Source: Bacteroidota bacterium
GTDB taxonomy: Bacteria > Bacteroidota > Bacteroidia > UKL13-3
Assembly (NCBI GenBank): GCA_027488905.1
Contig: JAIYAT010000010.1
Span: forward strand, 85,061-149,060
Reading direction: 5' to 3'
Length of the DNA: 64,000 nucleotides
This document shows positions 1 through 64,000 of the stretch, piece after piece. The stretch's first letter is position 1. Each line of letters begins with the position of its first letter. The notes under the pieces are model-generated. The model did no database searches. It had not been told where the DNA came from and saw only the letters and a program-made list of their open reading frames with translations. Both the position numbers and the translations under genes were made by a program.

Positions 1-2
1 CA

Positions 3-1379
3 ATAAATGAGTCAGAACCCCTGCTTGTATCTAGGTTTGGCGAGCAAGTGGTGGTTGATTTAAAGAATAATTATGAATTGAAAGGTAATTTCACTAATAT
101 AAAACCTTTGTATTATAATAAGGGAGAATTAAACTATACCAGCAGTAGTTACAAATCAGACGACCAGCTGGCACGTTTCTATTTGTTTACCACTAACAAT
201 GGCTTGAAAGGCTTGAGCAATGCTGCATTTAAATGGGTGCTCGACACTACATTCAAAGATATTGAAGTAAGTGCTTCCTTTATTGCTGCTAGAAAAGAAA
301 AGCAAGTTCAGTTATTTGACCTTTCTGGTAAGAAGTATTTTGACAAGAAGTTTAGTTCGAGAAGGGGCTTAAGCATTTTGGCAGATAACTATATCCGCAT
401 ACAAAGAATCTTTGGAGGTTTTAGGGTTTACAATAAAAAGGGCGAACAATTGATTAAATCCAAAAAAGGCTACTTTAACTTAACCCCAAAAGGAAATATA
501 ATGGTAAACCTAAGCAAAAGTAATCGCATTATGATATACGATACATTAGGAAATAAAATCTTAAAAGAAAAGGTTTTAAGGGTATCCAAACCACAATTGG
601 GATTAATAAGAGTTAAGTCAAAAAAGCATATGCATTTTATGACTTTAGAAGGGGAAATAAAATCAAATTGGGCTTTAAATAGAAATGGGTGGCCCATAAT
701 TCCTGAGTTTGTAAGTTGGCTAGACACAACAGGTTCTATGCAGCAAACAGATGTAGATTCTAACGGACTAGCAGTAGCTTTAGGTTTTGAGGCCATTTCG
801 GTTCAAAACGCAAACGATATAGTAATGGGTGATTATGATGGTAACGGAAATAGCAGCGGCAGTGCAGATATTTGGTTACCAAATGCAAGTAAGCTTCGGG
901 TTGAACCAAAATTGGCTGCAGCTTTTGTAATGGCACAATGGATGAGTTTAAGTTATGCTAGGTTTCCAGATTTGATAGATTTAAATTCTAATTACATTAA
1001 CATAGAAACTGCAACCTATAATGATGGAACACTTATACCAAGCATTCGCAGTTATTACCTTCAAAATGATTCTATATTTCCTGTGATTCCTAATTTGTAC
1101 TTCGACAGTGAAAATGGATTGAAATTTGCGCGATTGCTCACAGATAAAATGGGAACAGACGAGTCTATCAATTGGAATGTTTGCGTAAAACAAGAGGAGT
1201 TATTTAATTTTCTTTCACCAGAGTTTAGATTAACTGAAACTGGAATTGAAGTCATCATTCGCAGCTTAAAAGTACAGAATACCAAAACAAACGAAATAAA
1301 AATGGCACTAAGCAAAGAAGAAGTTCTTCCCTACTTAGTGCCATCCACCCATTTTTATCATTGGTTTAAGAAGCGCTAA
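3..1379 (+). CDS. WG-repeat-like protein, 5' end outside window
   Basis: The reading frame is open back to base 3, and a GTG at base 48 is only an internal codon candidate, so I treat the gene as truncated by the window edge. The visible 450 or so residues have short beta-strand repeats of the kind 'V-Y-D-x-x-G-x-K-(I/L)', for example around residues 85-200, similar to WG/beta-propeller repeat proteins common in Bacteroidota. A second part, from about residue 230, is rich in aromatic and acidic residues and has an Asp/Gly/Asn-rich patch (DYDGNGNSSGSAD) that could bind calcium. I do not recognise a catalytic motif. It converges on rfbB, with only 8 bases between the stop codons. Function unknown. 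Confidence 0.55.
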   Translation: MNESEPLLVSRFGEQVVVDLKNNYELKGNFTNIKPLYYNKGELNYTSSSYKSDDQLARFYLFTTNNGLKGLSNAAFKWVLDTTFKDIEVSASFIAARKEKQVQLFDLSGKKYFDKKFSSRRGLSILADNYIRIQRIFGGFRVYNKKGEQLIKSKKGYFNLTPKGNIMVNLSKSNRIMIYDTLGNKILKEKVLRVSKPQLGLIRVKSKKHMHFMTLEGEIKSNWALNRNGWPIIPEFVSWLDTTGSMQQTDVDSNGLAVALGFEAISVQNANDIVMGDYDGNGNSSGSADIWLPNASKLRVEPKLAAAFVMAQWMSLSYARFPDLIDLNSNYINIETATYNDGTLIPSIRSYYLQNDSIFPVIPNLYFDSENGLKFARLLTDKMGTDESINWNVCVKQEELFNFLSPEFRLTETGIEVIIRSLKVQNTKTNEIKMALSKEEVLPYLVPSTHFYHWFKKR

Positions 1380-1390
1380 AGCGCTTCTTA
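1367..1390. terminator. Hairpin shared by convergent gene ends
   Basis: Perfect 10-bp inverted repeat (TAAGAAGCGC / GCGCTTCTTA) with a 4-base TAAA loop. It overlaps the stop codons of both convergent genes. It probably ends transcription from both sides, although no long T-run follows on the plus strand. Confidence 0.5.
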
Positions 1391-2443
1391 CCTTTTTGCG
1401 TACATGTTATCGTAATATTTGGCATAATCGCCACTGGTAACTTCGTCCATCCATTGTTGGTTTTCTAAGTACCAATCGATGGTTTTGGCAATACCTTCTT
1501 CAAATTGTAGACTTGGCTCCCAACCTAGTTCTTTCATAATTTTGTTGGCATCAATAGCATAGCGTAAATCGTGACCCGCTCTGTCTGTAACATACGTAAT
1601 CAACTTCTCAGATTCGCCTTCTGCTCTGCCTAATTTCTTATCAGCAGTTTTGCAGATAACTTTGATTAAGTCGAGGTTGGTCCACTCATTAAAACCGCCA
1701 ATATTGTAGGTTTCACCGTTTTTGCCCTTGTGAAAAACATCGTCAATGGCACGCGCATGATCCACTACATACAACCAATCTCTAACGTTTTCTCCTTTGC
1801 CATAAACAGGTAAAGGTTTGTTGTTTCTAATGTTATTAATAAACAGTGGAATTAACTTCTCTGGGAATTGGTTTGGACCGTAGTTGTTACTACAATTGCT
1901 AATAACCACTGGAATTTTATAGGTATTGTGGTAAGCTCTTACAAAATGGTCAGAACTTGCTTTACTGGCAGAGTATGGAGATTGTGGGTCGTAAGACGTG
2001 TCTTCATAAAAGAAACCGCCATCGTGCAAACTACCATATACCTCGTCTGTAGAAACATGGTAGAATAATTTGCCTTCCATATTGCCTTTCCAACATTCTT
2101 TGGCAGCATTTAATAAATTTACTGTACCAACAACATTGGTCATTACAAACTCCAATGGATTGGTAATGCTGCGGTCAACATGACTTTCGGCAGCCAAATG
2201 AATTACTGAGTCGAACTGATGCTCGTTAAATAATTGAGAAAGCGCAGCAGCGTCCACCAAATCCACACGATGAAAATGGTAGTTAGGTGCGTTTTCAATG
2301 TCTGTTATGTTTTTAAGGTTACCTGCATAGGTAAGTTTATCCAAATTGTGTATTTGGTAGTTTGGATATTTGTTTACAAACAATCTCACTACATGAGAAC
2401 CAATAAAACCGGCGCCTCCGGTGATTAAAATTTTTCTATTCAT
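1388..2443 (-). CDS. rfbB: dTDP-glucose 4,6-dehydratase
   Basis: Cytoplasmic enzyme converting dTDP-glucose to dTDP-4-keto-6-deoxyglucose, the second step of dTDP-rhamnose and related sugar synthesis. It is a 351-residue extended short-chain dehydrogenase, a typical length. The N-terminal NAD-binding motif TGGAGFIG begins at residue 8. The family motif STDEVYG and the catalytic YSASK (YxxxK) follow in the middle, then NNYGPNQFPEKLIPL, which is characteristic of RmlB. It sits 22 bases downstream of galE on the same strand, so the two probably form a nucleotide-sugar operon supplying surface polysaccharide. The partner genes rmlA, rmlC and rmlD are not in the window. Confidence 0.93.
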   Translation of the reverse strand: MNRKILITGGAGFIGSHVVRLFVNKYPNYQIHNLDKLTYAGNLKNITDIENAPNYHFHRVDLVDAAALSQLFNEHQFDSVIHLAAESHVDRSITNPLEFVMTNVVGTVNLLNAAKECWKGNMEGKLFYHVSTDEVYGSLHDGGFFYEDTSYDPQSPYSASKASSDHFVRAYHNTYKIPVVISNCSNNYGPNQFPEKLIPLFINNIRNNKPLPVYGKGENVRDWLYVVDHARAIDDVFHKGKNGETYNIGGFNEWTNLDLIKVICKTADKKLGRAEGESEKLITYVTDRAGHDLRYAIDANKIMKELGWEPSLQFEEGIAKTIDWYLENQQWMDEVTSGDYAKYYDNMYAKR

Positions 2444-2465
2444 TCGTATTTAATTAAATTAACAC

Positions 2466-3479
2466 TTATTTAGTTTGGATGGCTTGTTCCCATTTCCATG
2501 CGCTACTCAAACATTCTTCAAGGCTTTTTTCTGTGCGCCAGCCCAATTCGTTTGCCGCTTTATCACACGAGGCATATACCTGCACTACGTCGCCAGCTCT
2601 GCGTGGGCCAATGCGGTAGTTTAACTTTACACCACTTACTTTTTCAAAGGTTTCTATTACCTCTAAAACCGAATTTCCGTTTCCGGTACCCAAATTAAAT
2701 ACAGAAAAAGGGGCTGTATATTTCTTTTTAGCCAAATATTCAATAGCTGCCACATGGGCTTTAGCCAAGTCCACCACATGAATATAATCTCTGATATTGG
2801 TGCCATCTGGTGTTGGGTAGTCATTGCCAAAAACTGTTAGCATTTCTCTTTTGCCAATAGCGGTTTGGGTAATAAAAGGCACTAAATTACTTGGCACTCC
2901 CAAAGGTAATTCCCCAATTAATGCAGATTCATGTGCCCCAACTGGATTGAAATACCGAAGACTTACTACTTTCATTTCAGATGCTTGGGAATAATCCTTG
3001 AGTACTTCTTCGCAAATTTGCTTGGTATTTCCATAAGGAGAGTTTGCAACTGGCATTTCAGCAGATTCATCCACAGGAGGATTTGCCTCGCCATAAACCG
3101 TGCAAGAGGAAGAAAAAACAATTTGTTGAATACCCGCAGCCTCCATGGCGTACAATAAATTTACAGTACCGCCAACATTATTTTCGTAATATTTCAAAGG
3201 GTTGGCTACACTTTCGCCAACAGCTTTATTAGCTGCAAAATGGATGACAGCGTCAATACCTTGCTGTGCTTTTAAGAAACTGGTAAGGGCGGTTTTGTCT
3301 CTAATATCAACCTTCCCAAAAACCAAGTCTTTGCCAGTAATTTTTTTGATATTGTCTAGTACTTCTGGTGAGGAATTGTCAAAATTGTCTAATGCAACTA
3401 CCTCGTAACCCGCTTGTTGAAGCTCTACAACAGTGTGAGAGCCAATATAGCCTGTTCCACCTGTAACAAGTATTTTCAT
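2466..3479 (-). CDS. galE: UDP-glucose 4-epimerase
   Basis: Interconverts UDP-glucose and UDP-galactose using tightly bound NAD. The 337 residues match the GalE family length. Visible signatures are the Rossmann motif TGGTGYIGS at residue 7, SSSCTVYG, the catalytic YGNTK (YxxxK) near residue 149, and the C-terminal RRAGDVVQVYA segment with nucleotide-sugar contacts. It is the promoter-proximal gene of a likely galE-rfbB pair. The 126-base upstream gap separates it from purM on the same strand and probably carries its promoter. Confidence 0.93.
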   Translation of the reverse strand: MKILVTGGTGYIGSHTVVELQQAGYEVVALDNFDNSSPEVLDNIKKITGKDLVFGKVDIRDKTALTSFLKAQQGIDAVIHFAANKAVGESVANPLKYYENNVGGTVNLLYAMEAAGIQQIVFSSSCTVYGEANPPVDESAEMPVANSPYGNTKQICEEVLKDYSQASEMKVVSLRYFNPVGAHESALIGELPLGVPSNLVPFITQTAIGKREMLTVFGNDYPTPDGTNIRDYIHVVDLAKAHVAAIEYLAKKKYTAPFSVFNLGTGNGNSVLEVIETFEKVSGVKLNYRIGPRRAGDVVQVYASCDKAANELGWRTEKSLEECLSSAWKWEQAIQTK

Positions 3480-3605
3480 AGGGCTTAACTATTTATTTTG
3501 GTTGCAAAATAACTTTTTTATTTGAATAGGATATATGCAAAAAACAATTTGAATGTTAACTTAAGCCTAATTTTGACTTTTAAACCTGCATTCTAAAATA
3601 TAGCA

Positions 3606-4772
3606 CTAACTATACAAATAGTTTGCAGTTGCCGTTTTAATTTCTAACGTTTTCTTTTCGTTTGGTTCAACCCTACCCACAACTTGCGCGGCAATTCCAA
3701 ATGATTTTGCAATAGCAATGAGGCTTTCTGCAGTTTTTTCGTCAGTATAAAATTCTAACAAGTTCCCCATGTTAAACACTTTATACATTTCTTCCCAGCT
3801 GCTGCCACTTTGCGCTTGTATCATCTCAAACAATGGCGGCAATTCAAATAAATTGTCTTTCACAATTTTAAACTGGTCTATAAAATGCAATATTTTGGTT
3901 TGACCGCCACCTGTGCAATGCACCATGCCATGTATTTTGTCAAAATATTCGTCTAAGATGGGTTTAATAATTGGAGAAAAAGTGCGGGTGGGAGAGAGAA
4001 TCATCTTGCCTACATTTAAAGGATGTTCAGGTAATTGGTCTTGTAAATTTAAACCACCTGTGTAAACCAATTCTTTGGGTACCAAAGGGTCATAACTTTC
4101 TAAAATGTCTTGGTATTTTTTACCCAAAACATCATGCCTTGCCATGGTGAGGCCGTTGCTGCCCATGCCACCATTGTAAGCTTTTTCGTAGCTTGCTTGC
4201 CCAAAAGAAGCAAAGCCAACAATTACATCTCCTGCTTCAATCTTGTGGTTGCTGATGATATCTTTTCTATTGGTTCTTGCTGTAACAGTAGAATCTACAA
4301 TGATGGTCCTAACCAAATCACCTACATCAGCCGTTTCTCCTCCAGTAGAATGCACATGAATGCCATGGTTTTCTAACATTTCAATAAATTCTTCTGTACC
4401 TTCAATAATTGCGGCAATTACTTCACCCGGAATTAAATTTTTATTACGACCAATAGTAGAAGACAAGGTAATATTTTGATAAACCCCTGTGCACAAAAGG
4501 TCGTTTAGGTTCATCACAATTGCGTCTTGCGCAATACCTTTCCAAACAGATAAATCTCCAGTCTCTTTCCAGTATAAATAGGCCAAAGAAGATTTAGTGC
4601 CTGCGCCATCGGCATGCATGATATTGCAAAAATTTGGGTCGCCTCCTAAGTAATCTGGAACAATTTTGCAAAATGCCTTTGGAAATAAGCCTTTGTTAAG
4701 GTTTTTAATGGCCGCGTGAACGTCTTCTTTCTGGGAAGACACGCCCCGTTTCATGTATTTATCTGAACTCAT
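3606..4772 (-). CDS. purM: Phosphoribosylformylglycinamidine cyclo-ligase (AIR synthase)
   Basis: Catalyses ATP-dependent closure of FGAM to aminoimidazole ribonucleotide in purine synthesis. The 388-residue protein has the AIR-synthase features HADGAGTKSSLAY, a metal/ATP-binding D-x-x-x-x-N-D segment (AQDAIVMNLNDLLCTG), STGGETADVGD and a C-terminal GRVEPNEKK. It is somewhat longer than E. coli PurM (about 345) and matches the longer form I associate with Bacteroidota. The N-terminal KYMKRGVSSQKEDVHAA replaces the usual YxxAGVD motif. It stands alone, 31 bases downstream of an OmpA-family gene. The assignment is secure apart from the possibility of a subfamily difference. Confidence 0.88.
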   Translation of the reverse strand: MSSDKYMKRGVSSQKEDVHAAIKNLNKGLFPKAFCKIVPDYLGGDPNFCNIMHADGAGTKSSLAYLYWKETGDLSVWKGIAQDAIVMNLNDLLCTGVYQNITLSSTIGRNKNLIPGEVIAAIIEGTEEFIEMLENHGIHVHSTGGETADVGDLVRTIIVDSTVTARTNRKDIISNHKIEAGDVIVGFASFGQASYEKAYNGGMGSNGLTMARHDVLGKKYQDILESYDPLVPKELVYTGGLNLQDQLPEHPLNVGKMILSPTRTFSPIIKPILDEYFDKIHGMVHCTGGGQTKILHFIDQFKIVKDNLFELPPLFEMIQAQSGSSWEEMYKVFNMGNLLEFYTDEKTAESLIAIAKSFGIAAQVVGRVEPNEKKTLEIKTATANYLYS

Positions 4773-4803
4773 GTTGTCACAAAACTAAGAAAATAAACGC
4801 GCT

Positions 4804-6756
4804 TTACCGCCTTTGCTTATAATCAGTTCGGATCACTTTTACTGTTGTTCTTCTATTTTGTTGATGCTCTTCTTCGCTGCAATCCACGTCGTCACTGCAA
4901 TCATTTAATAACTTGGTTTCGCCATAACCCACTGGAATTAGCCTATCTTTTGCAATGCCTTTAGCAATTAAATAATCTACACAAGATTTTGCCCTTTTAT
5001 TGGATAATTCAAGGTTATATGGCGCTGGTGCTCTGCTGTCTGTGTGCGAGGCAAGTTCCACCACTAAACTAGGATTTGCTTTTAAAATGAGTGCCATAGA
5101 ATCTAATACCTTCCCTGCATCTTCCCTTATGTTCCATTTGTCTAGGTCATATAAAATGCCTTCCATTGTAAGCTCAACATCGGTGGGTGGAATAAAATCT
5201 AGCACAAATGACACTTCAATAACGGTGTCTTTAGTAATTTCTTTTGTTTCGCAAATGCGCGGGCTGCTGCTAAGGTATTTATCGAGGCTTGCAGAAAGAG
5301 TGTTTACTTCGTTCAAAGGCAATTCTGCACTAAACAGGCCTTTCTCATTGGTTTTTATTTTCCAAAGGTTTTGTCCGTTTAAGGTTACGGCTTGAACCAA
5401 AGCGCCGCCTAAAGGATTTCCAGATTCGCGTTCTGTAACAAATCCCTTAACCAAAACAATGATGGGTTTTTCGCTAATGCTGTAAATATCATCGTCACCT
5501 AAACCTCCCTCTCTGTTTGAGGTGAAATAGGCAAAGGGTTTCCCTGTTTCTTTTTTAGATTGTTTCACATAACTAATTCCAAAATCATCTGCACCCGAGT
5601 TAATGGGAGATTGTAGGTTTTGGGCAGTTTTGAAAACACCAACGCTATCCGAAGTTTTAAAAATATCTAATCCTCCCATTCCTAGAAAGCCTTTTGAAGA
5701 ATAATATATGATACCTGCTTCATCTACATAAGGAAAAAGTTCATCTTCAGAGGTGTTAACATTGGAGCCCAAGTTAATAGGAGAACCCCAAGCATCTTTC
5801 ACAGGATTATATTCAACATACCAAATATCTTTATTTCCATAGCCACCAGGCATATCGCTACTAAAATATAGGCGTTTTCCATCTGCACTAAACGCAGGAT
5901 GGCCGATGCTAAAACTGTCAGAGTTTATTGGGAGTGGTTTTGGTTCAACCCAAACCCCGTTCTGAAAATAGCTTACTAGTACTTTGCAAAACAAACCCGC
6001 GCCATCTTTGCCATTGCATTGGGTAAATAAAACCATAGATTCTGAGCTATCCAGCCAAGTAACACCTTCATTAAAATTAGTATTGATACTTTTAATAGGC
6101 TCAGGCTTGGCCATTCCAGTTGCCGAAAAATTTGATAAAAATATATCACAATATTTCTGCCCCGTCCATTCAAATATTTCGCTTCCTTGTGATTCTTTTC
6201 GGGTTGAGGTAAAGTATATCCCTTTGCTTCCTACAAATGGCGCGTAATCGCTTTGGTCTGTGTTTATACTTTTGACGTTATCAATTTTAAATTTTAATGG
6301 ATTGGCTTTCCATTCGGCAGAAAGCATGCAACTCTGCATGGCTTGTTTACCTTTCGGGTCATCTGGAACTTCAAAGCTATAGTCATAAAAGGCTCTATTA
6401 GCTTCCTCATATCGTTCAAAGTTTTTGAGCAATTGTCCATAGCTATAAAGTATAAATGGGTCTGGATATTTGCTGTTTACAACTTCCTCGTACCATTTAA
6501 GTGCCTGTTTAAAATTATTGCTATATCGGTAGCTATCCGCGATTTTGTAGAGTATTTTTTGTTTTTCTTCTTCTTGTTTCACCTTAGGATAAACCTTTTG
6601 ATACAATAAGGCTGCAGTATTATATTTTTTAGAACGGTAGGCTAAATCAGCCTTATCAAGTTCGAGTTGATAAGTTGGCACAGTAGGTTGTTGTGCATTT
6701 GCCTTTTGTAAATTGAAAAAGCTAAAAAAAATGAATATCAAAAGCAGTTTACGCAT
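4804..6756 (-). CDS. OmpA-family outer membrane protein with TPR and beta-propeller (PorE-like)
   Basis: I start at the internal ATG (6756) because it begins a clean signal peptide (MRKLLLIFIFFSF...ANAQ); an in-frame ATG 36 bases upstream precedes it. The mature protein of about 630 residues has TPR-like helices (about 25-140), PD40/WD40-like strands with repeated Y-F-x-S-(D/N/S) motifs (about 170-410), a carboxypeptidase-regulatory-like beta-sandwich (about 425-520) and a C-terminal OmpA peptidoglycan-binding domain (HTDSRAP...NLELSNKRA, then NRRTTVKV). This order matches PorE, the T9SS protein tying the secretion machinery to peptidoglycan, but many Bacteroidota carry several paralogues. 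It is paralogous to the upstream neighbour. A terminator lies between the two, so this gene probably has its own promoter. Confidence 0.78.
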   Translation of the reverse strand: MRKLLLIFIFFSFFNLQKANAQQPTVPTYQLELDKADLAYRSKKYNTAALLYQKVYPKVKQEEEKQKILYKIADSYRYSNNFKQALKWYEEVVNSKYPDPFILYSYGQLLKNFERYEEANRAFYDYSFEVPDDPKGKQAMQSCMLSAEWKANPLKFKIDNVKSINTDQSDYAPFVGSKGIYFTSTRKESQGSEIFEWTGQKYCDIFLSNFSATGMAKPEPIKSINTNFNEGVTWLDSSESMVLFTQCNGKDGAGLFCKVLVSYFQNGVWVEPKPLPINSDSFSIGHPAFSADGKRLYFSSDMPGGYGNKDIWYVEYNPVKDAWGSPINLGSNVNTSEDELFPYVDEAGIIYYSSKGFLGMGGLDIFKTSDSVGVFKTAQNLQSPINSGADDFGISYVKQSKKETGKPFAYFTSNREGGLGDDDIYSISEKPIIVLVKGFVTERESGNPLGGALVQAVTLNGQNLWKIKTNEKGLFSAELPLNEVNTLSASLDKYLSSSPRICETKEITKDTVIEVSFVLDFIPPTDVELTMEGILYDLDKWNIREDAGKVLDSMALILKANPSLVVELASHTDSRAPAPYNLELSNKRAKSCVDYLIAKGIAKDRLIPVGYGETKLLNDCSDDVDCSEEEHQQNRRTTVKVIRTDYKQRR

Positions 6757-6800
6757 ACAGATATAACGTTTGCAGGTTAGGTTTGATTTCAATTATAAAT

Positions 6801-6830
6801 AAAAAAGGGGCACCGGAGCGCCCCTTTTTT
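6801..6830 (-). terminator. Rho-independent terminator after the 6844-8940 gene
   Basis: Inverted repeat AAAAAAGGGGC / GCCCCTTTTTT, 11-bp stem with an 8-base loop, ending in a T-run on the minus strand. It lies 14 bases past the stop of the upstream OmpA-family gene. Confidence 0.85.
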
Positions 6831-6843
6831 TTAGTCAATATTT

Positions 6844-8940
6844 TTAGCCCCTTGGTTGTGTCCTTACACCAGGTGTAGGCCTAGGAGCAGGAGCGGGTCT
6901 GCCAGTTGGTCTGCCCTGTGGTTTTTGATTGGCAGGAGGTGTAATTTGAACTGGTCTTGGTTTTTCCCAGTAAATATCTAATACTTTAACTGTAGTTCTA
7001 CGATTTAATTGGTGTTCTGCTTCAGAACATTTTAATCCTTCTTCTCTTTCGTTTGGTCCTTCGCAATTACAATGCATAGCAGCAGAGTCTTTGGTGTTTT
7101 CACCATAACCTCTAGAAACCAAACGCATGGTGTCAATTCCGTTTTTAACAAGATATGCTACGGCTGAGTCGGCACGTCTTTGAGATAAGCCAATATTATA
7201 TAATGAGTCTGCACGACAATCCGTATGGGATCCTAATTCAATTTTTAAGGTTGGATACTTATTTAAAACAATGATAAGAGAGTCTAACACTTTTGCCGCA
7301 TCTGGGCGAATGTCTGCTTTATCTAAATCGTATAAAATCCCACGTAATGTAAATGTTTCTAAACCTAATGAGTTCAATTCAAAGTCTTGAACCAAATCGG
7401 TTGATTGTTCTAAGCCACGGGTAGTTTTTTCTTCCATTTTACTATCATAGAACATGGCTCTAGATGCAAATAATTCGTAGTCGGTTTTTTGTTTCAAAAC
7501 AATTTTATAAGAACCAGCGCCATCAGTTTTCAAAACTATCTTTCCAGTATCACTGCTAGAAGTTATTGAAACAACTGCATTAGGCATTGTTTCTTTTGTA
7601 ATGGCATTTCTAACAACACCACTTAAGGTAAATACCAATGGTGTCATGTAAAATCTATAAATATCATCTTGACCTTTTCCTCCTTCACGATTACTGCTAA
7701 AATAGCCATTTTCTTTGTCCTTACCGAAAATGATTCCAAAGTCGTCTCCATGTGAGTTGATTGGAGATTTCATGTTAATTGGGTCGCTCCAATCTGTAGC
7801 GCTGCCTTTAGCCATAAAGATGTCTGTGCCACCTAAACCTACATGTCCATTAGAAGCAAAGTAAAGTGTTCCGTCGTCTGTAATGGTTGGATACATTTCA
7901 TCATCTTCTGTATTAATTACTGGCCCAAGGTTAATTGGGTCACCCCAAGTTTTACCTCTTCCACTTTTAGTAACCATCCAAATGTCTTTACCACCCACAG
8001 AGCCAGGCATATCAGAACTAAAATAAAGGGTGCTACCATCTTTACTTAAACTTGGTTGCCCACAATTAAATGAGTCTGAACTAAATGGCAGTGCTTCAGG
8101 ATCCGACCATTCAGAGCCTGTTAATTGGGAAGTGTACAAGCGGCAATGGTTGCCCGTCATTTTATTATCGTAGTTACATTTTGTGATGTATATTGTTGTA
8201 AACCTATTGTCAAAACAAACCACACCATCATTTAATTTTCCGTTGAGTTTGTCCTTATCCACCAAAACTGGCAATTGATAAGTGATATTGTTTGGGTTTT
8301 TCTTGTCAACTTTATAAGTTGTGGTATATAAGTCGGTATACCAATTGGTTGTCCAGCCCCAAGTTGTTCCGCTAACACCTTTTTCGCGGTCTGAAGTAAA
8401 ATACAACTGGTCTTTTTTGAAGAATTGAGGCGCAAAATCTTGCCAACGAGTGTTCAAGCCTTTTACATTATCCACAAAGTACCTGGTTTTATCGTTCTTC
8501 CATTTTAGGGCATTTTGACAACCGTCGATAAGTCTTTGCGTTTCAACCGTCTTTTCGCTAGACATCTTTAAGTAGTTCTTAAGTTCTAGAATAGCATCCT
8601 CATATTTGCCATTATTTTTAAGCGTTTTGGCAAGCATGTATTGATTTTCTTCATTTTTAGGATCAACTTTAATGGCTTTTCGGTACCAACTTTCTGCATT
8701 TTTCATGTCATTCATTTTCCAATAACAAAAAGCTGCGGTGTTGGCCGACTCGATTTTTTCATCTTTTTTCTTTGTGCTGGAGTAAACCTTTCTATAGTTT
8801 TCTCCGGCAAAGCCGTATTCTTTTTTTAGCATATGCTCACGAGCAGCAGTAATGGAGCCTTTCTTAGAGCAGGCACTTAAAAGCAGTAAGCTACCAAAAA
8901 GGAAGCCAAGGCTAAGAACGAGTAAATGTCTTTTATTCAT
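6844..8940 (-). CDS. OmpA-family lipoprotein with TPR and beta-propeller (PorE-like)
   Basis: A 698-residue protein with a lipoprotein signal (MNKRHLLVLS...LLSAC, lipobox Cys near residue 24). TPR repeats cover about 30-150, PD40-like propeller strands (YFSSDMPG, YFASNGHVG, YFSSNREGG) about 170-440, a carboxypeptidase-regulatory-like domain about 445-545, and an OmpA domain (SHTDCRADSLYNIGLSQRRA) about 560-660. The OmpA domain has a Cys-bearing loop (HCNCEGP...LKCSEAEH) and ends in NRRTTVKV. A Pro/Arg-rich tail of about 35 residues follows, which the downstream paralogue lacks. It is probably an outer-membrane lipoprotein gripping peptidoglycan. The domain order fits PorE of the T9SS, but I cannot tell which of the two copies, if either, is the orthologue. 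Confidence 0.8.
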   Translation of the reverse strand: MNKRHLLVLSLGFLFGSLLLLSACSKKGSITAAREHMLKKEYGFAGENYRKVYSSTKKKDEKIESANTAAFCYWKMNDMKNAESWYRKAIKVDPKNEENQYMLAKTLKNNGKYEDAILELKNYLKMSSEKTVETQRLIDGCQNALKWKNDKTRYFVDNVKGLNTRWQDFAPQFFKKDQLYFTSDREKGVSGTTWGWTTNWYTDLYTTTYKVDKKNPNNITYQLPVLVDKDKLNGKLNDGVVCFDNRFTTIYITKCNYDNKMTGNHCRLYTSQLTGSEWSDPEALPFSSDSFNCGQPSLSKDGSTLYFSSDMPGSVGGKDIWMVTKSGRGKTWGDPINLGPVINTEDDEMYPTITDDGTLYFASNGHVGLGGTDIFMAKGSATDWSDPINMKSPINSHGDDFGIIFGKDKENGYFSSNREGGKGQDDIYRFYMTPLVFTLSGVVRNAITKETMPNAVVSITSSSDTGKIVLKTDGAGSYKIVLKQKTDYELFASRAMFYDSKMEEKTTRGLEQSTDLVQDFELNSLGLETFTLRGILYDLDKADIRPDAAKVLDSLIIVLNKYPTLKIELGSHTDCRADSLYNIGLSQRRADSAVAYLVKNGIDTMRLVSRGYGENTKDSAAMHCNCEGPNEREEGLKCSEAEHQLNRRTTVKVLDIYWEKPRPVQITPPANQKPQGRPTGRPAPAPRPTPGVRTQPRG

Positions 8941-9031
8941 GAATAGACAGAATTTATTAGATTTCTAATTAATGCAAGTTTATTAAATTTTTACAGACTA
9001 TCGACAATTTCTTCTCAAAAAAAACATAAAA

Positions 9032-9051
9032 AAAACGGCCGAGGCCGTTTT
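9032..9051 (-). terminator. Terminator after glnN
   Basis: Inverted repeat AAAACGGCC / GGCCGTTTT immediately beyond the glnN stop, followed by a long A-run on the plus strand (T-run in the transcript direction). The inner bases must open to form a loop of at least four. Confidence 0.8.
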
Positions 9052-9054
9052 ATA

Positions 9055-11241
9055 TTATTTAATGAAGAGCATTTCTCTGTATTTAGGGAGCTTCCAAAGT
9101 TCATCATCTACTAAATATTCAAGCGAATCACTTGAATCTCTAATTGGGTCAAACAAAGGTTTAACCTTTTTGCAAATTGCCAATGCACTTTCATGCGAGC
9201 TCTTTGCATGATGCGCTTTTTCCAATTCTACTTGTAGCTTTTGCACATTGCTGTAAATGGTTTTAATATGCCCGCTAATTTCTTTAATCAAATTTACCTG
9301 AACTTCTGTGTCAGATTTTGAAAGACCTGCTGCTTTCATTGCATCTACACTTTCAGCCAAATTTCTTTGGTAAGCAATGGCAGCTGGGATTACGTGTGAA
9401 GTGGCCAATTGCGCTAGTAATTTAGCTTCAATGTCTAATTTCTTCACATAAAGTTCTTGCATGATTTCGTAACGCGCATTCAATTCAATCTCATTGAAGA
9501 TTTCATTGCTCACGAACAAATCCCTAGCAGACTTGCTAATATAAGCATTCAAAGCCTCTGGGGTAGTTTTGATATTATTCAAACCACGCTTAGCGGCTTC
9601 TGCTACCCATTCGTCTCCATATCCGTTACCTTCAAAAAGAATTTTTTTGCTGGTTTTGTAATATCCTTTAAGTACTTCCAAAATAGCATCTTCTTTTTTG
9701 CTGCTATTTTTCTTAATATGTGCATCAACTTCTGCCTTAAACTTGTTCAACTGATTAGCCATGATGGTATTTAAAACAATCATCGCGTTTGCGCTATTTG
9801 CACTTGAGCCAACCGCTCTAAATTCAAATTTATTCCCGGTAAATGCAAATGGTGAAGTTCTATTCCTATCAGTATTGTCTAATAAAATATCTGGAATCTT
9901 ATTTACATTGATGCTTGCAGCTTTACTCGCTTTGCTGGTTGCTTTATTGTTTAAAAGACTTTCCAAAACTTCTGTCATTTGTGTGCCAATAAAGATACTC
10001 ATAATCGCAGGAGGGGCTTCATTGGCTCCTAAACGATGGTCGTTGCCAGCAGAAGCAATTGAAGCACGCAATAAATCAGCATGGTCGTGTACTGCTTTGA
10101 TAACATTTACAAAGAAACTTAAGAATTGTAAATTATTGGCTGGGTCTTTTGTTGGAGCCAATAAATTAACACCTGTATCGGTTATTAAACTCCAGTTATT
10201 GTGTTTACCACTGCCATTAACACCCGCAAATGGTTTTTCATGCAGTAATACTTTAAAATGGTGGCGTTGAGCAACTTTTTCCATTACGTCCATCAATAGC
10301 TGGTTATGGTCGATGGCTAAGTTAACTTCTTCAAAGTTTGGTGCACACTCAAATTGAGAAGGTGCCACTTCGTTGTGACGCGTTTTTAAAGGAATGCCTA
10401 ATTTATAACACTCAATTTCAAAATCCACCATAAAATCATGCACTCGTGGCGGAATTGAACCAAAGTAATGGTCTTCCAATTGCTGCCCTTTTTCTGGAGA
10501 AAGGCCAATTAAAGTGCGTCCTGTTAGCATTAAGTCAGGTCTTGCGATAACCATTGCCTCATCCACCAAAAAGTATTCTTGTTCTATTCCTAAAGAAGCG
10601 AAGGCTTTTTGAACTTGCTTATCAAAGTAGCTAGAAACTACGTTTACCACTGATTTCTCAACAGCGTGCAAGGCTTTTAATAATGGGGCTTTATAATCTA
10701 AGGCTTCACCAGTATAGGAAACAAAAATGGTTGGGATACAAAGCGTTTTTCCGTTAGAGCCTTCCATGATGAAAGCTGGCGAAGAAGGGTCCCAAGCCGT
10801 ATAACCGCGAGCTTCAAAAGTATTTCTAATTCCGCCGTTAGGGAAGCTAGAGGCATCTGGTTCTTGTTGAACCAAAGCGCTGCCACTAAATTTTTCTACA
10901 GATCTTCCATCTTCTGTAGGTTCAAAAAATGAATCATGCTTCTCTGCAGTTGCACCTGTTAAAGGTTGAAACCAATGGGTGTAGTGGCTAACTCCTTTTG
11001 ACATTGCCCAAGCTTTCATGCCGCTTGCCACTTGGTCTGCAACATTTCTATCAATTTTTTCACCATTTCTGATGGCATTTGAAACCGCTTTGTAGGCCTC
11101 TTTGCTTAAAAATTGCAACATGGCAGCATCGTTGAAAACATTGCTGTTAAAGTAGTCCGAAATTTTATCGGAAGGAGGAATGACACTTACGGTTTCTCTG
11201 GCTTGAACCGTGTCTAAAGCCTTAAATCTCAAAGTTAGCAT
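9055..11241 (-). CDS. glnN: Glutamine synthetase type III
   Basis: Makes glutamine from glutamate, ammonia and ATP. The 728-residue length and the N-terminal extension before the catalytic core mark the GSIII class, first described in Bacteroides and cyanobacteria, rather than GSI (about 470 residues). Visible active-site motifs are GIEQEYFLVDE, a NGSGKHNNWSL nucleotide/metal segment and EFRAVGSSANSANAM near residue 470. The C-terminal 200 residues are helical and GSIII-specific. The gene is monocistronic: it has its own terminator and a 118-base leader gap before the next gene. No amt or glnK partner is in the window. Confidence 0.93.
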   Translation of the reverse strand: MLTLRFKALDTVQARETVSVIPPSDKISDYFNSNVFNDAAMLQFLSKEAYKAVSNAIRNGEKIDRNVADQVASGMKAWAMSKGVSHYTHWFQPLTGATAEKHDSFFEPTEDGRSVEKFSGSALVQQEPDASSFPNGGIRNTFEARGYTAWDPSSPAFIMEGSNGKTLCIPTIFVSYTGEALDYKAPLLKALHAVEKSVVNVVSSYFDKQVQKAFASLGIEQEYFLVDEAMVIARPDLMLTGRTLIGLSPEKGQQLEDHYFGSIPPRVHDFMVDFEIECYKLGIPLKTRHNEVAPSQFECAPNFEEVNLAIDHNQLLMDVMEKVAQRHHFKVLLHEKPFAGVNGSGKHNNWSLITDTGVNLLAPTKDPANNLQFLSFFVNVIKAVHDHADLLRASIASAGNDHRLGANEAPPAIMSIFIGTQMTEVLESLLNNKATSKASKAASINVNKIPDILLDNTDRNRTSPFAFTGNKFEFRAVGSSANSANAMIVLNTIMANQLNKFKAEVDAHIKKNSSKKEDAILEVLKGYYKTSKKILFEGNGYGDEWVAEAAKRGLNNIKTTPEALNAYISKSARDLFVSNEIFNEIELNARYEIMQELYVKKLDIEAKLLAQLATSHVIPAAIAYQRNLAESVDAMKAAGLSKSDTEVQVNLIKEISGHIKTIYSNVQKLQVELEKAHHAKSSHESALAICKKVKPLFDPIRDSSDSLEYLVDDELWKLPKYREMLFIK

Positions 11242-11359
11242 AGTGCAGATTCGTTTAATTGGCCGCGAAGATAAGTTTATCTTTAATTATTAATTGCCTA
11301 AATAGTAAACAATTAATCCGCATTTTTTGGTTCAATCCAAAAATCTAACCTTTTTTCTA

Positions 11360-12298
11360 TTATAAATCATTAAAGGAAGCCAGCAATCCTTCTTTTAAGG
11401 CATAATGGCTGGCAATAATTCGGTTTGAACCTAGCCTTTTTATCACAAAGTTCATTAAAGCAGTTGCAGCAACTATCATGTCTATCCTAAAATCTGGAAG
11501 TCCTTTCATTTGTTGCCTTTGGAGCTGGGTGCTTTGCATGATGTAATTTGAGAATTTAATTACTTGGTCATTTGAAACTTCTTGTGCATGCGTGCTAATG
11601 CCTTGCAATGTTTCATTTAAATCATTCTCTAAAATTTCCCTAAGGGTGTCAAAACTGCCTGCCGAGCCAGCAAACCAATTGGCCTGATGTTTGGCTTGTT
11701 CTTGCCAAACTTCTTCAAGTGTAGTTTCAAAATAATTTTCGAGATGTTGAATTTCTAATTGGGTAATGGGTTCAGAGAAATTAAATTTATCAATGAGTCT
11801 TGCAGCGCCTATTTCAAAACTTTTTTTCCAGATAATATTATTTTCTTGGCCAAGAATAAATTCTACACTTCCTCCACCAATATCCATAACCCAAATAGGT
11901 TCTTTAGGAAGGGTGAATGAGTAAAAAACTCCTTTATATATGAGTTCAGCCTCTTGGTTTCCTTCTATTTTTTTTATGTTGAACCCAAAACGTTGACGAA
12001 TTTCTTGAAGAAAAGCCTCACCATTGCTAGCATTTCTAATGGCAGAAGTTCCAGTGGCAAGAATTTTTGTAACCTCGAACTCCTTTACTTTTTCTGCAAA
12101 AATTGTTAAAGCTTGTATAGCTCTTTGCCAAGCTTCATTTGTAATAAATCCTTTATTAATGCCTCCTTGCCCAATTTTTACAGGCAATTGAAGTTGATAG
12201 ACTTCTTCAATTTGGTTCAAACCAAACCTTCCAATTAACAAATGAAAAGTATTGGTGCCCAAATCAATAACCGCTAAAGTAGGATGGCTATTCAGCAT
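11360..12298 (-). CDS. Ppx/GppA family exopolyphosphatase/pppGpp phosphatase
   Basis: A 312-residue member of the ASKHA-fold Ppx/GppA phosphatases that hydrolyse polyphosphate or the pentaphosphate alarmone. The P1 phosphate-binding loop AVIDLGTNTFHLLIG is at residue 9, and the second loop VMDIGGGSVEFILG lies near residue 140. It has only the two N-terminal ASKHA lobes and lacks the C-terminal HD-like region of the 500-residue E. coli enzymes, so I cannot choose between Ppx and GppA activity. Two copies of the GGTTYRAACC dyad fall inside the gene. It is 55 bases downstream of the pyruvate dehydrogenase E2 gene, with a 7-bp-period repeat tract between. Confidence 0.88.
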   Translation of the reverse strand: MLNSHPTLAVIDLGTNTFHLLIGRFGLNQIEEVYQLQLPVKIGQGGINKGFITNEAWQRAIQALTIFAEKVKEFEVTKILATGTSAIRNASNGEAFLQEIRQRFGFNIKKIEGNQEAELIYKGVFYSFTLPKEPIWVMDIGGGSVEFILGQENNIIWKKSFEIGAARLIDKFNFSEPITQLEIQHLENYFETTLEEVWQEQAKHQANWFAGSAGSFDTLREILENDLNETLQGISTHAQEVSNDQVIKFSNYIMQSTQLQRQQMKGLPDFRIDMIVAATALMNFVIKRLGSNRIIASHYALKEGLLASFNDL

Positions 12299-12320
12299 TA
12301 AAAAAAGTTATAAGTAGTTT

Positions 12321-12351
12321 GCCAGCTGCTAGGGGCCAACTGCCAGAAGCT
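12321..12351. repeat. Degenerate 7-bp tandem repeat tract
   Basis: Four consecutive heptamers, GCCAGCT, GCTAGGG, GCCAACT, GCCAGAA, then GC. They share a GC-leading pattern and fill most of the 55-bp gap between the E2 and phosphatase genes. A related tract lies at 62078-62119. Confidence 0.6.
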
Positions 12352-12353
12352 AT

Positions 12354-13604
12354 TTAAACCAACATCATAACTGGATTCTCAAGCAATTCCTTTAAGGTTT
12401 GCAAGAAAGCAGAACCTGTTGCGCCATCTACCACGCGGTGGTCGCAGCTTAGGGTTACTTTCATCACTTGAGCAATTTTCATTTCACCATTTTTGGCAAT
12501 AACAGTTTCTTTTGCAGCACCTACTGCCAGAATACATGCATCTGGTGGATTGATGATAGCTGTAAACTCGTCTATTCCAAACATGCCTAGATTAGAAATA
12601 GTAAATGTATTTCCTTCAAACTCATTTGGCTGAAGTTTTTTGCTTTTAGCTTTTTCTGCCAGTTGTTTTACTTCTGCACTGATGTGAGAAAGGGACTTGT
12701 TATCAGCAAATTTTACAACTGGAACGATAAGTCCATCTTCTATGGCTACTGCAACTCCCACATGAATATGCTGGTTGTAACGAATTTTATCTCCCAACCA
12801 ACTCGAATTTGCGTTAGGATTTTTGCGAAGTGACAAGGCTACAGCTTTTATGATGATATCGTTTACAGAGATTTTAACCTCGCTAAATTCATTAATTTGT
12901 TTGCGTGCACTAATAACATTGTCCATTACAATGCTCATCGTAAGGTAGAAATGAGGTGCAGTATGCTTGCTTTCCCCTAATCTACGAGCAATTGCTTTAC
13001 GCATTTGGCTCACAGGAACTTCTGTAAAGCTCTCGCTTGCAACTATTTGTGGCAGAGCAATTGGTGCAGCAACCTTGCTAGTGGTAGTATGAGCAGCAGG
13101 TGAAAAATTCTCAACATCGCGTTTAACGATGCGGCCATTGTCGCCACTGCCACTTACCTGGCCTAGATCTATTCCTTTTTCTTTGGCAATAGATTTTGCT
13201 AGAGGTGAAGCAATGAGTCTGCCGTCAGCAACAGTTTGGGCAACAGTAGAAGGCGTTGATTCTGTTTGGGTTGGGGCAACAGGAGCGATGTCGGTTGTAG
13301 TTTGAGCAGGAGTAATAGGTGCTGTTGCAGTAGGGCTTCCAGACAATAATGCCGTAATATCCTCACCAGCATTTCCAATAATAGCAATAAGCGCGTCAAC
13401 TGGAACAGAACCTCCAGCAGGAATTCCAATATGAAGTAGCGTTCCTTTTACAAAGTTTTCCAATTCCATGGTGGCTTTATCTGTTTCTACCTCGGCTAAA
13501 ATATCCCCAGGTTTTACAGCATCACCAACATTCTTCAACCACGAAACAATAACCCCTTCGGTCATTGTATCACTCATTTTGGGCATTCTTATTACTTCGG
13601 CCAT
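12354..13604 (-). CDS. pdhC: Pyruvate dehydrogenase E2, dihydrolipoamide acetyltransferase
   Basis: Transfers the acetyl group from lipoyl-lysine to coenzyme A within the pyruvate dehydrogenase complex. I start at the second ATG (13604), which gives the family N-terminus MAEVIRMPKMSDTM; the upstream ATG adds ten unusual residues. Visible in order are one lipoyl domain with the lipoylated Lys in EVETDKATME, a Thr/Ala/Pro/Gln-rich swinging linker (about 85-130), an E1/E3-binding domain (LIASPLAKSIAKEKGIDL...GSGDNGRI) and the acyltransferase core ending with the catalytic CDHRVVDGATG. Total 416 residues. E1 and E3 genes are not adjacent. A branched-chain E2 is possible but less likely from the N-terminal sequence. 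Confidence 0.9.
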   Translation of the reverse strand: MAEVIRMPKMSDTMTEGVIVSWLKNVGDAVKPGDILAEVETDKATMELENFVKGTLLHIGIPAGGSVPVDALIAIIGNAGEDITALLSGSPTATAPITPAQTTTDIAPVAPTQTESTPSTVAQTVADGRLIASPLAKSIAKEKGIDLGQVSGSGDNGRIVKRDVENFSPAAHTTTSKVAAPIALPQIVASESFTEVPVSQMRKAIARRLGESKHTAPHFYLTMSIVMDNVISARKQINEFSEVKISVNDIIIKAVALSLRKNPNANSSWLGDKIRYNQHIHVGVAVAIEDGLIVPVVKFADNKSLSHISAEVKQLAEKAKSKKLQPNEFEGNTFTISNLGMFGIDEFTAIINPPDACILAVGAAKETVIAKNGEMKIAQVMKVTLSCDHRVVDGATGSAFLQTLKELLENPVMMLV

Positions 13605-13777
13605 TGCGTTATGGTATTTTTTTGCGAACTGCAAAAATATTCTTTAATCCTATTGGTGCAAGTTAAAAAAGCGGGAATGTGGGTAAAATCTTAGCTTTTA
13701 CATAATTTGTAAAACTCCAATTTTTATGCTTTTCTTTCTAAAGTTGATTTTATTCTCAAATTTGAGTTGAGGAAATG

Positions 13778-15472
13778 TTATAAAATTTTGTATAAATAAA
13801 TTTTGCGGTAACTAACAACCGTTTCAAATTTTTTAATGAATTGAAGTTTAGTATTATTTAGTATTTCAACAGCTGAAAGTATATAATTGGTATTCATATT
13901 TTTAGCTTGTTCATAATTATAATTGAGGTTTTTTATGCTAACAGTATCATGCTTTGTGTAGATATTTTTATAATTTAATTCAGATGAAAAAGAATAGCAT
14001 CGGCTTCCAAATTCAGTAAAGTACTTGTGAATGGCACTGTCTTTTTTTAATTCATCCTGTATAATTTTATAAAAATCATTTTTAAAATCTAGTCTATAAT
14101 TATTTTGATAACTATCTAAAGTTTTTATTCCATTAAATTGGGCTATATTTGGTTCAAAGCCAATACATAATACATTGCCATAGTCTTTGTGATTATTTTC
14201 AAGTTCCTCTCTTACAGAATCAAATAAGTACTTGTCGAAATATTTATGATAAGTCATGGTTTTTCTTTTTTCTATCAAGTTGTTCAACTCATCATTTCCA
14301 TTGTAAACGCTGAATAAACTAATAAGCCAAACACCCAAAATACTTACTTTCTTTAAGTTCGATTCATTACCAATTTCTTTAGAAATTAATGCAATTAGAA
14401 TTAATATTAAAGTTGGAAGTAGAAAAACAAATCTTGAGAAGTTAAATTCTTTTAACCCTTTAGGTAAACTGTTAAAATTGAAAAAGGCTTCAAATAATGC
14501 AATTGATAGAAAAAGTAGCAATAACAATAGGATCTTCTGATTTATTTTCCTTTTAAAAATTAGCAAGACTGTCAAGGAGATATAAATTGGATAGGTGTTA
14601 ATGAATCCCATATGATTATAGGTTCCATCAAATAGTCTTAGCTTTAGTCTATTAAATGAATCTTCTAAAGAGGTTTGAGACCAGTTCACTACCTTCCACC
14701 CTGCCCTATGTGATTCAATATTTGAAAAAATGGCATTATAAAAAAGTGGAAATTCAATTAGTAGGCTAATAAATGAGAAGATAAGAATTGCCTTAATATA
14801 AGTAAAATTAATATTTCTATTTCCATTGCCCATAAAATCGTATAAACCTATTAGGAAAAGAATAGAAACGAAAAATGGAACTGTTATAACTAAATTGGAA
14901 TAAAAAGGAAATAAACAAATGATTACCCAATCTTTCCAATCATAATCCTTTTTTAATATGTTTAGGAATGCATATAACAAAATCGGTTGACCTGCCCCTG
15001 AAATGCCATACAAAGTCCAGTAATTTAATAATCCAAATACTAGAGCAAACATCACACTTTGGATATTATTTAAGGATAGATGTTTTTTAGCTAAAAGAAA
15101 AAAACCGAAATATCCAATAGAGTGAACTAGAAAACTGTTTAAAACGTAGGCTTGAAAAGGTTTAAAAAGAATGAAAAATACAAAAGTAAGGTTAAAGCCA
15201 GATTTAAAGAAACTTCTCTCCAAACCATTCATTGGTCCTAGAACTTTTGCATTTAAATCAAAACCTAAGAGATTGTTCGATTCAATAAGCAGCTTTATCC
15301 ATACTAAATCACTATCCAAACAGTCATGTATCACAACATAACACTCTCCTCCTTTAAAAAACCAAATTGAAAAGATGATAATTAAAATTAACCACCCAAA
15401 AAGTAGTGTAAAGTTGATATTATTAATAAATGGCCATTTTTTTTGAAGTATATTTTTTATAGACAGAAGCAT
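13778..15472 (-). CDS. Polytopic inner-membrane protein, possible DUF6044-type
   Basis: About 564 residues with an estimated 10-12 membrane segments. I prefer the internal ATG (15472), just ahead of the first hydrophobic run; the frame extends 66 bases further with atypical residues. After TM1 there is a conserved-looking HDCLDSDLVWIKLL, resembling the acidic motif after the first helix of GT-C glycosyltransferase-like membrane proteins and of DUF6044; I make that family call from memory only. A soluble C-terminal part (about 430-564) is Tyr/Asn/Lys-rich. The gene is visibly more AT-rich than its neighbours, using many ATA, AAT and TTA codons, which suggests recent acquisition. It stands alone with 173 bases after it and over 300 before it. 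Confidence 0.6.
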   Translation of the reverse strand: MLLSIKNILQKKWPFINNINFTLLFGWLILIIIFSIWFFKGGECYVVIHDCLDSDLVWIKLLIESNNLLGFDLNAKVLGPMNGLERSFFKSGFNLTFVFFILFKPFQAYVLNSFLVHSIGYFGFFLLAKKHLSLNNIQSVMFALVFGLLNYWTLYGISGAGQPILLYAFLNILKKDYDWKDWVIICLFPFYSNLVITVPFFVSILFLIGLYDFMGNGNRNINFTYIKAILIFSFISLLIEFPLFYNAIFSNIESHRAGWKVVNWSQTSLEDSFNRLKLRLFDGTYNHMGFINTYPIYISLTVLLIFKRKINQKILLLLLLFLSIALFEAFFNFNSLPKGLKEFNFSRFVFLLPTLILILIALISKEIGNESNLKKVSILGVWLISLFSVYNGNDELNNLIEKRKTMTYHKYFDKYLFDSVREELENNHKDYGNVLCIGFEPNIAQFNGIKTLDSYQNNYRLDFKNDFYKIIQDELKKDSAIHKYFTEFGSRCYSFSSELNYKNIYTKHDTVSIKNLNYNYEQAKNMNTNYILSAVEILNNTKLQFIKKFETVVSYRKIYLYKIL

Positions 15473-15829
15473 CAAATTGACTTGGTTTAATTGTAAATAT
15501 TTGGTATTTGTTAATAAAAATCTCGATTGGCAAAGCAATACTAAAACTAAATCAAAATTATTATAAATAGTTATAAAATAAAATAGTTCTCAACTTAACA
15601 AATGGAATGGGTACTTATTTCAAAATTATACTTATTAAAATTCAACAAACTATTTGATGAAGGTAAAACACAAAAATCAACAAGGGTGAAAACTGTTGGA
15701 CTTTTTTATTTTCAATGGTATTGGCTAACGGTAATTATGCAATATCAAGGTCTTTTTAGCAATTGGCAAACTTTTTTGATATTCAAAATGTAAAGAAGGA
15801 GGTAATTTTAGTTCCATACATATATACTA
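15473..15829. other. AT-rich gap without a convincing gene
   Basis: These 357 bases are strongly AT-rich. They hold a 63-codon plus-strand open frame (15602-15793) with no recognisable motif, which I regard as chance, and no clear hairpin, tRNA or repeat. They probably contain the promoter for the membrane protein gene on the minus strand. Confidence 0.5.
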
Positions 15830-16279
15830 TTAAAATTTCTTCTTCCATATTTTATCTGTATGTTCTAGATACAATGGCAAAGCAGAAGAGCCATACCATT
15901 CTAAAATTTCTGGTTCAAATATTTTAACGTTAATGGTTGCATCGCCTTGCAAGAGTGCAATAACCTCTTCTCTTTTGGAGGCATTCAAAATAAAAATTCC
16001 TCTGTAACCTTTATTATTTGATGTTATGGGTCCAGAAACTACTAATTTTCCTGCTTCCTCCATTTTTTTCATATTTTCAAAATGGCTTTTGAAGCAGCTG
16101 TCTCTGTAGGCCTTGTCTTTTACTAAATTTTCACCTGATTTAAGTATTACTAAGTAATATTTCTTCATGCCAAAGTCATCTCCACCAAGCTTTTTGGCGA
16201 ATGTGCTATCATAATTTGGATTTTGGGCTAGGGTTATTTTTGCAAGTAGAATAAGCAAAAGACTAAATAATGTTTTCAT
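15830..16279 (-). CDS. Secreted YciI-like (YCII domain) protein
   Basis: About 149 residues from the ATG at 16279, chosen because it opens a signal peptide (MKTLFSLLLILLAKITLAQ). The mature part has a YCII/ferredoxin-like alpha-beta fold pattern: KYYLVILKSGEN, then HFENMKKMEEAGKLVVSGPI, GIFILNAS and a DPAxxAG-type segment replaced by GDATINVKIFEPEILEWYG. YciI-family proteins are mostly cytoplasmic and of uncertain function, so export is notable but seen elsewhere in Bacteroidota. It is divergent from thyA across 115 bases. A second, cytoplasmic YciI-like gene lies at 24956-25309. Confidence 0.72.
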   Translation of the reverse strand: MKTLFSLLLILLAKITLAQNPNYDSTFAKKLGGDDFGMKKYYLVILKSGENLVKDKAYRDSCFKSHFENMKKMEEAGKLVVSGPITSNNKGYRGIFILNASKREEVIALLQGDATINVKIFEPEILEWYGSSALPLYLEHTDKIWKKKF

Positions 16280-16394
16280 CAAAGTTTTATTTTGGAATTT
16301 GAGTTGACAATATAATGAAAGATTTAAACTCATAAAATTTAGATAGGGAATCTATGCGAAAGATTTATTTTTGACCAGTTGGATTTCACTTTAT

Positions 16395-17189
16395 ATGAAT
16401 CAATACGAAACACTATTAAAGCACATTTACGAAAACGGAAATGAAAAGGCCGACCGCACAGGCACTGGCACCAAAAGCATATTTGGGGCTCAAATACGTT
16501 TTAATCTAAATGAGGGTTTCCCCTTAATTACCACCAAAAAGGTACATTTAAAATCTATCATACATGAGCTACTTTGGTTTATCAAAGGAGAAACAAATAC
16601 AAAATATCTAAAAGATAATGGCGTAAGTATTTGGGATGAATGGGCCGATGCTAATGGAGAACTTGGTCCGGTTTATGGCTACCAATGGCGCTCTTGGCCA
16701 AGTCCAGATGGTAAGCATATAGACCAATTAAGCGAAGTGATTGAAACTTTAAAGTCGAATCCAGATAGCCGAAGAATTATCGTAAGTGCTTGGAATGTAG
16801 CGGATTTGTCAAAAATGGCCTTAATGCCTTGCCATGCTTTTTTTCAGTTTTATGTGGCAGGTGGTAAGTTAAGTTGTCAATTGTATCAACGCAGTGCAGA
16901 CATGTTTCTGGGGGTTCCTTTTAATATTGCCTCTTATGCTTTATTAACCCACATGGTTGCTCATGTTTGTGGGTTGGAAGTTGGTGATTTTGTGCACACA
17001 TTTGGAGATGCGCATATTTATAGTAATCATTATGACCAAGTAGGACTGCAACTTTCTAGAGAACCTAAACCTTACCCAACTTTGGTGATGAACAAAAATG
17101 TCAAGTCTATTTTTGATTTTACATTTGAAGATTTCTCTTTTGAGGGTTATGACCCACATCCTGCAATTAAAGCACCAGTAGCGGTTTAA
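16395..17189 (+). CDS. thyA: Thymidylate synthase
   Basis: Methylates dUMP to dTMP with methylene-tetrahydrofolate. From the ATG at 16395 the protein is 264 residues, the same as E. coli ThyA; an upstream in-frame TTG adds eight unlikely residues. Signature segments are [14 protein letters not shown] near the N-terminus, LWDEWAD-like [21 protein letters not shown], the nucleophilic cysteine in [14 protein letters not shown], the [20 protein letters not shown] helix and the C-terminal IKAPVAV. Nothing is missing. The stop lies three bases from the convergent DUF4783 gene. In many genomes folA follows thyA; it does not here. Confidence 0.96.
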
Positions 17190-17191
17190 AT

Positions 17192-17578
17192 TTACTCTCT
17201 TTCCAATTTGAATTCATTTACCTGCATACCCTTACCATTATCTTTCATAAAAATATAGCTGCGAAACTTACCATTGCTGGCCTCATAAATGATAATGGCA
17301 TATTTAGCACCTTGACCAGAGGAACCTTTGTGCTGAATACTCACTGATTTAGGTGGGTGCTGATTAAAAAATGTACGCAACATTTGCTCTGCCTGTTGCT
17401 TGCTATAAATACCCTCATTGTCTAACAAGGTTAATTCTACACTACTGCTAAAAAATTGTGTAAGGCCGCCAACTTGCCCTAGTTTCATGGCCCCTGCAAT
17501 TTCATCAAAACTATCCGACTTAGATTGAAAGCCAAATAAACTTATTAATAATACTCCTAAAACAACTAATTTTTTCAT
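17192..17578 (-). CDS. Exported DUF4783-like protein
   Basis: A 128-residue protein with a signal peptide (MKKLVVLGVLLISLFGFQS). The mature part resembles DUF4783, a Bacteroidota family with an NTF2-like cone fold: an N-terminal helix pair (FDEIAGAMKLGQVGGLTQFFSS), VELTLLDNEGIYSKQQAEQML, then strands ending YIFMKDNGKGMQVNEFKLERE. No enzymatic residue is evident. It is convergent with thyA and divergent from gpmI, so it is probably transcribed alone. Confidence 0.72.
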   Translation of the reverse strand: MKKLVVLGVLLISLFGFQSKSDSFDEIAGAMKLGQVGGLTQFFSSSVELTLLDNEGIYSKQQAEQMLRTFFNQHPPKSVSIQHKGSSGQGAKYAIIIYEASNGKFRSYIFMKDNGKGMQVNEFKLERE

Positions 17579-17663
17579 GCTGATTTTTGATAAAAATTGC
17601 CAAAAACTATGCCACTAATATATATCAGTTCTTTTGTGAATGAAAAGGAATATTTTCGCTCCC

Positions 17664-19190
17664 ATGGAAAATCGTGTTATTCTTCTCATTTTAGATGGTT
17701 GGGGAAATGGTAAACCTTATGAAGGAAATGCCATTAACCTTGCGCATAAACCCAATTTCGATAGACTAATGTCTAATTACCCAAATGCAGAGCTGCATAC
17801 TTGCGGTGAATGGGTGGGTTTGCCACATGGCCAAATGGGAAACAGCGAAGTGGGCCACATGAACATCGGTGCTGGAAGAGTTGTATGGCAACAATTGGTC
17901 TTAATCAATAAAGCCTTTAAAGAAGGTTTTGTTAACCAAAATGAAACCTTATTGAATGCGGTTAAATATGCAAAAGCTAACCAAAAGAAAATACACCTGA
18001 TTGGTTTAGTGAGCGATGGTGGCGTCCACAGCAGTCTCGACCACCTTAAGGGTCTTTGCAGTTTTTTACAACACAACCAATGTCCAGATTTTTTTGTGCA
18101 TGCTTTTACTGATGGCAGAGATACAGATCCAAAAGGTGGCATTGGCTATTTAACAGATTTGTCAAATCACTTAACCTCAACGCAAGGTCACTTGGCAAGC
18201 ATAACTGGCCGCTATTATGCCATGGATAGAGATAAACGTTGGGAACGCGTAAAATTAGCCTATGACGCTTTGGTTCAAGCCAAAGGAGAATTGAGCAATA
18301 ATCCTTTAAATTTAATGGAGCAACGCTACCTTTCTGGTGAAACCGATGAATTCCTTAAGCCAATTATTTGTGCAAATGACCAAGGAAAACCTGTAGCAAA
18401 AATTGAAGCGGGAGATGTTGTAATCAACTTTAACTTTAGAACAGACCGCGGTAGAGAAATAACAGAAGCACTTACCCAAAAGGATTTTCCTGAGCAAGCA
18501 ATGAAAGCACTCGATTTACATTACATAACTCTTACTGAGTACGATAAAACATTTAAAAACGTAGGCGTTGTTTTCCCAGATATTGAGTTGAATAATACAT
18601 TGGGTGAGGTGCTAGCTGCAAATGATAAAAAGCAAGTACGCATTGCCGAAACAGAAAAATACCCACATGTTACTTTCTTTTTTAGTGGGGGTAGAGAAGT
18701 CCCGTTTGTTGGTGAAACGCGTCACATGGCACCATCTCCTAAGGTTGCTACATACGACCTCCAGCCAGAAATGAGCGCAGAGGATGTCTGTAATTTCACC
18801 TTGGCTGAAATAGAAAAAAATGAAGCCGATTTTATGTGTGTTAATTTCGCTAATCCAGATATGGTAGGCCATACAGGTGTGGTACCAGCAGAAATTAAAG
18901 CCATTGAAAAGGTAGATGATTGTTTGGGAAGAGTGGTTAAGGCTGCTTTAAAAAATGGGTACATTTTATTGGTAACTGCCGACCATGGCAATGGTGAATA
19001 CATGATTAATGTTGAGGACGGCACTCCAAATACTGCGCATACTACCAATGATGTGCCCTTAATGCTAATTCAACCTGATGTAAAGTATAAAATTAAATCT
19101 GGAAAATTAGCAGATTTGGCGCCAACAACACTAGCTTTAATGGGTTTAGAAAAACCCAAAGAAATGGACGGTGAATCTTTATTGGTTTAA
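17664..19190 (+). CDS. gpmI: 2,3-bisphosphoglycerate-independent phosphoglycerate mutase
   Basis: Manganese-dependent glycolytic and gluconeogenic enzyme exchanging 3- and 2-phosphoglycerate. I chose the ATG at 17664 (508 residues, MENRVILLILDGWG) because family members start a few residues before LILDGWG; an ATG eight codons upstream (17640) is possible. The catalytic serine lies in MGNSEVGHMNIGAGR. Metal-binding motifs include DGGVHS, TDGRDT, NFRTDRGRE, VNFANPDMVGHTG and TADHGNGE. The insert and phosphatase-fold domains are both complete. Its 3' end overlaps the convergent photolyase gene by 12 bases. Confidence 0.95.
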   Translation: MENRVILLILDGWGNGKPYEGNAINLAHKPNFDRLMSNYPNAELHTCGEWVGLPHGQMGNSEVGHMNIGAGRVVWQQLVLINKAFKEGFVNQNETLLNAVKYAKANQKKIHLIGLVSDGGVHSSLDHLKGLCSFLQHNQCPDFFVHAFTDGRDTDPKGGIGYLTDLSNHLTSTQGHLASITGRYYAMDRDKRWERVKLAYDALVQAKGELSNNPLNLMEQRYLSGETDEFLKPIICANDQGKPVAKIEAGDVVINFNFRTDRGREITEALTQKDFPEQAMKALDLHYITLTEYDKTFKNVGVVFPDIELNNTLGEVLAANDKKQVRIAETEKYPHVTFFFSGGREVPFVGETRHMAPSPKVATYDLQPEMSAEDVCNFTLAEIEKNEADFMCVNFANPDMVGHTGVVPAEIKAIEKVDDCLGRVVKAALKNGYILLVTADHGNGEYMINVEDGTPNTAHTTNDVPLMLIQPDVKYKIKSGKLADLAPTTLALMGLEKPKEMDGESLLV

Positions 19191-20453
19191 CCAAAAAGAA
19201 ACGTAATCATTATTAGGGTCGTATTGTTCGGCTTGTTTTACTGGGTTAAATTTTCTGTCGCTTCTTGCATCATTTCCCACGCCAGCTTGATAGGCCCAGT
19301 TACCATAATTGCTCGAAGGGTCGTAGTCTATAAGTTGACTTTCGAACCAAGCTGCACCCCAAAGCCAATTGATGCCAAGGTCTTTGCAGAGGTAACTGGC
19401 AACATTTTGTCTTCCTCGGTTGCTCATAAAACCTGTGTGCAATAATTCCCGCATATTAGCATCTATAAAGGGTTGGCCAGTGTTACCTAATCGCCATTTT
19501 TCAAATGTTGCCTTGTCATTATTCCATGGATGAGGTTTGTTTTGTAATCCGTTTATTTGGAAAAGTTTAGACCCATATTTTACTAAAACCCATTTAAAGT
19601 AATCACGCCAAAGCAACTCATAAATCAACCAATATGTGCTGTCATTGCTTTTTACTAAACGTTCGTATTCTTTTATTTCTGCATACACTTTTCTCGCGCT
19701 AATGCAACCTAATGCAAGATAAGGAGAAAGCTTGCTGCTATAGTCCTTTCCAATTAAACCATTGCGCGTTTCTTTGTATTGCTGAATGGCGTTACTTTCC
19801 CAGGTGTATGCTTTAAGTCGGAGCAATGCCTCCTCTTCTCCTCCTTTTAAATGGTACCAATTAACGCTTACTTCTACTTTATGGTAGGATAACTCTTCCA
19901 GAGAAATTTGATGTGGTATTCCTATTAAATGGCTAGGTTTTGGCAAGGGCTTTGTTGGCGAAAGGCTTGGTTCAACCCGATTTTTAAAGTTAGTAAATAA
20001 AGGGGGTAAATCTGAAATAGAAAATGGCATTTGAGCTAAGGTGCTTAAGGTGCTATCCCAATAGGTATGTTGCTTAATCGCTAATTTTTTTAATTCGGTT
20101 TGAACCAAGCGAGCCTCAGTTTCTTCTTCTGGTCCTGATAATTCTTGCCAAAAAACTTCATCAATAGACAAGGCCTTACAAACCTTAGGAATGGCAAGGT
20201 GGGCAGGGGATTGGTAAATCAAAAGGTCTGAACCTAGTTTTTGCAATTCTGATTTTAAATTGGCTATCGATTCAATTAGAAAGTTTAGTCGGGCTTGGCC
20301 AGAATTCTTAAAGCCTAATACATTCACTTGAAACAACTTTACATCTAAACAATATATTCCAATTACAGGATGTTTGCTGGTAGCACATTGATGTAAACCT
20401 TGATGATCACTTGTTCTTAGGTCGTTTCTAAACCAAATAAGTTTATTTGACAT
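19179..20453 (-). CDS. DASH-type cryptochrome/photolyase
   Basis: FAD-binding protein of the photolyase/cryptochrome family, 424 residues. The N-terminal alpha-beta domain begins LIWFRNDLRTSDH. The FAD-binding helical domain contains GKDYSSKLSPYLALGCISARKVY, LIYELLWRDYFKWV, ANMRELLHTGFMSNRGRQNVASYL and YDPSSNYGNWAYQAGVGNDAR. The LPPLFTNFKNRVE segment and the FNPVKQAEQYDPNNDYV ending are typical of CRY-DASH, which repairs single-stranded or looped cyclobutane dimers. It is shorter than cyanobacterial CRY-DASH (about 490) at the C-terminus. It is divergent from the helicase gene across 139 bases that contain a GGTTTGAACC dyad, and another copy lies inside the gene. Confidence 0.88.
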   Translation of the reverse strand: MSNKLIWFRNDLRTSDHQGLHQCATSKHPVIGIYCLDVKLFQVNVLGFKNSGQARLNFLIESIANLKSELQKLGSDLLIYQSPAHLAIPKVCKALSIDEVFWQELSGPEEETEARLVQTELKKLAIKQHTYWDSTLSTLAQMPFSISDLPPLFTNFKNRVEPSLSPTKPLPKPSHLIGIPHQISLEELSYHKVEVSVNWYHLKGGEEEALLRLKAYTWESNAIQQYKETRNGLIGKDYSSKLSPYLALGCISARKVYAEIKEYERLVKSNDSTYWLIYELLWRDYFKWVLVKYGSKLFQINGLQNKPHPWNNDKATFEKWRLGNTGQPFIDANMRELLHTGFMSNRGRQNVASYLCKDLGINWLWGAAWFESQLIDYDPSSNYGNWAYQAGVGNDARSDRKFNPVKQAEQYDPNNDYVSFWLNQ

Positions 20454-20491
20454 TATAAAATAACCAAGGTGGCGACAAATAGTTTGGCTTT

Positions 20492-20501
20492 GGTTTGAAC
20501 C
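20492..20501. repeat. GGTTYRAACC dyad, intergenic copy
   Basis: GGTTTGAACC with flanks TTT and AAAA, between the divergent photolyase and helicase genes, 91 bases upstream of the helicase start. It is one of 22 copies in the window. Confidence 0.75.
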
Positions 20502-20592
20502 AAAAAGTATCTGGTAAATTGGATTTAATTTTACTATATTATTAATAAAGGTAAAATGTTAAAAATCGAGGTTTTATTTTGCAAGCCCAACC

Positions 20593-22380
20593 ATGAAATT
20601 AACCGAAGAGCAAATCAATATTTTAGCATCTAACGATAACATTAAAATCAATGCAGTGGCGGGTTCAGGTAAAACCACCACCATTATTGCGTATGCCAAA
20701 ACGCGGGATCCTAACAGTAGAATTTTGTACTTAGCCTTTAATAAATCTGTAAAATTAGAAGCTGCAAAACGCTTTTCGGCAGCTGGATTGAGCAATGTAA
20801 AGGTAGAAACGGCCCATTCCTTAGCTTATAAAAATATTGTATTTGATTATGGATATAAAGTTCGTGCCCAAGGATATAAAACAAATGAAATAGCAGAAAT
20901 ACTTGGGTTAAGTGTAATCGGGGAAAAACATGCAGCATATATGGTTGCCAACCATATCAATAAGTTTGTGGCCTACTTTTGCAACAGCAGTAAGCAAAAG
21001 GTTCAAGAATTAGATTATTTAGGAACCCTAAATGAAGCTAAAGCAAAGGCGTTTGTAGAAACCTTTTATGAATACATCTTGTCGCAAACTCGCTTGTTTC
21101 TTAGTTTCATGGATAAGGGCAAAATTGAAATTACACATGATTTTTACCTTAAGAAATTTCAGCTTTCCAATCCTGATTTGCCTTACGATTATATTTTGTT
21201 TGATGAAGGTCAGGATGCCTCTTCCGCGATGCTGGACATATTCCTAAGGCAAAAAGCAATCAAAGTAATTGTAGGCGATACGCATCAACAAATTTATGGT
21301 TGGCGATATGCCATAAACGCTTTGGAGCAAGTTAACTTCACAGACTACCAACTATCCACAAGCTTTAGGTTTAGCCAAGAAATCGCAGACTTAGCCAAAA
21401 CTTTGCTCAGTCTAAAACGGCATGTCGGTAGGTTCAAACCGATACAAATAGAAGGCAAAGGAAACAGCAAGGCTGTTAAAACAAAGGCAATTTTGGCACG
21501 AACCAATTTAGGTTTATTGTTAAAGGCAATTGAATATATTACAGAGCGTGAAAACGTTAAACACATATATTTTGAAGGTAATATTAACTCTTATACTTAT
21601 GCCGAAGAGGGGGCTTCTTTGTATGATGTTTTAAATCTTTACAATGAAAAAAGACATGCTATAAAAGATGCACTTATAAAAGGGATGAAAGACCTTGCGG
21701 ATTTGGAAGATTACATTGAAAAAACTGAGGAAGTTCAATTGGGAATGATGGTGGAAATTGTAAAAGAGTATGGTAATAGAATTCCTGAAATCATTAGAAA
21801 TTTAAAGGATAAACATGTTTCTAATGAAGACAAAGATAAAGCAGAGATGATTTTTTCTACTGTGCATCGCTGTAAAGGAATGGAATATGATACAGTGCAG
21901 TTGGTCAATGATTTTATAACAGAAGGGCAAGTGCATAAGATGCGCGAAGCCTTAGAGAAGAATGACACAGATGCTGCAAAAATTAATGAAGAAATTAATT
22001 TATTGTATGTGGCTGTCACCAGAACCCGTAATAGTTTATATATTCCAAGTGCACTGATGTCGCCTTCTGATGGTAATTTTGAAAACATCCATGTTTTGCA
22101 GGATTTGCGGCCTGAGGATAAAGTGGAGAAGAAAAAGGTTATTGGTTATCCAAAACAAAATAACTATCTGCAAGCAGCACCAAAGGCATATGAAGTTGCA
22201 GAGAAAAGGCCTGCTCCAAAAGATGCAAATAGGGCTTGGACAGTTCAATTGGATAGAGAATTAACCCAAATGTTTCAAGAAGGGGTTTCCCTAAAAGATA
22301 TGGAAAAGCATTTTGGAAGAAGCCGAAGCGCCATTGGATTAAGGATTAAAAAATTACAATTGGAAGAATTATACAGATAA
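20593..22380 (+). CDS. UvrD/FBH1-like SF1 DNA helicase with C-terminal DNA-binding tail
   Basis: A 595-residue superfamily 1A helicase, predicted to translocate on single-stranded DNA. Motifs run in order: Q motif (LTEEQ, residue 4), Walker A AGSGKTTT (Lys27), Walker B YDYILFDEGQDAS, motif III GDTHQQIYGWRYAINAL, motif V VHRCKGMEYDTVQL and motif VI LYVAVTRTRNSLYI. The HQQIY-x-x-R-x-A-x-N-A-L form of motif III is like eukaryotic FBH1 rather than bacterial UvrD or Rep. The last 50 or so residues form a helix-turn-helix-like module (LDRELTQMFQEGVSLKDMEKHFGRSRSAIGLRI). It may act in recombination control or repair; this is inferred from family likeness and from the neighbouring photolyase. A GGTTCAAACC dyad lies inside it. 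Confidence 0.85.
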   Translation: MKLTEEQINILASNDNIKINAVAGSGKTTTIIAYAKTRDPNSRILYLAFNKSVKLEAAKRFSAAGLSNVKVETAHSLAYKNIVFDYGYKVRAQGYKTNEIAEILGLSVIGEKHAAYMVANHINKFVAYFCNSSKQKVQELDYLGTLNEAKAKAFVETFYEYILSQTRLFLSFMDKGKIEITHDFYLKKFQLSNPDLPYDYILFDEGQDASSAMLDIFLRQKAIKVIVGDTHQQIYGWRYAINALEQVNFTDYQLSTSFRFSQEIADLAKTLLSLKRHVGRFKPIQIEGKGNSKAVKTKAILARTNLGLLLKAIEYITERENVKHIYFEGNINSYTYAEEGASLYDVLNLYNEKRHAIKDALIKGMKDLADLEDYIEKTEEVQLGMMVEIVKEYGNRIPEIIRNLKDKHVSNEDKDKAEMIFSTVHRCKGMEYDTVQLVNDFITEGQVHKMREALEKNDTDAAKINEEINLLYVAVTRTRNSLYIPSALMSPSDGNFENIHVLQDLRPEDKVEKKKVIGYPKQNNYLQAAPKAYEVAEKRPAPKDANRAWTVQLDRELTQMFQEGVSLKDMEKHFGRSRSAIGLRIKKLQLEELYR

Positions 22381-22394
22381 GTTATTTTACCACA

Positions 22395-23495
22395 ATGAAA
22401 TTTAAAATTATTCTTGTTTTTGTGCTAACATTAAGCCTTACATCTTGTCAATTAGGAAGGTTTATTTTCTATAATTTTGCCGATATAAATGATCATAAAA
22501 AGTTTCCGTATAGAACTATTTTAAATGATTCTATTAAATTTAATTTCCCAGTGGCTAGCATTGGAAAATTTCCTAAAATGTTAACTGGCGGAAACAATAA
22601 GGAGATTTCTTTTGATGCTTATTTAGAAGATAATAATACAGTAGCATTTTTGATTATTAAGAATGATACCCTGCAGTATGAAAGGTATTTTAGCGGGTAT
22701 GATGCAGAAAGAATTGTGCCTTCTTTTTCTATGGCCAAGTCTGTAACTTCCTTGTTAATTGGCATTGCTATTGACGAGCATTTGATTCAATCTGTCAATG
22801 AGCCTATCACTAATTATATTCCAGAGTTAAAAGAAAAGGGTTTTGAAAAAGTTACGATTTTACATTTGTTGCAAATGACATCCGGCATAAAGTTTAACGA
22901 AAGTTATGTGAATCCATTTGGTGATGCTGCATCGTTTTATTATGTTACAGACTTGAGAAAACTTATTAGAAAAATGCGGTTGGAAGTTGAACCTGGAACA
23001 CGCTTCGATTATGTAAGTGGCAATACACAGCTTTTAGGTTTAGTTTTAGAACGTGCCTTAAAAACCAAAACCATTAGTGCTTATTTGGAAGAAAAGTTAT
23101 GGCAGCCATTGGGAATGGAATTTGGCGCATCTTGGAGTATTGATAAGAAGAAAAATGGGCTAGAAAAAACCTTTTGTTGCCTCAATGCAAGGGCAAGAGA
23201 CTTTGCAAAAATTGGTAGATTGTGTTTAAATCAAGGCAACTGGAACGGCAAACAAATTGTTTCTAAAGATTGGATTGCACAATCTACAAAAGTTGAAACC
23301 ATAGCAGGAAGTGTTGCATATTATCAATACCAATGGTGGTTGCCAAGCGAAACAGGAGATTTTATGGCAGAAGGAATTTTAGGTCAGTTTATATATGTTA
23401 ATCCTGCCAAAAAACTAATCATAGTGAGGTTAGGCAAAAACGAAGGCAAGGCAAATTGGTGGAATGTATTTACGGGATTAGCTGAAGCTTATTAA
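22395..23495 (+). CDS. Beta-lactamase-family serine hydrolase, lipoprotein
   Basis: A 366-residue class C beta-lactamase-like hydrolase. A lipoprotein signal ends LSLTSC (Cys18), so the enzyme is probably anchored in a membrane facing the periplasm or surface. The nucleophile motif SxxK is in SFSMAKSVTSLLIG and the YxN motif in DYVSGNTQLLG. A C-terminal KTG-like box is not obvious (AEGILGQFIYVNP sits where HTG would be expected). Such proteins include esterases, D-aminopeptidases and lactamases; no substrate can be assigned. It starts 14 bases after the helicase stop, so the two may be cotranscribed. Confidence 0.82.
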   Translation: MKFKIILVFVLTLSLTSCQLGRFIFYNFADINDHKKFPYRTILNDSIKFNFPVASIGKFPKMLTGGNNKEISFDAYLEDNNTVAFLIIKNDTLQYERYFSGYDAERIVPSFSMAKSVTSLLIGIAIDEHLIQSVNEPITNYIPELKEKGFEKVTILHLLQMTSGIKFNESYVNPFGDAASFYYVTDLRKLIRKMRLEVEPGTRFDYVSGNTQLLGLVLERALKTKTISAYLEEKLWQPLGMEFGASWSIDKKKNGLEKTFCCLNARARDFAKIGRLCLNQGNWNGKQIVSKDWIAQSTKVETIAGSVAYYQYQWWLPSETGDFMAEGILGQFIYVNPAKKLIIVRLGKNEGKANWWNVFTGLAEAY

Positions 23496-23514
23496 GAAAG
23501 TACTAATAAATTTC

Positions 23515-23524
23515 GGTTTGAACC
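23515..23524. repeat. GGTTYRAACC dyad, intergenic copy
   Basis: TTCGGTTTGAACCAAA in the 42-bp gap between the convergent hydrolase and membrane-protein genes. A one-mismatch relative (GTTTTGAACC) follows about 20 bases later, inside the end of the next gene. Confidence 0.75.
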
Positions 23525-23537
23525 AAACGTAGAAAGT

Positions 23538-24233
23538 TTAATTGTTTTGAACCATGTTTTTGGTTCCCTGCAATTGAAAAAATGCAACAACATGAGCAAA
23601 CATCACTAAGGGAACAATTACAGTAGGTAATAAGTTAAAAGGAAAATACAAAATTGCAAGGTTAGGTTGTTCAAAAGCTAATTTTTGAAATGGAGAAGGT
23701 ATTGCAAATATGGCGGTAATTACAACATTAAGCAGCAGCAGTAGCGCTAGAGCATTCCACCAAAAAAGTAGTTTTGGATGTTTAAGGTTTTGTTTAAAGA
23801 CAAAAAAGGCAATTATAGGTGCTGTTAATCCTGAAAGTAAATCGAAGTTGGTGCCATGGTAGGAAATATAAATGGACATTACGCCAATTTGATATAAGGC
23901 AGCCAATAGAAATTCCACCACTATGCGGATGCTATGAAAGTAGGTGAGTGTTTGAAGATTAATAAGCTTCAGGAATTTTTTACCTTTTAAGGTTGTTAAA
24001 CAAGCCAAGATAGCAATTATTGTAGGCATAATCCCAAGGGGCATAATAAGTGGCACTGGAAGGTCTGTATGTTGATATATCCCACTTAAACCTAATATAG
24101 ATTGAATGATTGCCCAAATACTTACCATTAAAAGAAATGTTTTAGAGCCAGTAGCTCGGTAAACCCACACAATACTGACAATAGTTATACTGATAAATAA
24201 GATACTAATTATTAAAGGCACTTGTGTTAACAT
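23538..24233 (-). CDS. Seven-helix-like membrane protein B, related to the 25385-26104 product
   Basis: A 231-residue hydrophobic protein with about seven predicted membrane segments and almost no soluble part. By eye it follows the same plan as the product of 25385-26104: an early polar helix with an Arg (SIRIV versus IFRII), a G-x-x-D-hydrophobic segment, a WN pair before a hydrophobic helix (WWNALALL versus YWNIFGTID) and a final P-hydrophobic-H helix. I infer distant paralogy. I do not recognise the family. It is separated from the upstream SRPBCC gene by a 17-bp inverted repeat and may have its own promoter. Confidence 0.65.
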   Translation of the reverse strand: MLTQVPLIISILFISITIVSIVWVYRATGSKTFLLMVSIWAIIQSILGLSGIYQHTDLPVPLIMPLGIMPTIIAILACLTTLKGKKFLKLINLQTLTYFHSIRIVVEFLLAALYQIGVMSIYISYHGTNFDLLSGLTAPIIAFFVFKQNLKHPKLLFWWNALALLLLLNVVITAIFAIPSPFQKLAFEQPNLAILYFPFNLLPTVIVPLVMFAHVVAFFQLQGTKNMVQNN

Positions 24234-24302
24234 AGAAGTTAATTTTGATTGAACGAAAGTAGAAAAGAATAAACAGTCTAGGTAATTTTTATGTGTAGGT
24301 AA

Positions 24303-24357
24303 AAACTCTTTTATTTTAGCCTACTTTTTTGAAAGCGAGACTAAAATAAAAGAGTTT
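24303..24357. terminator. Large inverted repeat, possible terminator
   Basis: Perfect 17-bp inverted repeat (AAACTCTTTTATTTTAG and its complement) with a 21-base spacer, 25 bases past the SRPBCC stop on the minus strand. A TTTTT follows the stem in that direction. The stem is AT-rich and the loop long for an ordinary terminator, so a protein-binding or mobile-element origin is also possible. Confidence 0.5.
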
Positions 24358-24381
24358 GAGTAAGAATTAAAAGGATAGTTT

Positions 24382-24924
24382 TTACTTATGCTCAACAACC
24401 TTTTTTAGTAAATCTAAACCTTGTTGGTTGGTTTTTTCCATCTCTGCTTTTGCGCCAAAGAGCCACATAAAAAAGGTGTTTGGCAAACCAGATTCAACCT
24501 TGAAGTCTTGTTTAACTTCAATTCCATTATTGGTTTCGGTAAAGTAATAATCAAAGGTTGGTTTGGCCACAAAAGGCTTTTGAATATCGCATTTCATTCC
24601 TATGAAATTTAACTCATCAATTCTAACAATTTCCTGAAAACCTAAGTCTTTACCCTTGTTTCCATCCCAATGGTATTGTGCACCAACAGTTCCATCAATC
24701 CCTTTTACCTCGTACTTTTGACTAGGGTCTTGCGCATAAAATGGCGACCATTTTGGGAAATTGTTCAAGTATTTAACCATGTCAAAAACTTCTTGCCTTG
24801 AACCTTTTATAGTTACTGTTTTAACAATTTGTATGGTTTTTAATTCGCTTGATTTGTAAAAACCAAAGGCTAAGAATGCTATCAAAGCAATTGCGATTGT
24901 TCCTAATATCATTTTCATATTCAT
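24382..24924 (-). CDS. Membrane-anchored SRPBCC (START-like) protein
   Basis: A 180-residue protein with one N-terminal membrane anchor (about residues 5-23, MILGTIAIALIAFLAFGFY) followed by an SRPBCC/polyketide-cyclase-like ligand-binding domain. The opening IVKTVTIKGSRQEVFDMVKYLNNFPKWSPFY and the middle YEVKGIDGTVGAQYHWDGN are typical of the family, where the hydrophobic cavity binds lipids or small ligands. No catalytic residue can be assigned. It lies 31 bases downstream of a YciI-like gene on the same strand, in the Crp-led group. Confidence 0.8.
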   Translation of the reverse strand: MNMKMILGTIAIALIAFLAFGFYKSSELKTIQIVKTVTIKGSRQEVFDMVKYLNNFPKWSPFYAQDPSQKYEVKGIDGTVGAQYHWDGNKGKDLGFQEIVRIDELNFIGMKCDIQKPFVAKPTFDYYFTETNNGIEVKQDFKVESGLPNTFFMWLFGAKAEMEKTNQQGLDLLKKVVEHK

Positions 24925-24955
24925 TTTAAAGGTTGTTATATGTTATTATTTTGAT

Positions 24956-25309
24956 TTACATGGGTTGTATGTTTCTTACTTCAACAGTACCACCCATAAA
25001 AAGGATAGGACAGTTTTTGGCCATTTCTGTTGCTTCTTCAAGCGAGCTTGCTAACAAAACCATGTTTCCAGCTAGGGTTAAATTGTTGGCAATACAAATG
25101 CCTTCTTGGACAGATTTGTCTGAAGAAATTTGCATTCCTTCAAAACCTAGTTGGTGGGTGCTAATGAGTTTTTCTTGAAAAGCAATGTGGCTAATAAAAG
25201 CGCTCCATTGTTGTTGCATCGCATTAATTTCTTCTGCAGTGGGTTGATAGTTGTTGCTAGGTTCGAAGCGAAACAATAGCATGAATTCTTTAGTTTGTAC
25301 CATGTTCAT
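24956..25309 (-). CDS. YciI-like (YCII/DGPF-domain) protein
   Basis: A 117-residue cytoplasmic protein starting KEFMLLFRFEPSNNYQPTAEEINAMQQQWSAF, the usual N-terminal strand and helix of YCII/DGPF-domain proteins, with SSLEEATEMAKNCPIL and GGTVEVRNIQPM at the end. Relatives are often next to ECF sigma factors or stress genes; their chemistry is poorly known. Here it stands between a membrane protein and an SRPBCC protein, a pairing (YCII with START-like) that recurs in bacterial genomes in my recollection. Confidence 0.78.
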   Translation of the reverse strand: MNMVQTKEFMLLFRFEPSNNYQPTAEEINAMQQQWSAFISHIAFQEKLISTHQLGFEGMQISSDKSVQEGICIANNLTLAGNMVLLASSLEEATEMAKNCPILFMGGTVEVRNIQPM

Positions 25310-25384
25310 TTTGTTTTTGTTGTTAATGATGGCACAAAGATTGGCTTCAATTACTTCTCAATTCTTGCCATAGGGCAAGAAATA

Positions 25385-26104
25385 TTAAGATCCATAATTT
25401 GTCTTTACTTTTTTGAAAATTACCCAATGCATCAATAAAATGGTAGGAGGGGCAAAAGCTGGAATAATGCAAAAAGGAAACATGGCCAAGGCGTCAACTC
25501 CCATTGCGCCTGTGTCTATCGATATTTTGGTGAGAATATTGGCGGCAATGGCTGTAAATAGAATATCTATGGTGCCAAAGATGTTCCAATAGGTTACTAG
25601 TTTTTGGGCATAGGGCTTTTTATTGCAAATAGCCTTTGCAACAAAAACACTGCTGATTGCTGTAATAATATCTCCAAAGCCTGCTATCAAGGCAAAGGGT
25701 TTGGGTAAAGCATCATAAAAAGCTAATAAAATAAAAAACACTCCAATGATTCTAAAAATGTGAAGTTTAACAAGGTTTTCAAGTGCTGAATTTTCAATAA
25801 TATTTTTGAAGGTCATTGAATTCATTACAACACCAAAAAGAAATAATCCATAAGGAAAAGTACTTAATAGCAAAACGCTTGGTGGAAATGAAATAACATT
25901 GAACCATCCCTTAAAACTGGCAAAACTTATATAGGCTAGATACAAAAGGAAAAATAGTCCTACAGCATAAAAAGCAAAACCATTTGAACCTTTTTCCTGA
26001 TGTTTTTTTATAAATAAAAGAATTAGCAGGAATGGTAGCGGAATTACAAATAAAAACAAAATCGAAAGCCATTCGGGTAAGGGATATTCAACTAAGGTAT
26101 TCAT
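25385..26104 (-). CDS. Membrane protein A, coupled to a Crp/Fnr regulator
   Basis: A 239-residue protein with about seven membrane segments. Its start overlaps the end of the upstream Crp/Fnr gene by 4 bases (ATGA), implying translational coupling. It shares the layout of membrane protein B (23538-24233), with the clearest segments IFRIIGVFFILLAFYDALP, GFGDIITAISSVF, TYWNIFGTIDILFTA and PPTILLMHWVIF. There are no obvious metal or haem ligands apart from isolated His. Family not recognised. Coupling to a sensor-regulator suggests that it carries out, or feeds back on, the response; this is inference. Confidence 0.68.
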   Translation of the reverse strand: MNTLVEYPLPEWLSILFLFVIPLPFLLILLFIKKHQEKGSNGFAFYAVGLFFLLYLAYISFASFKGWFNVISFPPSVLLLSTFPYGLFLFGVVMNSMTFKNIIENSALENLVKLHIFRIIGVFFILLAFYDALPKPFALIAGFGDIITAISSVFVAKAICNKKPYAQKLVTYWNIFGTIDILFTAIAANILTKISIDTGAMGVDALAMFPFCIIPAFAPPTILLMHWVIFKKVKTNYGS

Positions 26105-26682
26105 TTTAATTCTGCAATTTCTTTTCTAATTCTGCTCAAAGAAGTATCTGTGACGCCAAGGTATGTAGCAATTTGTTTTAAAGGTACATTGTGAACGATA
26201 TCAGGTTTTGTTTTTATTAAATTGAGATATCTTTCTTTTGCAGGATCGGAGATAATTGAAACTGCATGGTTTTTCAATTCAAAATAATTGTTTACTAACC
26301 TTGTTCTTCCAACTTCTCTGAAGGCTTCTATTTTAAAGAGTTTCATGAAGTTTTCGAAAGTTATTTTCCAAGCAGTGCAAGGCGTTATGGCTTGTATGTT
26401 TTCTTTACAATTAGTTTTCAAGAAATAGGAATGCCAATCGATAATGATGTCTTTGTTGCTAAAAAATTTTGTGGTGATGTCATTTCCTTCTAGGTCTATA
26501 ACGTAAGATCTTGCAAAACCACTTTCAAGGAAGAAGTAATAATTGGCTGAATTTCCTTCAGTCATTAAATAATCGTTTTTGCCAAATTCTACCTTTTGGT
26601 ATTGCGCTAAAATGGTTTTTAAATCTTCATTTTTAAAATTATGCTCATTGAAAATAGTATTTAAAAAATTAGTTTCTTCCAT
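26101..26682 (-). CDS. Crp/Fnr-family cyclic-nucleotide-binding regulator
   Basis: A 193-residue protein with an N-terminal cNMP-binding beta-roll (FGKNDYLMTEGNSANYYFFLESGFARSYVIDLEGNDITTKFF) and a C-terminal helix-turn-helix (VPLKQIATYLGVTDTSLSRIRKEI). There is no Cys cluster for an Fnr-type Fe-S centre, and the phosphate-binding cassette is not canonical, so the ligand is unknown. This short form is very common in Bacteroidota. It leads a minus-strand group, overlapping the next membrane-protein gene by 4 bases, and probably regulates that group or itself. Confidence 0.86.
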   Translation of the reverse strand: MEETNFLNTIFNEHNFKNEDLKTILAQYQKVEFGKNDYLMTEGNSANYYFFLESGFARSYVIDLEGNDITTKFFSNKDIIIDWHSYFLKTNCKENIQAITPCTAWKITFENFMKLFKIEAFREVGRTRLVNNYFELKNHAVSIISDPAKERYLNLIKTKPDIVHNVPLKQIATYLGVTDTSLSRIRKEIAELK

Positions 26683-26716
26683 TTTAATTAGCTTTTATTT
26701 ATCTCAAAGAACATAA

Positions 26717-26750
26717 AAAAAGAGGCTATTTTTTCAAATAGCCTCTTTTT
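26717..26750 (-). terminator. Strong terminator after the desaturase gene
   Basis: Perfect 15-bp inverted repeat (AAAAAGAGGCTATTT and its complement) with a TTTC loop. In minus-strand direction it ends in a T-run. It lies 46 bases past the desaturase stop and just before the Crp/Fnr gene. Confidence 0.88.
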
Positions 26751-26777
26751 ACTTAGTAGATTTTAAAAATTTTAGTT

Positions 26778-26787
26778 GGTTCGAACC
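26778..26787. repeat. GGTTCGAACC perfect palindrome, intergenic copy
   Basis: The fully symmetric version of the GGTTYRAACC dyad (flanks TTG... and AAA), between the desaturase stop and its terminator. Confidence 0.75.
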
Positions 26788-26795
26788 AAAATGTC

Positions 26796-27869
26796 TTAAG
26801 CTATTCCAACCTGTTTTAGGTGTTTAAGGTGAGACCTAATCGCCGATATAACTGTTGGGAACTCATTATAAGCAATGTTAAACTCTTTACAAGTTTGCTT
26901 GATGATTTTATTTATCTGTGGATAATGCACATGGCTAATCTTTGGAAACAAATGATGTTCTACTTGAAAGTTTAATCCCCCTAATAGCCAACTAACGGTT
27001 TTACTGCGGGTTGCAAAATTAAAAGTAGTATTAATTTGATGAACGGCCCATTCAGTTTCAATTTTAGCGCTTTCACCATGTGTATCTATAAACTCAGCGT
27101 CTTCTACCACATGCGCCAATTGGAAAACAATTGCAATGGTTAAGCCGCAAATAAATACTGCAACCATGTAACCAATGATTGTGTTTACTAAGCCAGCAAA
27201 GAAAATTGGCAACACTAAGAACAATCCAATATACCCAATTTTGGTTGCCCAAAAAGCGAAATGCTCAGAAGGTTTAATTTTACGAATTGGTGTGAAATCT
27301 GAAATTTTTCCTTTAAAGTATTTATTAAAGTCGTTCATGAATATCCAAAATAAATAAGTTAATCCATATAGAAATAATCCATAAACATGCTGAAAGCGGT
27401 GAAACCAATATTTAGGTTGTGTGCTATGTACTCGTATAAAAGGTTTAATATCAATATCATCATCCATACCTTCGATGTTTGGGTATGAATGGTGGTTGAT
27501 GTTGTGCTTTTGTTTCCACATCATACTTGAGCCGCCTAAAACATTCAGAGAATAGCTCATCATGTCGTTTACCCATTTTTTGCTACTATAACTGCCATGA
27601 GCGCCATCGTGCATCACATTAAAACCAATAGCTGCCATGTCTAAGCCCATAACTGCTGCAATAAACAAGGCTAACCAACCATTTTCTGGGGTGAAAAAAA
27701 CCAAAGTGATATAACAAATCACTAGGACGCTCAGGAGTATAGCTGTTTTTGAATATAGCTTAAAATTGCCAGTTTGTCGAATGTTTTTTTCTTTGAAATA
27801 CTGGTCTACACGAGATTTTAAAGTGTTAAAAAATTGTGCGTTACTGTTGTTAAATTTAATTTTAGCCAT
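26796..27869 (-). CDS. Membrane fatty-acid desaturase (acyl-CoA/front-end type)
   Basis: A 357-residue di-iron membrane desaturase inserting a double bond in acyl chains. The three histidine boxes are HDGAH (in NVMHDGAHGSYS), HNINHH and QVEHH; the Gln in place of the first His of box three is the hallmark of front-end and linoleoyl-CoA-type enzymes. No cytochrome b5 domain is fused. Four or more hydrophobic segments flank the boxes. It probably adjusts membrane fluidity. The gene is monocistronic with a strong terminator, and its 120-base upstream gap is divergent from the DUF721 gene. The regiospecificity cannot be read from sequence. Confidence 0.88.
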   Translation of the reverse strand: MAKIKFNNSNAQFFNTLKSRVDQYFKEKNIRQTGNFKLYSKTAILLSVLVICYITLVFFTPENGWLALFIAAVMGLDMAAIGFNVMHDGAHGSYSSKKWVNDMMSYSLNVLGGSSMMWKQKHNINHHSYPNIEGMDDDIDIKPFIRVHSTQPKYWFHRFQHVYGLFLYGLTYLFWIFMNDFNKYFKGKISDFTPIRKIKPSEHFAFWATKIGYIGLFLVLPIFFAGLVNTIIGYMVAVFICGLTIAIVFQLAHVVEDAEFIDTHGESAKIETEWAVHQINTTFNFATRSKTVSWLLGGLNFQVEHHLFPKISHVHYPQINKIIKQTCKEFNIAYNEFPTVISAIRSHLKHLKQVGIA

Positions 27870-27989
27870 CTATTTACTTTAAGAAGGCCTGCAAGATATT
27901 GATAATCTATGAAACAAAAACTGATTCTAATCAAAGTTTACAAACATGTGAAATGAACTCGCTTTTTTTCAGATATTTGAACCCAAGAC

Positions 27990-28280
27990 ATGAGATTTCA
28001 AGACGAAAAAGAATTAAAGGACCTGATAAGCAGTTTTGTGAATCAGGGCGCACTAAAAGCCAAACTGTTAGAAGCTCAGGTAATTGAGTCGTGGCCCATT
28101 TGGGTTGGTGAACCAATTGCCAAATACACAGAAAAAATTAGCATTTATAAAGGCCAACTTACTGTAAAAATAAGTTCTCCAGCCTTGCGCAATGAATTAG
28201 GATATCAGCGGGAGCGCATCAAAGAGATTGTAAATAAAGAATTAAACTGCGAATTCATTGAAGAGGTTATCATTCGGTAG
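27990..28280 (+). CDS. DUF721 (DciA-like) protein
   Basis: A 96-residue basic protein of the DUF721 family: helix KELKDLISSFVNQGALKAKLLEAQVIESWPIWVGEPIAKYT, then KGQLTVKISSPALRNELGYQRERIKEIVNKEL. DciA, a DUF721 member, helps load the replicative helicase in many bacteria lacking DnaC, so a role around DNA replication is plausible. The short Bacteroidota form lacks extra domains. It is 42 bases upstream of FTCD; the gap holds a GGTTTGAACC dyad. Confidence 0.82.
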   Translation: MRFQDEKELKDLISSFVNQGALKAKLLEAQVIESWPIWVGEPIAKYTEKISIYKGQLTVKISSPALRNELGYQRERIKEIVNKELNCEFIEEVIIR

Positions 28281-28285
28281 TTTTC

Positions 28286-28295
28286 GGTTTGAACC
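28286..28295. repeat. GGTTYRAACC dyad, intergenic copy
   Basis: TTCGGTTTGAACCAAG, starting 5 bases after the DUF721 stop and 27 bases before the FTCD start. Confidence 0.75.
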
Positions 28296-28322
28296 AAGTA
28301 AAAATAAAACATAGTATTTAAT

Positions 28323-30008
28323 ATGAAAAAGTTAATTGAATGTGTTCCAAATTTTAGTGAAGGAAACGACCTAACCATAATTAAGCAGATAACTGATGAA
28401 ATGGAAAAAGTTGAGGGTGTATTGTTATTAGATGTAGACCCAGGAAAAGCCACTAACCGCACTGTAGTTACTATTGTTGGAGAGCCAGAACCAGTAATTG
28501 AGGCAGCTTTCAGGGCTATAAAAAAAGCTTCAGAATTGATAGACATGCGCAAACACAAAGGGGAGCACCCAAGAATGGGCGCAACTGATGTTTGTCCGTT
28601 AATTCCAGTTAGTGGCATTAGCATGGAAGAAACTGCTGTGTATGCTCAAAAGTTAGGTAAAAGAGTAGGAGAGGAATTACAGATACCTGTTTATTTATAT
28701 GAATATGCGCAAGCAGATAAATCGCGCAATAACTTATCCATCATACGCGGAGGAGAATATGAAGGGTTCTTTGATAAAATAAAATTACCTGAATGGAAAC
28801 CAGATTTTGGTCCTGCTGTGTTTAATGAACGTGCTGGTGGAACAGTAATTGGGGCAAGGGACTTCTTAATTGCTTACAATATCAATCTAAATACAAAATC
28901 AGTTAGGTTGGCAAATTCTGTGGCATTTGATGTGCGTGAGGCTGGTAGGGTAAAACGTGAGGGTAATCCAATAACAGGTAAGGTAGTAAAAGATGCAGAA
29001 GGGAATGATGTTAGAATTCCAGGAACTTTAAAAGCCTGCAAAGCCATTGGTTGGTTTATTGAAGAATATGGAATTGCTCAGATTAGTATGAACCTTACTA
29101 ATTACAAAATAACTTCTGTGCACATGGCTTTTGATGAGGTTTGTAAAAGTGCAGCGCAAAGAGGATTGAGGGTGACTGGTTCTGAATTGGTTGGATTAAT
29201 TCCATTAGAAGCCATGTTAAGCGCAGGTAAGCATTATTTAAAAATGCAAGGAAGATCGCTTGGTGTAAGCGAATCAGAATTGATACAAATTGCGATTAAA
29301 TCTTTGGGATTAGATGAATTAGGTCCTTTTGATCCACAACAAAAAATCATTGAATATAAGTTAAAGAATGCCGCTGAAGAGAAACTCATTGGCATGAATT
29401 TAAGAACATTTTCTGATGAAACTGCCAGTGAAAGTCCTGCCCCTGGTGGCGGTTCTATTAGCGCGTATGTAGGGAGTTTAGGTGTTGCCTTAGGAACGAT
29501 GGTGGCTAATTTAAGTGCTGGAAAAAGAGGCTGGGAAGACAAAATTTCGGTATTCAGTGATTGGGCGGAGTTGGGTCAAACCGTAAAAGAAAAATTATTG
29601 AAAGCAGTTGATGAAGACACCCGAGCCTTTAATAAAATTATGGAAGCTTTTGCACTGCCTAAAAGCAATGAAACTGAGAAGGCTGCAAGAACTGAGGCCA
29701 TTGAATCTGCAACAAAATATGCATGTCAAGTACCTTTTAGCGTAATGCAAACCTCTTTTGAAGCCTTACCAATGCTAAGAGCGATGGTGGTGGAAGGAAA
29801 TCAAAATTCTATTACAGATGCTGGTGTAGGGGTATTATGTGTGAAAACGGCGGTGCGAGGTGCATATTTTAATGTTTTGGTTAATGCCAAAGGATTGAAA
29901 GATGAAGCCTACGCAAAAGAAATTGTTGAAAAAACAAAGGATTTGCTCAAGCGCAACCATGAAGAATGTGATAGTATCCTTGCTTTAGTAGAACAGGCAT
30001 TGGTCTAG
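28323..30008 (+). CDS. ftcD: Bifunctional glutamate formimidoyltransferase / formiminotetrahydrofolate cyclodeaminase
   Basis: Links histidine breakdown to one-carbon metabolism: the first half moves the formimino group from formiminoglutamate to tetrahydrofolate, the second releases ammonia to give methenyl-THF. The 561 residues include the transferase N- and C-lobes (MKKLIECVPNFSEGND..., HKGEHPRMGATDVCPLIP, active-site region) up to about residue 340, then the all-helical cyclodeaminase (SESPAPGGGSISAYVGSLG near 365, QNSITDAGVGVLC). Fusion of the two is also found in animals and other Bacteroidota. Histidine genes hutH, hutU and hutI are not nearby. Confidence 0.94.
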   Translation: MKKLIECVPNFSEGNDLTIIKQITDEMEKVEGVLLLDVDPGKATNRTVVTIVGEPEPVIEAAFRAIKKASELIDMRKHKGEHPRMGATDVCPLIPVSGISMEETAVYAQKLGKRVGEELQIPVYLYEYAQADKSRNNLSIIRGGEYEGFFDKIKLPEWKPDFGPAVFNERAGGTVIGARDFLIAYNINLNTKSVRLANSVAFDVREAGRVKREGNPITGKVVKDAEGNDVRIPGTLKACKAIGWFIEEYGIAQISMNLTNYKITSVHMAFDEVCKSAAQRGLRVTGSELVGLIPLEAMLSAGKHYLKMQGRSLGVSESELIQIAIKSLGLDELGPFDPQQKIIEYKLKNAAEEKLIGMNLRTFSDETASESPAPGGGSISAYVGSLGVALGTMVANLSAGKRGWEDKISVFSDWAELGQTVKEKLLKAVDEDTRAFNKIMEAFALPKSNETEKAARTEAIESATKYACQVPFSVMQTSFEALPMLRAMVVEGNQNSITDAGVGVLCVKTAVRGAYFNVLVNAKGLKDEAYAKEIVEKTKDLLKRNHEECDSILALVEQALV

Positions 30009-30023
30009 TTAAAACACTTTTGC

Positions 30024-30353
30024 ATGAAAATAATAAAGAAAATTATCAGTCTTGCTTTGATGATTGCTGCGCCTTTAATATCTGGAAGAGCGTTTATAGA
30101 ATATGCTAATGTGAGTTTTTTAGATAAAAAGCCAAGTTATCCATTCGGGAAAACGCTAATGCATACCTTGCAGGTAAAGGACATCAGTTATTTATCTAGT
30201 TACCAAAATGAATTGTTAACCATTGGCGTGATATTTTTAATCATTGCGGTAATTGCATATGTAAGCATGATGATTCGTGCGCTTATTAATTTGATTTGGT
30301 TAGCATTGGTTTTACTTGTTGGTTATTACCTCTATAATTTCATAGGTAAATAA
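30024..30353 (+). CDS. Small membrane protein of unknown function
   Basis: A 109-residue protein beginning 15 bases after ftcD. It has an N-terminal signal-like or membrane helix (about 7-24), a polar stretch with several aromatic residues (about 28-62) and two closely spaced C-terminal membrane helices (about 64-106). No family recognised. The spacing suggests cotranscription with ftcD, but I see no functional link. Confidence 0.6.
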   Translation: MKIIKKIISLALMIAAPLISGRAFIEYANVSFLDKKPSYPFGKTLMHTLQVKDISYLSSYQNELLTIGVIFLIIAVIAYVSMMIRALINLIWLALVLLVGYYLYNFIGK

Positions 30354-30421
30354 CTTTAATTAGTCTGATTCTAAATTGCAAATTTAACAGAACAGTTATG
30401 CCTCGCCTATGTTGTAAGTAG

Positions 30422-30429
30422 TAAGTTTG
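30422..30429 (+). promoter_or_regulatory. Candidate Bacteroidota -7 promoter element
   Basis: TAAGTTTG matches the Bacteroidota sigma-ABfr -7 consensus TAnnTTTG, 22 bases before the HiPIP start codon. A convincing -33 TTTG is not present at the expected spacing, so this is tentative. Confidence 0.4.
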
Positions 30430-30450
30430 AATCATTAAATTTTTACAACA

Positions 30451-30822
30451 ATGGATAGAAAAAAATTCTTAAAAGCATTTGCCTTTGGGGCACTTTCTAC
30501 AAGTGTACTAGTAGCTGCATGTGGTGGTGATGCACCTAAGTCTGAAACTAAAACAGCACCAGAAGCAGCACCTGCACCAGAAGCTGCGGCTCCTGCTGCT
30601 AATGCAGATTGCAACGACTTAAGTGGGGTTGCCGAAGCAGATTTAAAACAACGTGAGTCTTTGGGTTATGTTGCTAAATCTGTTGAGGCAGATAAAAATT
30701 GCACAAACTGCCGTTTTTACCAAGCAGGCACTCAAGCCAATGGTTGTGGAGGATGTCAGTTGTTTAAAGGTCCGGTTACACCAGAAGGTTACTGCAAAAC
30801 TTGGAACAAGAAAGAAGCTTAA
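30451..30822 (+). CDS. High-potential iron-sulfur protein, predicted lipoprotein
   Basis: A small 4Fe-4S electron carrier of the HiPIP family, 123 residues. The four expected ligands appear as C84-x2-C87, C102 and C115 in the order CTNC, CGGC (second Cys) and YCKTW; C99 and C54 are extra. The N-terminus (MDRKKFLKAFAFGALSTSVLVAAC) combines a Tat-like charged start with a lipobox at C24, so the carrier is probably tethered to a membrane in the periplasm. Residues 31-52 form an Ala/Pro/Glu linker. HiPIPs usually donate electrons to oxidases or reaction centres; no partner is adjacent. It has its own terminator. Confidence 0.85.
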   Translation: MDRKKFLKAFAFGALSTSVLVAACGGDAPKSETKTAPEAAPAPEAAAPAANADCNDLSGVAEADLKQRESLGYVAKSVEADKNCTNCRFYQAGTQANGCGGCQLFKGPVTPEGYCKTWNKKEA

Positions 30823-30841
30823 TTCTTAACAGAAAAACAAT

Positions 30842-30872
30842 AAAAGGCTGTCTCGAAGAGACGGCCTTTTTT
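30842..30872 (+). terminator. Terminator after the HiPIP gene
   Basis: A 13-bp stem (AAAAGGCTGTCTC / GAGACGGCCTTTT, one G-T pair) with a GAA loop and a T-run, 20 bases after the stop. Confidence 0.9.
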
Positions 30873-30987
30873 ATGCCTTAAATTTTGTATTTGTCAGATA
30901 ATAGTCAGTTTAAATAATAACCATACCAATCCTTATGGAATTTGGGTTAATACAGCATCAATTGGGTACAAATTAAACAATACTATT

Positions 30988-31797
30988 ATGCTACTATTTA
31001 ATTCCAACAAACAAAATCTTGATGAGGTTGTGTTTGAAAAACGAAACAAAAGTTATGGTGCCTATGCTTTGCGCAAGGCATATCCTTCTCGTGTAAACAA
31101 AAGTTTAATTTTTACATTACTACCCTTTGTTTTGGTAGTAGGAATTACACTATTAAAACATCCAATCGAGTCATTTGCACCCTTATTTCCGAATGCTCCA
31201 CAGCCAAAAGGTCCAACAATTGTATGTGGTGATATTGTAGAAGTAATGTCGGGGTTTGAAATGGAATTAGCCGATGCTGAATTTGTGATTGTACCTGATA
31301 AAAAAATTCCAGAGAAACGAGCTAAAAAACCAGAGGTGAAAAAAATGGTTCATGCTGTGATTCAAAGCATGTCTGGAACAGGCAGCAGCAGCGCGAGTAT
31401 GGGTGGAATTGGATTGCAGGGATTACCAGGTGGAATTCCGGGCGGATTGCCTGTAATTGAAGGGCCAAAAGTGCCAGAGATTTTAGACGCTTCCTCGGTT
31501 GGAGTAATGGCAGAGTTTCCGGGTGGACTTGAGGCTATGTATGCATTTATAGGCAAGAACATCAACTATCCAAGCTTTGCTAGGGAGAATTCAAAAGAAG
31601 GAAAAGTTGTTTTATCCTTTGTGATTGCAGCGGATGGAAGCATCCAAATGAGTGAAGTTGAAAAGGGAATAGGTTTTGGTTGCGATGAAGAGGCAGTTAG
31701 GGTAATAAATGAGATGCCTAAATGGACTCCTGCCACTCAAAATGGTAAGCCAGTAGCAGTTAGGTTAATGTTGCCCATTGTGTTTAGGTTGCAGTGA
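30988..31797 (+). CDS. tonB: TonB-family energy transducer
   Basis: A 269-residue inner-membrane protein that passes proton-motive energy to outer-membrane receptors. The cytoplasmic N-terminus has the Bacteroidota TonB signature VVFEKRNKSYGAYALRKAY, followed by one membrane helix (about 35-55). The C-terminal TonB domain (about 175-269: VMAEFPGGLEAM...INYPSFARENSKEGKVVLSFVIAADGS) ends in VRLMLPIVFRLQ. The periplasmic linker is unusual: instead of long Pro-Lys/Glu runs it has a short Gly-rich stretch (MGGIGLQGLPGGIPGGLP). It converges on a TonB-dependent receptor gene two bases away, a likely but unproven partner. ExbB and ExbD are not here. Confidence 0.88.
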   Translation: MLLFNSNKQNLDEVVFEKRNKSYGAYALRKAYPSRVNKSLIFTLLPFVLVVGITLLKHPIESFAPLFPNAPQPKGPTIVCGDIVEVMSGFEMELADAEFVIVPDKKIPEKRAKKPEVKKMVHAVIQSMSGTGSSSASMGGIGLQGLPGGIPGGLPVIEGPKVPEILDASSVGVMAEFPGGLEAMYAFIGKNINYPSFARENSKEGKVVLSFVIAADGSIQMSEVEKGIGFGCDEEAVRVINEMPKWTPATQNGKPVAVRLMLPIVFRLQ

Positions 31798-31799
31798 AA

Positions 31800-34184
31800 T
31801 TAAAACTCAAACTTTAATCCCCCTGTTGGGAAAATTGCCAAGCCATCATAGTAATTTTGACCACTTAGGTAATTAAAGCTTTCTGCATTGGCAATTTGCT
31901 TATTAAGCACATTAACTACATCCATAAAAATTGTTAATGATGCATTTTTAAAACTGAAGTTGTAATTAACCCTAAAGTCGAGACTGCTAAAGTCTGGCAA
32001 ACGCCCTTGGTTTCTGCCTATGAGCTCTTTGCTAAATCTTAAAGCATTTGTTTGGTTAAGTACGTTTTCGTAAATTATATAATCATCTTTTGGTTTTCCA
32101 GTAGCATACCTATACTTGCCAGAAACAAGCCACTTTTGATTTATTTTATAGCTAAGCAAAATGTTAAATTGGTGCGGCTGACTAAATACCACCGGGTACC
32201 AGCCAATACCATCTGCATCGTTTCGTTCACTGTGCATATAGGAGTATGAAAGCATGCCATGAAATTTTTTAAGCAATCTTTTTTGCAGATGAAAGTCTAA
32301 ACCTCTTCCATATCCTTCCCCTAAATTGCGTTTAAAAATGGTGCCCTCAATCGGGCTGTTTACAAGGTTAGAAAACGATTTATACCATGCTTCCACTGTA
32401 AGCACAAGATCGGGTCTAAACTGCTTTTGATAAGATAGAATTATTTGTTTAACTTCTTCCATCTTAAGGCGCTGTCCAATTGGCAAATCTGCAATATCAC
32501 TGTATACGGGTTCTTGGTAATAAATGCCTGCGCCAAAACTAATTTGATTACTTTGGTTAATAGGTATTGTGCCGCTAATACGAGGTGAAACAACCTGCTG
32601 CTGTGAAAAGCCAGTATAATCATAACGCAGCCCTAAATTTATTGAAATACGCTTTCTTACAATAAAAGAATAGTTTAAAAATGAAGATATATTGAAAGCT
32701 GCGTCTTTAAAATTTGCATTGATTTGCTCTGGTGAAAATACCTGAAAAAATTGGCTCGGATTAAACAATTGCGCCCGTCTAAATATAAATGAAGTATCTG
32801 GGGCATTTAAACTTCTCCGGTTATACAATTGCAAAATATCTGCCTCAAAGCCCAATACTATTTTTTGTTGCTTTGGCATCAAGTATGTATAAATACTACG
32901 ATAACCAAGTTTGTTTTCATAGTAGTTTTGCGATTGAATATTACTTAGGTAGGGAATATTCTCTCTCAATATAAATCCATTGTTAGCGATACTTGGATAG
33001 GCTTTTCCAACTTCAACATCAGATGAATACCTGCTAAAATACAGCACATTTTTTATCGAGCTTTTTAGGTTGATAAACGAGTTTAGGTTCAAACCGAAAA
33101 CCATTTTATTTCTTTTAAAATTAGGCAGGTAAAGCAAGTTTAACTTTTTATCTTCATAGACATTGTTGATGTTTCGTACAAAGCTTTCTGGACTAACTAT
33201 GGCCAAAAATGACAACTTATTTTTTGTATTAATTTGCGTTGTTGTTTTCAGAATAATATCTCCATAGGCAGGCAGGCCAATGTCTTTTAGTCCAACCACA
33301 TTTACCAAGCCAATAAAGTTTTGATACCTAGCCGAAGCAAACACCTTTGTATTTTTAAAGAGTTTTGACGGTCCATCAAAATTTACATTAAGCCCTAACA
33401 AATCAGCTTGCCCATCTATTAGCAAGTTTTCCGAATTGCCTTCTTTGATGTTAAGGCCTAAATAGGATGCACTTCTTCGCCCAAATTCTGGTCCAAAACC
33501 ACCTCCTTGAAATACTGCTTTTTCTATTACCCTCGGGGCAAAAATGCTAAATCTGCCGCCATTGGGGTCGTTAAAAAAACTATTTCCTTCAAGGTGACCA
33601 ACTTCGGTAAGTGGGATGTCATCTACTAAATAAACATTGTCTCTAACCCCTTGTCCTCTCACAGAAATGGCCGAGTATACGCCACCGCTGCTAGATACAC
33701 CTGGGAGCATGCCAATAGCTCTAAAAATATCGCCTTGTGCACCCGGGTTAAGCGAAATCTCTTCTCTTGAGAAAGTGTACGTAGAAATTGGCGTCATTCG
33801 GTTTGGTGTAAAGCGTTGGTTTTGCACTGCAACTTCATCTAAGGTTTGAATTTGTTTATTTAAGAATATCTCTATAAACAATGTTTTTTGATTGGGTATT
33901 TGAATATTACTTTCAATCTTACCTTCATATCCAACTAGTTTTACCTCTAAGGCACAAATGCCGCTGGCAATTTTGGGAAAGAAAAACACTCCATTAGAGT
34001 CGGTTTGTGTGCTTAAATTCTCGGCCGCAATGCTCACTATTGCCCCTGCCAATGGCTGCTGTTGTTCTTTGTCGCGTATAATTCCTTTAAGTTTTCCATA
34101 GGTTTCGGTTTGACCCAAACTGGTTTGTGAGAGGATAAAGAGAAAGATGCAGGTTGCAAGTATTTTTTTATTAAGGGTTTTCAC
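31800..34184 (-). CDS. TonB-dependent outer-membrane receptor with carboxypeptidase-like N-terminal domain
   Basis: A 794-residue receptor: signal peptide (ending SLGQ), a carboxypeptidase-regulatory-like sandwich (about 30-115, GIIRDKEQQQPLAGAIVSI), a plug domain (about 120-240, with SVRGQGVRDNVYLVDDIPL) and a C-terminal barrel ending in an aromatic residue (GGLKFEF). It has neither the FAGD-type SusC signature nor a SusD gene beside it, so it is more like a siderophore, vitamin or metal receptor than a glycan importer; the ligand is unknown. The leader region of 142 bases shared with divergent polA shows no clear Fur-like box to my eye. Confidence 0.88.
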   Translation of the reverse strand: MKTLNKKILATCIFLFILSQTSLGQTETYGKLKGIIRDKEQQQPLAGAIVSIAAENLSTQTDSNGVFFFPKIASGICALEVKLVGYEGKIESNIQIPNQKTLFIEIFLNKQIQTLDEVAVQNQRFTPNRMTPISTYTFSREEISLNPGAQGDIFRAIGMLPGVSSSGGVYSAISVRGQGVRDNVYLVDDIPLTEVGHLEGNSFFNDPNGGRFSIFAPRVIEKAVFQGGGFGPEFGRRSASYLGLNIKEGNSENLLIDGQADLLGLNVNFDGPSKLFKNTKVFASARYQNFIGLVNVVGLKDIGLPAYGDIILKTTTQINTKNKLSFLAIVSPESFVRNINNVYEDKKLNLLYLPNFKRNKMVFGLNLNSFINLKSSIKNVLYFSRYSSDVEVGKAYPSIANNGFILRENIPYLSNIQSQNYYENKLGYRSIYTYLMPKQQKIVLGFEADILQLYNRRSLNAPDTSFIFRRAQLFNPSQFFQVFSPEQINANFKDAAFNISSFLNYSFIVRKRISINLGLRYDYTGFSQQQVVSPRISGTIPINQSNQISFGAGIYYQEPVYSDIADLPIGQRLKMEEVKQIILSYQKQFRPDLVLTVEAWYKSFSNLVNSPIEGTIFKRNLGEGYGRGLDFHLQKRLLKKFHGMLSYSYMHSERNDADGIGWYPVVFSQPHQFNILLSYKINQKWLVSGKYRYATGKPKDDYIIYENVLNQTNALRFSKELIGRNQGRLPDFSSLDFRVNYNFSFKNASLTIFMDVVNVLNKQIANAESFNYLSGQNYYDGLAIFPTGGLKFEF

Positions 34185-34326
34185 TTTGAGATTTTTATGT
34201 GATTGTAATAATTTAAAATGTGCATCGAATTTTGGGCAAAGTGTCTGTTACAAATATAAACCCAAGAATATATCTACATAGATTGCTGTCTTAAATTAAA
34301 GTTAGCTTTTATTATCTTGCGAGCAT

Positions 34327-37200
34327 ATGACTCCAAAGAAACTCTTTTTATTAGATGGTATGGCCTTGGTTTACCGCGCTTATTTTGCCTTTAGCCAGAA
34401 TCCTAGGGTAACAAGTTATGGTTTTAATACTTCGGCTATTTTTGGATTTACAACCACTTTATTAGACGTAATCAAAAGAGAAAAGCCAACTCATATTGGC
34501 GTTTCATTCGACACCTCGGCGCCAACTGCTAGGCATATAGAGTTTGAGGCATACAAAGCCCATAGAGAAGAAATGCCAGAGGACATTAGCAAATCTTTGC
34601 CTTTTATCATGGATGTTGTTAGAGCTATGCGCATTCCACTTTTGGTAATGGATGGCTATGAAGCGGATGATATCATTGGAACCCTTGCCAAGCAAGCAGC
34701 TAAAGAGGGCTTTACTGTTTATATGATGACGCCAGATAAAGATTTTGCGCAGTTGGTGGAGGAAAATATATTTGTATATAAACCAGCACGCATGGGCAAT
34801 GACATTGAAATAATGGGCGTGCCAGAAGTCTTAAAGAAGTGGGAAATTTCTGAGGTAAAGCAAGTCATTGATATTTTAGGTTTATGGGGTGATGCTGTAG
34901 ATAATATACCTGGGGTGCCGGGAATAGGTGAAAAGACTTCTAAGCTGTTGGTTCAAAAATATGGCAGTGTAGAGGGCTTGTTAGCGCATACGCATGAGCT
35001 AAAAGGAAAACAAAAGGAGAATGTAGAAAACAACAAAGAGCAAGCTTTACTCTCTAAGCGTTTGGCTACTATTGATATCAATGTTCCTATTGCTTTTGAG
35101 GAAGAGAAATTGCTGCTAGAGCCAGCAGACAAGGAGGCAACAGAAAAATTGTTTGCTGAGCTTGAGTTTAAAACTTTGGCGACAAGGTTGTTTGGAGCTC
35201 CATCAAATTCTAGCGAAGTCGCCAAGCAGGCAGGCAGTGATAAGTCGAGTGGACAAGGTGCCGCTGGGGTATTTGATTTGTTTAACCAAGGGGCATTAGG
35301 TGCTAAGAGCGAAGAAGGCGCGGCGGCGAAGCCGCCGCGCCTAGATCACCTACCCAGCACAGAAGACCAAGCCCAGAACTATGCATCTATCATAGATACC
35401 CCTCATCAATATCTTTTGGTTCAAACCGAAGAAGAAATTAACAGTTGCTTAGCAGAATTATTACTGTATACAGAGGTTTGCTTTGATACCGAAACCTCTC
35501 AATTAGAAAGCACCGAAGCCGATATTGTTGGACTCTCATTCGCAGTTAAGCCTCACCATGCTTGGTACATACCCTGCCCAGAAAATTATGAAGCTGCTCA
35601 ACAACTATTGAAAAGGTTTGAACCAATTTTTCTCAGTGAAAACATTACCAAAATTGGTCAGAATATTAAGTATGATCTTAACATCTTAAAGCGCTACGGA
35701 CTTACACTTAAAGGAAAGCTCTTTGATACTATGTTAGCACATTATGTAATTGATGCCGACCTTAGACATGGAATGGATTATTTAAGTGGAATTTATCTAG
35801 GGTACCAGCCCGTGAGCATCACCGAGCTTATTGGCAAAAAGGGAAAAAACCAATTGAGCATGCGCGATGTGGATTTGGAGAAAGTGAAAGAATATGCTGC
35901 AGAGGATGCAGATATTACACTTCAATTAAAGCAAAAGCTAGCACCAGAGTTACTAGAGAAAAACGGCGGTGATTTATTAGAGAATTTAGAACTCCCTCTC
36001 ATTGATGTGCTAAGTGACATGGAAATTGAAGGCATTAAAATCAATGAGGCATTTTTAAATGATTACTCTAAAGAACTAGAAGCAGACCTGCATATTTTAG
36101 AAAAAGATATTTTAGCACTCGCAGGAGTTCCCTTTAACATTAGTTCTCCTAAACAGTTGGGTGAAGTTTTATTTGACCATTTAAAGCTTGACCCAAAAGC
36201 TAAAAAAACTAAAACAGGTCAGTATAAAACAGATGAAGATGTTTTGCAAGGGTTGTCTGAACATGAAATTGTAAAAAAGATTTTAACAGTAAGGCAAATG
36301 CAAAAGCTAAAATCTACTTATGTAGATGCCTTGCCAACAATGATAAACCCTTTAACAGGAAGGGTGCATACCAGCTTTAACCAAGCGGTTGCTGCCACTG
36401 GTAGATTAAGTTCTACCAATCCAAATCTGCAAAACATACCAATCAAAACAGATAGAGGCAAAGAGGTGCGAAAAGCCTTTATTCCGCGCAATGAAGAGTA
36501 TGTTTTATTAAGTGCAGATTACTCTCAAATAGAACTTAGAATTATAGCTTCAGTTGCCAAAGAAGAGGCCATGATAGAAGCTTTTAAAAACAAATTAGAC
36601 ATTCATGCGGCTACAGCCGCTAGGGTTTACAATAAAGACTTGGCAGAGGTAACACCAGAAGAAAGACGCAATGCCAAGGCAGTTAATTTTGGAATTATCT
36701 ACGGTCAAAGTGCTTTTGGGTTGAGCCAAAACTTAGGCATCAGTAGAAAGGAAGCCGCACAAATTATAGAAGAGTATTTTAAATCGTACCCTGGCATCAA
36801 AAGATACATGGATGATACCATCAATTTTGCCAAAGAAAATGGTTATGTAGAAACCATCATGGGCAGAAGACGGTACTTAAGGGACATTAATTCTGCTAAT
36901 TTTACAGTTAGGGGTTTTGCAGAAAGGAACGCAATTAATGCACCCATCCAAGGTTCTGCTGCCGATATGATTAAAATGGCTATGATTAAGATTCACGCTG
37001 CCATGAAAGACCCTGCCAATGGCATTGTTCATTCGCGCATGGTATTGCAAGTGCATGATGAACTAATATTTGATACCCATAAGAGCGAAATAGAATTACT
37101 AAAACCATTAGTTACTTCCAATATGGAATCTGCAATGGAATTATTAACCCCCGTGGTAGCAGAAGTTGGCGTTGGCGAAAACTGGTTAGAAGCGCATTAA
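34327..37200 (+). CDS. polA: DNA polymerase I
   Basis: Repair and Okazaki-fragment processing polymerase, 957 residues. The 5' nuclease (about 1-290) shows LLDGMALVYRAYFAF and MDGYEADDIIGTLA. The 3'-5' exonuclease looks active: FDTETSQLE, GQNIKYDLNIL and YAAEDAD hold the expected metal-binding acids. The polymerase has motif A LLSADYSQIELRI, motif B RRNAKAVNFGIIYG and motif C LQVHDELIF. The linker between nuclease and exonuclease (about 295-350) is Ala/Gly/Ser-rich and carries an in-frame GC-rich palindrome (residues about 330-339). Two GGTTYRAACC dyads lie in the exonuclease part. The 3' end overlaps the convergent carboxylase gene by 4 bases. Confidence 0.96.
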   Translation: MTPKKLFLLDGMALVYRAYFAFSQNPRVTSYGFNTSAIFGFTTTLLDVIKREKPTHIGVSFDTSAPTARHIEFEAYKAHREEMPEDISKSLPFIMDVVRAMRIPLLVMDGYEADDIIGTLAKQAAKEGFTVYMMTPDKDFAQLVEENIFVYKPARMGNDIEIMGVPEVLKKWEISEVKQVIDILGLWGDAVDNIPGVPGIGEKTSKLLVQKYGSVEGLLAHTHELKGKQKENVENNKEQALLSKRLATIDINVPIAFEEEKLLLEPADKEATEKLFAELEFKTLATRLFGAPSNSSEVAKQAGSDKSSGQGAAGVFDLFNQGALGAKSEEGAAAKPPRLDHLPSTEDQAQNYASIIDTPHQYLLVQTEEEINSCLAELLLYTEVCFDTETSQLESTEADIVGLSFAVKPHHAWYIPCPENYEAAQQLLKRFEPIFLSENITKIGQNIKYDLNILKRYGLTLKGKLFDTMLAHYVIDADLRHGMDYLSGIYLGYQPVSITELIGKKGKNQLSMRDVDLEKVKEYAAEDADITLQLKQKLAPELLEKNGGDLLENLELPLIDVLSDMEIEGIKINEAFLNDYSKELEADLHILEKDILALAGVPFNISSPKQLGEVLFDHLKLDPKAKKTKTGQYKTDEDVLQGLSEHEIVKKILTVRQMQKLKSTYVDALPTMINPLTGRVHTSFNQAVAATGRLSSTNPNLQNIPIKTDRGKEVRKAFIPRNEEYVLLSADYSQIELRIIASVAKEEAMIEAFKNKLDIHAATAARVYNKDLAEVTPEERRNAKAVNFGIIYGQSAFGLSQNLGISRKEAAQIIEEYFKSYPGIKRYMDDTINFAKENGYVETIMGRRRYLRDINSANFTVRGFAERNAINAPIQGSAADMIKMAMIKIHAAMKDPANGIVHSRMVLQVHDELIFDTHKSEIELLKPLVTSNMESAMELLTPVVAEVGVGENWLEAH
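35316..35342. repeat. GC-rich perfect palindrome inside polA
   Basis: 12-bp arms (AGGCGCGGCGGC and its complement) around a GAA loop, 24 of 24 arm bases paired. It is almost entirely G and C in a gene that is otherwise AT-rich. It is in frame and adds about nine residues (E-G-A-A-A-K-P-P-R) to the interdomain linker. Confidence 0.85.
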
Positions 37201-38816
37201 GCGCGTATTACACCTGGTCTAAACTCTTTAGTAAGTGGTGCATGGTTTGCCGCTTCAATGCCCATGCTAATCCATTTGCGGGTTTCTATAGGATTGATAA
37301 TTGCATCCACCCACAAACGTGCAGCAGCATAATATGGTTCTGTTTGACGTTCGTATCTTTCGGTAATCTTTTCTAGTAAAGCTTGTTGTTTTGCCTCATC
37401 AATCAATTCCCCACGAGATTTTAACGCAGCTTCTTCAATTTGTAGTAAAACTTTAGCTGCTTGTGCGCCACCCATAACAGCAATTTTAGCATTAGGCCAA
37501 GCTGCAATTAAACGAGGGTCGTATGCTTTACCACACATAGCATAATTCCCTGCGCCATAACTATTACCAGTAATAATGGTGAATTTTGGCACAACTGAGT
37601 TGGCTTGCGCATTAACCAATTTAGCACCATCTTTGATAATTCCGCCATGCTCGCTGCGCGAGCCTACCATAAATCCAGTTACATCTTGTAAGAAAACCAA
37701 AGGGATTTTCTTTTGGTTGCAATTCATGATAAAATGAGCAGCCTTATCAGCACTATCGCTGTATATAACACCACCAATTTGCATTTCCATAGGATTGTCA
37801 TTGGCACTTTGTTTAGGCTTTTTAGCCTTAACCACTAATCTGTTATTGGCCACAATACCAACGGCCCAGCCATCAATGCGTGCATAGCCGCAAGTAATGG
37901 TTTTGCCATAAAGTTCTTTGTATGGATCGAAAGTACCAGCATCTACAAGCCTTTCTATAATTTCCATTACATCAAAAGGTTTGGTAAAGTTGTTTACAGC
38001 GGGGTAAATATCAGCCATGTCTTTGGCTGGAGCCACAGCGGCAGTGCGGTTAAAACCTGCTTTGTCAAAATCCCCAATTTTATCCATGATGCGCTTAATT
38101 CTGTCTAAGCATGCCGCATCATTTTCAAATTTATAATCAGTTACGCCACTAATCTCACAATGAGTAGAGGCTCCACCTAAGGTTTCATTGTCTACATCTT
38201 CGCCAATGGCCGCCTTAACAAGGTAAGAACCTGCCAAAAAGATAGAACCAGTTTTATCTACTATCATCGCCTCGTCGCTCATGATAGGTAGGTAAGCTCC
38301 ACCTGCTACGCACGAGCCCATTACCGCTGCAATTTGAGTAATACCCATACTACTCATCACAGCATTGTTTCTAAAAATTCTCCCAAAATGTTCCTTATCT
38401 GGGAAAATTTCATCTTGCATTGGCAAGTAAACTCCTGCACTATCTACTAAATAGATAATTGGCAACTTGTTTTCAATAGAGATTTCTTGTGCTCTTAAAT
38501 TCTTTTTTCCAGTGATTGGAAACCAAGCACCTGCCTTTACTGTAGCATCGTTTGCCACAACAATACATTGCCTTCCACTCACGTAACCCATTACAACTAC
38601 CACACCACCCCCAGGGCAACCGCCATGATCTTCATACATTTCGTAGCCAGCTAAAGCACCAATTTCAAGCTGAGGTTTATCTTCATCTAATAAATAGGCA
38701 ACCCTTTCACGGGCTAGCATCTTCCCTTTTTCTTTTTGTTTAGCAGCTGCTTTTTTTCCACCACCTTCGTAAATCTTGGTAAGTCTTTCGTTTAATTGTT
38801 CAACTAATTGTTGCAT
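37197..38816 (-). CDS. Acyl-CoA carboxylase carboxyltransferase (beta) subunit, methylcrotonyl-CoA-carboxylase-like
   Basis: Biotin-dependent carboxyltransferase of 539 residues with both crotonase-fold halves: GGGVVVVMGYVSGRQCIVVANDATVKAG and YLVDSAGVYLPMQDEIFPDKEHFGRIF in the first, LVFLQDVTGFMVGSRSEHGGIIKDGAKL and NSYGAGNYAMCGKAYDPR in the second. The DEIFPDKEHFGRIFRNNA stretch matches methylcrotonyl-CoA carboxylase beta subunits (leucine breakdown) more than propionyl-CoA ones, but geranyl- or other acyl-CoA specificity cannot be excluded. The biotinylated alpha subunit is not next to it, which is unusual for MCC loci. Confidence 0.85.
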   Translation of the reverse strand: MQQLVEQLNERLTKIYEGGGKKAAAKQKEKGKMLARERVAYLLDEDKPQLEIGALAGYEMYEDHGGCPGGGVVVVMGYVSGRQCIVVANDATVKAGAWFPITGKKNLRAQEISIENKLPIIYLVDSAGVYLPMQDEIFPDKEHFGRIFRNNAVMSSMGITQIAAVMGSCVAGGAYLPIMSDEAMIVDKTGSIFLAGSYLVKAAIGEDVDNETLGGASTHCEISGVTDYKFENDAACLDRIKRIMDKIGDFDKAGFNRTAAVAPAKDMADIYPAVNNFTKPFDVMEIIERLVDAGTFDPYKELYGKTITCGYARIDGWAVGIVANNRLVVKAKKPKQSANDNPMEMQIGGVIYSDSADKAAHFIMNCNQKKIPLVFLQDVTGFMVGSRSEHGGIIKDGAKLVNAQANSVVPKFTIITGNSYGAGNYAMCGKAYDPRLIAAWPNAKIAVMGGAQAAKVLLQIEEAALKSRGELIDEAKQQALLEKITERYERQTEPYYAAARLWVDAIINPIETRKWISMGIEAANHAPLTKEFRPGVIRA

Positions 38817-38870
38817 ATATTTTGGGGCTTGCTTTGTGGCAAATGTATTGAAATTATTGATTTCTTAAGT

Positions 38871-39299
38871 TTAACCAATTAACTTTAGTTCTAGTTTTTT
38901 TAAATTGATAGTAGCTTTAAGTTTCATCAACAAATCTGCTCCTAAAACTCCATCAATTTCAGGAACATTAATATTTTGATAAGCTGCATTCACATGTGAA
39001 AGGTTAAGCACGGCAACCTCAACATGTGTTAGTTTTAATTCGCCAAATCTTATTGAACTTAGGTTGCTTATAGTTGTAAAAACCTCGTTAGAACCTAATC
39101 CTACCGATTGCATTTCTAAGGAATTGAAACGTTTTCCTTTTGTAAATCTTAAGAATTTCTCACTGTCAAAAGCTGTTCTTGAAGCCCCAGTATCGAGTAA
39201 GAGACGAGCTGATTTAACCCCTATTTTTACAGTAATAAAGAAATGATAATTATCTGGCTCTAAGGCAATAGATTCAATTGGAAGGGAGAAAATTGGCAT
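38871..39299 (-). CDS. Retropepsin-like aspartic protease domain protein
   Basis: A 142-residue protein with the clan AA (pepsin/retropepsin) active-site motif LLLDTGASRTAFD near residue 35 and a matching flap and C-terminal segment (PEIDGVLGADLLMKLKATINLKKLELKLI; the hydrophobic-hydrophobic-G motif is GVLGADLL). A single domain like this would work as a homodimer. There is no signal peptide from this start, so cytoplasmic location is expected. The start codon overlaps the stop of the T9SS cargo gene (TAATG), so it is the third gene of a coupled operon. Proteolytic activity is inferred. Confidence 0.82.
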   Translation of the reverse strand: MPIFSLPIESIALEPDNYHFFITVKIGVKSARLLLDTGASRTAFDSEKFLRFTKGKRFNSLEMQSVGLGSNEVFTTISNLSSIRFGELKLTHVEVAVLNLSHVNAAYQNINVPEIDGVLGADLLMKLKATINLKKLELKLIG

Positions 39300-40231
39300 T
39301 AATCTAGCATAATTTTATGAAAGTAAACGCCTGTTTTGGTTCGAACCTTAAGCAAATAAATTTGTTTTGAAACCAACATTTCAGACAAGCGAATTTCAAT
39401 ATTTTGCTTGGGGGTTTCAGGGGTTTCGGTTTGAACCAAGCTGCCGGCTAAATCATATACTTCAACAGATTCGATAGTGCTCTTGGACGTTTGTATTTGA
39501 AGGTTTTCTTTGGCCGGATTTGGATATACTTTTACCTGTTCTTTATTGGAAATATCTTCTTTTAATCCAATGCTTGCCCTCACGCTGAGGGCGTCTGTTA
39601 AGTAGAGTGTTTCAAATTCATTCTTCAATTCTATGTCATAAAAGCCCATAGCGTCGGCATTATTTTCATGGTTAATGATTAAATAAACCATTCTATTATT
39701 ATCTATGTTTTCAAAAGTGGCAGAGATGTTATTGGTTGTTGTGCCATTTTTAAAGAAAGTAATTTGAGTATTGCTAGCTTGAAAGAAATGAGTGTTTTCT
39801 CCCGTTAAAAGTACTCTGTAATTTTGCCAGCCTAATGGAATAATATTAGGTTGAATAGATAAAATTTTGGCAGCTCCCGTATCCGGTCTAACCACAAAGA
39901 AATTGGTGCTACTGGCATTCGCAAATAAAGGGTTTCTTACTACAAAAGAATAATTGCCCATGGTTGCAGAGGCTTGGATAAAAATGTTTGCATTCATTTC
40001 TGTAGAAGAAATTGCTGTCAATCCATCTACTTTTATAAAGTTAGTGGAAGTGCCATTTCTAAAGAATTGTAAGGTATTAGAGCCCGCAATAAAGTTGGTA
40101 TTAACACCTGTAATTTTAACGTTAAGTCGGTCTAGTCTTCTGCCATTGTTAGGATTTGCAGAAACTGATTGAGCTTTTCCTTGCATAATGAGCAAGGTAA
40201 AAGCAAATAAAATAGAAATAGTTTTTTTCAT
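39299..40231 (-). CDS. T9SS-secreted surface protein with type A sorting domain
   Basis: A 310-residue protein with a signal peptide (MKKTISILFAFTLLIMQGKAQ), two IPT/Ig-like beta domains (about 25-120 and 125-215, with repeated IxxxGxNTxFxxxxNTxxFFxNGT-like pattern) and a C-terminal sorting domain of about 75 residues (VKVYPNPAKENLQI...SVEVYDLAGSLV...YLLKVRTKTGVYFHKIMLD). It is predicted to cross the outer membrane through the type IX system and be cleaved or anchored at the surface. It has no catalytic domain; a binding or structural role is likely. Its start overlaps the upstream O-antigen ligase by 4 bases. It contains two GGTTYRAACC dyads and a short GC hairpin (39576-39592). Confidence 0.87.
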   Translation of the reverse strand: MKKTISILFAFTLLIMQGKAQSVSANPNNGRRLDRLNVKITGVNTNFIAGSNTLQFFRNGTSTNFIKVDGLTAISSTEMNANIFIQASATMGNYSFVVRNPLFANASSTNFFVVRPDTGAAKILSIQPNIIPLGWQNYRVLLTGENTHFFQASNTQITFFKNGTTTNNISATFENIDNNRMVYLIINHENNADAMGFYDIELKNEFETLYLTDALSVRASIGLKEDISNKEQVKVYPNPAKENLQIQTSKSTIESVEVYDLAGSLVQTETPETPKQNIEIRLSEMLVSKQIYLLKVRTKTGVYFHKIMLD

Positions 40232-42129
40232 GGCTGATGAATAATTGCTTCTTCAAATGTATAACCTTTTTTCTTAGATGTTAAAAACCATTGTTTCAGT
40301 TCGATTTCGTTGGGCTCTTTTTGAAGTTTTTCTTCAAAATAGGATTTTCCAATTTGCGCAAGACTTTGCTGAAATTGTTGGTTTTCATCATCATATTTAA
40401 ACAAGTATAAGGTTTCAAAAGCCATTTTTGTTTGACCCAAATTATATAAAACTGCACATTTATTTAAAAGAGCGTCTGGTTGTGTAGGTGAAATTTGTAA
40501 AACTTCGTTATACAGCTTCAATGCCACTTCAAGGGAATCATTTTCATGAAGCATGCCTGCTAAATTATTGATAACATGTATTTGAAATGGGTTAACGGCA
40601 TAGGCCTTTTGATTGGCGATGAGTGCAAGGTCTTTCCTGCCTAAGCTATACAATGTCAGGCCTTTATACCAATCTACTGGAATAGAGTAATTGTCCATAG
40701 ATAAGTAACTTTGATCTATGTTTTGTGCGTATTTTAATAGGTTGTTATAATTACCACTTCTATAAGACTCAATCATTTTTTTGGCCTCTTTTTCTTGTGC
40801 AAATCGGTTCAAACCGAACCAAAACGAATAGCCTAAGCCAATAAATACCAATACTATAAGGACAAGCGAGATTTTTTGTTGTGATTGAATTTCTTTTTTG
40901 TAGGCAAATGCAATTAAAATGGCAAGTAATAGTTGATGCTCATTGCGCTCGAGCGGGAAATCAACAGCAGCAACAACCAAATAGGCCATAATTCCAGCGC
41001 CAATTATCCAAGCTTCCTTTTCATTTTTTTTGATACCTAGCCAGCATTGCCTAAGTATATACCCAAAAATAAATAGGTAAAGAAAAAATCCAAGTAAACC
41101 TGCTTCACATGCCACCCAGAGAAAGTCGTTATGTGGCCGCTGAAAGGTTAAGAATCCGTCACTTATGAGATAGTTAGTTTGCATAAAATTACCCAAACCA
41201 TATTTTGGAAAATAGACTTGCCAATTGCCTGGTCCAACACCCAACAGTGGAAATTCTTTAAGCATTTGCCAGCTATTGGTCCATAGTAAATATCTTTCAA
41301 CTACAGTATCATTTGAGCGCAGTAAAAGGAGTTTTTCTGGAAATAAGAAAATACTAGCAAAAGCAATTAAAGTAACAACGGAAAATCCGGCAATCAGTAG
41401 ATACTTTAATCGTTTTGAACCAAACACACCTAATGCAGTTGCCATGAACAAGAGTAAAAAAGCAGTTAAGAAAATTGCAAGCAAAACTGCTTTGGTTTGA
41501 ACCAAAAATATTGAAAGGACAATAGCAAGGATAAGTATACTAATTAGCCATTTTAGCCAAGTTTTACTTGAGAAAAACAAGAGAAAAAGAAAGGGTAGAC
41601 ATAGTAATTGAAAGGAAGAATAGAGGTTTTTATGTCCAAAAGCCGACTTAAGTTCATATAGGTTTTTTTGAGACCAAAGTTGAGTGCCTTTAGCCGAGAG
41701 GTGGTTAATCTCTTGAATTAATAAAAATAAGCCCAAAGCAGAAGCGAATGCAATTCCAAAGTGCAGAAATTCTTTTTGAAGCAAGTTTTGATGAATCAAC
41801 CAAATCATCAACAAAGTAATAGATAAGTACAGAAGCATTTTGGTTACTGAATAATCTGCTTCTGAATGGTTAAACGAAAAATGAGCACTTAGTAAATAGA
41901 TTCCTGCAAGGCCTAAAAGAGGGATAAGTAATTCTTGTGCAATGATTTGACGAGCAGTTTGATAATGTATTACCAAATTTAACCACAAACTTGCTCCAAA
42001 GGCCAACAAAAGAAACTGCCTTGAAAGCAAGGTTGGGTCTGGTATTTGTTTGGTTTGAACCAAGGGAATAATTGCCAAAAGTATTGCAGGAAAGAGGCTT
42101 AGACTGCTTTTCAACACTTGGTTTTTCAT
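40228..42129 (-). CDS. O-antigen ligase/polymerase-family membrane protein with TPR tail
   Basis: A 633-residue protein with about 10-12 membrane helices (to about residue 430) and a C-terminal TPR-like soluble part (about 450-620, e.g. KLYNEVLQISPTQPDALLNKCAVLY). The Wzy/WaaL family motif is GVGPGNWQVYFPKYGLGNF...RPHNDFLWVACEAGLLGFFLYL. Such proteins polymerise O-antigen or ligate it to lipid A-core, or move related glycans. It is the first gene of a three-gene overlapping operon with a T9SS cargo and a retropepsin-like protease. Three GGTTYRAACC dyads lie inside it. Ligase versus polymerase cannot be decided from sequence. Confidence 0.84.
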   Translation of the reverse strand: MKNQVLKSSLSLFPAILLAIIPLVQTKQIPDPTLLSRQFLLLAFGASLWLNLVIHYQTARQIIAQELLIPLLGLAGIYLLSAHFSFNHSEADYSVTKMLLYLSITLLMIWLIHQNLLQKEFLHFGIAFASALGLFLLIQEINHLSAKGTQLWSQKNLYELKSAFGHKNLYSSFQLLCLPFLFLLFFSSKTWLKWLISILILAIVLSIFLVQTKAVLLAIFLTAFLLLFMATALGVFGSKRLKYLLIAGFSVVTLIAFASIFLFPEKLLLLRSNDTVVERYLLWTNSWQMLKEFPLLGVGPGNWQVYFPKYGLGNFMQTNYLISDGFLTFQRPHNDFLWVACEAGLLGFFLYLFIFGYILRQCWLGIKKNEKEAWIIGAGIMAYLVVAAVDFPLERNEHQLLLAILIAFAYKKEIQSQQKISLVLIVLVFIGLGYSFWFGLNRFAQEKEAKKMIESYRSGNYNNLLKYAQNIDQSYLSMDNYSIPVDWYKGLTLYSLGRKDLALIANQKAYAVNPFQIHVINNLAGMLHENDSLEVALKLYNEVLQISPTQPDALLNKCAVLYNLGQTKMAFETLYLFKYDDENQQFQQSLAQIGKSYFEEKLQKEPNEIELKQWFLTSKKKGYTFEEAIIHQP

Positions 42130-42301
42130 GTTTCAAATATACTAAATTTAGGTTTTCCACATCTATTCACACGTTTTGAACAGTTTTAAACATTCAAAAA
42201 TCCCCCACCAAATTAAAAATTGCCTTTTTAGCTAGTTCTGACAAGCCCTACGGGTGTTAATAATTATCGTTAATTATGTGGAAATGTCGCATTTTTTTAA
42301 C

Positions 42302-42331
42302 AAAGTGGGAGAAAGTGGTAAAAAGTGTCGA
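42302..42331 (+). promoter_or_regulatory. Predicted MraZ operator: three AAAGTG boxes at 10-bp spacing
   Basis: AAAGTG occurs at 42302, 42312 and 42322, followed by G, G and T, giving three tandem 10-mers, and ends 41 bases before the mraZ start. MraZ of Mollicutes is reported to bind tandem AAAGTG(T/G)N3 repeats and E. coli MraZ binds TGGG-type repeats, also with a 10-bp period. This placement predicts autoregulation of the whole division cluster. Confidence 0.78.
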
Positions 42332-42371
42332 AAAGAATTTACTTTTACACTGAAATCGCTGCAACAAAGGA

Positions 42372-42842
42372 ATGACACAACTCCACGGAGAATATGAAGT
42401 AAAAATGGATGCCAAAGGAAGGGTCATGATTCCGGCTGCGCTTAAAAAGCAGTTGCCTGAGGCAGCAAAAGATTCCTTCTTTATCAACCGTGGTTTTGAG
42501 AAGTGCTGTGTGTTATATCCAAGTAATGAGTGGAAATCTATTGCAGCAGAAATTGATAAGCTTTCAGATTTTATTCAAAAGGAGCGCACCTTTAAAAGAT
42601 ACTTTTTGAGAGGCGCTTCTCAGTTAGACATGGATGGCGCTGCACGTGTGCTTATTCCAAAGCAGTTGCAAGAATATGCTGGTTTAACTGGCGAATTGAT
42701 TTTGCTTGCTTATGGCAACAAAGTAGAGCTTTGGAACAAAGAAGAATACAATAAGATGCTCAATGAGGAGCCGTCTGATTTTAGTGCTTTAGCCGAAGAA
42801 GTGATGGGTAATAGAAGAAAGGAGGCTGAAGATGGAAAATAA
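42372..42842 (+). CDS. mraZ: Transcriptional regulator MraZ
   Basis: A 156-residue protein with two SpoVT/AbrB-like swapped-hairpin repeats: GEYEVKMDAKGRVMIPAALKKQL at residue 5 and ASQLDMDGAARVLIPKQLQEYAGL near 80, each followed by a short helical pair. MraZ forms a ring and represses its own operon in E. coli and Mycoplasma-type bacteria. It heads the 15-kb plus-strand division and cell-wall cluster. Its 3' end overlaps rsmH by 11 bases. The operator boxes upstream support autoregulation. Confidence 0.94.
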   Translation: MTQLHGEYEVKMDAKGRVMIPAALKKQLPEAAKDSFFINRGFEKCCVLYPSNEWKSIAAEIDKLSDFIQKERTFKRYFLRGASQLDMDGAARVLIPKQLQEYAGLTGELILLAYGNKVELWNKEEYNKMLNEEPSDFSALAEEVMGNRRKEAEDGK

Positions 42843-43749
42843 ATATCACGCCCCTGTTATGTTGCAAGAATGTTTAGATGGTTTAGCTATTGAGCCAAAC
42901 GCTACTTATGTAGATGTGACATTTGGTGGAGGTGGGCATTCTAATGCAATTTTATCCTTGTTAAGTCCAAAAGGAAAACTAGTTGCTTTCGACCAAGACG
43001 AGGATGCTAAAGCAAATTTACCCGAAGATGATCGATTATATTTTATCGATCAGAATTTTGAGTTTATACGCAATCATCTCGATTATCAAGGCCTTTTGCC
43101 AGTAGCAGGAATTTTGGCAGATTTAGGTGTGAGCTCTCACCAATTTGATGAAGCTGAACGAGGGTTCTCTTTTAGGTTTGATGAGGCAGAATTGGATATG
43201 CGTATGGATAGGAATACAGGTAAAGCTGCATCTGTGTTGTTAAATGAATTGCCCGAAGCCGCTATTGCTGATATACTTTATCAATACGGTGAATTAAGTA
43301 ATGCACGTGCTTTAGCCAGAGAGATTGTTGCCTATAGAAGTACTTGCCCTATTGAAACTGTAGGGCAATTAAAAGATGCCTTAAAAAAGCATACCCCAAA
43401 ATTTGGAGACTATAAATTTCTAGCACCTGTATTCCAAGCGTTACGAATTGAAGTAAACCATGAACTCGAAGTGCTTAAGTCGTTTTTATTGCAAGTGCCT
43501 CGAGTTTTAAAACCTGGCGGAAGATTGGTAGTAATGAGCTACCATTCCCTAGAGGATAGATTGGTTAAGAACTTTATTCAGACAGGTAATTTTAATGGTG
43601 AAGCTGAAAAGGATTTATATGGAAATGTAAATAGACCCTTGCAACCTATTTCTAGAAAAGTTATTACAGCTTCTCCAGAGGAACTAACTCAAAACCCACG
43701 TTCAAGAAGCGCTAAGCTAAGGATTGCAGAGAAAGTAATAAGTAAATGA
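42832..43749 (+). CDS. rsmH: 16S rRNA (cytosine1402-N4)-methyltransferase
   Basis: SAM-dependent methyltransferase acting on C1402 in the 30S decoding centre (formerly MraW). The 305-residue sequence has the start HAPVMLQECLDGL, the SAM-binding loop YVDVTFGGGGHSNAIL, the ILADLGVSSHQFDEAERGFSF segment, FQALRIEVNHELEVL and the C-terminal SYHSLEDRLVKNFI. It is a full-length member, second in the cluster, overlapping mraZ and the following ftsL-like gene. Confidence 0.95.
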   Translation: MENKYHAPVMLQECLDGLAIEPNATYVDVTFGGGGHSNAILSLLSPKGKLVAFDQDEDAKANLPEDDRLYFIDQNFEFIRNHLDYQGLLPVAGILADLGVSSHQFDEAERGFSFRFDEAELDMRMDRNTGKAASVLLNELPEAAIADILYQYGELSNARALAREIVAYRSTCPIETVGQLKDALKKHTPKFGDYKFLAPVFQALRIEVNHELEVLKSFLLQVPRVLKPGGRLVVMSYHSLEDRLVKNFIQTGNFNGEAEKDLYGNVNRPLQPISRKVITASPEELTQNPRSRSAKLRIAEKVISK

Positions 43750-44132
43750 TGAATAGGATAATTACAGAAGAAGAAAGCTTGGAATCGGCTATCCCAAATC
43801 CTGAAACAAAAAAGTTTACGGAAAGGGTGCGCAAAATTGCCGACTACGACTTCAAGATTAACCCAGATGTATTGCGAAAGCAAACACCTTTTATCTTATA
43901 CCTTCTTTTTTGGGTGATCCTATTTATTTATAGCAGTCATAGAGCTGAAAAACTCATTAGAAGAACGGATAAATTAAATGGAGAATTAAAAGAATTACGC
44001 AGCGAATATGTATCTGTTTCTAGTGAATTAATGCGCGCGAGTAAGCAAAGTGCTGTTGCTTCAAAGTTAAAGTCAATTGGAATTAAAGAATTAACCACAC
44101 CTCCTCAAAAGATAACCTACAGTGGCAAGTAA
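43746..44132 (+). CDS. ftsL: FtsL-like division protein
   Basis: A 128-residue bitopic protein: cytoplasmic N-terminus of about 50 residues, one membrane helix (FILYLLFWVILFIYSS, about 53-68) and a periplasmic coiled-coil-like segment (AEKLIRRTDKLNGELKELRSEYVSVSSELMRAS), ending in a basic/hydrophilic tail. Position between rsmH and the transpeptidase gene and this layout identify the FtsL slot; sequence similarity to classical FtsL is low, as usual. An adjacent ATG (second codon) could also be the start. It overlaps its neighbours by 4 and 11 bases. Confidence 0.82.
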   Translation: MMNRIITEEESLESAIPNPETKKFTERVRKIADYDFKINPDVLRKQTPFILYLLFWVILFIYSSHRAEKLIRRTDKLNGELKELRSEYVSVSSELMRASKQSAVASKLKSIGIKELTTPPQKITYSGK

Positions 44133-46257
44133 TACAAATACAAGAAAAGCAATTTTTATCCGAAGCATGATTGTGTTTTCGGGTATGCTGCTTTTTGCTA
44201 TTTGGATTGCATATAACATCGTCGTAATACAGTTTGTTGAGGGAGATAAATGGCGCAAAATGTCTGAAGATTTCACCATTAAGGAGGACGACATTGAACC
44301 TATAAGAGGGAATATTTTTGATTGTAAAGGCAATCTATTGGCTACTTCTATTCCTATTTATGATATTTATATAGATGCAAAAACACAAGGTTTTGTAAAT
44401 AGTGATACCTTTCAACTTTATGTGGATTCCCTTGCCATTAATGTGGCAAATTTATTTAAGGATAAATCAATTGATAGCTATAAGCAGCAATTAACCAAAA
44501 TTAAATTAGCTGGCAGTCGATATACTTTGTTTAAATCAAAACTTAGTTACCGACAAATGAAGGCCATGAGAGGTTTTCCTATTTTTAGAAAGGGTAAGAA
44601 TAAAGGCGGATTCATTGCTGTACCTAAAAGTAAACGTGAAAAGCCTTTTGATTTATTGGCTGAAAGAACTCTTGGGTTCTCTAGATATGGTGTGGCTCCA
44701 GTTGGTTTGGAAGGAGCATTTGATACGATTTTAAAGGGTAAGAGTGGAAAGCAAGTACTGCAAAGAATTGCTGGTAACTCTTGGATACCAATAGACGATG
44801 AATCAGTGATTGATGCACAACAAGGTAAAGACCTTATTACTACCATTGATATTAACCTTCAGGATGTGGCAGAACATGCCCTCATGAAAACACTTGTTGA
44901 AAATGATGCAGAATACGGAACTGCGATATTAATGGAAGTAAATACTGGCGAGTTGAAAGCTATTGCAAACCTTACACGTATTTCTCCTGGTGTTTATGCC
45001 GAAAGATACAATTATGCGGTGGGTGAAAAAGTTGCTCCCGGTTCTACCATGAAGCTAATTTCTATGATGGCTTTGCTTAATGATGGATACACCACTCCAA
45101 AGGATAATGTTGATGTTGAAGGAGGAGTGAAAACTTTTTGTAGAGCTACCATGCAAGACTCTCACCTGGGTAACAACTTAATTGACATGCAATATGCTTT
45201 TGAACATTCTTCCAATGTGGCATTTGCTAAACAGATTAACCATTACTATGCTAAAAATCCGCATCAATTATATGATTTTTACAAATCGCTTGGTTTAACA
45301 AAGCCTTTGTCTCTGCAGGTTGAAGGAGCGGGCATTCCTGATGTTAAAAGTCCAGATAACAAAAGATGGTCTTGCACAAGTTTACCTTGGATGGCCATTG
45401 GGTACGAGCTAGAGTTTACACCACTTCAATTATTGACCATTTACAATGCTGTTGCAAATAATGGTGTAATGGTTAATCCTTTATTAGTAAAAAGAATTGA
45501 GCAAGAAGGAAGAGTTATTGAAACATTTTCTACAAAAGTTTTAAATAAACAAATCTGCAAACCAGAGGTAGTAAAGCAACTGCAATGTATGTTGGAAGGT
45601 GTTGTATTGAGAGGCACGGCTTCTGAATTGAGAAGTGACCATTATAGTTATGCTGGAAAAACAGGTACGGCTGTAATTGATAAAAACAGTGCTTTAAATG
45701 TTGCAGGTATCAAGGCATATAGAGCGTCTTTTTGTGGCTATTTTCCAGCAGAGAATCCCAAATACTCATGCTTAGTGGTGATAAGTCGTCCTAGAAAAGA
45801 TAACTATTATGCCTCAAAAGTTGCTTTACCTGTTTTCAAAGAAATTGCTGATAAGGTTTATGCAAGTGCTTTGTCTTTGCATCAGGAGTTAAAGTTTGCA
45901 ATGAAAAATTCTACCCAAGATTTGCCAATTATCCCTAAAGCTGATAAGGAGCAAATACAAACAATTCTAAATAAGGTATCTCTCTCTTCTCATTTTCATA
46001 ATGATTCAATTCACCAAGAAGAAACAGATTGGGTAGCTGGTTTGCCTCAAGACAAATCATTGGCCTTGGCCCCAATTAAAATGGAAGGTGCGGGTGTTCC
46101 AAATGTTGTAGGAATGGGCGTGAGAGATGCCGTTTATTTATTAGAGAAAAAGGGATTAAATGTGATTGTAATAGGTGTTGGAAAAGTAAAACGTCAATCT
46201 ATTGCCCCTGGGACAAATTCAAAAAAGTATAAATCAATTCAAATCGAATTAAGCTAA
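44122..46257 (+). CDS. ftsI: Division transpeptidase (PBP2x/PBP3-like) with PASTA domain
   Basis: Septal peptidoglycan transpeptidase, 711 residues, read from a GTG start overlapping ftsL. One N-terminal membrane helix (about 10-35) is followed by the dimerisation/pedestal domain (EPIRGNIFDCKGNLLATSIPIYDIY) and the transpeptidase domain with SxxK in APGSTMKLIS, SxN in HSSNVAFA and KTG in YAGKTGTAVI. A single C-terminal PASTA domain (VPNVVGMGVRDAVYLLEKKGLNV, about 655-711) may sense muropeptides or aid substrate handling. All catalytic motifs are intact. It is directly followed by murE (adjacent stop and start). Confidence 0.93.
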   Translation: MASNTNTRKAIFIRSMIVFSGMLLFAIWIAYNIVVIQFVEGDKWRKMSEDFTIKEDDIEPIRGNIFDCKGNLLATSIPIYDIYIDAKTQGFVNSDTFQLYVDSLAINVANLFKDKSIDSYKQQLTKIKLAGSRYTLFKSKLSYRQMKAMRGFPIFRKGKNKGGFIAVPKSKREKPFDLLAERTLGFSRYGVAPVGLEGAFDTILKGKSGKQVLQRIAGNSWIPIDDESVIDAQQGKDLITTIDINLQDVAEHALMKTLVENDAEYGTAILMEVNTGELKAIANLTRISPGVYAERYNYAVGEKVAPGSTMKLISMMALLNDGYTTPKDNVDVEGGVKTFCRATMQDSHLGNNLIDMQYAFEHSSNVAFAKQINHYYAKNPHQLYDFYKSLGLTKPLSLQVEGAGIPDVKSPDNKRWSCTSLPWMAIGYELEFTPLQLLTIYNAVANNGVMVNPLLVKRIEQEGRVIETFSTKVLNKQICKPEVVKQLQCMLEGVVLRGTASELRSDHYSYAGKTGTAVIDKNSALNVAGIKAYRASFCGYFPAENPKYSCLVVISRPRKDNYYASKVALPVFKEIADKVYASALSLHQELKFAMKNSTQDLPIIPKADKEQIQTILNKVSLSSHFHNDSIHQEETDWVAGLPQDKSLALAPIKMEGAGVPNVVGMGVRDAVYLLEKKGLNVIVIGVGKVKRQSIAPGTNSKKYKSIQIELS

Positions 46258-47721
46258 GTGAAAACCTTATTACAACTTATATCAGACCTAAACTTTATCA
46301 AACTCCTTGGTTCAAACCAAAAGGAAATTGATATGCTAACCTTTGATAGCAGAGAGGCTAAAAGTAATGCTGTATTCTTTGCCATCAAAGGAACACAAGT
46401 TGATGGACATAATTTTATTTCACAAGTAATAGAAAAGGGATGTGAAGTAATTGTTTGTGAAAGTTTACCTTCTCATTGCGATGCCAATGTAACTTATGTT
46501 CTTGTAGATAATAGCTCTGCTGCCATGGCCTGTATGGCAAATAAGTTTTATGATGAACCAAGCAAAGAATTGCAATTGGTTGGGGTTACCGGAACTAATG
46601 GAAAGACCACGGTTGCAACCTTGTTATTTAACTTATTTAGGTCTTTTGGATATTCTGTGGGTTTGCTTTCTACGGTTCAAAACCAAATTAATGAAGCTGT
46701 AATTCCAGCCACACATACAACACCAGATGCCATAAAAATAAATGCATTATTAAGACAAATGGTGGATGAAGGTTGTGCGTATTGTTTTATGGAGGCCAGT
46801 TCACATGCCATCCATCAAAATAGGATAAAACATTTACATTTTGCTGGTGTAGCATTTACAAATATTACGCATGACCATTTGGATTATCATAAAACATTTG
46901 ATGCTTATATCAAAGCAAAAAAGCAATTGTTTGATGAGGTAAATGAAGATGCATTTGCTTTAACCAATAAGGATGATAAAAATGGTATGGTGATGCTTCA
47001 AAATTCAAAAGCCACTAGATATTCTTATGGTTTGCAACACATGTCCGACTTTAAAGCACGAATCATTGAAAGTGATTTTAACGGTATGTTACTCAATATT
47101 GATGGGGATGAAGCATGGTTTAAATTGGTTGGGAATTTTAACGCTTACAACCTTTTGGCAGTTTATGGGGTAGCTTGTTTGTTAGGCAAGGATAAACAAG
47201 AAGTAATTACCCATTTAAGTAGTTTGAATGCAGTAAGAGGAAGATTTGAATACCTACGTTCTAGCACTGGTGTTGTGGGTATAGTAGATTATGCTCACAC
47301 GCCTGATGCCTTAGAAAATGTATTAGACACCATTAATCAAACCCGAACTGGCAATGAATCCTTAATAACAATTGTGGGTTGCGGTGGCAATAGGGATGCT
47401 GCAAAACGTCCTATCATGGCAAAAGTGGCTTGCGAAAAAAGTACACGTGTTATTCTTACTTCAGATAATCCTAGAAACGAAGACCCCGAAACTATCCTTG
47501 ATGAAATGATGACGGGTGTTCCGCCTTTGCACTATAAAAAAACTACCCGAATTACAGATAGAAGAGAGGCAATCAAAATGGCTGTTTCTTTAGCCAATAA
47601 AGGTGATATCATCTTGGTTGCTGGTAAAGGCCATGAGACTTATCAAGAGGTTAAAGGTGTAAAATACCCCTTTGATGATAAAGCCATTTTGAATGATATG
47701 TTTAAAATTTTTGAAGCTTAA
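46258..47721 (+). CDS. murE: UDP-MurNAc-tripeptide ligase MurE (meso-diaminopimelate type)
   Basis: Adds the third amino acid to the UDP-MurNAc-dipeptide in the cytoplasm. Start is a GTG abutting the ftsI stop. The 487 residues contain the Mur-ligase ATP loop VTGTNGKTTVATLL, the carbamylated-lysine region HLDYHKTFDAYIKAKKQLF and the C-terminal DNPRNEDP motif, which marks diaminopimelate rather than lysine specificity. A GGTTCAAACC dyad occurs near the 5' end (codes GSN). No murF follows, as usual in Bacteroidota. Confidence 0.95.
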   Translation: MKTLLQLISDLNFIKLLGSNQKEIDMLTFDSREAKSNAVFFAIKGTQVDGHNFISQVIEKGCEVIVCESLPSHCDANVTYVLVDNSSAAMACMANKFYDEPSKELQLVGVTGTNGKTTVATLLFNLFRSFGYSVGLLSTVQNQINEAVIPATHTTPDAIKINALLRQMVDEGCAYCFMEASSHAIHQNRIKHLHFAGVAFTNITHDHLDYHKTFDAYIKAKKQLFDEVNEDAFALTNKDDKNGMVMLQNSKATRYSYGLQHMSDFKARIIESDFNGMLLNIDGDEAWFKLVGNFNAYNLLAVYGVACLLGKDKQEVITHLSSLNAVRGRFEYLRSSTGVVGIVDYAHTPDALENVLDTINQTRTGNESLITIVGCGGNRDAAKRPIMAKVACEKSTRVILTSDNPRNEDPETILDEMMTGVPPLHYKKTTRITDRREAIKMAVSLANKGDIILVAGKGHETYQEVKGVKYPFDDKAILNDMFKIFEA

Positions 47722-47734
47722 CTAAATATTATTT

Positions 47735-48991
47735 ATGCTATATTATTTATTTGATTACTTAGACAAAGCCTACAATTTCCCTGGAGCTGGTATGTTTCAG
47801 TTTATCTCCTTTAGGGCGGCTATGGCAATTATTTTGTCCTTGTTTATATCTCTTGTTTATGGAAAAACCCTCATCAATAAGCTTCATCAATTGCAAGTTA
47901 GTGATGAAATTAGAAACCTGGGTTTAGCAGGAGAGCAACAAAAAAAGGGCACTCCAACAATGGGTGGGCTCATCATTCTTGCTGCTATCATCGTTCCAAC
48001 TTTATTGTTTGCTAGGATAAACAATGTCTATATAATTCTTATCCTTATCTCAACTGTTTGGTTAGGTATTGTTGGATTCTTAGACGACTATATTAAAGTT
48101 TTTAAAAAGAACAAAGAAGGTTTGGCTGGCAGGTTTAAAGTGCTTGGTCAGGTTGGTTTAGGTGTTATAGTTGCTACTACTTTGTATTTTAATCAACATG
48201 TAAAAACGAAAGAGTTTTACAAGCCAAGCGAGGTAAATGAAGTGTTTATTAAAGAACATAATTTAAATCCGCAGTTGGTAAACAATGAGTTAATGTTAGT
48301 TAAAGAAAGCAAGGCTACTACCACCACCATCCCATTTTTTAAGCGCTCAGAGTTTGATTATGTAAGTTTGTTGAGCTGGATTGGAACCAGCTATAAAGAT
48401 TATAATTTCATAATTTATTTATTTGTCGTAATTTTTATCATTACCGCTGTTTCTAATGGGGCTAATATAACAGACGGAATCGATGGATTAGCAGCGGGTA
48501 CTTCAGCAATTATTTCCTTTGTTTTAGGAGTTTTCGCTTATGTAAGTGGCAATATCATATTTTCTAAGTATCTAAATATTATGTACATCCCTCACCTTGA
48601 AGAGATGGTAATATTTGCTGGCGCTTTGGTTGGTGCATGTATAGGTTTTCTTTGGTACAATGCCTTTCCAGCGCAAGTTTTTATGGGCGATACTGGCAGT
48701 TTAGCCTTAGGCGGTATCATAGCTTCCTTTTCAATTATGGTGCGTAAAGAATTACTGATTCCAATTTTATGCGGCATTTTTCTTATTGAAAATTTATCTG
48801 TTGTGATGCAGGTATCTTACTTTAAATACACTAAAAAGAAGTATGGCGAAGGCAGAAGGATTTTTAAAATGTCTCCACTGCATCATCACTATCAGAAGCT
48901 GGGTTTTCATGAATCAAAAATTGTAACCCGTTTTTGGATTATTGGAATTCTATTGGCCATCATTACCATTATTACCCTTAAAGTTAGATAG
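47735..48991 (+). CDS. mraY: Phospho-N-acetylmuramoyl-pentapeptide transferase
   Basis: Integral membrane enzyme forming lipid I from UDP-MurNAc-pentapeptide and undecaprenyl phosphate. The 418 residues span about ten helices with the conserved [11 protein letters not shown], the DD pair in [32 protein letters not shown], and the [11 protein letters not shown] histidine motif. It is about 55 residues longer than the E. coli enzyme, mainly through an insertion around residues 155-215 ([17 protein letters not shown] and following), a feature I associate with Bacteroidota MraY. It ends one base before the murD start. Confidence 0.95.
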
Positions 48992-48992
48992 T

Positions 48993-50336
48993 ATGAGCAG
49001 AATAGTAATTTTAGGTAGTGGAGAAAGTGGCACTGGGGCTGCAATTTTAGCCAAAGTTAAAGGATTCGATGTTTTTGTTTCTGACAAAGGAGCCATTAGT
49101 GATTTGTATAAAAATGAACTTAATGAATGGAAGGTTCCATTCGAAGAAAATCAGCATACTGAGGAATTAATTTTAAATGCAGATGAAGTAATTAAAAGTC
49201 CTGGAATTCCAGAAAAGGCAGAAATCGTAAAAGCACTTCGCGCAAAAAATATTCCTATCATCAATGAAATTGAGTTTGCCTCAAGGTATACTTCTGCTTA
49301 TAAGATTTGTATCACAGGCACTAATGGAAAAACTACAACAACCTCATTAACCTACCACTTATTAAAGAAAGCTGGATTAAATGTTGGTCTTGCAGGTAAT
49401 ATCGGTATTAGCATGTGTAGGTTAGTGGCTACTGGCAATTACGACTATTTTGTTTTAGAAATATCCAGCTTTCAATTGGATGATATGTATGATTTTAAAG
49501 CAGAGATGGCTGTCATATGCAACATCACGCCAGATCACTTAGATAGATACAATTATGAACTTCAGAATTACATCAACGCGAAGTTTAGAATAACACAAAA
49601 TCAAACTGAAAATGATTACTTCATTTATTGCTCTGATGATGAGTTAACCTTAAAAAACCTAAATCAAATACAAGGAAAAGCGATGCACTTGCCATTTTCA
49701 TTGCTAAAAGCAGAAATACCAGGTGCTTATTTAAACGATGGTCAAATCGTTATCACCACCCAAAACAATCAAATAAACCCTTTTAATATGTATACTTCAG
49801 AACTTGTACTTAGAGGTCGTCACAACACCTACAACTCAATGGCAGCAGCCATTATCGCTAACGCACTAGACATTCGTAAGGATGTTATCAGAGAAGGCTT
49901 AACAGATTTTCAAAATGTAGAACACCGACTAGAGCAGGTGGCAACCATTAGAGGCGTGGATTATATCAATGATTCAAAAGCCACAAATGTGAACTCGGCA
50001 TGGTACGCGCTAGAAAGCATGGATAAGCCAACCATTTGGATTGTTGGAGGTGTAGACAAAGGAAATGATTATGCAATGTTAAGTGAACTTGTAAAAGAAA
50101 AAGTTAGAATCATTGTTTGTATGGGCCTTGATAATACCAAAATTCATGAGGCATTTGGTAAAGATGTTGACATGATTTTTAATACGAGTAGTGCACAAGA
50201 AGCAGTTCATGTTGCCGCAAAAATGTCTAAGCCTGGTGAAGCTGTTTTGCTTTCTCCTGCTTGTGCATCCTTTGATTTGTTTAAAAATTACGAAGACCGC
50301 GGTAGACAATTTAAAGCTGCTGTTAAGAATTTATAA
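48993..50336 (+). CDS. murD: UDP-N-acetylmuramoyl-L-alanine:D-glutamate ligase
   Basis: Cytoplasmic ligase adding D-glutamate. I start at ATG 48993 (MSRIVILGSGESGTGAAILA, 447 residues), just past the mraY stop; an upstream in-frame ATG lies within mraY. Motifs are CITGTNGKTTTTSLTYHLL (P-loop), NITPDHLDRYN, LRGRHNTYNSMAAAIIA and NDSKATNVNSAWYALE with ILVGGVDKG-like IWIVGGVDKGNDY. Complete and typical. Confidence 0.95.
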   Translation: MSRIVILGSGESGTGAAILAKVKGFDVFVSDKGAISDLYKNELNEWKVPFEENQHTEELILNADEVIKSPGIPEKAEIVKALRAKNIPIINEIEFASRYTSAYKICITGTNGKTTTTSLTYHLLKKAGLNVGLAGNIGISMCRLVATGNYDYFVLEISSFQLDDMYDFKAEMAVICNITPDHLDRYNYELQNYINAKFRITQNQTENDYFIYCSDDELTLKNLNQIQGKAMHLPFSLLKAEIPGAYLNDGQIVITTQNNQINPFNMYTSELVLRGRHNTYNSMAAAIIANALDIRKDVIREGLTDFQNVEHRLEQVATIRGVDYINDSKATNVNSAWYALESMDKPTIWIVGGVDKGNDYAMLSELVKEKVRIIVCMGLDNTKIHEAFGKDVDMIFNTSSAQEAVHVAAKMSKPGEAVLLSPACASFDLFKNYEDRGRQFKAAVKNL

Positions 50337-50342
50337 TTAAAT

Positions 50343-51509
50343 ATGCTACTGTTTGCTTGGTCACGTATAAAGCCTTCAGGCGACCGCATCATGTGGTTAG
50401 TTATCATTATGCTTATGGTACTTGGATTGCTATCTGTTTATAGCTCAACAAGTGCCTTGGCTTACAAACGACATGGTGGAAGCCCTGAGCTTTTCTTGTT
50501 CAATCAAATGATTTTTTTAGGTGCAGGTTTTTTGCTCATGCTTTTAGTGCATAGTATACATTATAAGTACTTTATTAAGTTCTCTAAACCGATTCTATAT
50601 CTGAGTTATATACTTCTATTTTTAACCATGTTTTTTGGTTCAAACACCAATGAAGCCCAACGCTGGCTTAGGGTTCCGATCATTGGTATAAAGTTTCAAC
50701 CTTCCGATTTTGCAAAGGTGGCTTTAGTGTTATTCTTAGCAAGAGAATTGGCATTTAGGCAAGATGATATTAAGGATTTTAAAAAGGGTTTTTTACCTAT
50801 TATCATTCATGTTGGCCTAACTTGTTTGCTCATTGCTCCATCTAACCTTTCCACCTCTCTAGTAATTTTAAGCACTTCCATGGTTATTATGTTTATTGGC
50901 AGAGTAAGTGTGAAACATATTTTTTATGTGGGTGGTCCCATCTTTGCCGTGATTGCGCTTTTAGTGCTTTTATTAATTAATACGCCAGACAAACACTTAA
51001 GTGGCTTGGGTAGGGTAAAGACCTGGAAGCACCGTATTGAAAACTTTTCTAATGGCTCAGATAACCGTGATGTAACCTTTCAAAACGACCATGCAAAAAT
51101 GGCTATTGCAACCGGTGGCCTTATTGGAAAGGGCCCCGGAGGCAGCATAGAGAGAAACTCTTTGCCACATGCCTATTCCGATTTTATTTATGCAATTTTT
51201 GCTGAAGAATATGGTTTGTTTGGCGCTTTAGGATTGATGTCTTTGTATTTACTATTTATGTACAGAGCCTTTCGAATTTTACTTAAAAGTCCAAAAGCAT
51301 TTGGAGCACTTTTAGCCATTGGATTGTCCTTTGCCTTTATCATGCAAGCGCTAATCCATATGGCCATCTCTGTAAATATTGTGCCTAATACGGGTTTAAC
51401 ACTTCCTTTTATATCCATGGGTGGAACCTCTATTTTAATGACAAGTATTGCATTTGGACTCATCATGAGCGTAAGCAGATATGTAGAAACAGAAGATTCA
51501 AATGATTAA
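50343..51509 (+). CDS. ftsW: Septal peptidoglycan polymerase FtsW
   Basis: SEDS-family polytopic membrane glycosyltransferase that works with the division transpeptidase at the septum. The 388 residues form about ten helices, with LGLLSVYSSTS in the first, AQRWLRVPIIGIKFQPSDFAKVALVLFLAR in the fourth region, the catalytic-loop segment with KHLSGLGRVKTWKH and FQNDHAKMAIATGGLIGKGPGGS, and PFISMGGTSILMTSIAFGL at the end. It starts six bases after murD, in the usual place before murG. Confidence 0.94.
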   Translation: MLLFAWSRIKPSGDRIMWLVIIMLMVLGLLSVYSSTSALAYKRHGGSPELFLFNQMIFLGAGFLLMLLVHSIHYKYFIKFSKPILYLSYILLFLTMFFGSNTNEAQRWLRVPIIGIKFQPSDFAKVALVLFLARELAFRQDDIKDFKKGFLPIIIHVGLTCLLIAPSNLSTSLVILSTSMVIMFIGRVSVKHIFYVGGPIFAVIALLVLLLINTPDKHLSGLGRVKTWKHRIENFSNGSDNRDVTFQNDHAKMAIATGGLIGKGPGGSIERNSLPHAYSDFIYAIFAEEYGLFGALGLMSLYLLFMYRAFRILLKSPKAFGALLAIGLSFAFIMQALIHMAISVNIVPNTGLTLPFISMGGTSILMTSIAFGLIMSVSRYVETEDSND

Positions 51510-51524
51510 AAACCAACTTAAATT

Positions 51525-52625
51525 ATGACAGAAAACTTAAGAGTAATTATAAGTGGTGGTGGTACAGGTGGCCATATTTATCCCGCTATCGCCTTGGCAC
51601 AAACGTTAGAGAAAATGCTTCCTAATGGCGTAGAATTTATCTTTGTAGGTGCGGCTGATAGAATGGAAATGGAGAAAGTGCCTAAGGCGGGTTATGCCAT
51701 AGAAGGCCTGTGGATTAGCGGATTTCAACGTAGTTTAAGTCCTAAAAATTTACTGTTTCCTTTTAAAGTTATATCAAGCGTTTGGCGTTCTTTAAGCATC
51801 ATTCATAGTTTCAAACCTCATCTAGCAATTGGGTTTGGCGGCTATGCCAGTGGTGCCATGATGTATGCTGCCACCTTAAAAGGAATTCCTTCTATGATTC
51901 ATGAGCAAAATTCTTATGCTGGTATCACCAATAAAATCCTTAAAAATAGGGTCAATAAAATTGCTGTTGCATATGAAGGAATGGAAAAGTTTTTCCCTGC
52001 TTCAAAGCTTGTTTTAACTGGTAATCCTGTTCGCCAAGACATCTTAACAGCTAACCAAAAAAGGGAGGCTGCCATTTCTTTTTTCGGTTTGAACCCAAGT
52101 CGCCCAACTCTCCTAATTATTGGTGGAAGTCTTGGTGCTCGAACTATTAACCAAAGCATGGAAAAGGGACTGCATACTTTATGTCAAATGGATTATAACA
52201 TCATTTGGCAGACGGGTAAGAATTTTATTAGCAAGGAAAGTGAAAAGGTAATTACAAAAAGCAAACTCCTAATCTCTCCATTTATTTACGAAATGGATTT
52301 GGCTTATGCTGCAGCAGATTTGGTTATTAGCAGGGCAGGAGCGCTCTCTATAGCAGAACTTCAACTTACAGGAAAAGCTACTATTCTGGTTCCTTCTCCA
52401 AATGTGAGTGAAGACCATCAAACAAAAAATGCATTGGCCTTAACCAAAAATAATGCTGCCGTTTTGGTAAAAGATAATGAAGCGCTCAACACCTTGGTTC
52501 AAACCGCTATAGATTTAATGGAAGATGAAGGTAAACGAAACCAATTATCTGTGCAAATTGCTAAGATGGCGGTTCATCAGGCGGCGGAGAAAATTGCCAC
52601 GGAGTTATTATCATTAAGAAAATGA
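51525..52625 (+). CDS. murG: UDP-GlcNAc transferase MurG (lipid II synthase)
   Basis: Membrane-associated GT-B glycosyltransferase adding GlcNAc to lipid I. The 366-residue protein has the N-terminal glycine-rich loop SGGGTGGHIYPAIALA, HEQNSYAGITNKIL, a second G loop in IIGGSLGARTINQS and the donor-binding SRAGALSIAELQLTGKATILVPSP. Two GGTTYRAACC dyads occur in the gene, read in two different frames (GLN and VQT). It overlaps murC by 4 bases. Confidence 0.95.
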   Translation: MTENLRVIISGGGTGGHIYPAIALAQTLEKMLPNGVEFIFVGAADRMEMEKVPKAGYAIEGLWISGFQRSLSPKNLLFPFKVISSVWRSLSIIHSFKPHLAIGFGGYASGAMMYAATLKGIPSMIHEQNSYAGITNKILKNRVNKIAVAYEGMEKFFPASKLVLTGNPVRQDILTANQKREAAISFFGLNPSRPTLLIIGGSLGARTINQSMEKGLHTLCQMDYNIIWQTGKNFISKESEKVITKSKLLISPFIYEMDLAYAAADLVISRAGALSIAELQLTGKATILVPSPNVSEDHQTKNALALTKNNAAVLVKDNEALNTLVQTAIDLMEDEGKRNQLSVQIAKMAVHQAAEKIATELLSLRK

Positions 52626-54013
52626 GTATGGAATTAAAAGAAATTAGAATTGCGTATTTTTTAGGGATTGGCGGTATTGGAATGAGTGCCATCGCTAGGT
52701 ATTTTAATCACTTAGGAATTACAGTACTGGGCTATGATAAAACCGAAACTCCGCTTACTAAAAAGCTTGTAGAGGAAGGTATGTATATTCATTATGAAGA
52801 TACTCCATCCTTGGTTCAAACCTTAAACCTTAATGTAAAAGATACCTTAATTGTTTTAACACCAGCCATTCCTGCTAATCATCAAGAATGGGCTTGGCTT
52901 AAAGCAAATAAATTTCAAATTCAAAAACGCTCAGAGGTCTTAGGTACCATAAGTAGAGCTTATAAAACTATTGGGATTGCGGGCACGCATGGTAAAACAA
53001 CTACTTCTACAATGGTTGCTCATTTATTGGCGCAAAGCACTGTAGGTTGTAATGCGTTTTTAGGGGGTATTTCGAGTAATTACAATAGCAATCTTTTGCT
53101 ACATCAAAGGGCTGCAGAAATACCTACTTACAACCAATATAATGTGGTAGAGGCCGATGAGTTTGATCGCTCATTTTTAACCTTGTCTCCTACCTTGGCT
53201 GTAATTACCTCTACAGATGCCGATCATTTAGACATTTATGGCGAGCATGATGCCATGAAAGATTCTTTTGTTCAATACACCAAAAGAATCATGCCGGGAG
53301 GTATGTTATTTATCAAAATTGGATTAGATATTATAGATAGATTAAAGGTGCCATTTCAAACTTATGGGCTAACAGAAACTGCAGATAATTTTGCTTTTAA
53401 CATTAGAATAAACGAAGCTGAGCATATTTTTGATTTAAGTTTGAACCATCAAATTATTACAGATGTTTCATTAGGAATTCCAGGTTTACACAATGTTGAA
53501 AATGCTATTGCAGCCGCAGCCATTGCCTTAAAAGCTGGGTTGTCACATGAGGAAATTAAGGAAGGACTTGCATCTTTTTCAGGTGTAAAAAGACGTTTTG
53601 AATACATCATCAAAGAAAAGTACAGGGTCTTTATTGATGATTATGCGCATCATCCAGAAGAACTTAAAGCCATTCTTACCTCGGTAAAACGGATGTACCC
53701 AAATCATAAATTGGTGGTGGCATTTCAACCTCATTTATACTCAAGAACCAGAGATTTTGCAGAAGGATTTGCAGAAAGTCTTTCATTAATAGACCACCTT
53801 CTTTTATTAGATATTTACCCAGCACGCGAATTGCCAATTCCTGGAATTAGCTCTGCCATGTTGCTCGAAAATATCAAGTGTAATGAGATTGAATTATGCA
53901 CCAAAGAACAACTTATTGAAAGGGTTGCAGCTTTGCAACCTAGCCTGTTTTTAACCTTAGGCGCAGGGGATATAGATACTTTGGTTGAACCTATTCGTTT
54001 AAAACTTAAATGA
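52622..54013 (+). CDS. murC: UDP-N-acetylmuramate:L-alanine ligase
   Basis: First Mur ligase in cytoplasmic peptidoglycan synthesis. The 463 residues show the N-terminal FLGIGGIGMSAIARYF dinucleotide-like fold, IAGTHGKTTTSTMVAHLL (ATP loop), VVEADEFDRSFLTLSPTLAVITSTDADHLDIY and DDYAHHPEELKAIL. Complete. A GGTTCAAACC dyad is near the 5' end (VQT), and a GGTTGAACC variant near the 3' end. It overlaps murG and ftsQ by 4 bases each, implying coupled translation. Confidence 0.95.
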   Translation: MSMELKEIRIAYFLGIGGIGMSAIARYFNHLGITVLGYDKTETPLTKKLVEEGMYIHYEDTPSLVQTLNLNVKDTLIVLTPAIPANHQEWAWLKANKFQIQKRSEVLGTISRAYKTIGIAGTHGKTTTSTMVAHLLAQSTVGCNAFLGGISSNYNSNLLLHQRAAEIPTYNQYNVVEADEFDRSFLTLSPTLAVITSTDADHLDIYGEHDAMKDSFVQYTKRIMPGGMLFIKIGLDIIDRLKVPFQTYGLTETADNFAFNIRINEAEHIFDLSLNHQIITDVSLGIPGLHNVENAIAAAAIALKAGLSHEEIKEGLASFSGVKRRFEYIIKEKYRVFIDDYAHHPEELKAILTSVKRMYPNHKLVVAFQPHLYSRTRDFAEGFAESLSLIDHLLLLDIYPARELPIPGISSAMLLENIKCNEIELCTKEQLIERVAALQPSLFLTLGAGDIDTLVEPIRLKLK

Positions 54014-54810
54014 CAGAAAAGCCTAAATATGATAAATGGCTAAAGCTGCTTAAAAAAGGCTTGCTCATTACTGCTTGGGTTGGCATGTTGGGCGGACTTG
54101 TATTTGCGCTTGCCTTTGTGAATAAGCAGGAGCAAGAACTTAAGTGTAAAAAAGTTAATATCAGCATTTACCCGCTAGATGTTAGATTCTTTAACAGGCA
54201 AAGTGTTTTCGACGTCATAAGACATGAAATTGGTGAGGGCAAAAAACTCATTGGATTGCCAATGAAAGAGATAAATGTTTCAAAATTTGAGCAAAAATTA
54301 GCTAAACAAGTGCACATTGAAAAAGCAGATGTTTACATAGACCTGCATGGAGAAATGAACATAAAGGTGGTTCAAAGAGTCCCAATATTAAGGGTAATTC
54401 GATTTGATGGTACACAATATTATTTAGATAAAAAAGGGTTCAAAATACCTATTAGCGAGGCCTACACAGCACACGTGCCAGTGGCTAATGGTAATATTTT
54501 TGAAAGATATGAGAAGGGAGACACGGTGTACTCTTTTGTAGGAAATCAACTATATGCTATGGCCTCTTTTGTTGATAAAGACCCATTCTTGAATGCATTT
54601 ATTGAACAGATATTTGTAAGAGCCGATAATGAACTTGTGCTGGTCCCAAAAGTTGGACGAGCCTATTTCATTTTTGGGACTACTGAGAACCTCGAAGAAA
54701 AGTTTGAAATGATGCTTGTTTTTTGTCAAGAAGGTTTGAACAGAATTGGCTGGAATAAGTATAGAAGTATAGATTTAAGATTTAAAGGTCAGGTAATTGG
54801 AAAAAAATAA
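54010..54810 (+). CDS. ftsQ: FtsQ/DivIB-like division protein
   Basis: A 266-residue bitopic protein: short basic cytoplasmic tail, one membrane helix (LLITAWVGMLGGLVFALAFV, about 18-37), a POTRA-like alpha-beta domain (about 50-120, FNRQSVFDVIRHEIG...VHIEKADVYIDLHGEMNIKVVQRVPILRV) and a beta domain. FtsQ bridges early cytoplasmic and late periplasmic divisome parts. Sequence identity with proteobacterial FtsQ is low; the position between murC and ftsA and the POTRA signature QRVPILRV support the call. Confidence 0.88.
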   Translation: MTEKPKYDKWLKLLKKGLLITAWVGMLGGLVFALAFVNKQEQELKCKKVNISIYPLDVRFFNRQSVFDVIRHEIGEGKKLIGLPMKEINVSKFEQKLAKQVHIEKADVYIDLHGEMNIKVVQRVPILRVIRFDGTQYYLDKKGFKIPISEAYTAHVPVANGNIFERYEKGDTVYSFVGNQLYAMASFVDKDPFLNAFIEQIFVRADNELVLVPKVGRAYFIFGTTENLEEKFEMMLVFCQEGLNRIGWNKYRSIDLRFKGQVIGKK

Positions 54811-54818
54811 TTAGGAAC

Positions 54819-56135
54819 ATGTCAAGTGTAATTATAGGATTAGATATAGGTACCACAAAGGTTTGCGCCATTGTAGGTAGAAGAAACGAAGGTGGCAAAA
54901 TTGAAGTGCTCGGCATGGGGAAAGCCGAAAGCCTTGGTGTCATTAGGGGTGAAGTGCGCAACATTGAAAAGACGGTGAAAGCCATCAATGAAGCCATTGA
55001 AAAAGCACGTCAATCCTTATTGAAAAACGAAATAAAATTGGTTTTGCATAGTGTGCATGTGGGCATTGCAGGCCAACATATCAAAAGCTTACAACATAGA
55101 AATAGCATTAGTTTAGGCACAGAGGCAGTTGAAGTAAGCCGCGAAGATGTAAAGCGCTTAATTGCTGATACCAATAAACTTGCCCTTTCTCCTGGTGATA
55201 AAATTATTCATGTTTTACCTCAAGAATATGCTGTGGATGATTGGGGCGATGTGCTTGATCCAATTGGCATGTCAGGCGTTCGCTTGTCTTCTAATTTTCA
55301 TATTATCACTGGCAATGTAGATGCCATTACCAATATTTATAAAAGTGTTGACCGTTCTGGCTTAGAGGTGGCCGATCTAATTCTAGAACCTCTTTCTTCT
55401 GCCGAAGCAGTGCTTACGCCAGAAGAAATGGAAGCTGGTGTTTGTTTAGTAGATATAGGCGGTGGTACTACCGATGTTGCTATCTTTAAAAATGGCATTA
55501 TCAGACATACCGCTGTTATTCCGTTTGGTGGAAATATCATAACCAAAGATGTAGAAGAAGGGTGTAATGTGCTAAAAAATCAAGCTGAAGCGTTAAAAGT
55601 AAAGTTTGGTTCAGCCCTAGCCGAAGAAAATAAAGAAAATGAAATAGTATGTATTCCTAGTTTTCATGGAAGGCCTCCAAAAGAAGTTGCAGTAAAAAAC
55701 TTAGCCATGGTTATTCAAGCAAGAGTTGAAGAAATTTTTGAATCGGTTTTATATGAAATAAAAAGTTCAAGGTTAGAACGCAAACTCAATGCAGGTGTTG
55801 TAATTACAGGAGGAGGCTCTCAACTTAAACATATAGATAAATTAGCGGAGTATGTTACTAGTTTGGATGCCAGAATTGGATATGCCAATGAACATATTGG
55901 AAAAACCTTTGTAGAAGAAATCAAGAGCCCAATTTATGCTACTGGGGTTGGACTCGTAATCAAAGGCCTTTTGGCAGAAGAAGAAAGACTCGCCATTAGT
56001 AATTCAAAAGATGAAACCGGCCGCAAAAAGTTGGATACTGATGAGGAAGGGAAAACAGGAGTTGGGTTTCTAAAACGTTTAGTAGAAAAGGGTAAAAATT
56101 GGCTAAATGATGATAAAGATCTTAGCGATTTCTAA
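54819..56135 (+). CDS. ftsA: Cell division actin homologue FtsA
   Basis: Tethers FtsZ filaments to the membrane. The 438 residues begin with SSVIIGLDIGTTKVCAIVGRR (phosphate 1 loop) and continue with the 1C subdomain, LVDIGGGTTDVAIFKNG (phosphate 2) and VVITGGGSQLKHIDKLAEYV (adenosine loop). The C-terminus, after a charged linker, ends in an amphipathic membrane-targeting stretch (FLKRLVEKGKNWLNDDKDLSDF). It precedes ftsZ by 25 bases. Confidence 0.95.
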   Translation: MSSVIIGLDIGTTKVCAIVGRRNEGGKIEVLGMGKAESLGVIRGEVRNIEKTVKAINEAIEKARQSLLKNEIKLVLHSVHVGIAGQHIKSLQHRNSISLGTEAVEVSREDVKRLIADTNKLALSPGDKIIHVLPQEYAVDDWGDVLDPIGMSGVRLSSNFHIITGNVDAITNIYKSVDRSGLEVADLILEPLSSAEAVLTPEEMEAGVCLVDIGGGTTDVAIFKNGIIRHTAVIPFGGNIITKDVEEGCNVLKNQAEALKVKFGSALAEENKENEIVCIPSFHGRPPKEVAVKNLAMVIQARVEEIFESVLYEIKSSRLERKLNAGVVITGGGSQLKHIDKLAEYVTSLDARIGYANEHIGKTFVEEIKSPIYATGVGLVIKGLLAEEERLAISNSKDETGRKKLDTDEEGKTGVGFLKRLVEKGKNWLNDDKDLSDF

Positions 56136-56160
56136 TTATTAACCTTAAGGAAAAAAGGAT

Positions 56161-57777
56161 ATGGAAAGTTTATTAAAATTCAATTTGCCAAAAGATAGGG
56201 CTTCAATTATAAAAGTATTGGGCGTTGGTGGTGGTGGCTCAAATGCTGTCAATTATATGTATAGCCAAGGCATTAAGGGTGTAGATTTTATGGTTTGTAA
56301 TACCGATTTACAAGCCTTAGAAGCCAGCCCAATTCCAACAAAAATTCAATTGGGTGCAAGCCTAACTGAAGGATTAGGTGCAGGCTCAAACCCCGAAGTT
56401 GGCAAAAACTCTGCAATGGAGGCAATTGAAGACATCATTGAAATGTTAGGGGTAAATACCAAAATGGTTTTTATAACTGCCGGAATGGGCGGTGGAACTG
56501 GCACTGGTGCAGCTCCAATTATTGCCAAAACCGCAAGGGAAATGGGTATTTTAACAGTAGGAATTGTTACCACCCCATTTGCCTTTGAAGGCAAAAGAAG
56601 AATTGAATATGCAAAAGAAGGTATTGAAGCACTCAAGAACAGTGTAGATTGTTTGCTTATTATTTCTAATGATAAGATAAAGGAAATGTATGGGAACCTT
56701 CCAATGCGCCAAGCTTTAGGTCATGCTAACGAAATATTAAATACGGCTGCTAAAGGTATTGCCGAGGTAATCACCTACCCAGGCGATATCAACGTAGATT
56801 TTGAAGATGTTAGAACTGTTATGCGTTTTAGCGGTGTGGCACTCATGGGTTCAGCAAAAGCAAAAGGCGATAACCGTGCGCTTGAAGCTGTTAAAACAGC
56901 TTTGAGTTCACCTTTGTTAAATGATAGCAGAATCACAGGTGCTAAAAATATATTACTTAACATCAGCACTTCTCAAGGTGCTTATGAATTGTTAATGGAT
57001 GAATTTAGCTTAATCTCTGATTACATTCAAGAAGAGAGTGGCTTTACGGCCGAAATGATCATTGGAACCAGTTATGATGATACCTTAGAAGATAATATCT
57101 CTGTTACAATCATTGCTACTGGTTTTGAAGCTGCACCCAAAGAAAATAAAATCATTGTTGGAAAAGTAGAAACTGCTCCCCTCAACCATAAAGCAAATTT
57201 ATATGAAGAGGAAATTGAGGATGTCTTGCCTACTAATGTTCAACCCATAACTCCTCCCGTAACTCCTCCTGTTTCCGAAACCAAATTGCCTGTTCCGCCT
57301 GTTGAAGTTAGGTTTAACCTCGACGAAATTATGAATGAAATTAGGTCAGAAGAAATATCAGACCCTTTGGAAATGAACTTGCGCATTGAAGAGGAAGATT
57401 TTTATGAAACAGAATATTCAGAGCCCTTTTTTGAACCAACTGCCGAAGAAAACCCAAATGAAATGTCTTTGAAGACAAGTTCAAATGAGTCTTATGCCAG
57501 ACCCATAAACAATGCCTCAATTGAAGACCAAGAACGTAAAATTGAAAGCAAAGTACATCGCATAAAGACTTTAATGGAGCTGAATGTTAGTATTAAATCT
57601 CCTCAAGGATTGCGAGATATGGAAAAGGAACCTGCATACAAACGTAAAATGAAACGTTTAAACGAAGTACCACATTCTTCAACCTCTCAAGTTTCTAGGT
57701 TAAGTTTGTTTGATGATGAGTCTGGTCGACCGGAAATTAAAAGTAACAATACCTTCCTACATGATAATGTAGATTAA
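56161..57777 (+). CDS. ftsZ: Cell division tubulin homologue FtsZ
   Basis: GTPase forming the Z ring, 538 residues. The tubulin signature GMGGGTGTGAAPIIA is near residue 108; the N-terminal IKVLGVGGGGSNAVNYM, the T7 synergy loop region (NVDFEDVRTVM) and the GTPase core are complete to about residue 325. A long disordered, Glu/Pro/Thr-rich linker (about 340-500) leads to the C-terminal peptide (SRLSLFDDESGRPEIKSNNTFLHDNVD region) that binds FtsA. The long linker explains the size compared with 383 residues in E. coli and is common in Bacteroidota. Confidence 0.96.
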   Translation: MESLLKFNLPKDRASIIKVLGVGGGGSNAVNYMYSQGIKGVDFMVCNTDLQALEASPIPTKIQLGASLTEGLGAGSNPEVGKNSAMEAIEDIIEMLGVNTKMVFITAGMGGGTGTGAAPIIAKTAREMGILTVGIVTTPFAFEGKRRIEYAKEGIEALKNSVDCLLIISNDKIKEMYGNLPMRQALGHANEILNTAAKGIAEVITYPGDINVDFEDVRTVMRFSGVALMGSAKAKGDNRALEAVKTALSSPLLNDSRITGAKNILLNISTSQGAYELLMDEFSLISDYIQEESGFTAEMIIGTSYDDTLEDNISVTIIATGFEAAPKENKIIVGKVETAPLNHKANLYEEEIEDVLPTNVQPITPPVTPPVSETKLPVPPVEVRFNLDEIMNEIRSEEISDPLEMNLRIEEEDFYETEYSEPFFEPTAEENPNEMSLKTSSNESYARPINNASIEDQERKIESKVHRIKTLMELNVSIKSPQGLRDMEKEPAYKRKMKRLNEVPHSSTSQVSRLSLFDDESGRPEIKSNNTFLHDNVD

Positions 57778-57780
57778 ACA

Positions 57781-58800
57781 ATGAACCTAAACTTTGCTGA
57801 TGGTATAAATTTCTTTTCTAAGCTCAACAATAGAAAAATTGCAAATGCAATCAAACTATACCTGAGTTATAAGTTTTCTCTTTTACTAAAAAGTCCTATT
57901 CATTGGGGAAACCCAATTGTAATGGAGATTGAGCCAACCACTAGTTGTAATCTCAGATGTCCTCAATGCCCAAGCGGCTTGCGAGAGTTTTCGCGTAATA
58001 CGGGAATGCTAGATTTACCTTTGTATAGAAAAATAATTGATGAGCTTCATGGAGATTTAATGTACTTAATTTTATATTTTCAAGGGGAGCCTTTCCTTAA
58101 CAAAAACTTTCTTGAATTTGTAAAATATGCAGCCGCCAAAAATGTATATACTGCAACCTCAAGCAATGGGCATTATTTTACAGATGAAATGGCCAAGGCA
58201 ACTGTTGAAAGTGGTTTAGATAGACTCATCATTTCTATGGATGGCCTAACGCAAGAAACTTACGAAAAGTACAGAGTAGGAGGTAACCTCGAAAAGGTTT
58301 TAGCAGGCACAGAAAGAATTGTTTATTGGAAAAAGAAGCTTGGCAAAACTACTCCAAATATCATTTGGCAATTCATTGCTTTCAAACACAATGAGCACCA
58401 AATTCCAGCATTAAAAAAGAAAGCCAAAGAATTAGGGGTAGATGAATTGGGCATTAAAACTGCCCAAATCTACGACTATAAACATACGGATGACCTAATT
58501 CCAGAAGCCGATAAGTTTAGCCGTTACAAAAAAACAGAGGAGGGGTATGTCATTAAAAATGAATTGTTGAACCAATGTTGGCGCATGTGGCGCGGCTCTG
58601 TTATTACCTGGGACGGACTTGTAGTGCCTTGTTGTTTCGACAAAGATGCTACCCATCGTTTTGGCGATGTGAGTGTCGACAGCTTTCAAAGGGTCTGGAA
58701 GAGTAAAGCTTATTATAATTTTAGGTCGGCAATTTTGAGGGGTAGAAAAGAAATAGACATTTGCACCAATTGTACCGAAGGCACTAAAGTTTGGGCCTAA
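57781..58800 (+). CDS. Radical SAM/SPASM-domain protein
   Basis: A 339-residue radical SAM enzyme starting three bases after the ftsZ stop. The Fe-S cluster motif CNLRCPQCP (CxxxCxxC) is near residue 57, and a C-terminal SPASM-like Cys set (NQCWRMWRG, VPCCFD, CTNC) could hold auxiliary clusters. Segments such as YFQGEPFLNKNFLEFVKYA and SMDGLTQETYEKYRVGGNLEKVL are typical of this Bacteroidota subgroup. The substrate is unknown. Tight linkage to ftsZ suggests cotranscription with the division cluster. It converges with the LytTR regulator gene, 4 bases away. Confidence 0.88.
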   Translation: MNLNFADGINFFSKLNNRKIANAIKLYLSYKFSLLLKSPIHWGNPIVMEIEPTTSCNLRCPQCPSGLREFSRNTGMLDLPLYRKIIDELHGDLMYLILYFQGEPFLNKNFLEFVKYAAAKNVYTATSSNGHYFTDEMAKATVESGLDRLIISMDGLTQETYEKYRVGGNLEKVLAGTERIVYWKKKLGKTTPNIIWQFIAFKHNEHQIPALKKKAKELGVDELGIKTAQIYDYKHTDDLIPEADKFSRYKKTEEGYVIKNELLNQCWRMWRGSVITWDGLVVPCCFDKDATHRFGDVSVDSFQRVWKSKAYYNFRSAILRGRKEIDICTNCTEGTKVWA

Positions 58801-58804
58801 TTAG

Positions 58805-59563
58805 CTATTGGTTCAACCATTGTTTAAATTCTGAAGCTCGCTCCCTGCTTACCAATACTTCATCAACTACATTAGGATTCAATTGAATTTTTAGCTTACC
58901 ATTAAAATAGCTTGAAATACTCTCTATTGCGTCAATTTTTGAAAGATATTGTCGGTTCAACCTAAAAAATGCTTTTGGTTCAACCATACCTTCTAATTCA
59001 TCTAAGGTATAATCTATAATATACTTCTTTTGGTCTTTGGTTACCAAATACACCACCTTTTCATTCGCGTTAAAATATGCCACTTCTGAGATGTTAATGG
59101 ATAGGTATTTCTGACCCATTTTCACTAAAAAGCGTTGCTTAAAATTAGCCTCAGTTTTTTGATTAAATGAGACGAGTAATTCCTGTAAGTTAACCGTATT
59201 TGATGGCGATTGCAGCTTTTTAAATTTTTCTAAAGCTTGCTTTAACTCATCAGGGTCTATAGGTTTTAACAAATAATCAATGCTATTTACTTTGAAAGCT
59301 TTTAAAGCAAATTCATCATAAGCAGTTGTAAAAATAATTGGTATATGAACTGCAATCCGATTGAAAATTTCAAAGCTTTGCCCATCTGCTAACTCAATGT
59401 CCATCAAAGCCAATTGCGCGTCTTTATGCTGTTGAAACAAGGCAACCGCTCCATCAATGGTATCTGCCGAACCTAGAATTTCTGCCTCAGGCATGAGCTC
59501 CAATAACATTTTACTTAAACGCCTTAAAGCGGGCAATTCATCTTCAATTATGATTAGTTTCAT
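58805..59563 (-). CDS. LytTR-family response regulator
   Basis: A 252-residue regulator: receiver domain (about 1-120; phospho-acceptor Asp in ALMDIEL, FTTAYDEFALKAF, and the conserved Lys in YLLKPIDP) joined to a C-terminal LytTR DNA-binding domain (about 145-250; FLVKMGQKYLSINISEVAYF, FFRLNRQYLSKIDAI). It is the usual partner of the adjacent LytS-type kinase, whose stop is 4 bases upstream. Three GGTTSAACC dyad variants occur within its last 180 coding bases. Targets are unknown. Confidence 0.92.
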   Translation of the reverse strand: MKLIIIEDELPALRRLSKMLLELMPEAEILGSADTIDGAVALFQQHKDAQLALMDIELADGQSFEIFNRIAVHIPIIFTTAYDEFALKAFKVNSIDYLLKPIDPDELKQALEKFKKLQSPSNTVNLQELLVSFNQKTEANFKQRFLVKMGQKYLSINISEVAYFNANEKVVYLVTKDQKKYIIDYTLDELEGMVEPKAFFRLNRQYLSKIDAIESISSYFNGKLKIQLNPNVVDEVLVSRERASEFKQWLNQ

Positions 59564-59567
59564 ACGA

Positions 59568-60599
59568 TTAAATTAAAGGAATACAAACCGAAAATGTGCT
59601 TGCTGTTTTATTAATTTCAACCAACTCTTCACTCACAATTGCATACCTGTTTTTGATATTTTCTAAGCCTATGCCATTGCTTTCAGTTAGAATGGTTTTG
59701 GGCTGTAAATTGTTGCTCACACATAGCTTATTTTCCTTGCCATAAATGCTAACTGTTAAGGGTTTTTCTTTGCTAATGACATTGTGCTTTATGGCGTTTT
59801 CAAACAACATTTGAAGCGTTAAGGTTACAATCTCTTTGTGCATCAAATTGGAAGGAATATCAATTTCTACTTTAAAGTTTTCTCCAAACCTAATTTGGTA
59901 CAGGAAGATATAACTTCTTAGAAATTCAAGTTCTTCGCCTAAACTAACAATTTCCTTGTCTTTTTGAGAAAGTAAATAGCGGTAAACCGAAGATAATTTT
60001 TGGACAAATCGGGATGCAATTTTGGGCTCTTCATCTATTAATCCAGATAAAGTATTTAGTGCATTAAACAAAAAATGAGGGTTTACCTGGTTTTTTAAAC
60101 TTTCAAATTCTGCGCTAATGGTAATTCTTTTCAAAGCTTCCTTTTCAAGTTTAGACTTACGCCAATGCACAAAAAACTCATTGGCTACCATAATTGCATT
60201 AATAAGTAAGGTAATGTTTACGGTAATAATCAAGAAAATAACATTCTCTTTTGAACCTAATTCACATGGGTATCCAAGAATAGGTTCATAAAAGTATATA
60301 TTAAATAAATAGTAGCACAAAATTGGCCAAAATAACGCCACAACTAAGGCTACTAAAATCTTCTTTCTTGGTTCTGTTTCCCAACTTAGTTTTTCAAAAG
60401 GCCCAATTTTGAATAAGGCCATATTACCGTTCCAAATAAATGAAATGAAAAGGAAGTTCCAAATCAATGCCTTTAACCAACCCTCCAAAGTGAATAATGC
60501 TGGGTCGTCAGAAACCATACTTAGCCCAAACAGCATGGATAATATCAAGATGATGCTGTGCCTAATAAGAATATCTCTTTTGTCAAAAAAATGCTGCAT
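59568..60599 (-). CDS. LytS-type sensor histidine kinase
   Basis: From the ATG at 60599 (MQHFFDKRDILIRHS, 343 residues) the protein has four membrane helices (to about residue 165), a coiled linker, the His_kinase domain with NPHFLFNALNTLSGLI (phospho-acceptor His) and a HATPase domain (LFENAIKHN, GIGLENIKNRYAI). The frame continues 105 bases upstream, but that part covers a GGTTTGAACC dyad and looks noncoding. With the LytTR regulator it makes a complete two-component pair; the membrane region has no recognisable ligand domain. Confidence 0.9.
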   Translation of the reverse strand: MQHFFDKRDILIRHSIILILSMLFGLSMVSDDPALFTLEGWLKALIWNFLFISFIWNGNMALFKIGPFEKLSWETEPRKKILVALVVALFWPILCYYLFNIYFYEPILGYPCELGSKENVIFLIITVNITLLINAIMVANEFFVHWRKSKLEKEALKRITISAEFESLKNQVNPHFLFNALNTLSGLIDEEPKIASRFVQKLSSVYRYLLSQKDKEIVSLGEELEFLRSYIFLYQIRFGENFKVEIDIPSNLMHKEIVTLTLQMLFENAIKHNVISKEKPLTVSIYGKENKLCVSNNLQPKTILTESNGIGLENIKNRYAIVSEELVEINKTASTFSVCIPLI

Positions 60600-60636
60600 G
60601 GTGCTACAAATATCTAGGTTTGTTTCTTTTTTTTTC

Positions 60637-60646
60637 GGTTTGAACC
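60637..60646. repeat. GGTTYRAACC dyad, intergenic copy
   Basis: TTCGGTTTGAACCGAT in the divergent gap between the kinase and mrp genes, 38 bases upstream of the kinase start I prefer. Confidence 0.75.
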
Positions 60647-60739
60647 GATAAAGCAGAAAGTTTATAGGATGAACTTGAGTATTCTTGCACTGCAACAAAA
60701 ACACACGATATTTGTTGAATTATAAAAGAAGTAAATTTA

Positions 60740-61819
60740 ATGAACGCAAATGATATCATAAAGGCTTTAAGTACAGTGCAGGAGCCAGATTTAAGGAAAG
60801 ACCTTGTTAGCCTTAACATGATTAAAAATGTAGTGGTAGAAGGAAAGGATGTTAGTTTTACCGTGGTATTAACTACGCCTGCTTGCCCTATGAAAGAAAA
60901 AATCGAGAAAGATTGTATTCAGGCCATTCATACTTTAGTGGACGAAAATGCCGTGGTTAAAATAGAAATGACCGCCAATGTTACCAGCAACAGACCTGAT
61001 AAATTAACCCTTCCTGGCGTAAAAAATATCATTGCTGTGGCCAGTGGAAAAGGGGGAGTTGGAAAATCAACCGTGAGCAGTAACCTCGCCATTGCCCTTT
61101 CTTTAACAGGCGCAAAAGTTGGTTTATTAGATGCAGACATTCATGGTCCTTCTGTACCCATGATGTTTGGCGAAATTGATAGTCAACCCATGATGAAAGA
61201 TGTTGATGGCAAATCTTTAATGGTGCCCATCGAGAAATTTGGAATAAAGCTTTTGTCAATTGGTTTTTTAATTAAACCAGAACAGGCCGTGGTTTGGCGC
61301 GGACCAATGGTTTCTTCTGCGTTAAGACAATTTGTAAACGATACCGATTGGGGCGAGTTAGATTACCTGATTTTAGATTTACCTCCAGGAACAGGCGACA
61401 TTCATTTAACTATGTTGCAAGTAGTTCCACTTACTGGAATTGTGATGGTTACCACGCCTCAGGCAATTGCATTGGCCGATGCCTATAAAGCTGCAACCAT
61501 GTTTGGCATGACACCTGTTAAGGTTCCAATTTTGGGTATCGTAGAAAATATGGCTTATTTTACACCAGCTGAGTTGCCTGATAACAAATACCATCTCTTT
61601 GGCTACGGCGGCGGAAAAACCATGAGCAATGTGTTAAATGTTCCCTTTCTTGGCGAAGTACCCATTTACATGAGTGTGAGAGAAGGTGGCGATGGGGGAG
61701 TGCCAGCAGCTTTGCAAGAAAACTCGCCTGCACAAAAGTCTTTTATGCAAATTGCAGAAAGGGTAGCGCAGCAAATTGCCATGCTTAATGCTAACCCAAT
61801 AGCAGCTAATTCTAATTAA
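60740..61819 (+). CDS. apbC: Mrp/ApbC-type P-loop ATPase, Fe-S cluster carrier
   Basis: A 359-residue protein of the Mrp/NBP35 family thought to bind and hand on Fe-S clusters. It has an N-terminal MIP18-like domain (about 1-85, LSTVQEPDLRKDLVSLNMI, TTPACPMKEKI) and a deviant Walker A loop ASGKGGVGKSTVSSNLA near residue 95, with LLDADIHGPSVPMMFG and DYLILDLPPGTGDIHLT. The C-terminal CxxC found in E. coli ApbC after GIVENM is absent (GIVENMAYFTPAELPDNKYHLFG), as I recall for other Bacteroidota. A nifU-like gene follows at 17 bases. Confidence 0.92.
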   Translation: MNANDIIKALSTVQEPDLRKDLVSLNMIKNVVVEGKDVSFTVVLTTPACPMKEKIEKDCIQAIHTLVDENAVVKIEMTANVTSNRPDKLTLPGVKNIIAVASGKGGVGKSTVSSNLAIALSLTGAKVGLLDADIHGPSVPMMFGEIDSQPMMKDVDGKSLMVPIEKFGIKLLSIGFLIKPEQAVVWRGPMVSSALRQFVNDTDWGELDYLILDLPPGTGDIHLTMLQVVPLTGIVMVTTPQAIALADAYKAATMFGMTPVKVPILGIVENMAYFTPAELPDNKYHLFGYGGGKTMSNVLNVPFLGEVPIYMSVREGGDGGVPAALQENSPAQKSFMQIAERVAQQIAMLNANPIAANSN

Positions 61820-61836
61820 ATAATTAATTTCGTCTT

Positions 61837-62073
61837 ATGAACCAAGAATTAGCAGAAAAAGTTGAGATAGCATTAAACGGGATGAGGCCTTTTTTGCAGG
61901 CAGACGGAGGAGATGTTCAATTAGTAGACATAACCGATGAATTGGAAGTGCAACTGCGCTTGGTTGGTAATTGCAGCAGTTGCTCCATGAGCTCCATGAC
62001 CATGAAAGCCGGTATAGAAAACGGCATCAGAAACGCTTTGCCACAAATTACAAAAGTTACTGCGGTGGAATGA
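61837..62073 (+). CDS. NifU-like C-terminal domain Fe-S scaffold
   Basis: A 78-residue Nfu-type protein with the usual core MRPFLQADGGDVQLVDI and the cluster-binding CxxC in GNCSSCSMSSMTMKAGIE. Dimers of such domains carry a 4Fe-4S cluster for delivery to target proteins. Cotranscription with apbC (17 bases) supports a shared Fe-S assembly role. Confidence 0.93.
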   Translation: MNQELAEKVEIALNGMRPFLQADGGDVQLVDITDELEVQLRLVGNCSSCSMSSMTMKAGIENGIRNALPQITKVTAVE

Positions 62074-62077
62074 TAGG

Positions 62078-62119
62078 GCCTCTAGCTTCTAGCCTCTAGC
62101 ACCCAGCGGCTTGCCAACA
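62078..62119. repeat. Degenerate 7-bp tandem repeat tract
   Basis: Six consecutive heptamers starting with GC: GCCTCTA, GCTTCTA, GCCTCTA, GCACCCA, GCGGCTT, GCCAACA. It begins 5 bases after the nifU-like stop and runs into the terminator hairpin. Related to the tract at 12321-12351. Confidence 0.65.
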
Positions 62120-62146
62120 ACAAAGGCAATAAGCCGCCTACTTTTT
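62106..62146 (+). terminator. Terminator after the apbC-nifU pair
   Basis: Stem GCGGCTT / AAGCCGC (with an inner GCC / GGC pair and a 3-base bulge), loop of about nine bases, followed by CTACTTTTT on the plus strand. The T-run falls in the end of the convergent lipoprotein gene. Confidence 0.65.
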
Positions 62147-62689
62147 CCTAAGAAACAACCAGACACCATTGTTTTCATAAGCATATTTTATTATACCCAC
62201 TTTACCTGCATAGTAACAAGAATGCCCAGCATCATCTTCCTTATAAGCCCAAGTATAAACAGAATCGGGGGTGGTAACTTCACTTAGCTGGGAGCCATGT
62301 CCTCCTATGTCAAATCCATAATCACGCACATTATTCACTATAAATTCGAAGGAACCGCCATCCATTTCTACTCGTATATTGTTCTTTTTGTCTTCAGTAT
62401 AAAAGGTTTGTTGCAGAAATTCATATTTTGGTATTGGACAACAATCGCAGCCAGGAGACCTTTCATACGTTGGAAAGCTGTACATACCACCATAAAATAT
62501 TAAAGTATCATTTTCAGGAAGCCTTAAAAAGTTTAAAGTATCATTTTCCTTGTATGGATACCACCAAGGATAATAAAGCTTATATGTTTGAATAATTTGA
62601 ACTGGAAATACGCAATCTTCTTTACAATTGCTAAAGAAGGTAATCATTAGTAAAATGAAGATTGAAGTGAGTAAAGTGGTATTTTTCAT
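62138..62689 (-). CDS. Putative lipoprotein, unknown
   Basis: A 183-residue protein with a lipoprotein signal (MKNTTLLTSIFILLMITFFSNC, lipobox Cys22). The mature part is rich in Tyr, Trp, Asp and Cys (several Cys: CKEDC, GCDCCP, SCYY), which suggests disulfides or metal binding outside the cytoplasm. No family recognised. It is flanked by repetitive intergenic sequence on both sides and is probably transcribed alone. Confidence 0.68.
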   Translation of the reverse strand: MKNTTLLTSIFILLMITFFSNCKEDCVFPVQIIQTYKLYYPWWYPYKENDTLNFLRLPENDTLIFYGGMYSFPTYERSPGCDCCPIPKYEFLQQTFYTEDKKNNIRVEMDGGSFEFIVNNVRDYGFDIGGHGSQLSEVTTPDSVYTWAYKEDDAGHSCYYAGKVGIIKYAYENNGVWLFLRKK

Positions 62690-62700
62690 GTGTTAAAAAA

Positions 62701-62725
62701 TCTGTGTTCATCTGTGCTATCTGTG
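62701..62725. repeat. TCTGTG short repeat
   Basis: TCTGTG at 62701, 62711 and 62720 in the 44-bp gap upstream of the lipoprotein gene. The arrangement resembles the CACAGAT-type intergenic repeats I have seen in many bacterial genomes. Confidence 0.5.
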
Positions 62726-62733
62726 AGCCAATT

Positions 62734-63999
62734 TTACTTCTTCACAGCATGTTTTCCTTGCTCAATCAAATTTACAAACAGCTTGTACGCCCCAGCATTT
62801 CCAGCGGGCAATTGCCTAAAAAATACCAAGCCAGTGTAGGTATAATATCCTTTGCCAAATTTAGTGGTGATTAGGCTGCCAGTGCTCGGTTTTTCGCCGG
62901 TATCGCCCATTATCAATAACTGCTTATAGTTGCTGTCAATTTCGGCGGCTTCATAAATACTGCGCTCCTGCACCCAGCCTTCAAAGTCGGTTTCTTTAAT
63001 CTTGTTAGGTACATTAAACACTGGGTGTTGCGGCTCTAGTAAATTAACCATTGCCTGCTCATTGGTTACCCTATTGCGCGAAATCTTAAATGGATAAGGC
63101 CCAATTTCTCCTTTAAATGGTCCTGCAAAACTATTGGTATTGTATTGCACAATTAAGTTGCCTCCATTACGCACATAATCCATTAATTTCGATTTATATA
63201 TCGTAAGATTTTCATTGGTGTTAAACGCCCTCACACCTGTAATGATAGCAGGAAATTCAGACAACTTTCCTTTTTTCAATCGCTCGTCTGTAATCATCAC
63301 CACTTCATATCCCAACTGCTCTAAACAAGCTGCCACTTCATCTCCTGCACCTTCGAGATAGCCAATTTTTTTCACCTTTCTTTTTATTTCGGTTTGAACC
63401 AACTTTACAGAAGCATTAGGAAACAAACCTTGTACTGGAATATGATCATATTTAATTTCTTCATATCCCACATTAAATACTTGCTGATAATCATTTACCC
63501 TTAGTTTTAAGTCTACTTTGCCAGTTTGCATATCCGCATCTTTAGCACTTAGCAGTATCGTCATCTCTTGAATTTCTCCTTTCTTGGCTATTTCAAAAGG
63601 ATAGCTTTTTTCGCCACAAGTCAATACCCCTTTCACTTGATTTTTTTGTGCTTGTAACAATACTTTCATTTTTTTTGAACCCTGTCCATTCATCATCAAA
63701 ATTGAGGATGGAAGCCTTAAAGTTACAGGTGGAACAATTAAATGTGCCCGATATTGTTCGCCTTTATCCGGGTCAACCCATTTGTATTTTAGTACCTCAG
63801 AAAACTGGTAGCTCTCCCCGCCAATATTAATATCAAAAATTACAGAATAATTTGTGCTCAATCCCCACGGCTCTAACATAGGAAGATGGTTAAACTTATT
63901 GTTTTTTATAGGTTGTTCTAGCCAATAAAGCGTGCTAGCAGCAGCATCTTTGCAAGTAACAAAACTGATTACCTTTTGGTAGGGTTTATTGGTAGACAA
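62734..63999 (-). CDS. PIG-L deacetylase-family protein, C-terminal part only
   Basis: The frame runs off the window end, so about 421 residues of a longer protein are seen. The closing segments (RERS-like QERSIYEAAEIDSNYKQLL, GKGYYTYTGLVFFRQLPAG, AGAYKLFVNLI) and a middle glutamine-amidotransferase-like Rossmann part (KKIGYLEGAGDEVAACLEQLGYEVVMI...AIITGVRAFNTNE) match the C-terminal half of the roughly 830-residue Bacteroidota PIG-L/LmbE-type proteins. The zinc-binding deacetylase domain with its HPDD motif would lie beyond the window. One GGTTTGAACC dyad is inside. No catalytic claim can be made from this part. Confidence 0.75.
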   Translation of the reverse strand: MSTNKPYQKVISFVTCKDAAASTLYWLEQPIKNNKFNHLPMLEPWGLSTNYSVIFDINIGGESYQFSEVLKYKWVDPDKGEQYRAHLIVPPVTLRLPSSILMMNGQGSKKMKVLLQAQKNQVKGVLTCGEKSYPFEIAKKGEIQEMTILLSAKDADMQTGKVDLKLRVNDYQQVFNVGYEEIKYDHIPVQGLFPNASVKLVQTEIKRKVKKIGYLEGAGDEVAACLEQLGYEVVMITDERLKKGKLSEFPAIITGVRAFNTNENLTIYKSKLMDYVRNGGNLIVQYNTNSFAGPFKGEIGPYPFKISRNRVTNEQAMVNLLEPQHPVFNVPNKIKETDFEGWVQERSIYEAAEIDSNYKQLLIMGDTGEKPSTGSLITTKFGKGYYTYTGLVFFRQLPAGNAGAYKLFVNLIEQGKHAVKK

Positions 64000-64000
64000 A

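Follow-up and report, generated by a model that had tools for sequence, protein, structure and literature searches.

The locus raises the question of how a hairpin of almost pure G and C came to lie inside the coding sequence of an AT-rich polA gene. The host genome (G000) is itself AT-rich and comprises 3.55 Mb in 40 contigs; the window, that is, the whole stretch of 64,000 nucleotides analysed, corresponds to C23:85061-149060, and comparison against named collections identified the relatives of its polA as Bacteroidota MAGs. The features of the gene, its linker and the hairpin are the following:

34327-37200, + strand: polA, DNA polymerase I, 957 aa (open reading frame and Pfam)
PolA residues 5-172: 5_3_exonuc_N (Pfam match)
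PolA residues 177-269: 5_3_exonuc (Pfam match)
PolA residues 364-542: DNA_pol_A_exo1 (Pfam match)
PolA residues 576-955: DNA_pol_A (Pfam match)
35134-35415, + strand: PolA interdomain linker, residues 270-363 (gap between Pfam domains)
35316-35327, + strand: left arm of the hairpin, 12 nt, AGGCGCGGCGGC (inverted-repeat listing)
35328-35330, + strand: GAA loop of the hairpin (inverted-repeat listing)
35331-35342, + strand: right arm of the hairpin, GCCGCCGCGCCT, exact reverse complement of the left arm (inverted-repeat listing)

The 27-bp hairpin AGGCGCGGCGGC-GAA-GCCGCCGCGCCT (35316-35342, + strand) has perfect 12-bp arms and a 3-nt loop, with G or C at 23 of its 27 bases in a gene of 40% GC, as the first-pass annotation had described. 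Its placement between the 5′ nuclease and the 3′-5′ exonuclease also agrees with the Pfam boundaries (end at residue 269, start at 364). The hairpin is in frame within the open frame 34327-37200 and codes for residues at about 330-339 (E-GAAAKPPR-L); linker comparison and Pfam together support a coding GC palindrome in a linker which varies among relatives in both sequence and length. The word "inserted", used in the same annotation, is an interpretation, since the linkers of relatives are too divergent to reveal a clean insertion. Among the 22 inverted-repeat pairs of the window (length ≥10, distance ≤60), no other consists almost entirely of G and C. Within 398 kb of G000, two hairpins with arms ≥8 and GC ≥0.7 were found against none in simulated sequence (one first-order run per stretch), namely the polA hairpin and an intergenic, terminator-like one. 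The polA hairpin itself was considered as an intrinsic terminator and rejected, as it has no T tract and the downstream letters are AGATCACCTACCC.

The hairpin had been proposed as a possible copy of some small, mobile palindrome, an idea set to fall if the hairpin proved unique in the genome and was kept at this position throughout the relatives. It is unique, and it is not so conserved. Indeed, a search with a 25-bp core, allowing up to 3 mismatches, gave matches in 2 of 64 family genomes: one in G000, which is the polA copy, and one in its sister G014, with 1 mismatch and at a contig end. When a 15-bp core was used with up to 2 mismatches, five distinct places were found in G000, polA included, the nearest others being Gly/Ala-rich coding stretches in pntB, in a GH20 enzyme (both identities supported by Pfam) and in an 848-aa ORF, where the motif is GGYAAATG. 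As the polA hairpin sequence is unique, there is no dispersed family in G000, and the proposal of a mobile palindrome family in this genome is not supported.

Comparison within the genus, where polA was recovered from 16 of 19 genomes, places the hairpin in a small group of relatives. In G014, whose PolA fragments are 96-97% identical to those of G000, the hairpin is present with one mismatch to the core. The G014 gene is split over two contigs (at the start of C15 and the end of C18; L023, L020, L031), both ending inside the hairpin and one of them with a run of eight C; this break may reflect either an assembly or read problem or population variation. The polA of G010 is likewise split over two contigs in the linker region. 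The next relative, G007 (PolA 90%), also carries a perfect GC hairpin at this point of the linker, but one of another sequence, GGGGTCGGC-TGC-GCCGACCCC, which we read as lying inside three similar 10-codon units. In the other polA loci of the genus that were scanned (L008-L024, of which L020 to L024 are partial genes or a paralogue), no GC-rich hairpin with arms ≥8 was seen, and the linkers of relatives are also rich in Ala, Pro and Glu.

Over a broader set of 99 polA loci, or 94 genes, which amount to fewer species because they include duplicates (e.g., L008/L025, L015/L027, L016/L026, L017/L028) and one paralogue (L022), four have a perfect hairpin with arms ≥8 and GC ≥0.65: L006 (the gene of the window), L007, L050 and L073. 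All four lie in the linker, at a gene fraction of 0.335-0.353. Three more hairpins, of GC 0.5-0.6, lie outside the linker in L056, L079 and L085. The hairpin of L073 (4944-4962), CCCCCTCC-GAA-GGAGGGGG, is a member of a repeat family, with 38 matches at ≤3 mismatches in its own genome (G019); the genome of L050 (G020) has 26 and the genome of L043 (G021) 62, while the reversed control pattern gave none in these three genomes. In the rows of this search at 1 mismatch, a self-complementary place is counted once per strand. For profiles of the family, 8-10 copies per genome were taken from these 26-62 matches, all outside polA (L183, a polA copy, and L204, a contig-end match, were left out). These profiles recovered 3 of the 94 polA genes with E <0.01, each time in the linker: L043 (1.1e-5), L073 (2e-4) and L050 (0.006-0.007), the next best value being >1. 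The polA frames stay open through these palindromes:

L073:4944-4962: REP-like palindrome in the polA linker, in frame
L050:5028-5054: REP-like palindrome in the polA linker, in frame
L043, polA nt about 1013-1070: REP-like palindrome in the polA linker, in frame

Thirty loci of these families were examined, and in L192, L196, L206 and L207 (around 1501) the copies sit within long open frames and seem to be read in frame.

Palindromes which enter a polA linker in frame as members of a repeat family are therefore seen in other polA genes and not in that of the window. The mechanism proposed for the window applies to some other Bacteroidota polA linkers and is not supported for G000. According to a review (PMC10969869), the Rickettsia palindromic elements (RPEs) invoked as its precedent are also in-frame palindromes inside protein-coding genes, but they are about 150 bp long and form many-copy families, whereas the window palindrome has 27 bp and a single copy; it is in frame, and the linkers of relatives do not align to give an empty site. 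The linker palindromes of L073, L050 and L043 look like REP sequences, with many copies per genome. The window hairpin resembles REPs, described in PMC3733652 and PMC6006769 as short GC-rich hairpins of 20-40 bp, in size and composition, but it is neither extragenic nor repeated at high copy number. A small mobile palindrome (REP- or RPE-like) that inserted in frame, with its other copies lost or present in an unsampled genome, would fit the 27 nt, which make whole codons, the repeat-family palindromes carried in frame by the same linker in L073, L050 and L043, and the GAA loop common to the window hairpin and L073. We consider it unlikely given the missing second copy in G000 and the lack of any match in 62 of the 64 family genomes; moreover, many of the other GC hairpins of G000, described below, stand in conserved motifs which are present in relatives and are thus not insertions. 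As for a cognate TnpA-REP (RAYT) gene, G000 has one Y1_Tnp match, in a 151-aa frame. Among the open-licence PMC papers listed for a few combinations of terms, we found no report of palindromes in polA linkers, which is weak evidence of absence.

The hairpin could instead be selected as an RNA structure, slowing the ribosome or the RNA polymerase between the PolA domains and so aiding folding or setting expression. When the gene was scanned in 60-nt RNA windows, the one with the hairpin was the most stable (−31.6 kcal/mol), and over the 94 polA genes the three strongest windows all fall in linkers, those of L006, L050 and L007; the distinct hairpin of G007 at the same place would also agree with selection. 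Yet only 15 of the 94 genes have their lowest-energy window in the linker region, with about 8 expected by length, no GC-rich hairpin was found in the other genus polA loci scanned, and other G000 hairpins are not confined to domain borders, as they lie within domains and motifs as well. Selection for RNA structure thus appears decidedly unlikely.

These other hairpins are places of the 19-base pattern S8N3S8 (eight G/C, any three, eight G/C), counted over whole genomes. Overlapping hits number 28 in G000, 27 in G014 and 24 in G007; among the 16 remaining genomes of the genus, the count per genome is 0-9. The 28 hits of G000 correspond to 17 places, and all 17 have a hairpin with an arm of ≥7 within the 19 bases; the same holds for 5.3% of random S8N3S8 letters and for 3 of 16 places from seven other genomes, these 16 being taken from among the matches listed for other genomes, plus G012. 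The arms vary from 7 to 18 bases and have nothing in common beyond being G/C; the two arms of a site match each other and not those of most other sites. By reading frame, ten of the 17 places are in genes, six lie outside long frames and one (C21:94118) fits neither class clearly. At least four of the six intergenic places have T-rich ends and are terminator-like. The coding ones are:

polA; pntB; GH20; DnaE; biotin carboxylase
dihydrolipoamide-dehydrogenase-like gene; MobA-like gene; ABC exporter
VWA-like ORF (weak Pfam match); large ORF at C32:1079

Of the nine genes other than polA, all but the ORF at C32:1079 were searched against Pfam; matches over the cut-off support the family of seven, and that of the VWA-like ORF stays below the cut-off. 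A second count, which covers whole genomes and is free of the bias from choosing stretches with hits, considered the places of GSCGSCNNNGSCGSC whose arms are complementary, expected at 25% if the four variable letters are independent. Complementary arms were found at 8 of 10 places in G000, 12 of 17 in G007 and 8 of 11 in G014, at 0 of 4 in G003 and 1 of 5 in G012, while G005 has no such places; G009, which is outside the clade formed by G000, G007 and G014, has 5 of 6, which counts against clade-specificity. Known structured RNAs were considered for four hairpin loci (L242, L252, L237 and L248) and set aside, as Rfam gave no match there at gathering score.

Chance is the simplest explanation to be weighed, as codons for Ala, Gly and Pro are clustered in linkers and GGC is the reverse complement of GCC; indeed, the linker codes for GAAAKPPR, and those of relatives have a similar bias in residues. 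However, permutation of synonymous codons within genes (arm ≥7, GC ≥0.75, 12 permutations, nested hairpins counted separately in real and permuted sequence alike) left a mean of 0.5 hairpins in the 698 kb of ORFs sampled from G000, where 9 real ones (8 places) are present, and gave 3 real against 0.5 for G007 and 0 real against 0.6 for G012. Hairpins of any composition are not in excess in G000 (205 real, 209.6 permuted). In a site test on two Gly/Ala, any residue and two Gly/Ala, the all-C wobble choice was found at 3 of the 35 sites able to form a palindrome and at 0 of the 91 others in G000, at 3 of 23 and 0 of 69 in G007, and at 0 of 23 and 0 of 87 in G012, which uses GGC and GCC more often than G000. 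The G000 and G007 stretches used in both tests were partly picked for holding hits, and their counts are inflated by this choice. Codon usage alone was rejected as the explanation, since both tests leave the excess of GC hairpins unaccounted for, and judging from these sequences the excess does not look like codon usage. With all 17 S8N3S8 places palindromic in addition, chance is a very unlikely origin for the polA hairpin.

A lineage-specific DNA-binding or DNA-modifying protein that prefers GC palindromes, with sites kept both between and inside genes, might account for hairpins which are intergenic as well as intragenic in three sister genomes. Some sites also hold their arms while the loop changes (GCA vs AAA in pntB, TCC vs TCT in DnaE). 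Nevertheless, arms which share nothing but G/C and vary from 7 to 18 in length make such a protein highly improbable.

The coding sites indicate how the hairpins could have arisen. The same motif is coded without a palindrome in three relatives for DnaE, in four for the dehydrogenase and in three for GH20. As for the biotin carboxylase, G000 has GCC GCC GCC GGA GGC GGC GGC where G005, the sole relative read for this motif, has GCT GCT GCA GGC GGA GGT GGC. In other cases the protein differs as well. The pntB of G000 codes for GGGGKAAAA with 11-bp arms, and its relatives for GGGAKGEAA or GGGVKGEAA. The ABC exporter of G000 (L243, G000:C27:123169) reads DAAAPGAAAS, with a right arm that matches the reverse complement of its left arm exactly for 15 bp; the relatives read DAAAPGAN (G005), DAAAPGAH (G009), DAAAPGAN (G012) and DAAAPVGQ (G003). 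One arm of this 15-bp mirror stands where the residues differ in the four relatives.

Mirrored arms which change the protein are, according to PMC7202029 and PMC8604942, the mark of template switching at a quasipalindrome, a class of mutation described there in E. coli lacZ reporters and in yeast coding genes, respectively. The likeness to the present sites is close: imperfect repeats turn perfect and their arms homogenise, and several adjacent amino acids are altered at once, within genes too. The difference is that here the process is deduced from sequence comparison across species and concerns GC-rich arms only. Perfect arms beyond chance and codon usage are present in our data, with the sampling bias of the chosen stretches, and the ABC exporter and pntB are consistent with mirrored changes in one arm, as judged from the sequences of relatives. 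We give about even chances to the reading that a template-switch mutation created the polA palindrome in place and that it was kept in an unconstrained linker. That it arose by the same process as the other sites is inferred, as its linker does not align with those of outgroups; which step of replication would be at fault and the lack of a selected function are inferred as well.

According to the template-switch reading, the process would start from a GC-rich stretch coding for Gly, Ala and Pro and holding an imperfect inverted repeat. During replication the polymerase would stall at this repeat and copy the nascent strand in place of the template, and the outcome would be a perfect inverted repeat (quasipalindrome correction). 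In PolA the hairpin would then be retained because the linker is unconstrained, and the same process in G000, G007 and G014 would yield the small genome-wide set of GC hairpins, about ten of them coding in G000. The restriction to GC-rich arms may reflect that only stable hairpins trap the polymerase. The distinct G007 hairpin at the same linker place speaks for template switching. Against it, no imperfect precursor is seen for polA, the absence of an excess among hairpins of all compositions means that a general process is not visible, the bias by which only GC-rich arms exceed expectation has no explanation, and the terminator-like intergenic places of G000 are palindromic for other reasons.

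As a possible genetic cause we considered exonuclease VII, for which a match over the cut-off was found in 7 of the 19 genus genomes and in none of the clade. It was likewise not found in 9 of the 16 non-clade genomes, some of them incomplete, so the result identifies no cause. We favour an origin of the polA hairpin in situ, in a linker which tolerates it, as part of an excess of GC hairpins at the level of the lineage (G000, G007 and G014). It is possible, though rather doubtful, that in one small Bacteroidota lineage palindromes are perfected by a GC-biased mutation process which rewrites the codons and amino acids of coding genes into perfect GC hairpins, with the linker of PolA, a polymerase of replication and repair, among its targets. 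If so, a type of mutation known in reporter and yeast systems would have left a countable mark in the coding genes of one bacterial lineage, and its bias, strand preference and genetic cause would be testable by comparing the three sister genomes. The open-licence PMC papers listed for few term combinations gave no report of a coding GC-palindrome excess in Bacteroidota, again weak evidence. The REP-like in-frame palindromes of other Bacteroidota polA linkers, for their part, extend the Rickettsia precedent of palindromes becoming protein. Nematomorpha mitochondria offer a further parallel, with perfect inverted repeats within conserved coding sequence for which PMC6649704 names template switching as a possible mechanism; those palindromes reach 284 bp, whereas the arms in the bacterial genes described here are of 7-15 bp.

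Finally, some minor observations were made along with these comparisons. At the unclassified place C21:94118 (L242) and at G007:C17:47620 (L252), AAGGCCCCGCGAAGCGGGGCCTT lies in stretches whose 164-aa open frames resemble each other between the two genomes. Four MAG contigs (L027, L031, L079 and L086) are labelled Chitinophaga pinensis, and these labels look unreliable because their PolA identities to the window spread from 97 to 55%. The polA linkers of L014 and L015 hold runs of Lys-Glu codons whose length differs between these two relatives, which suggests that repeat slippage may be another source of linker change.
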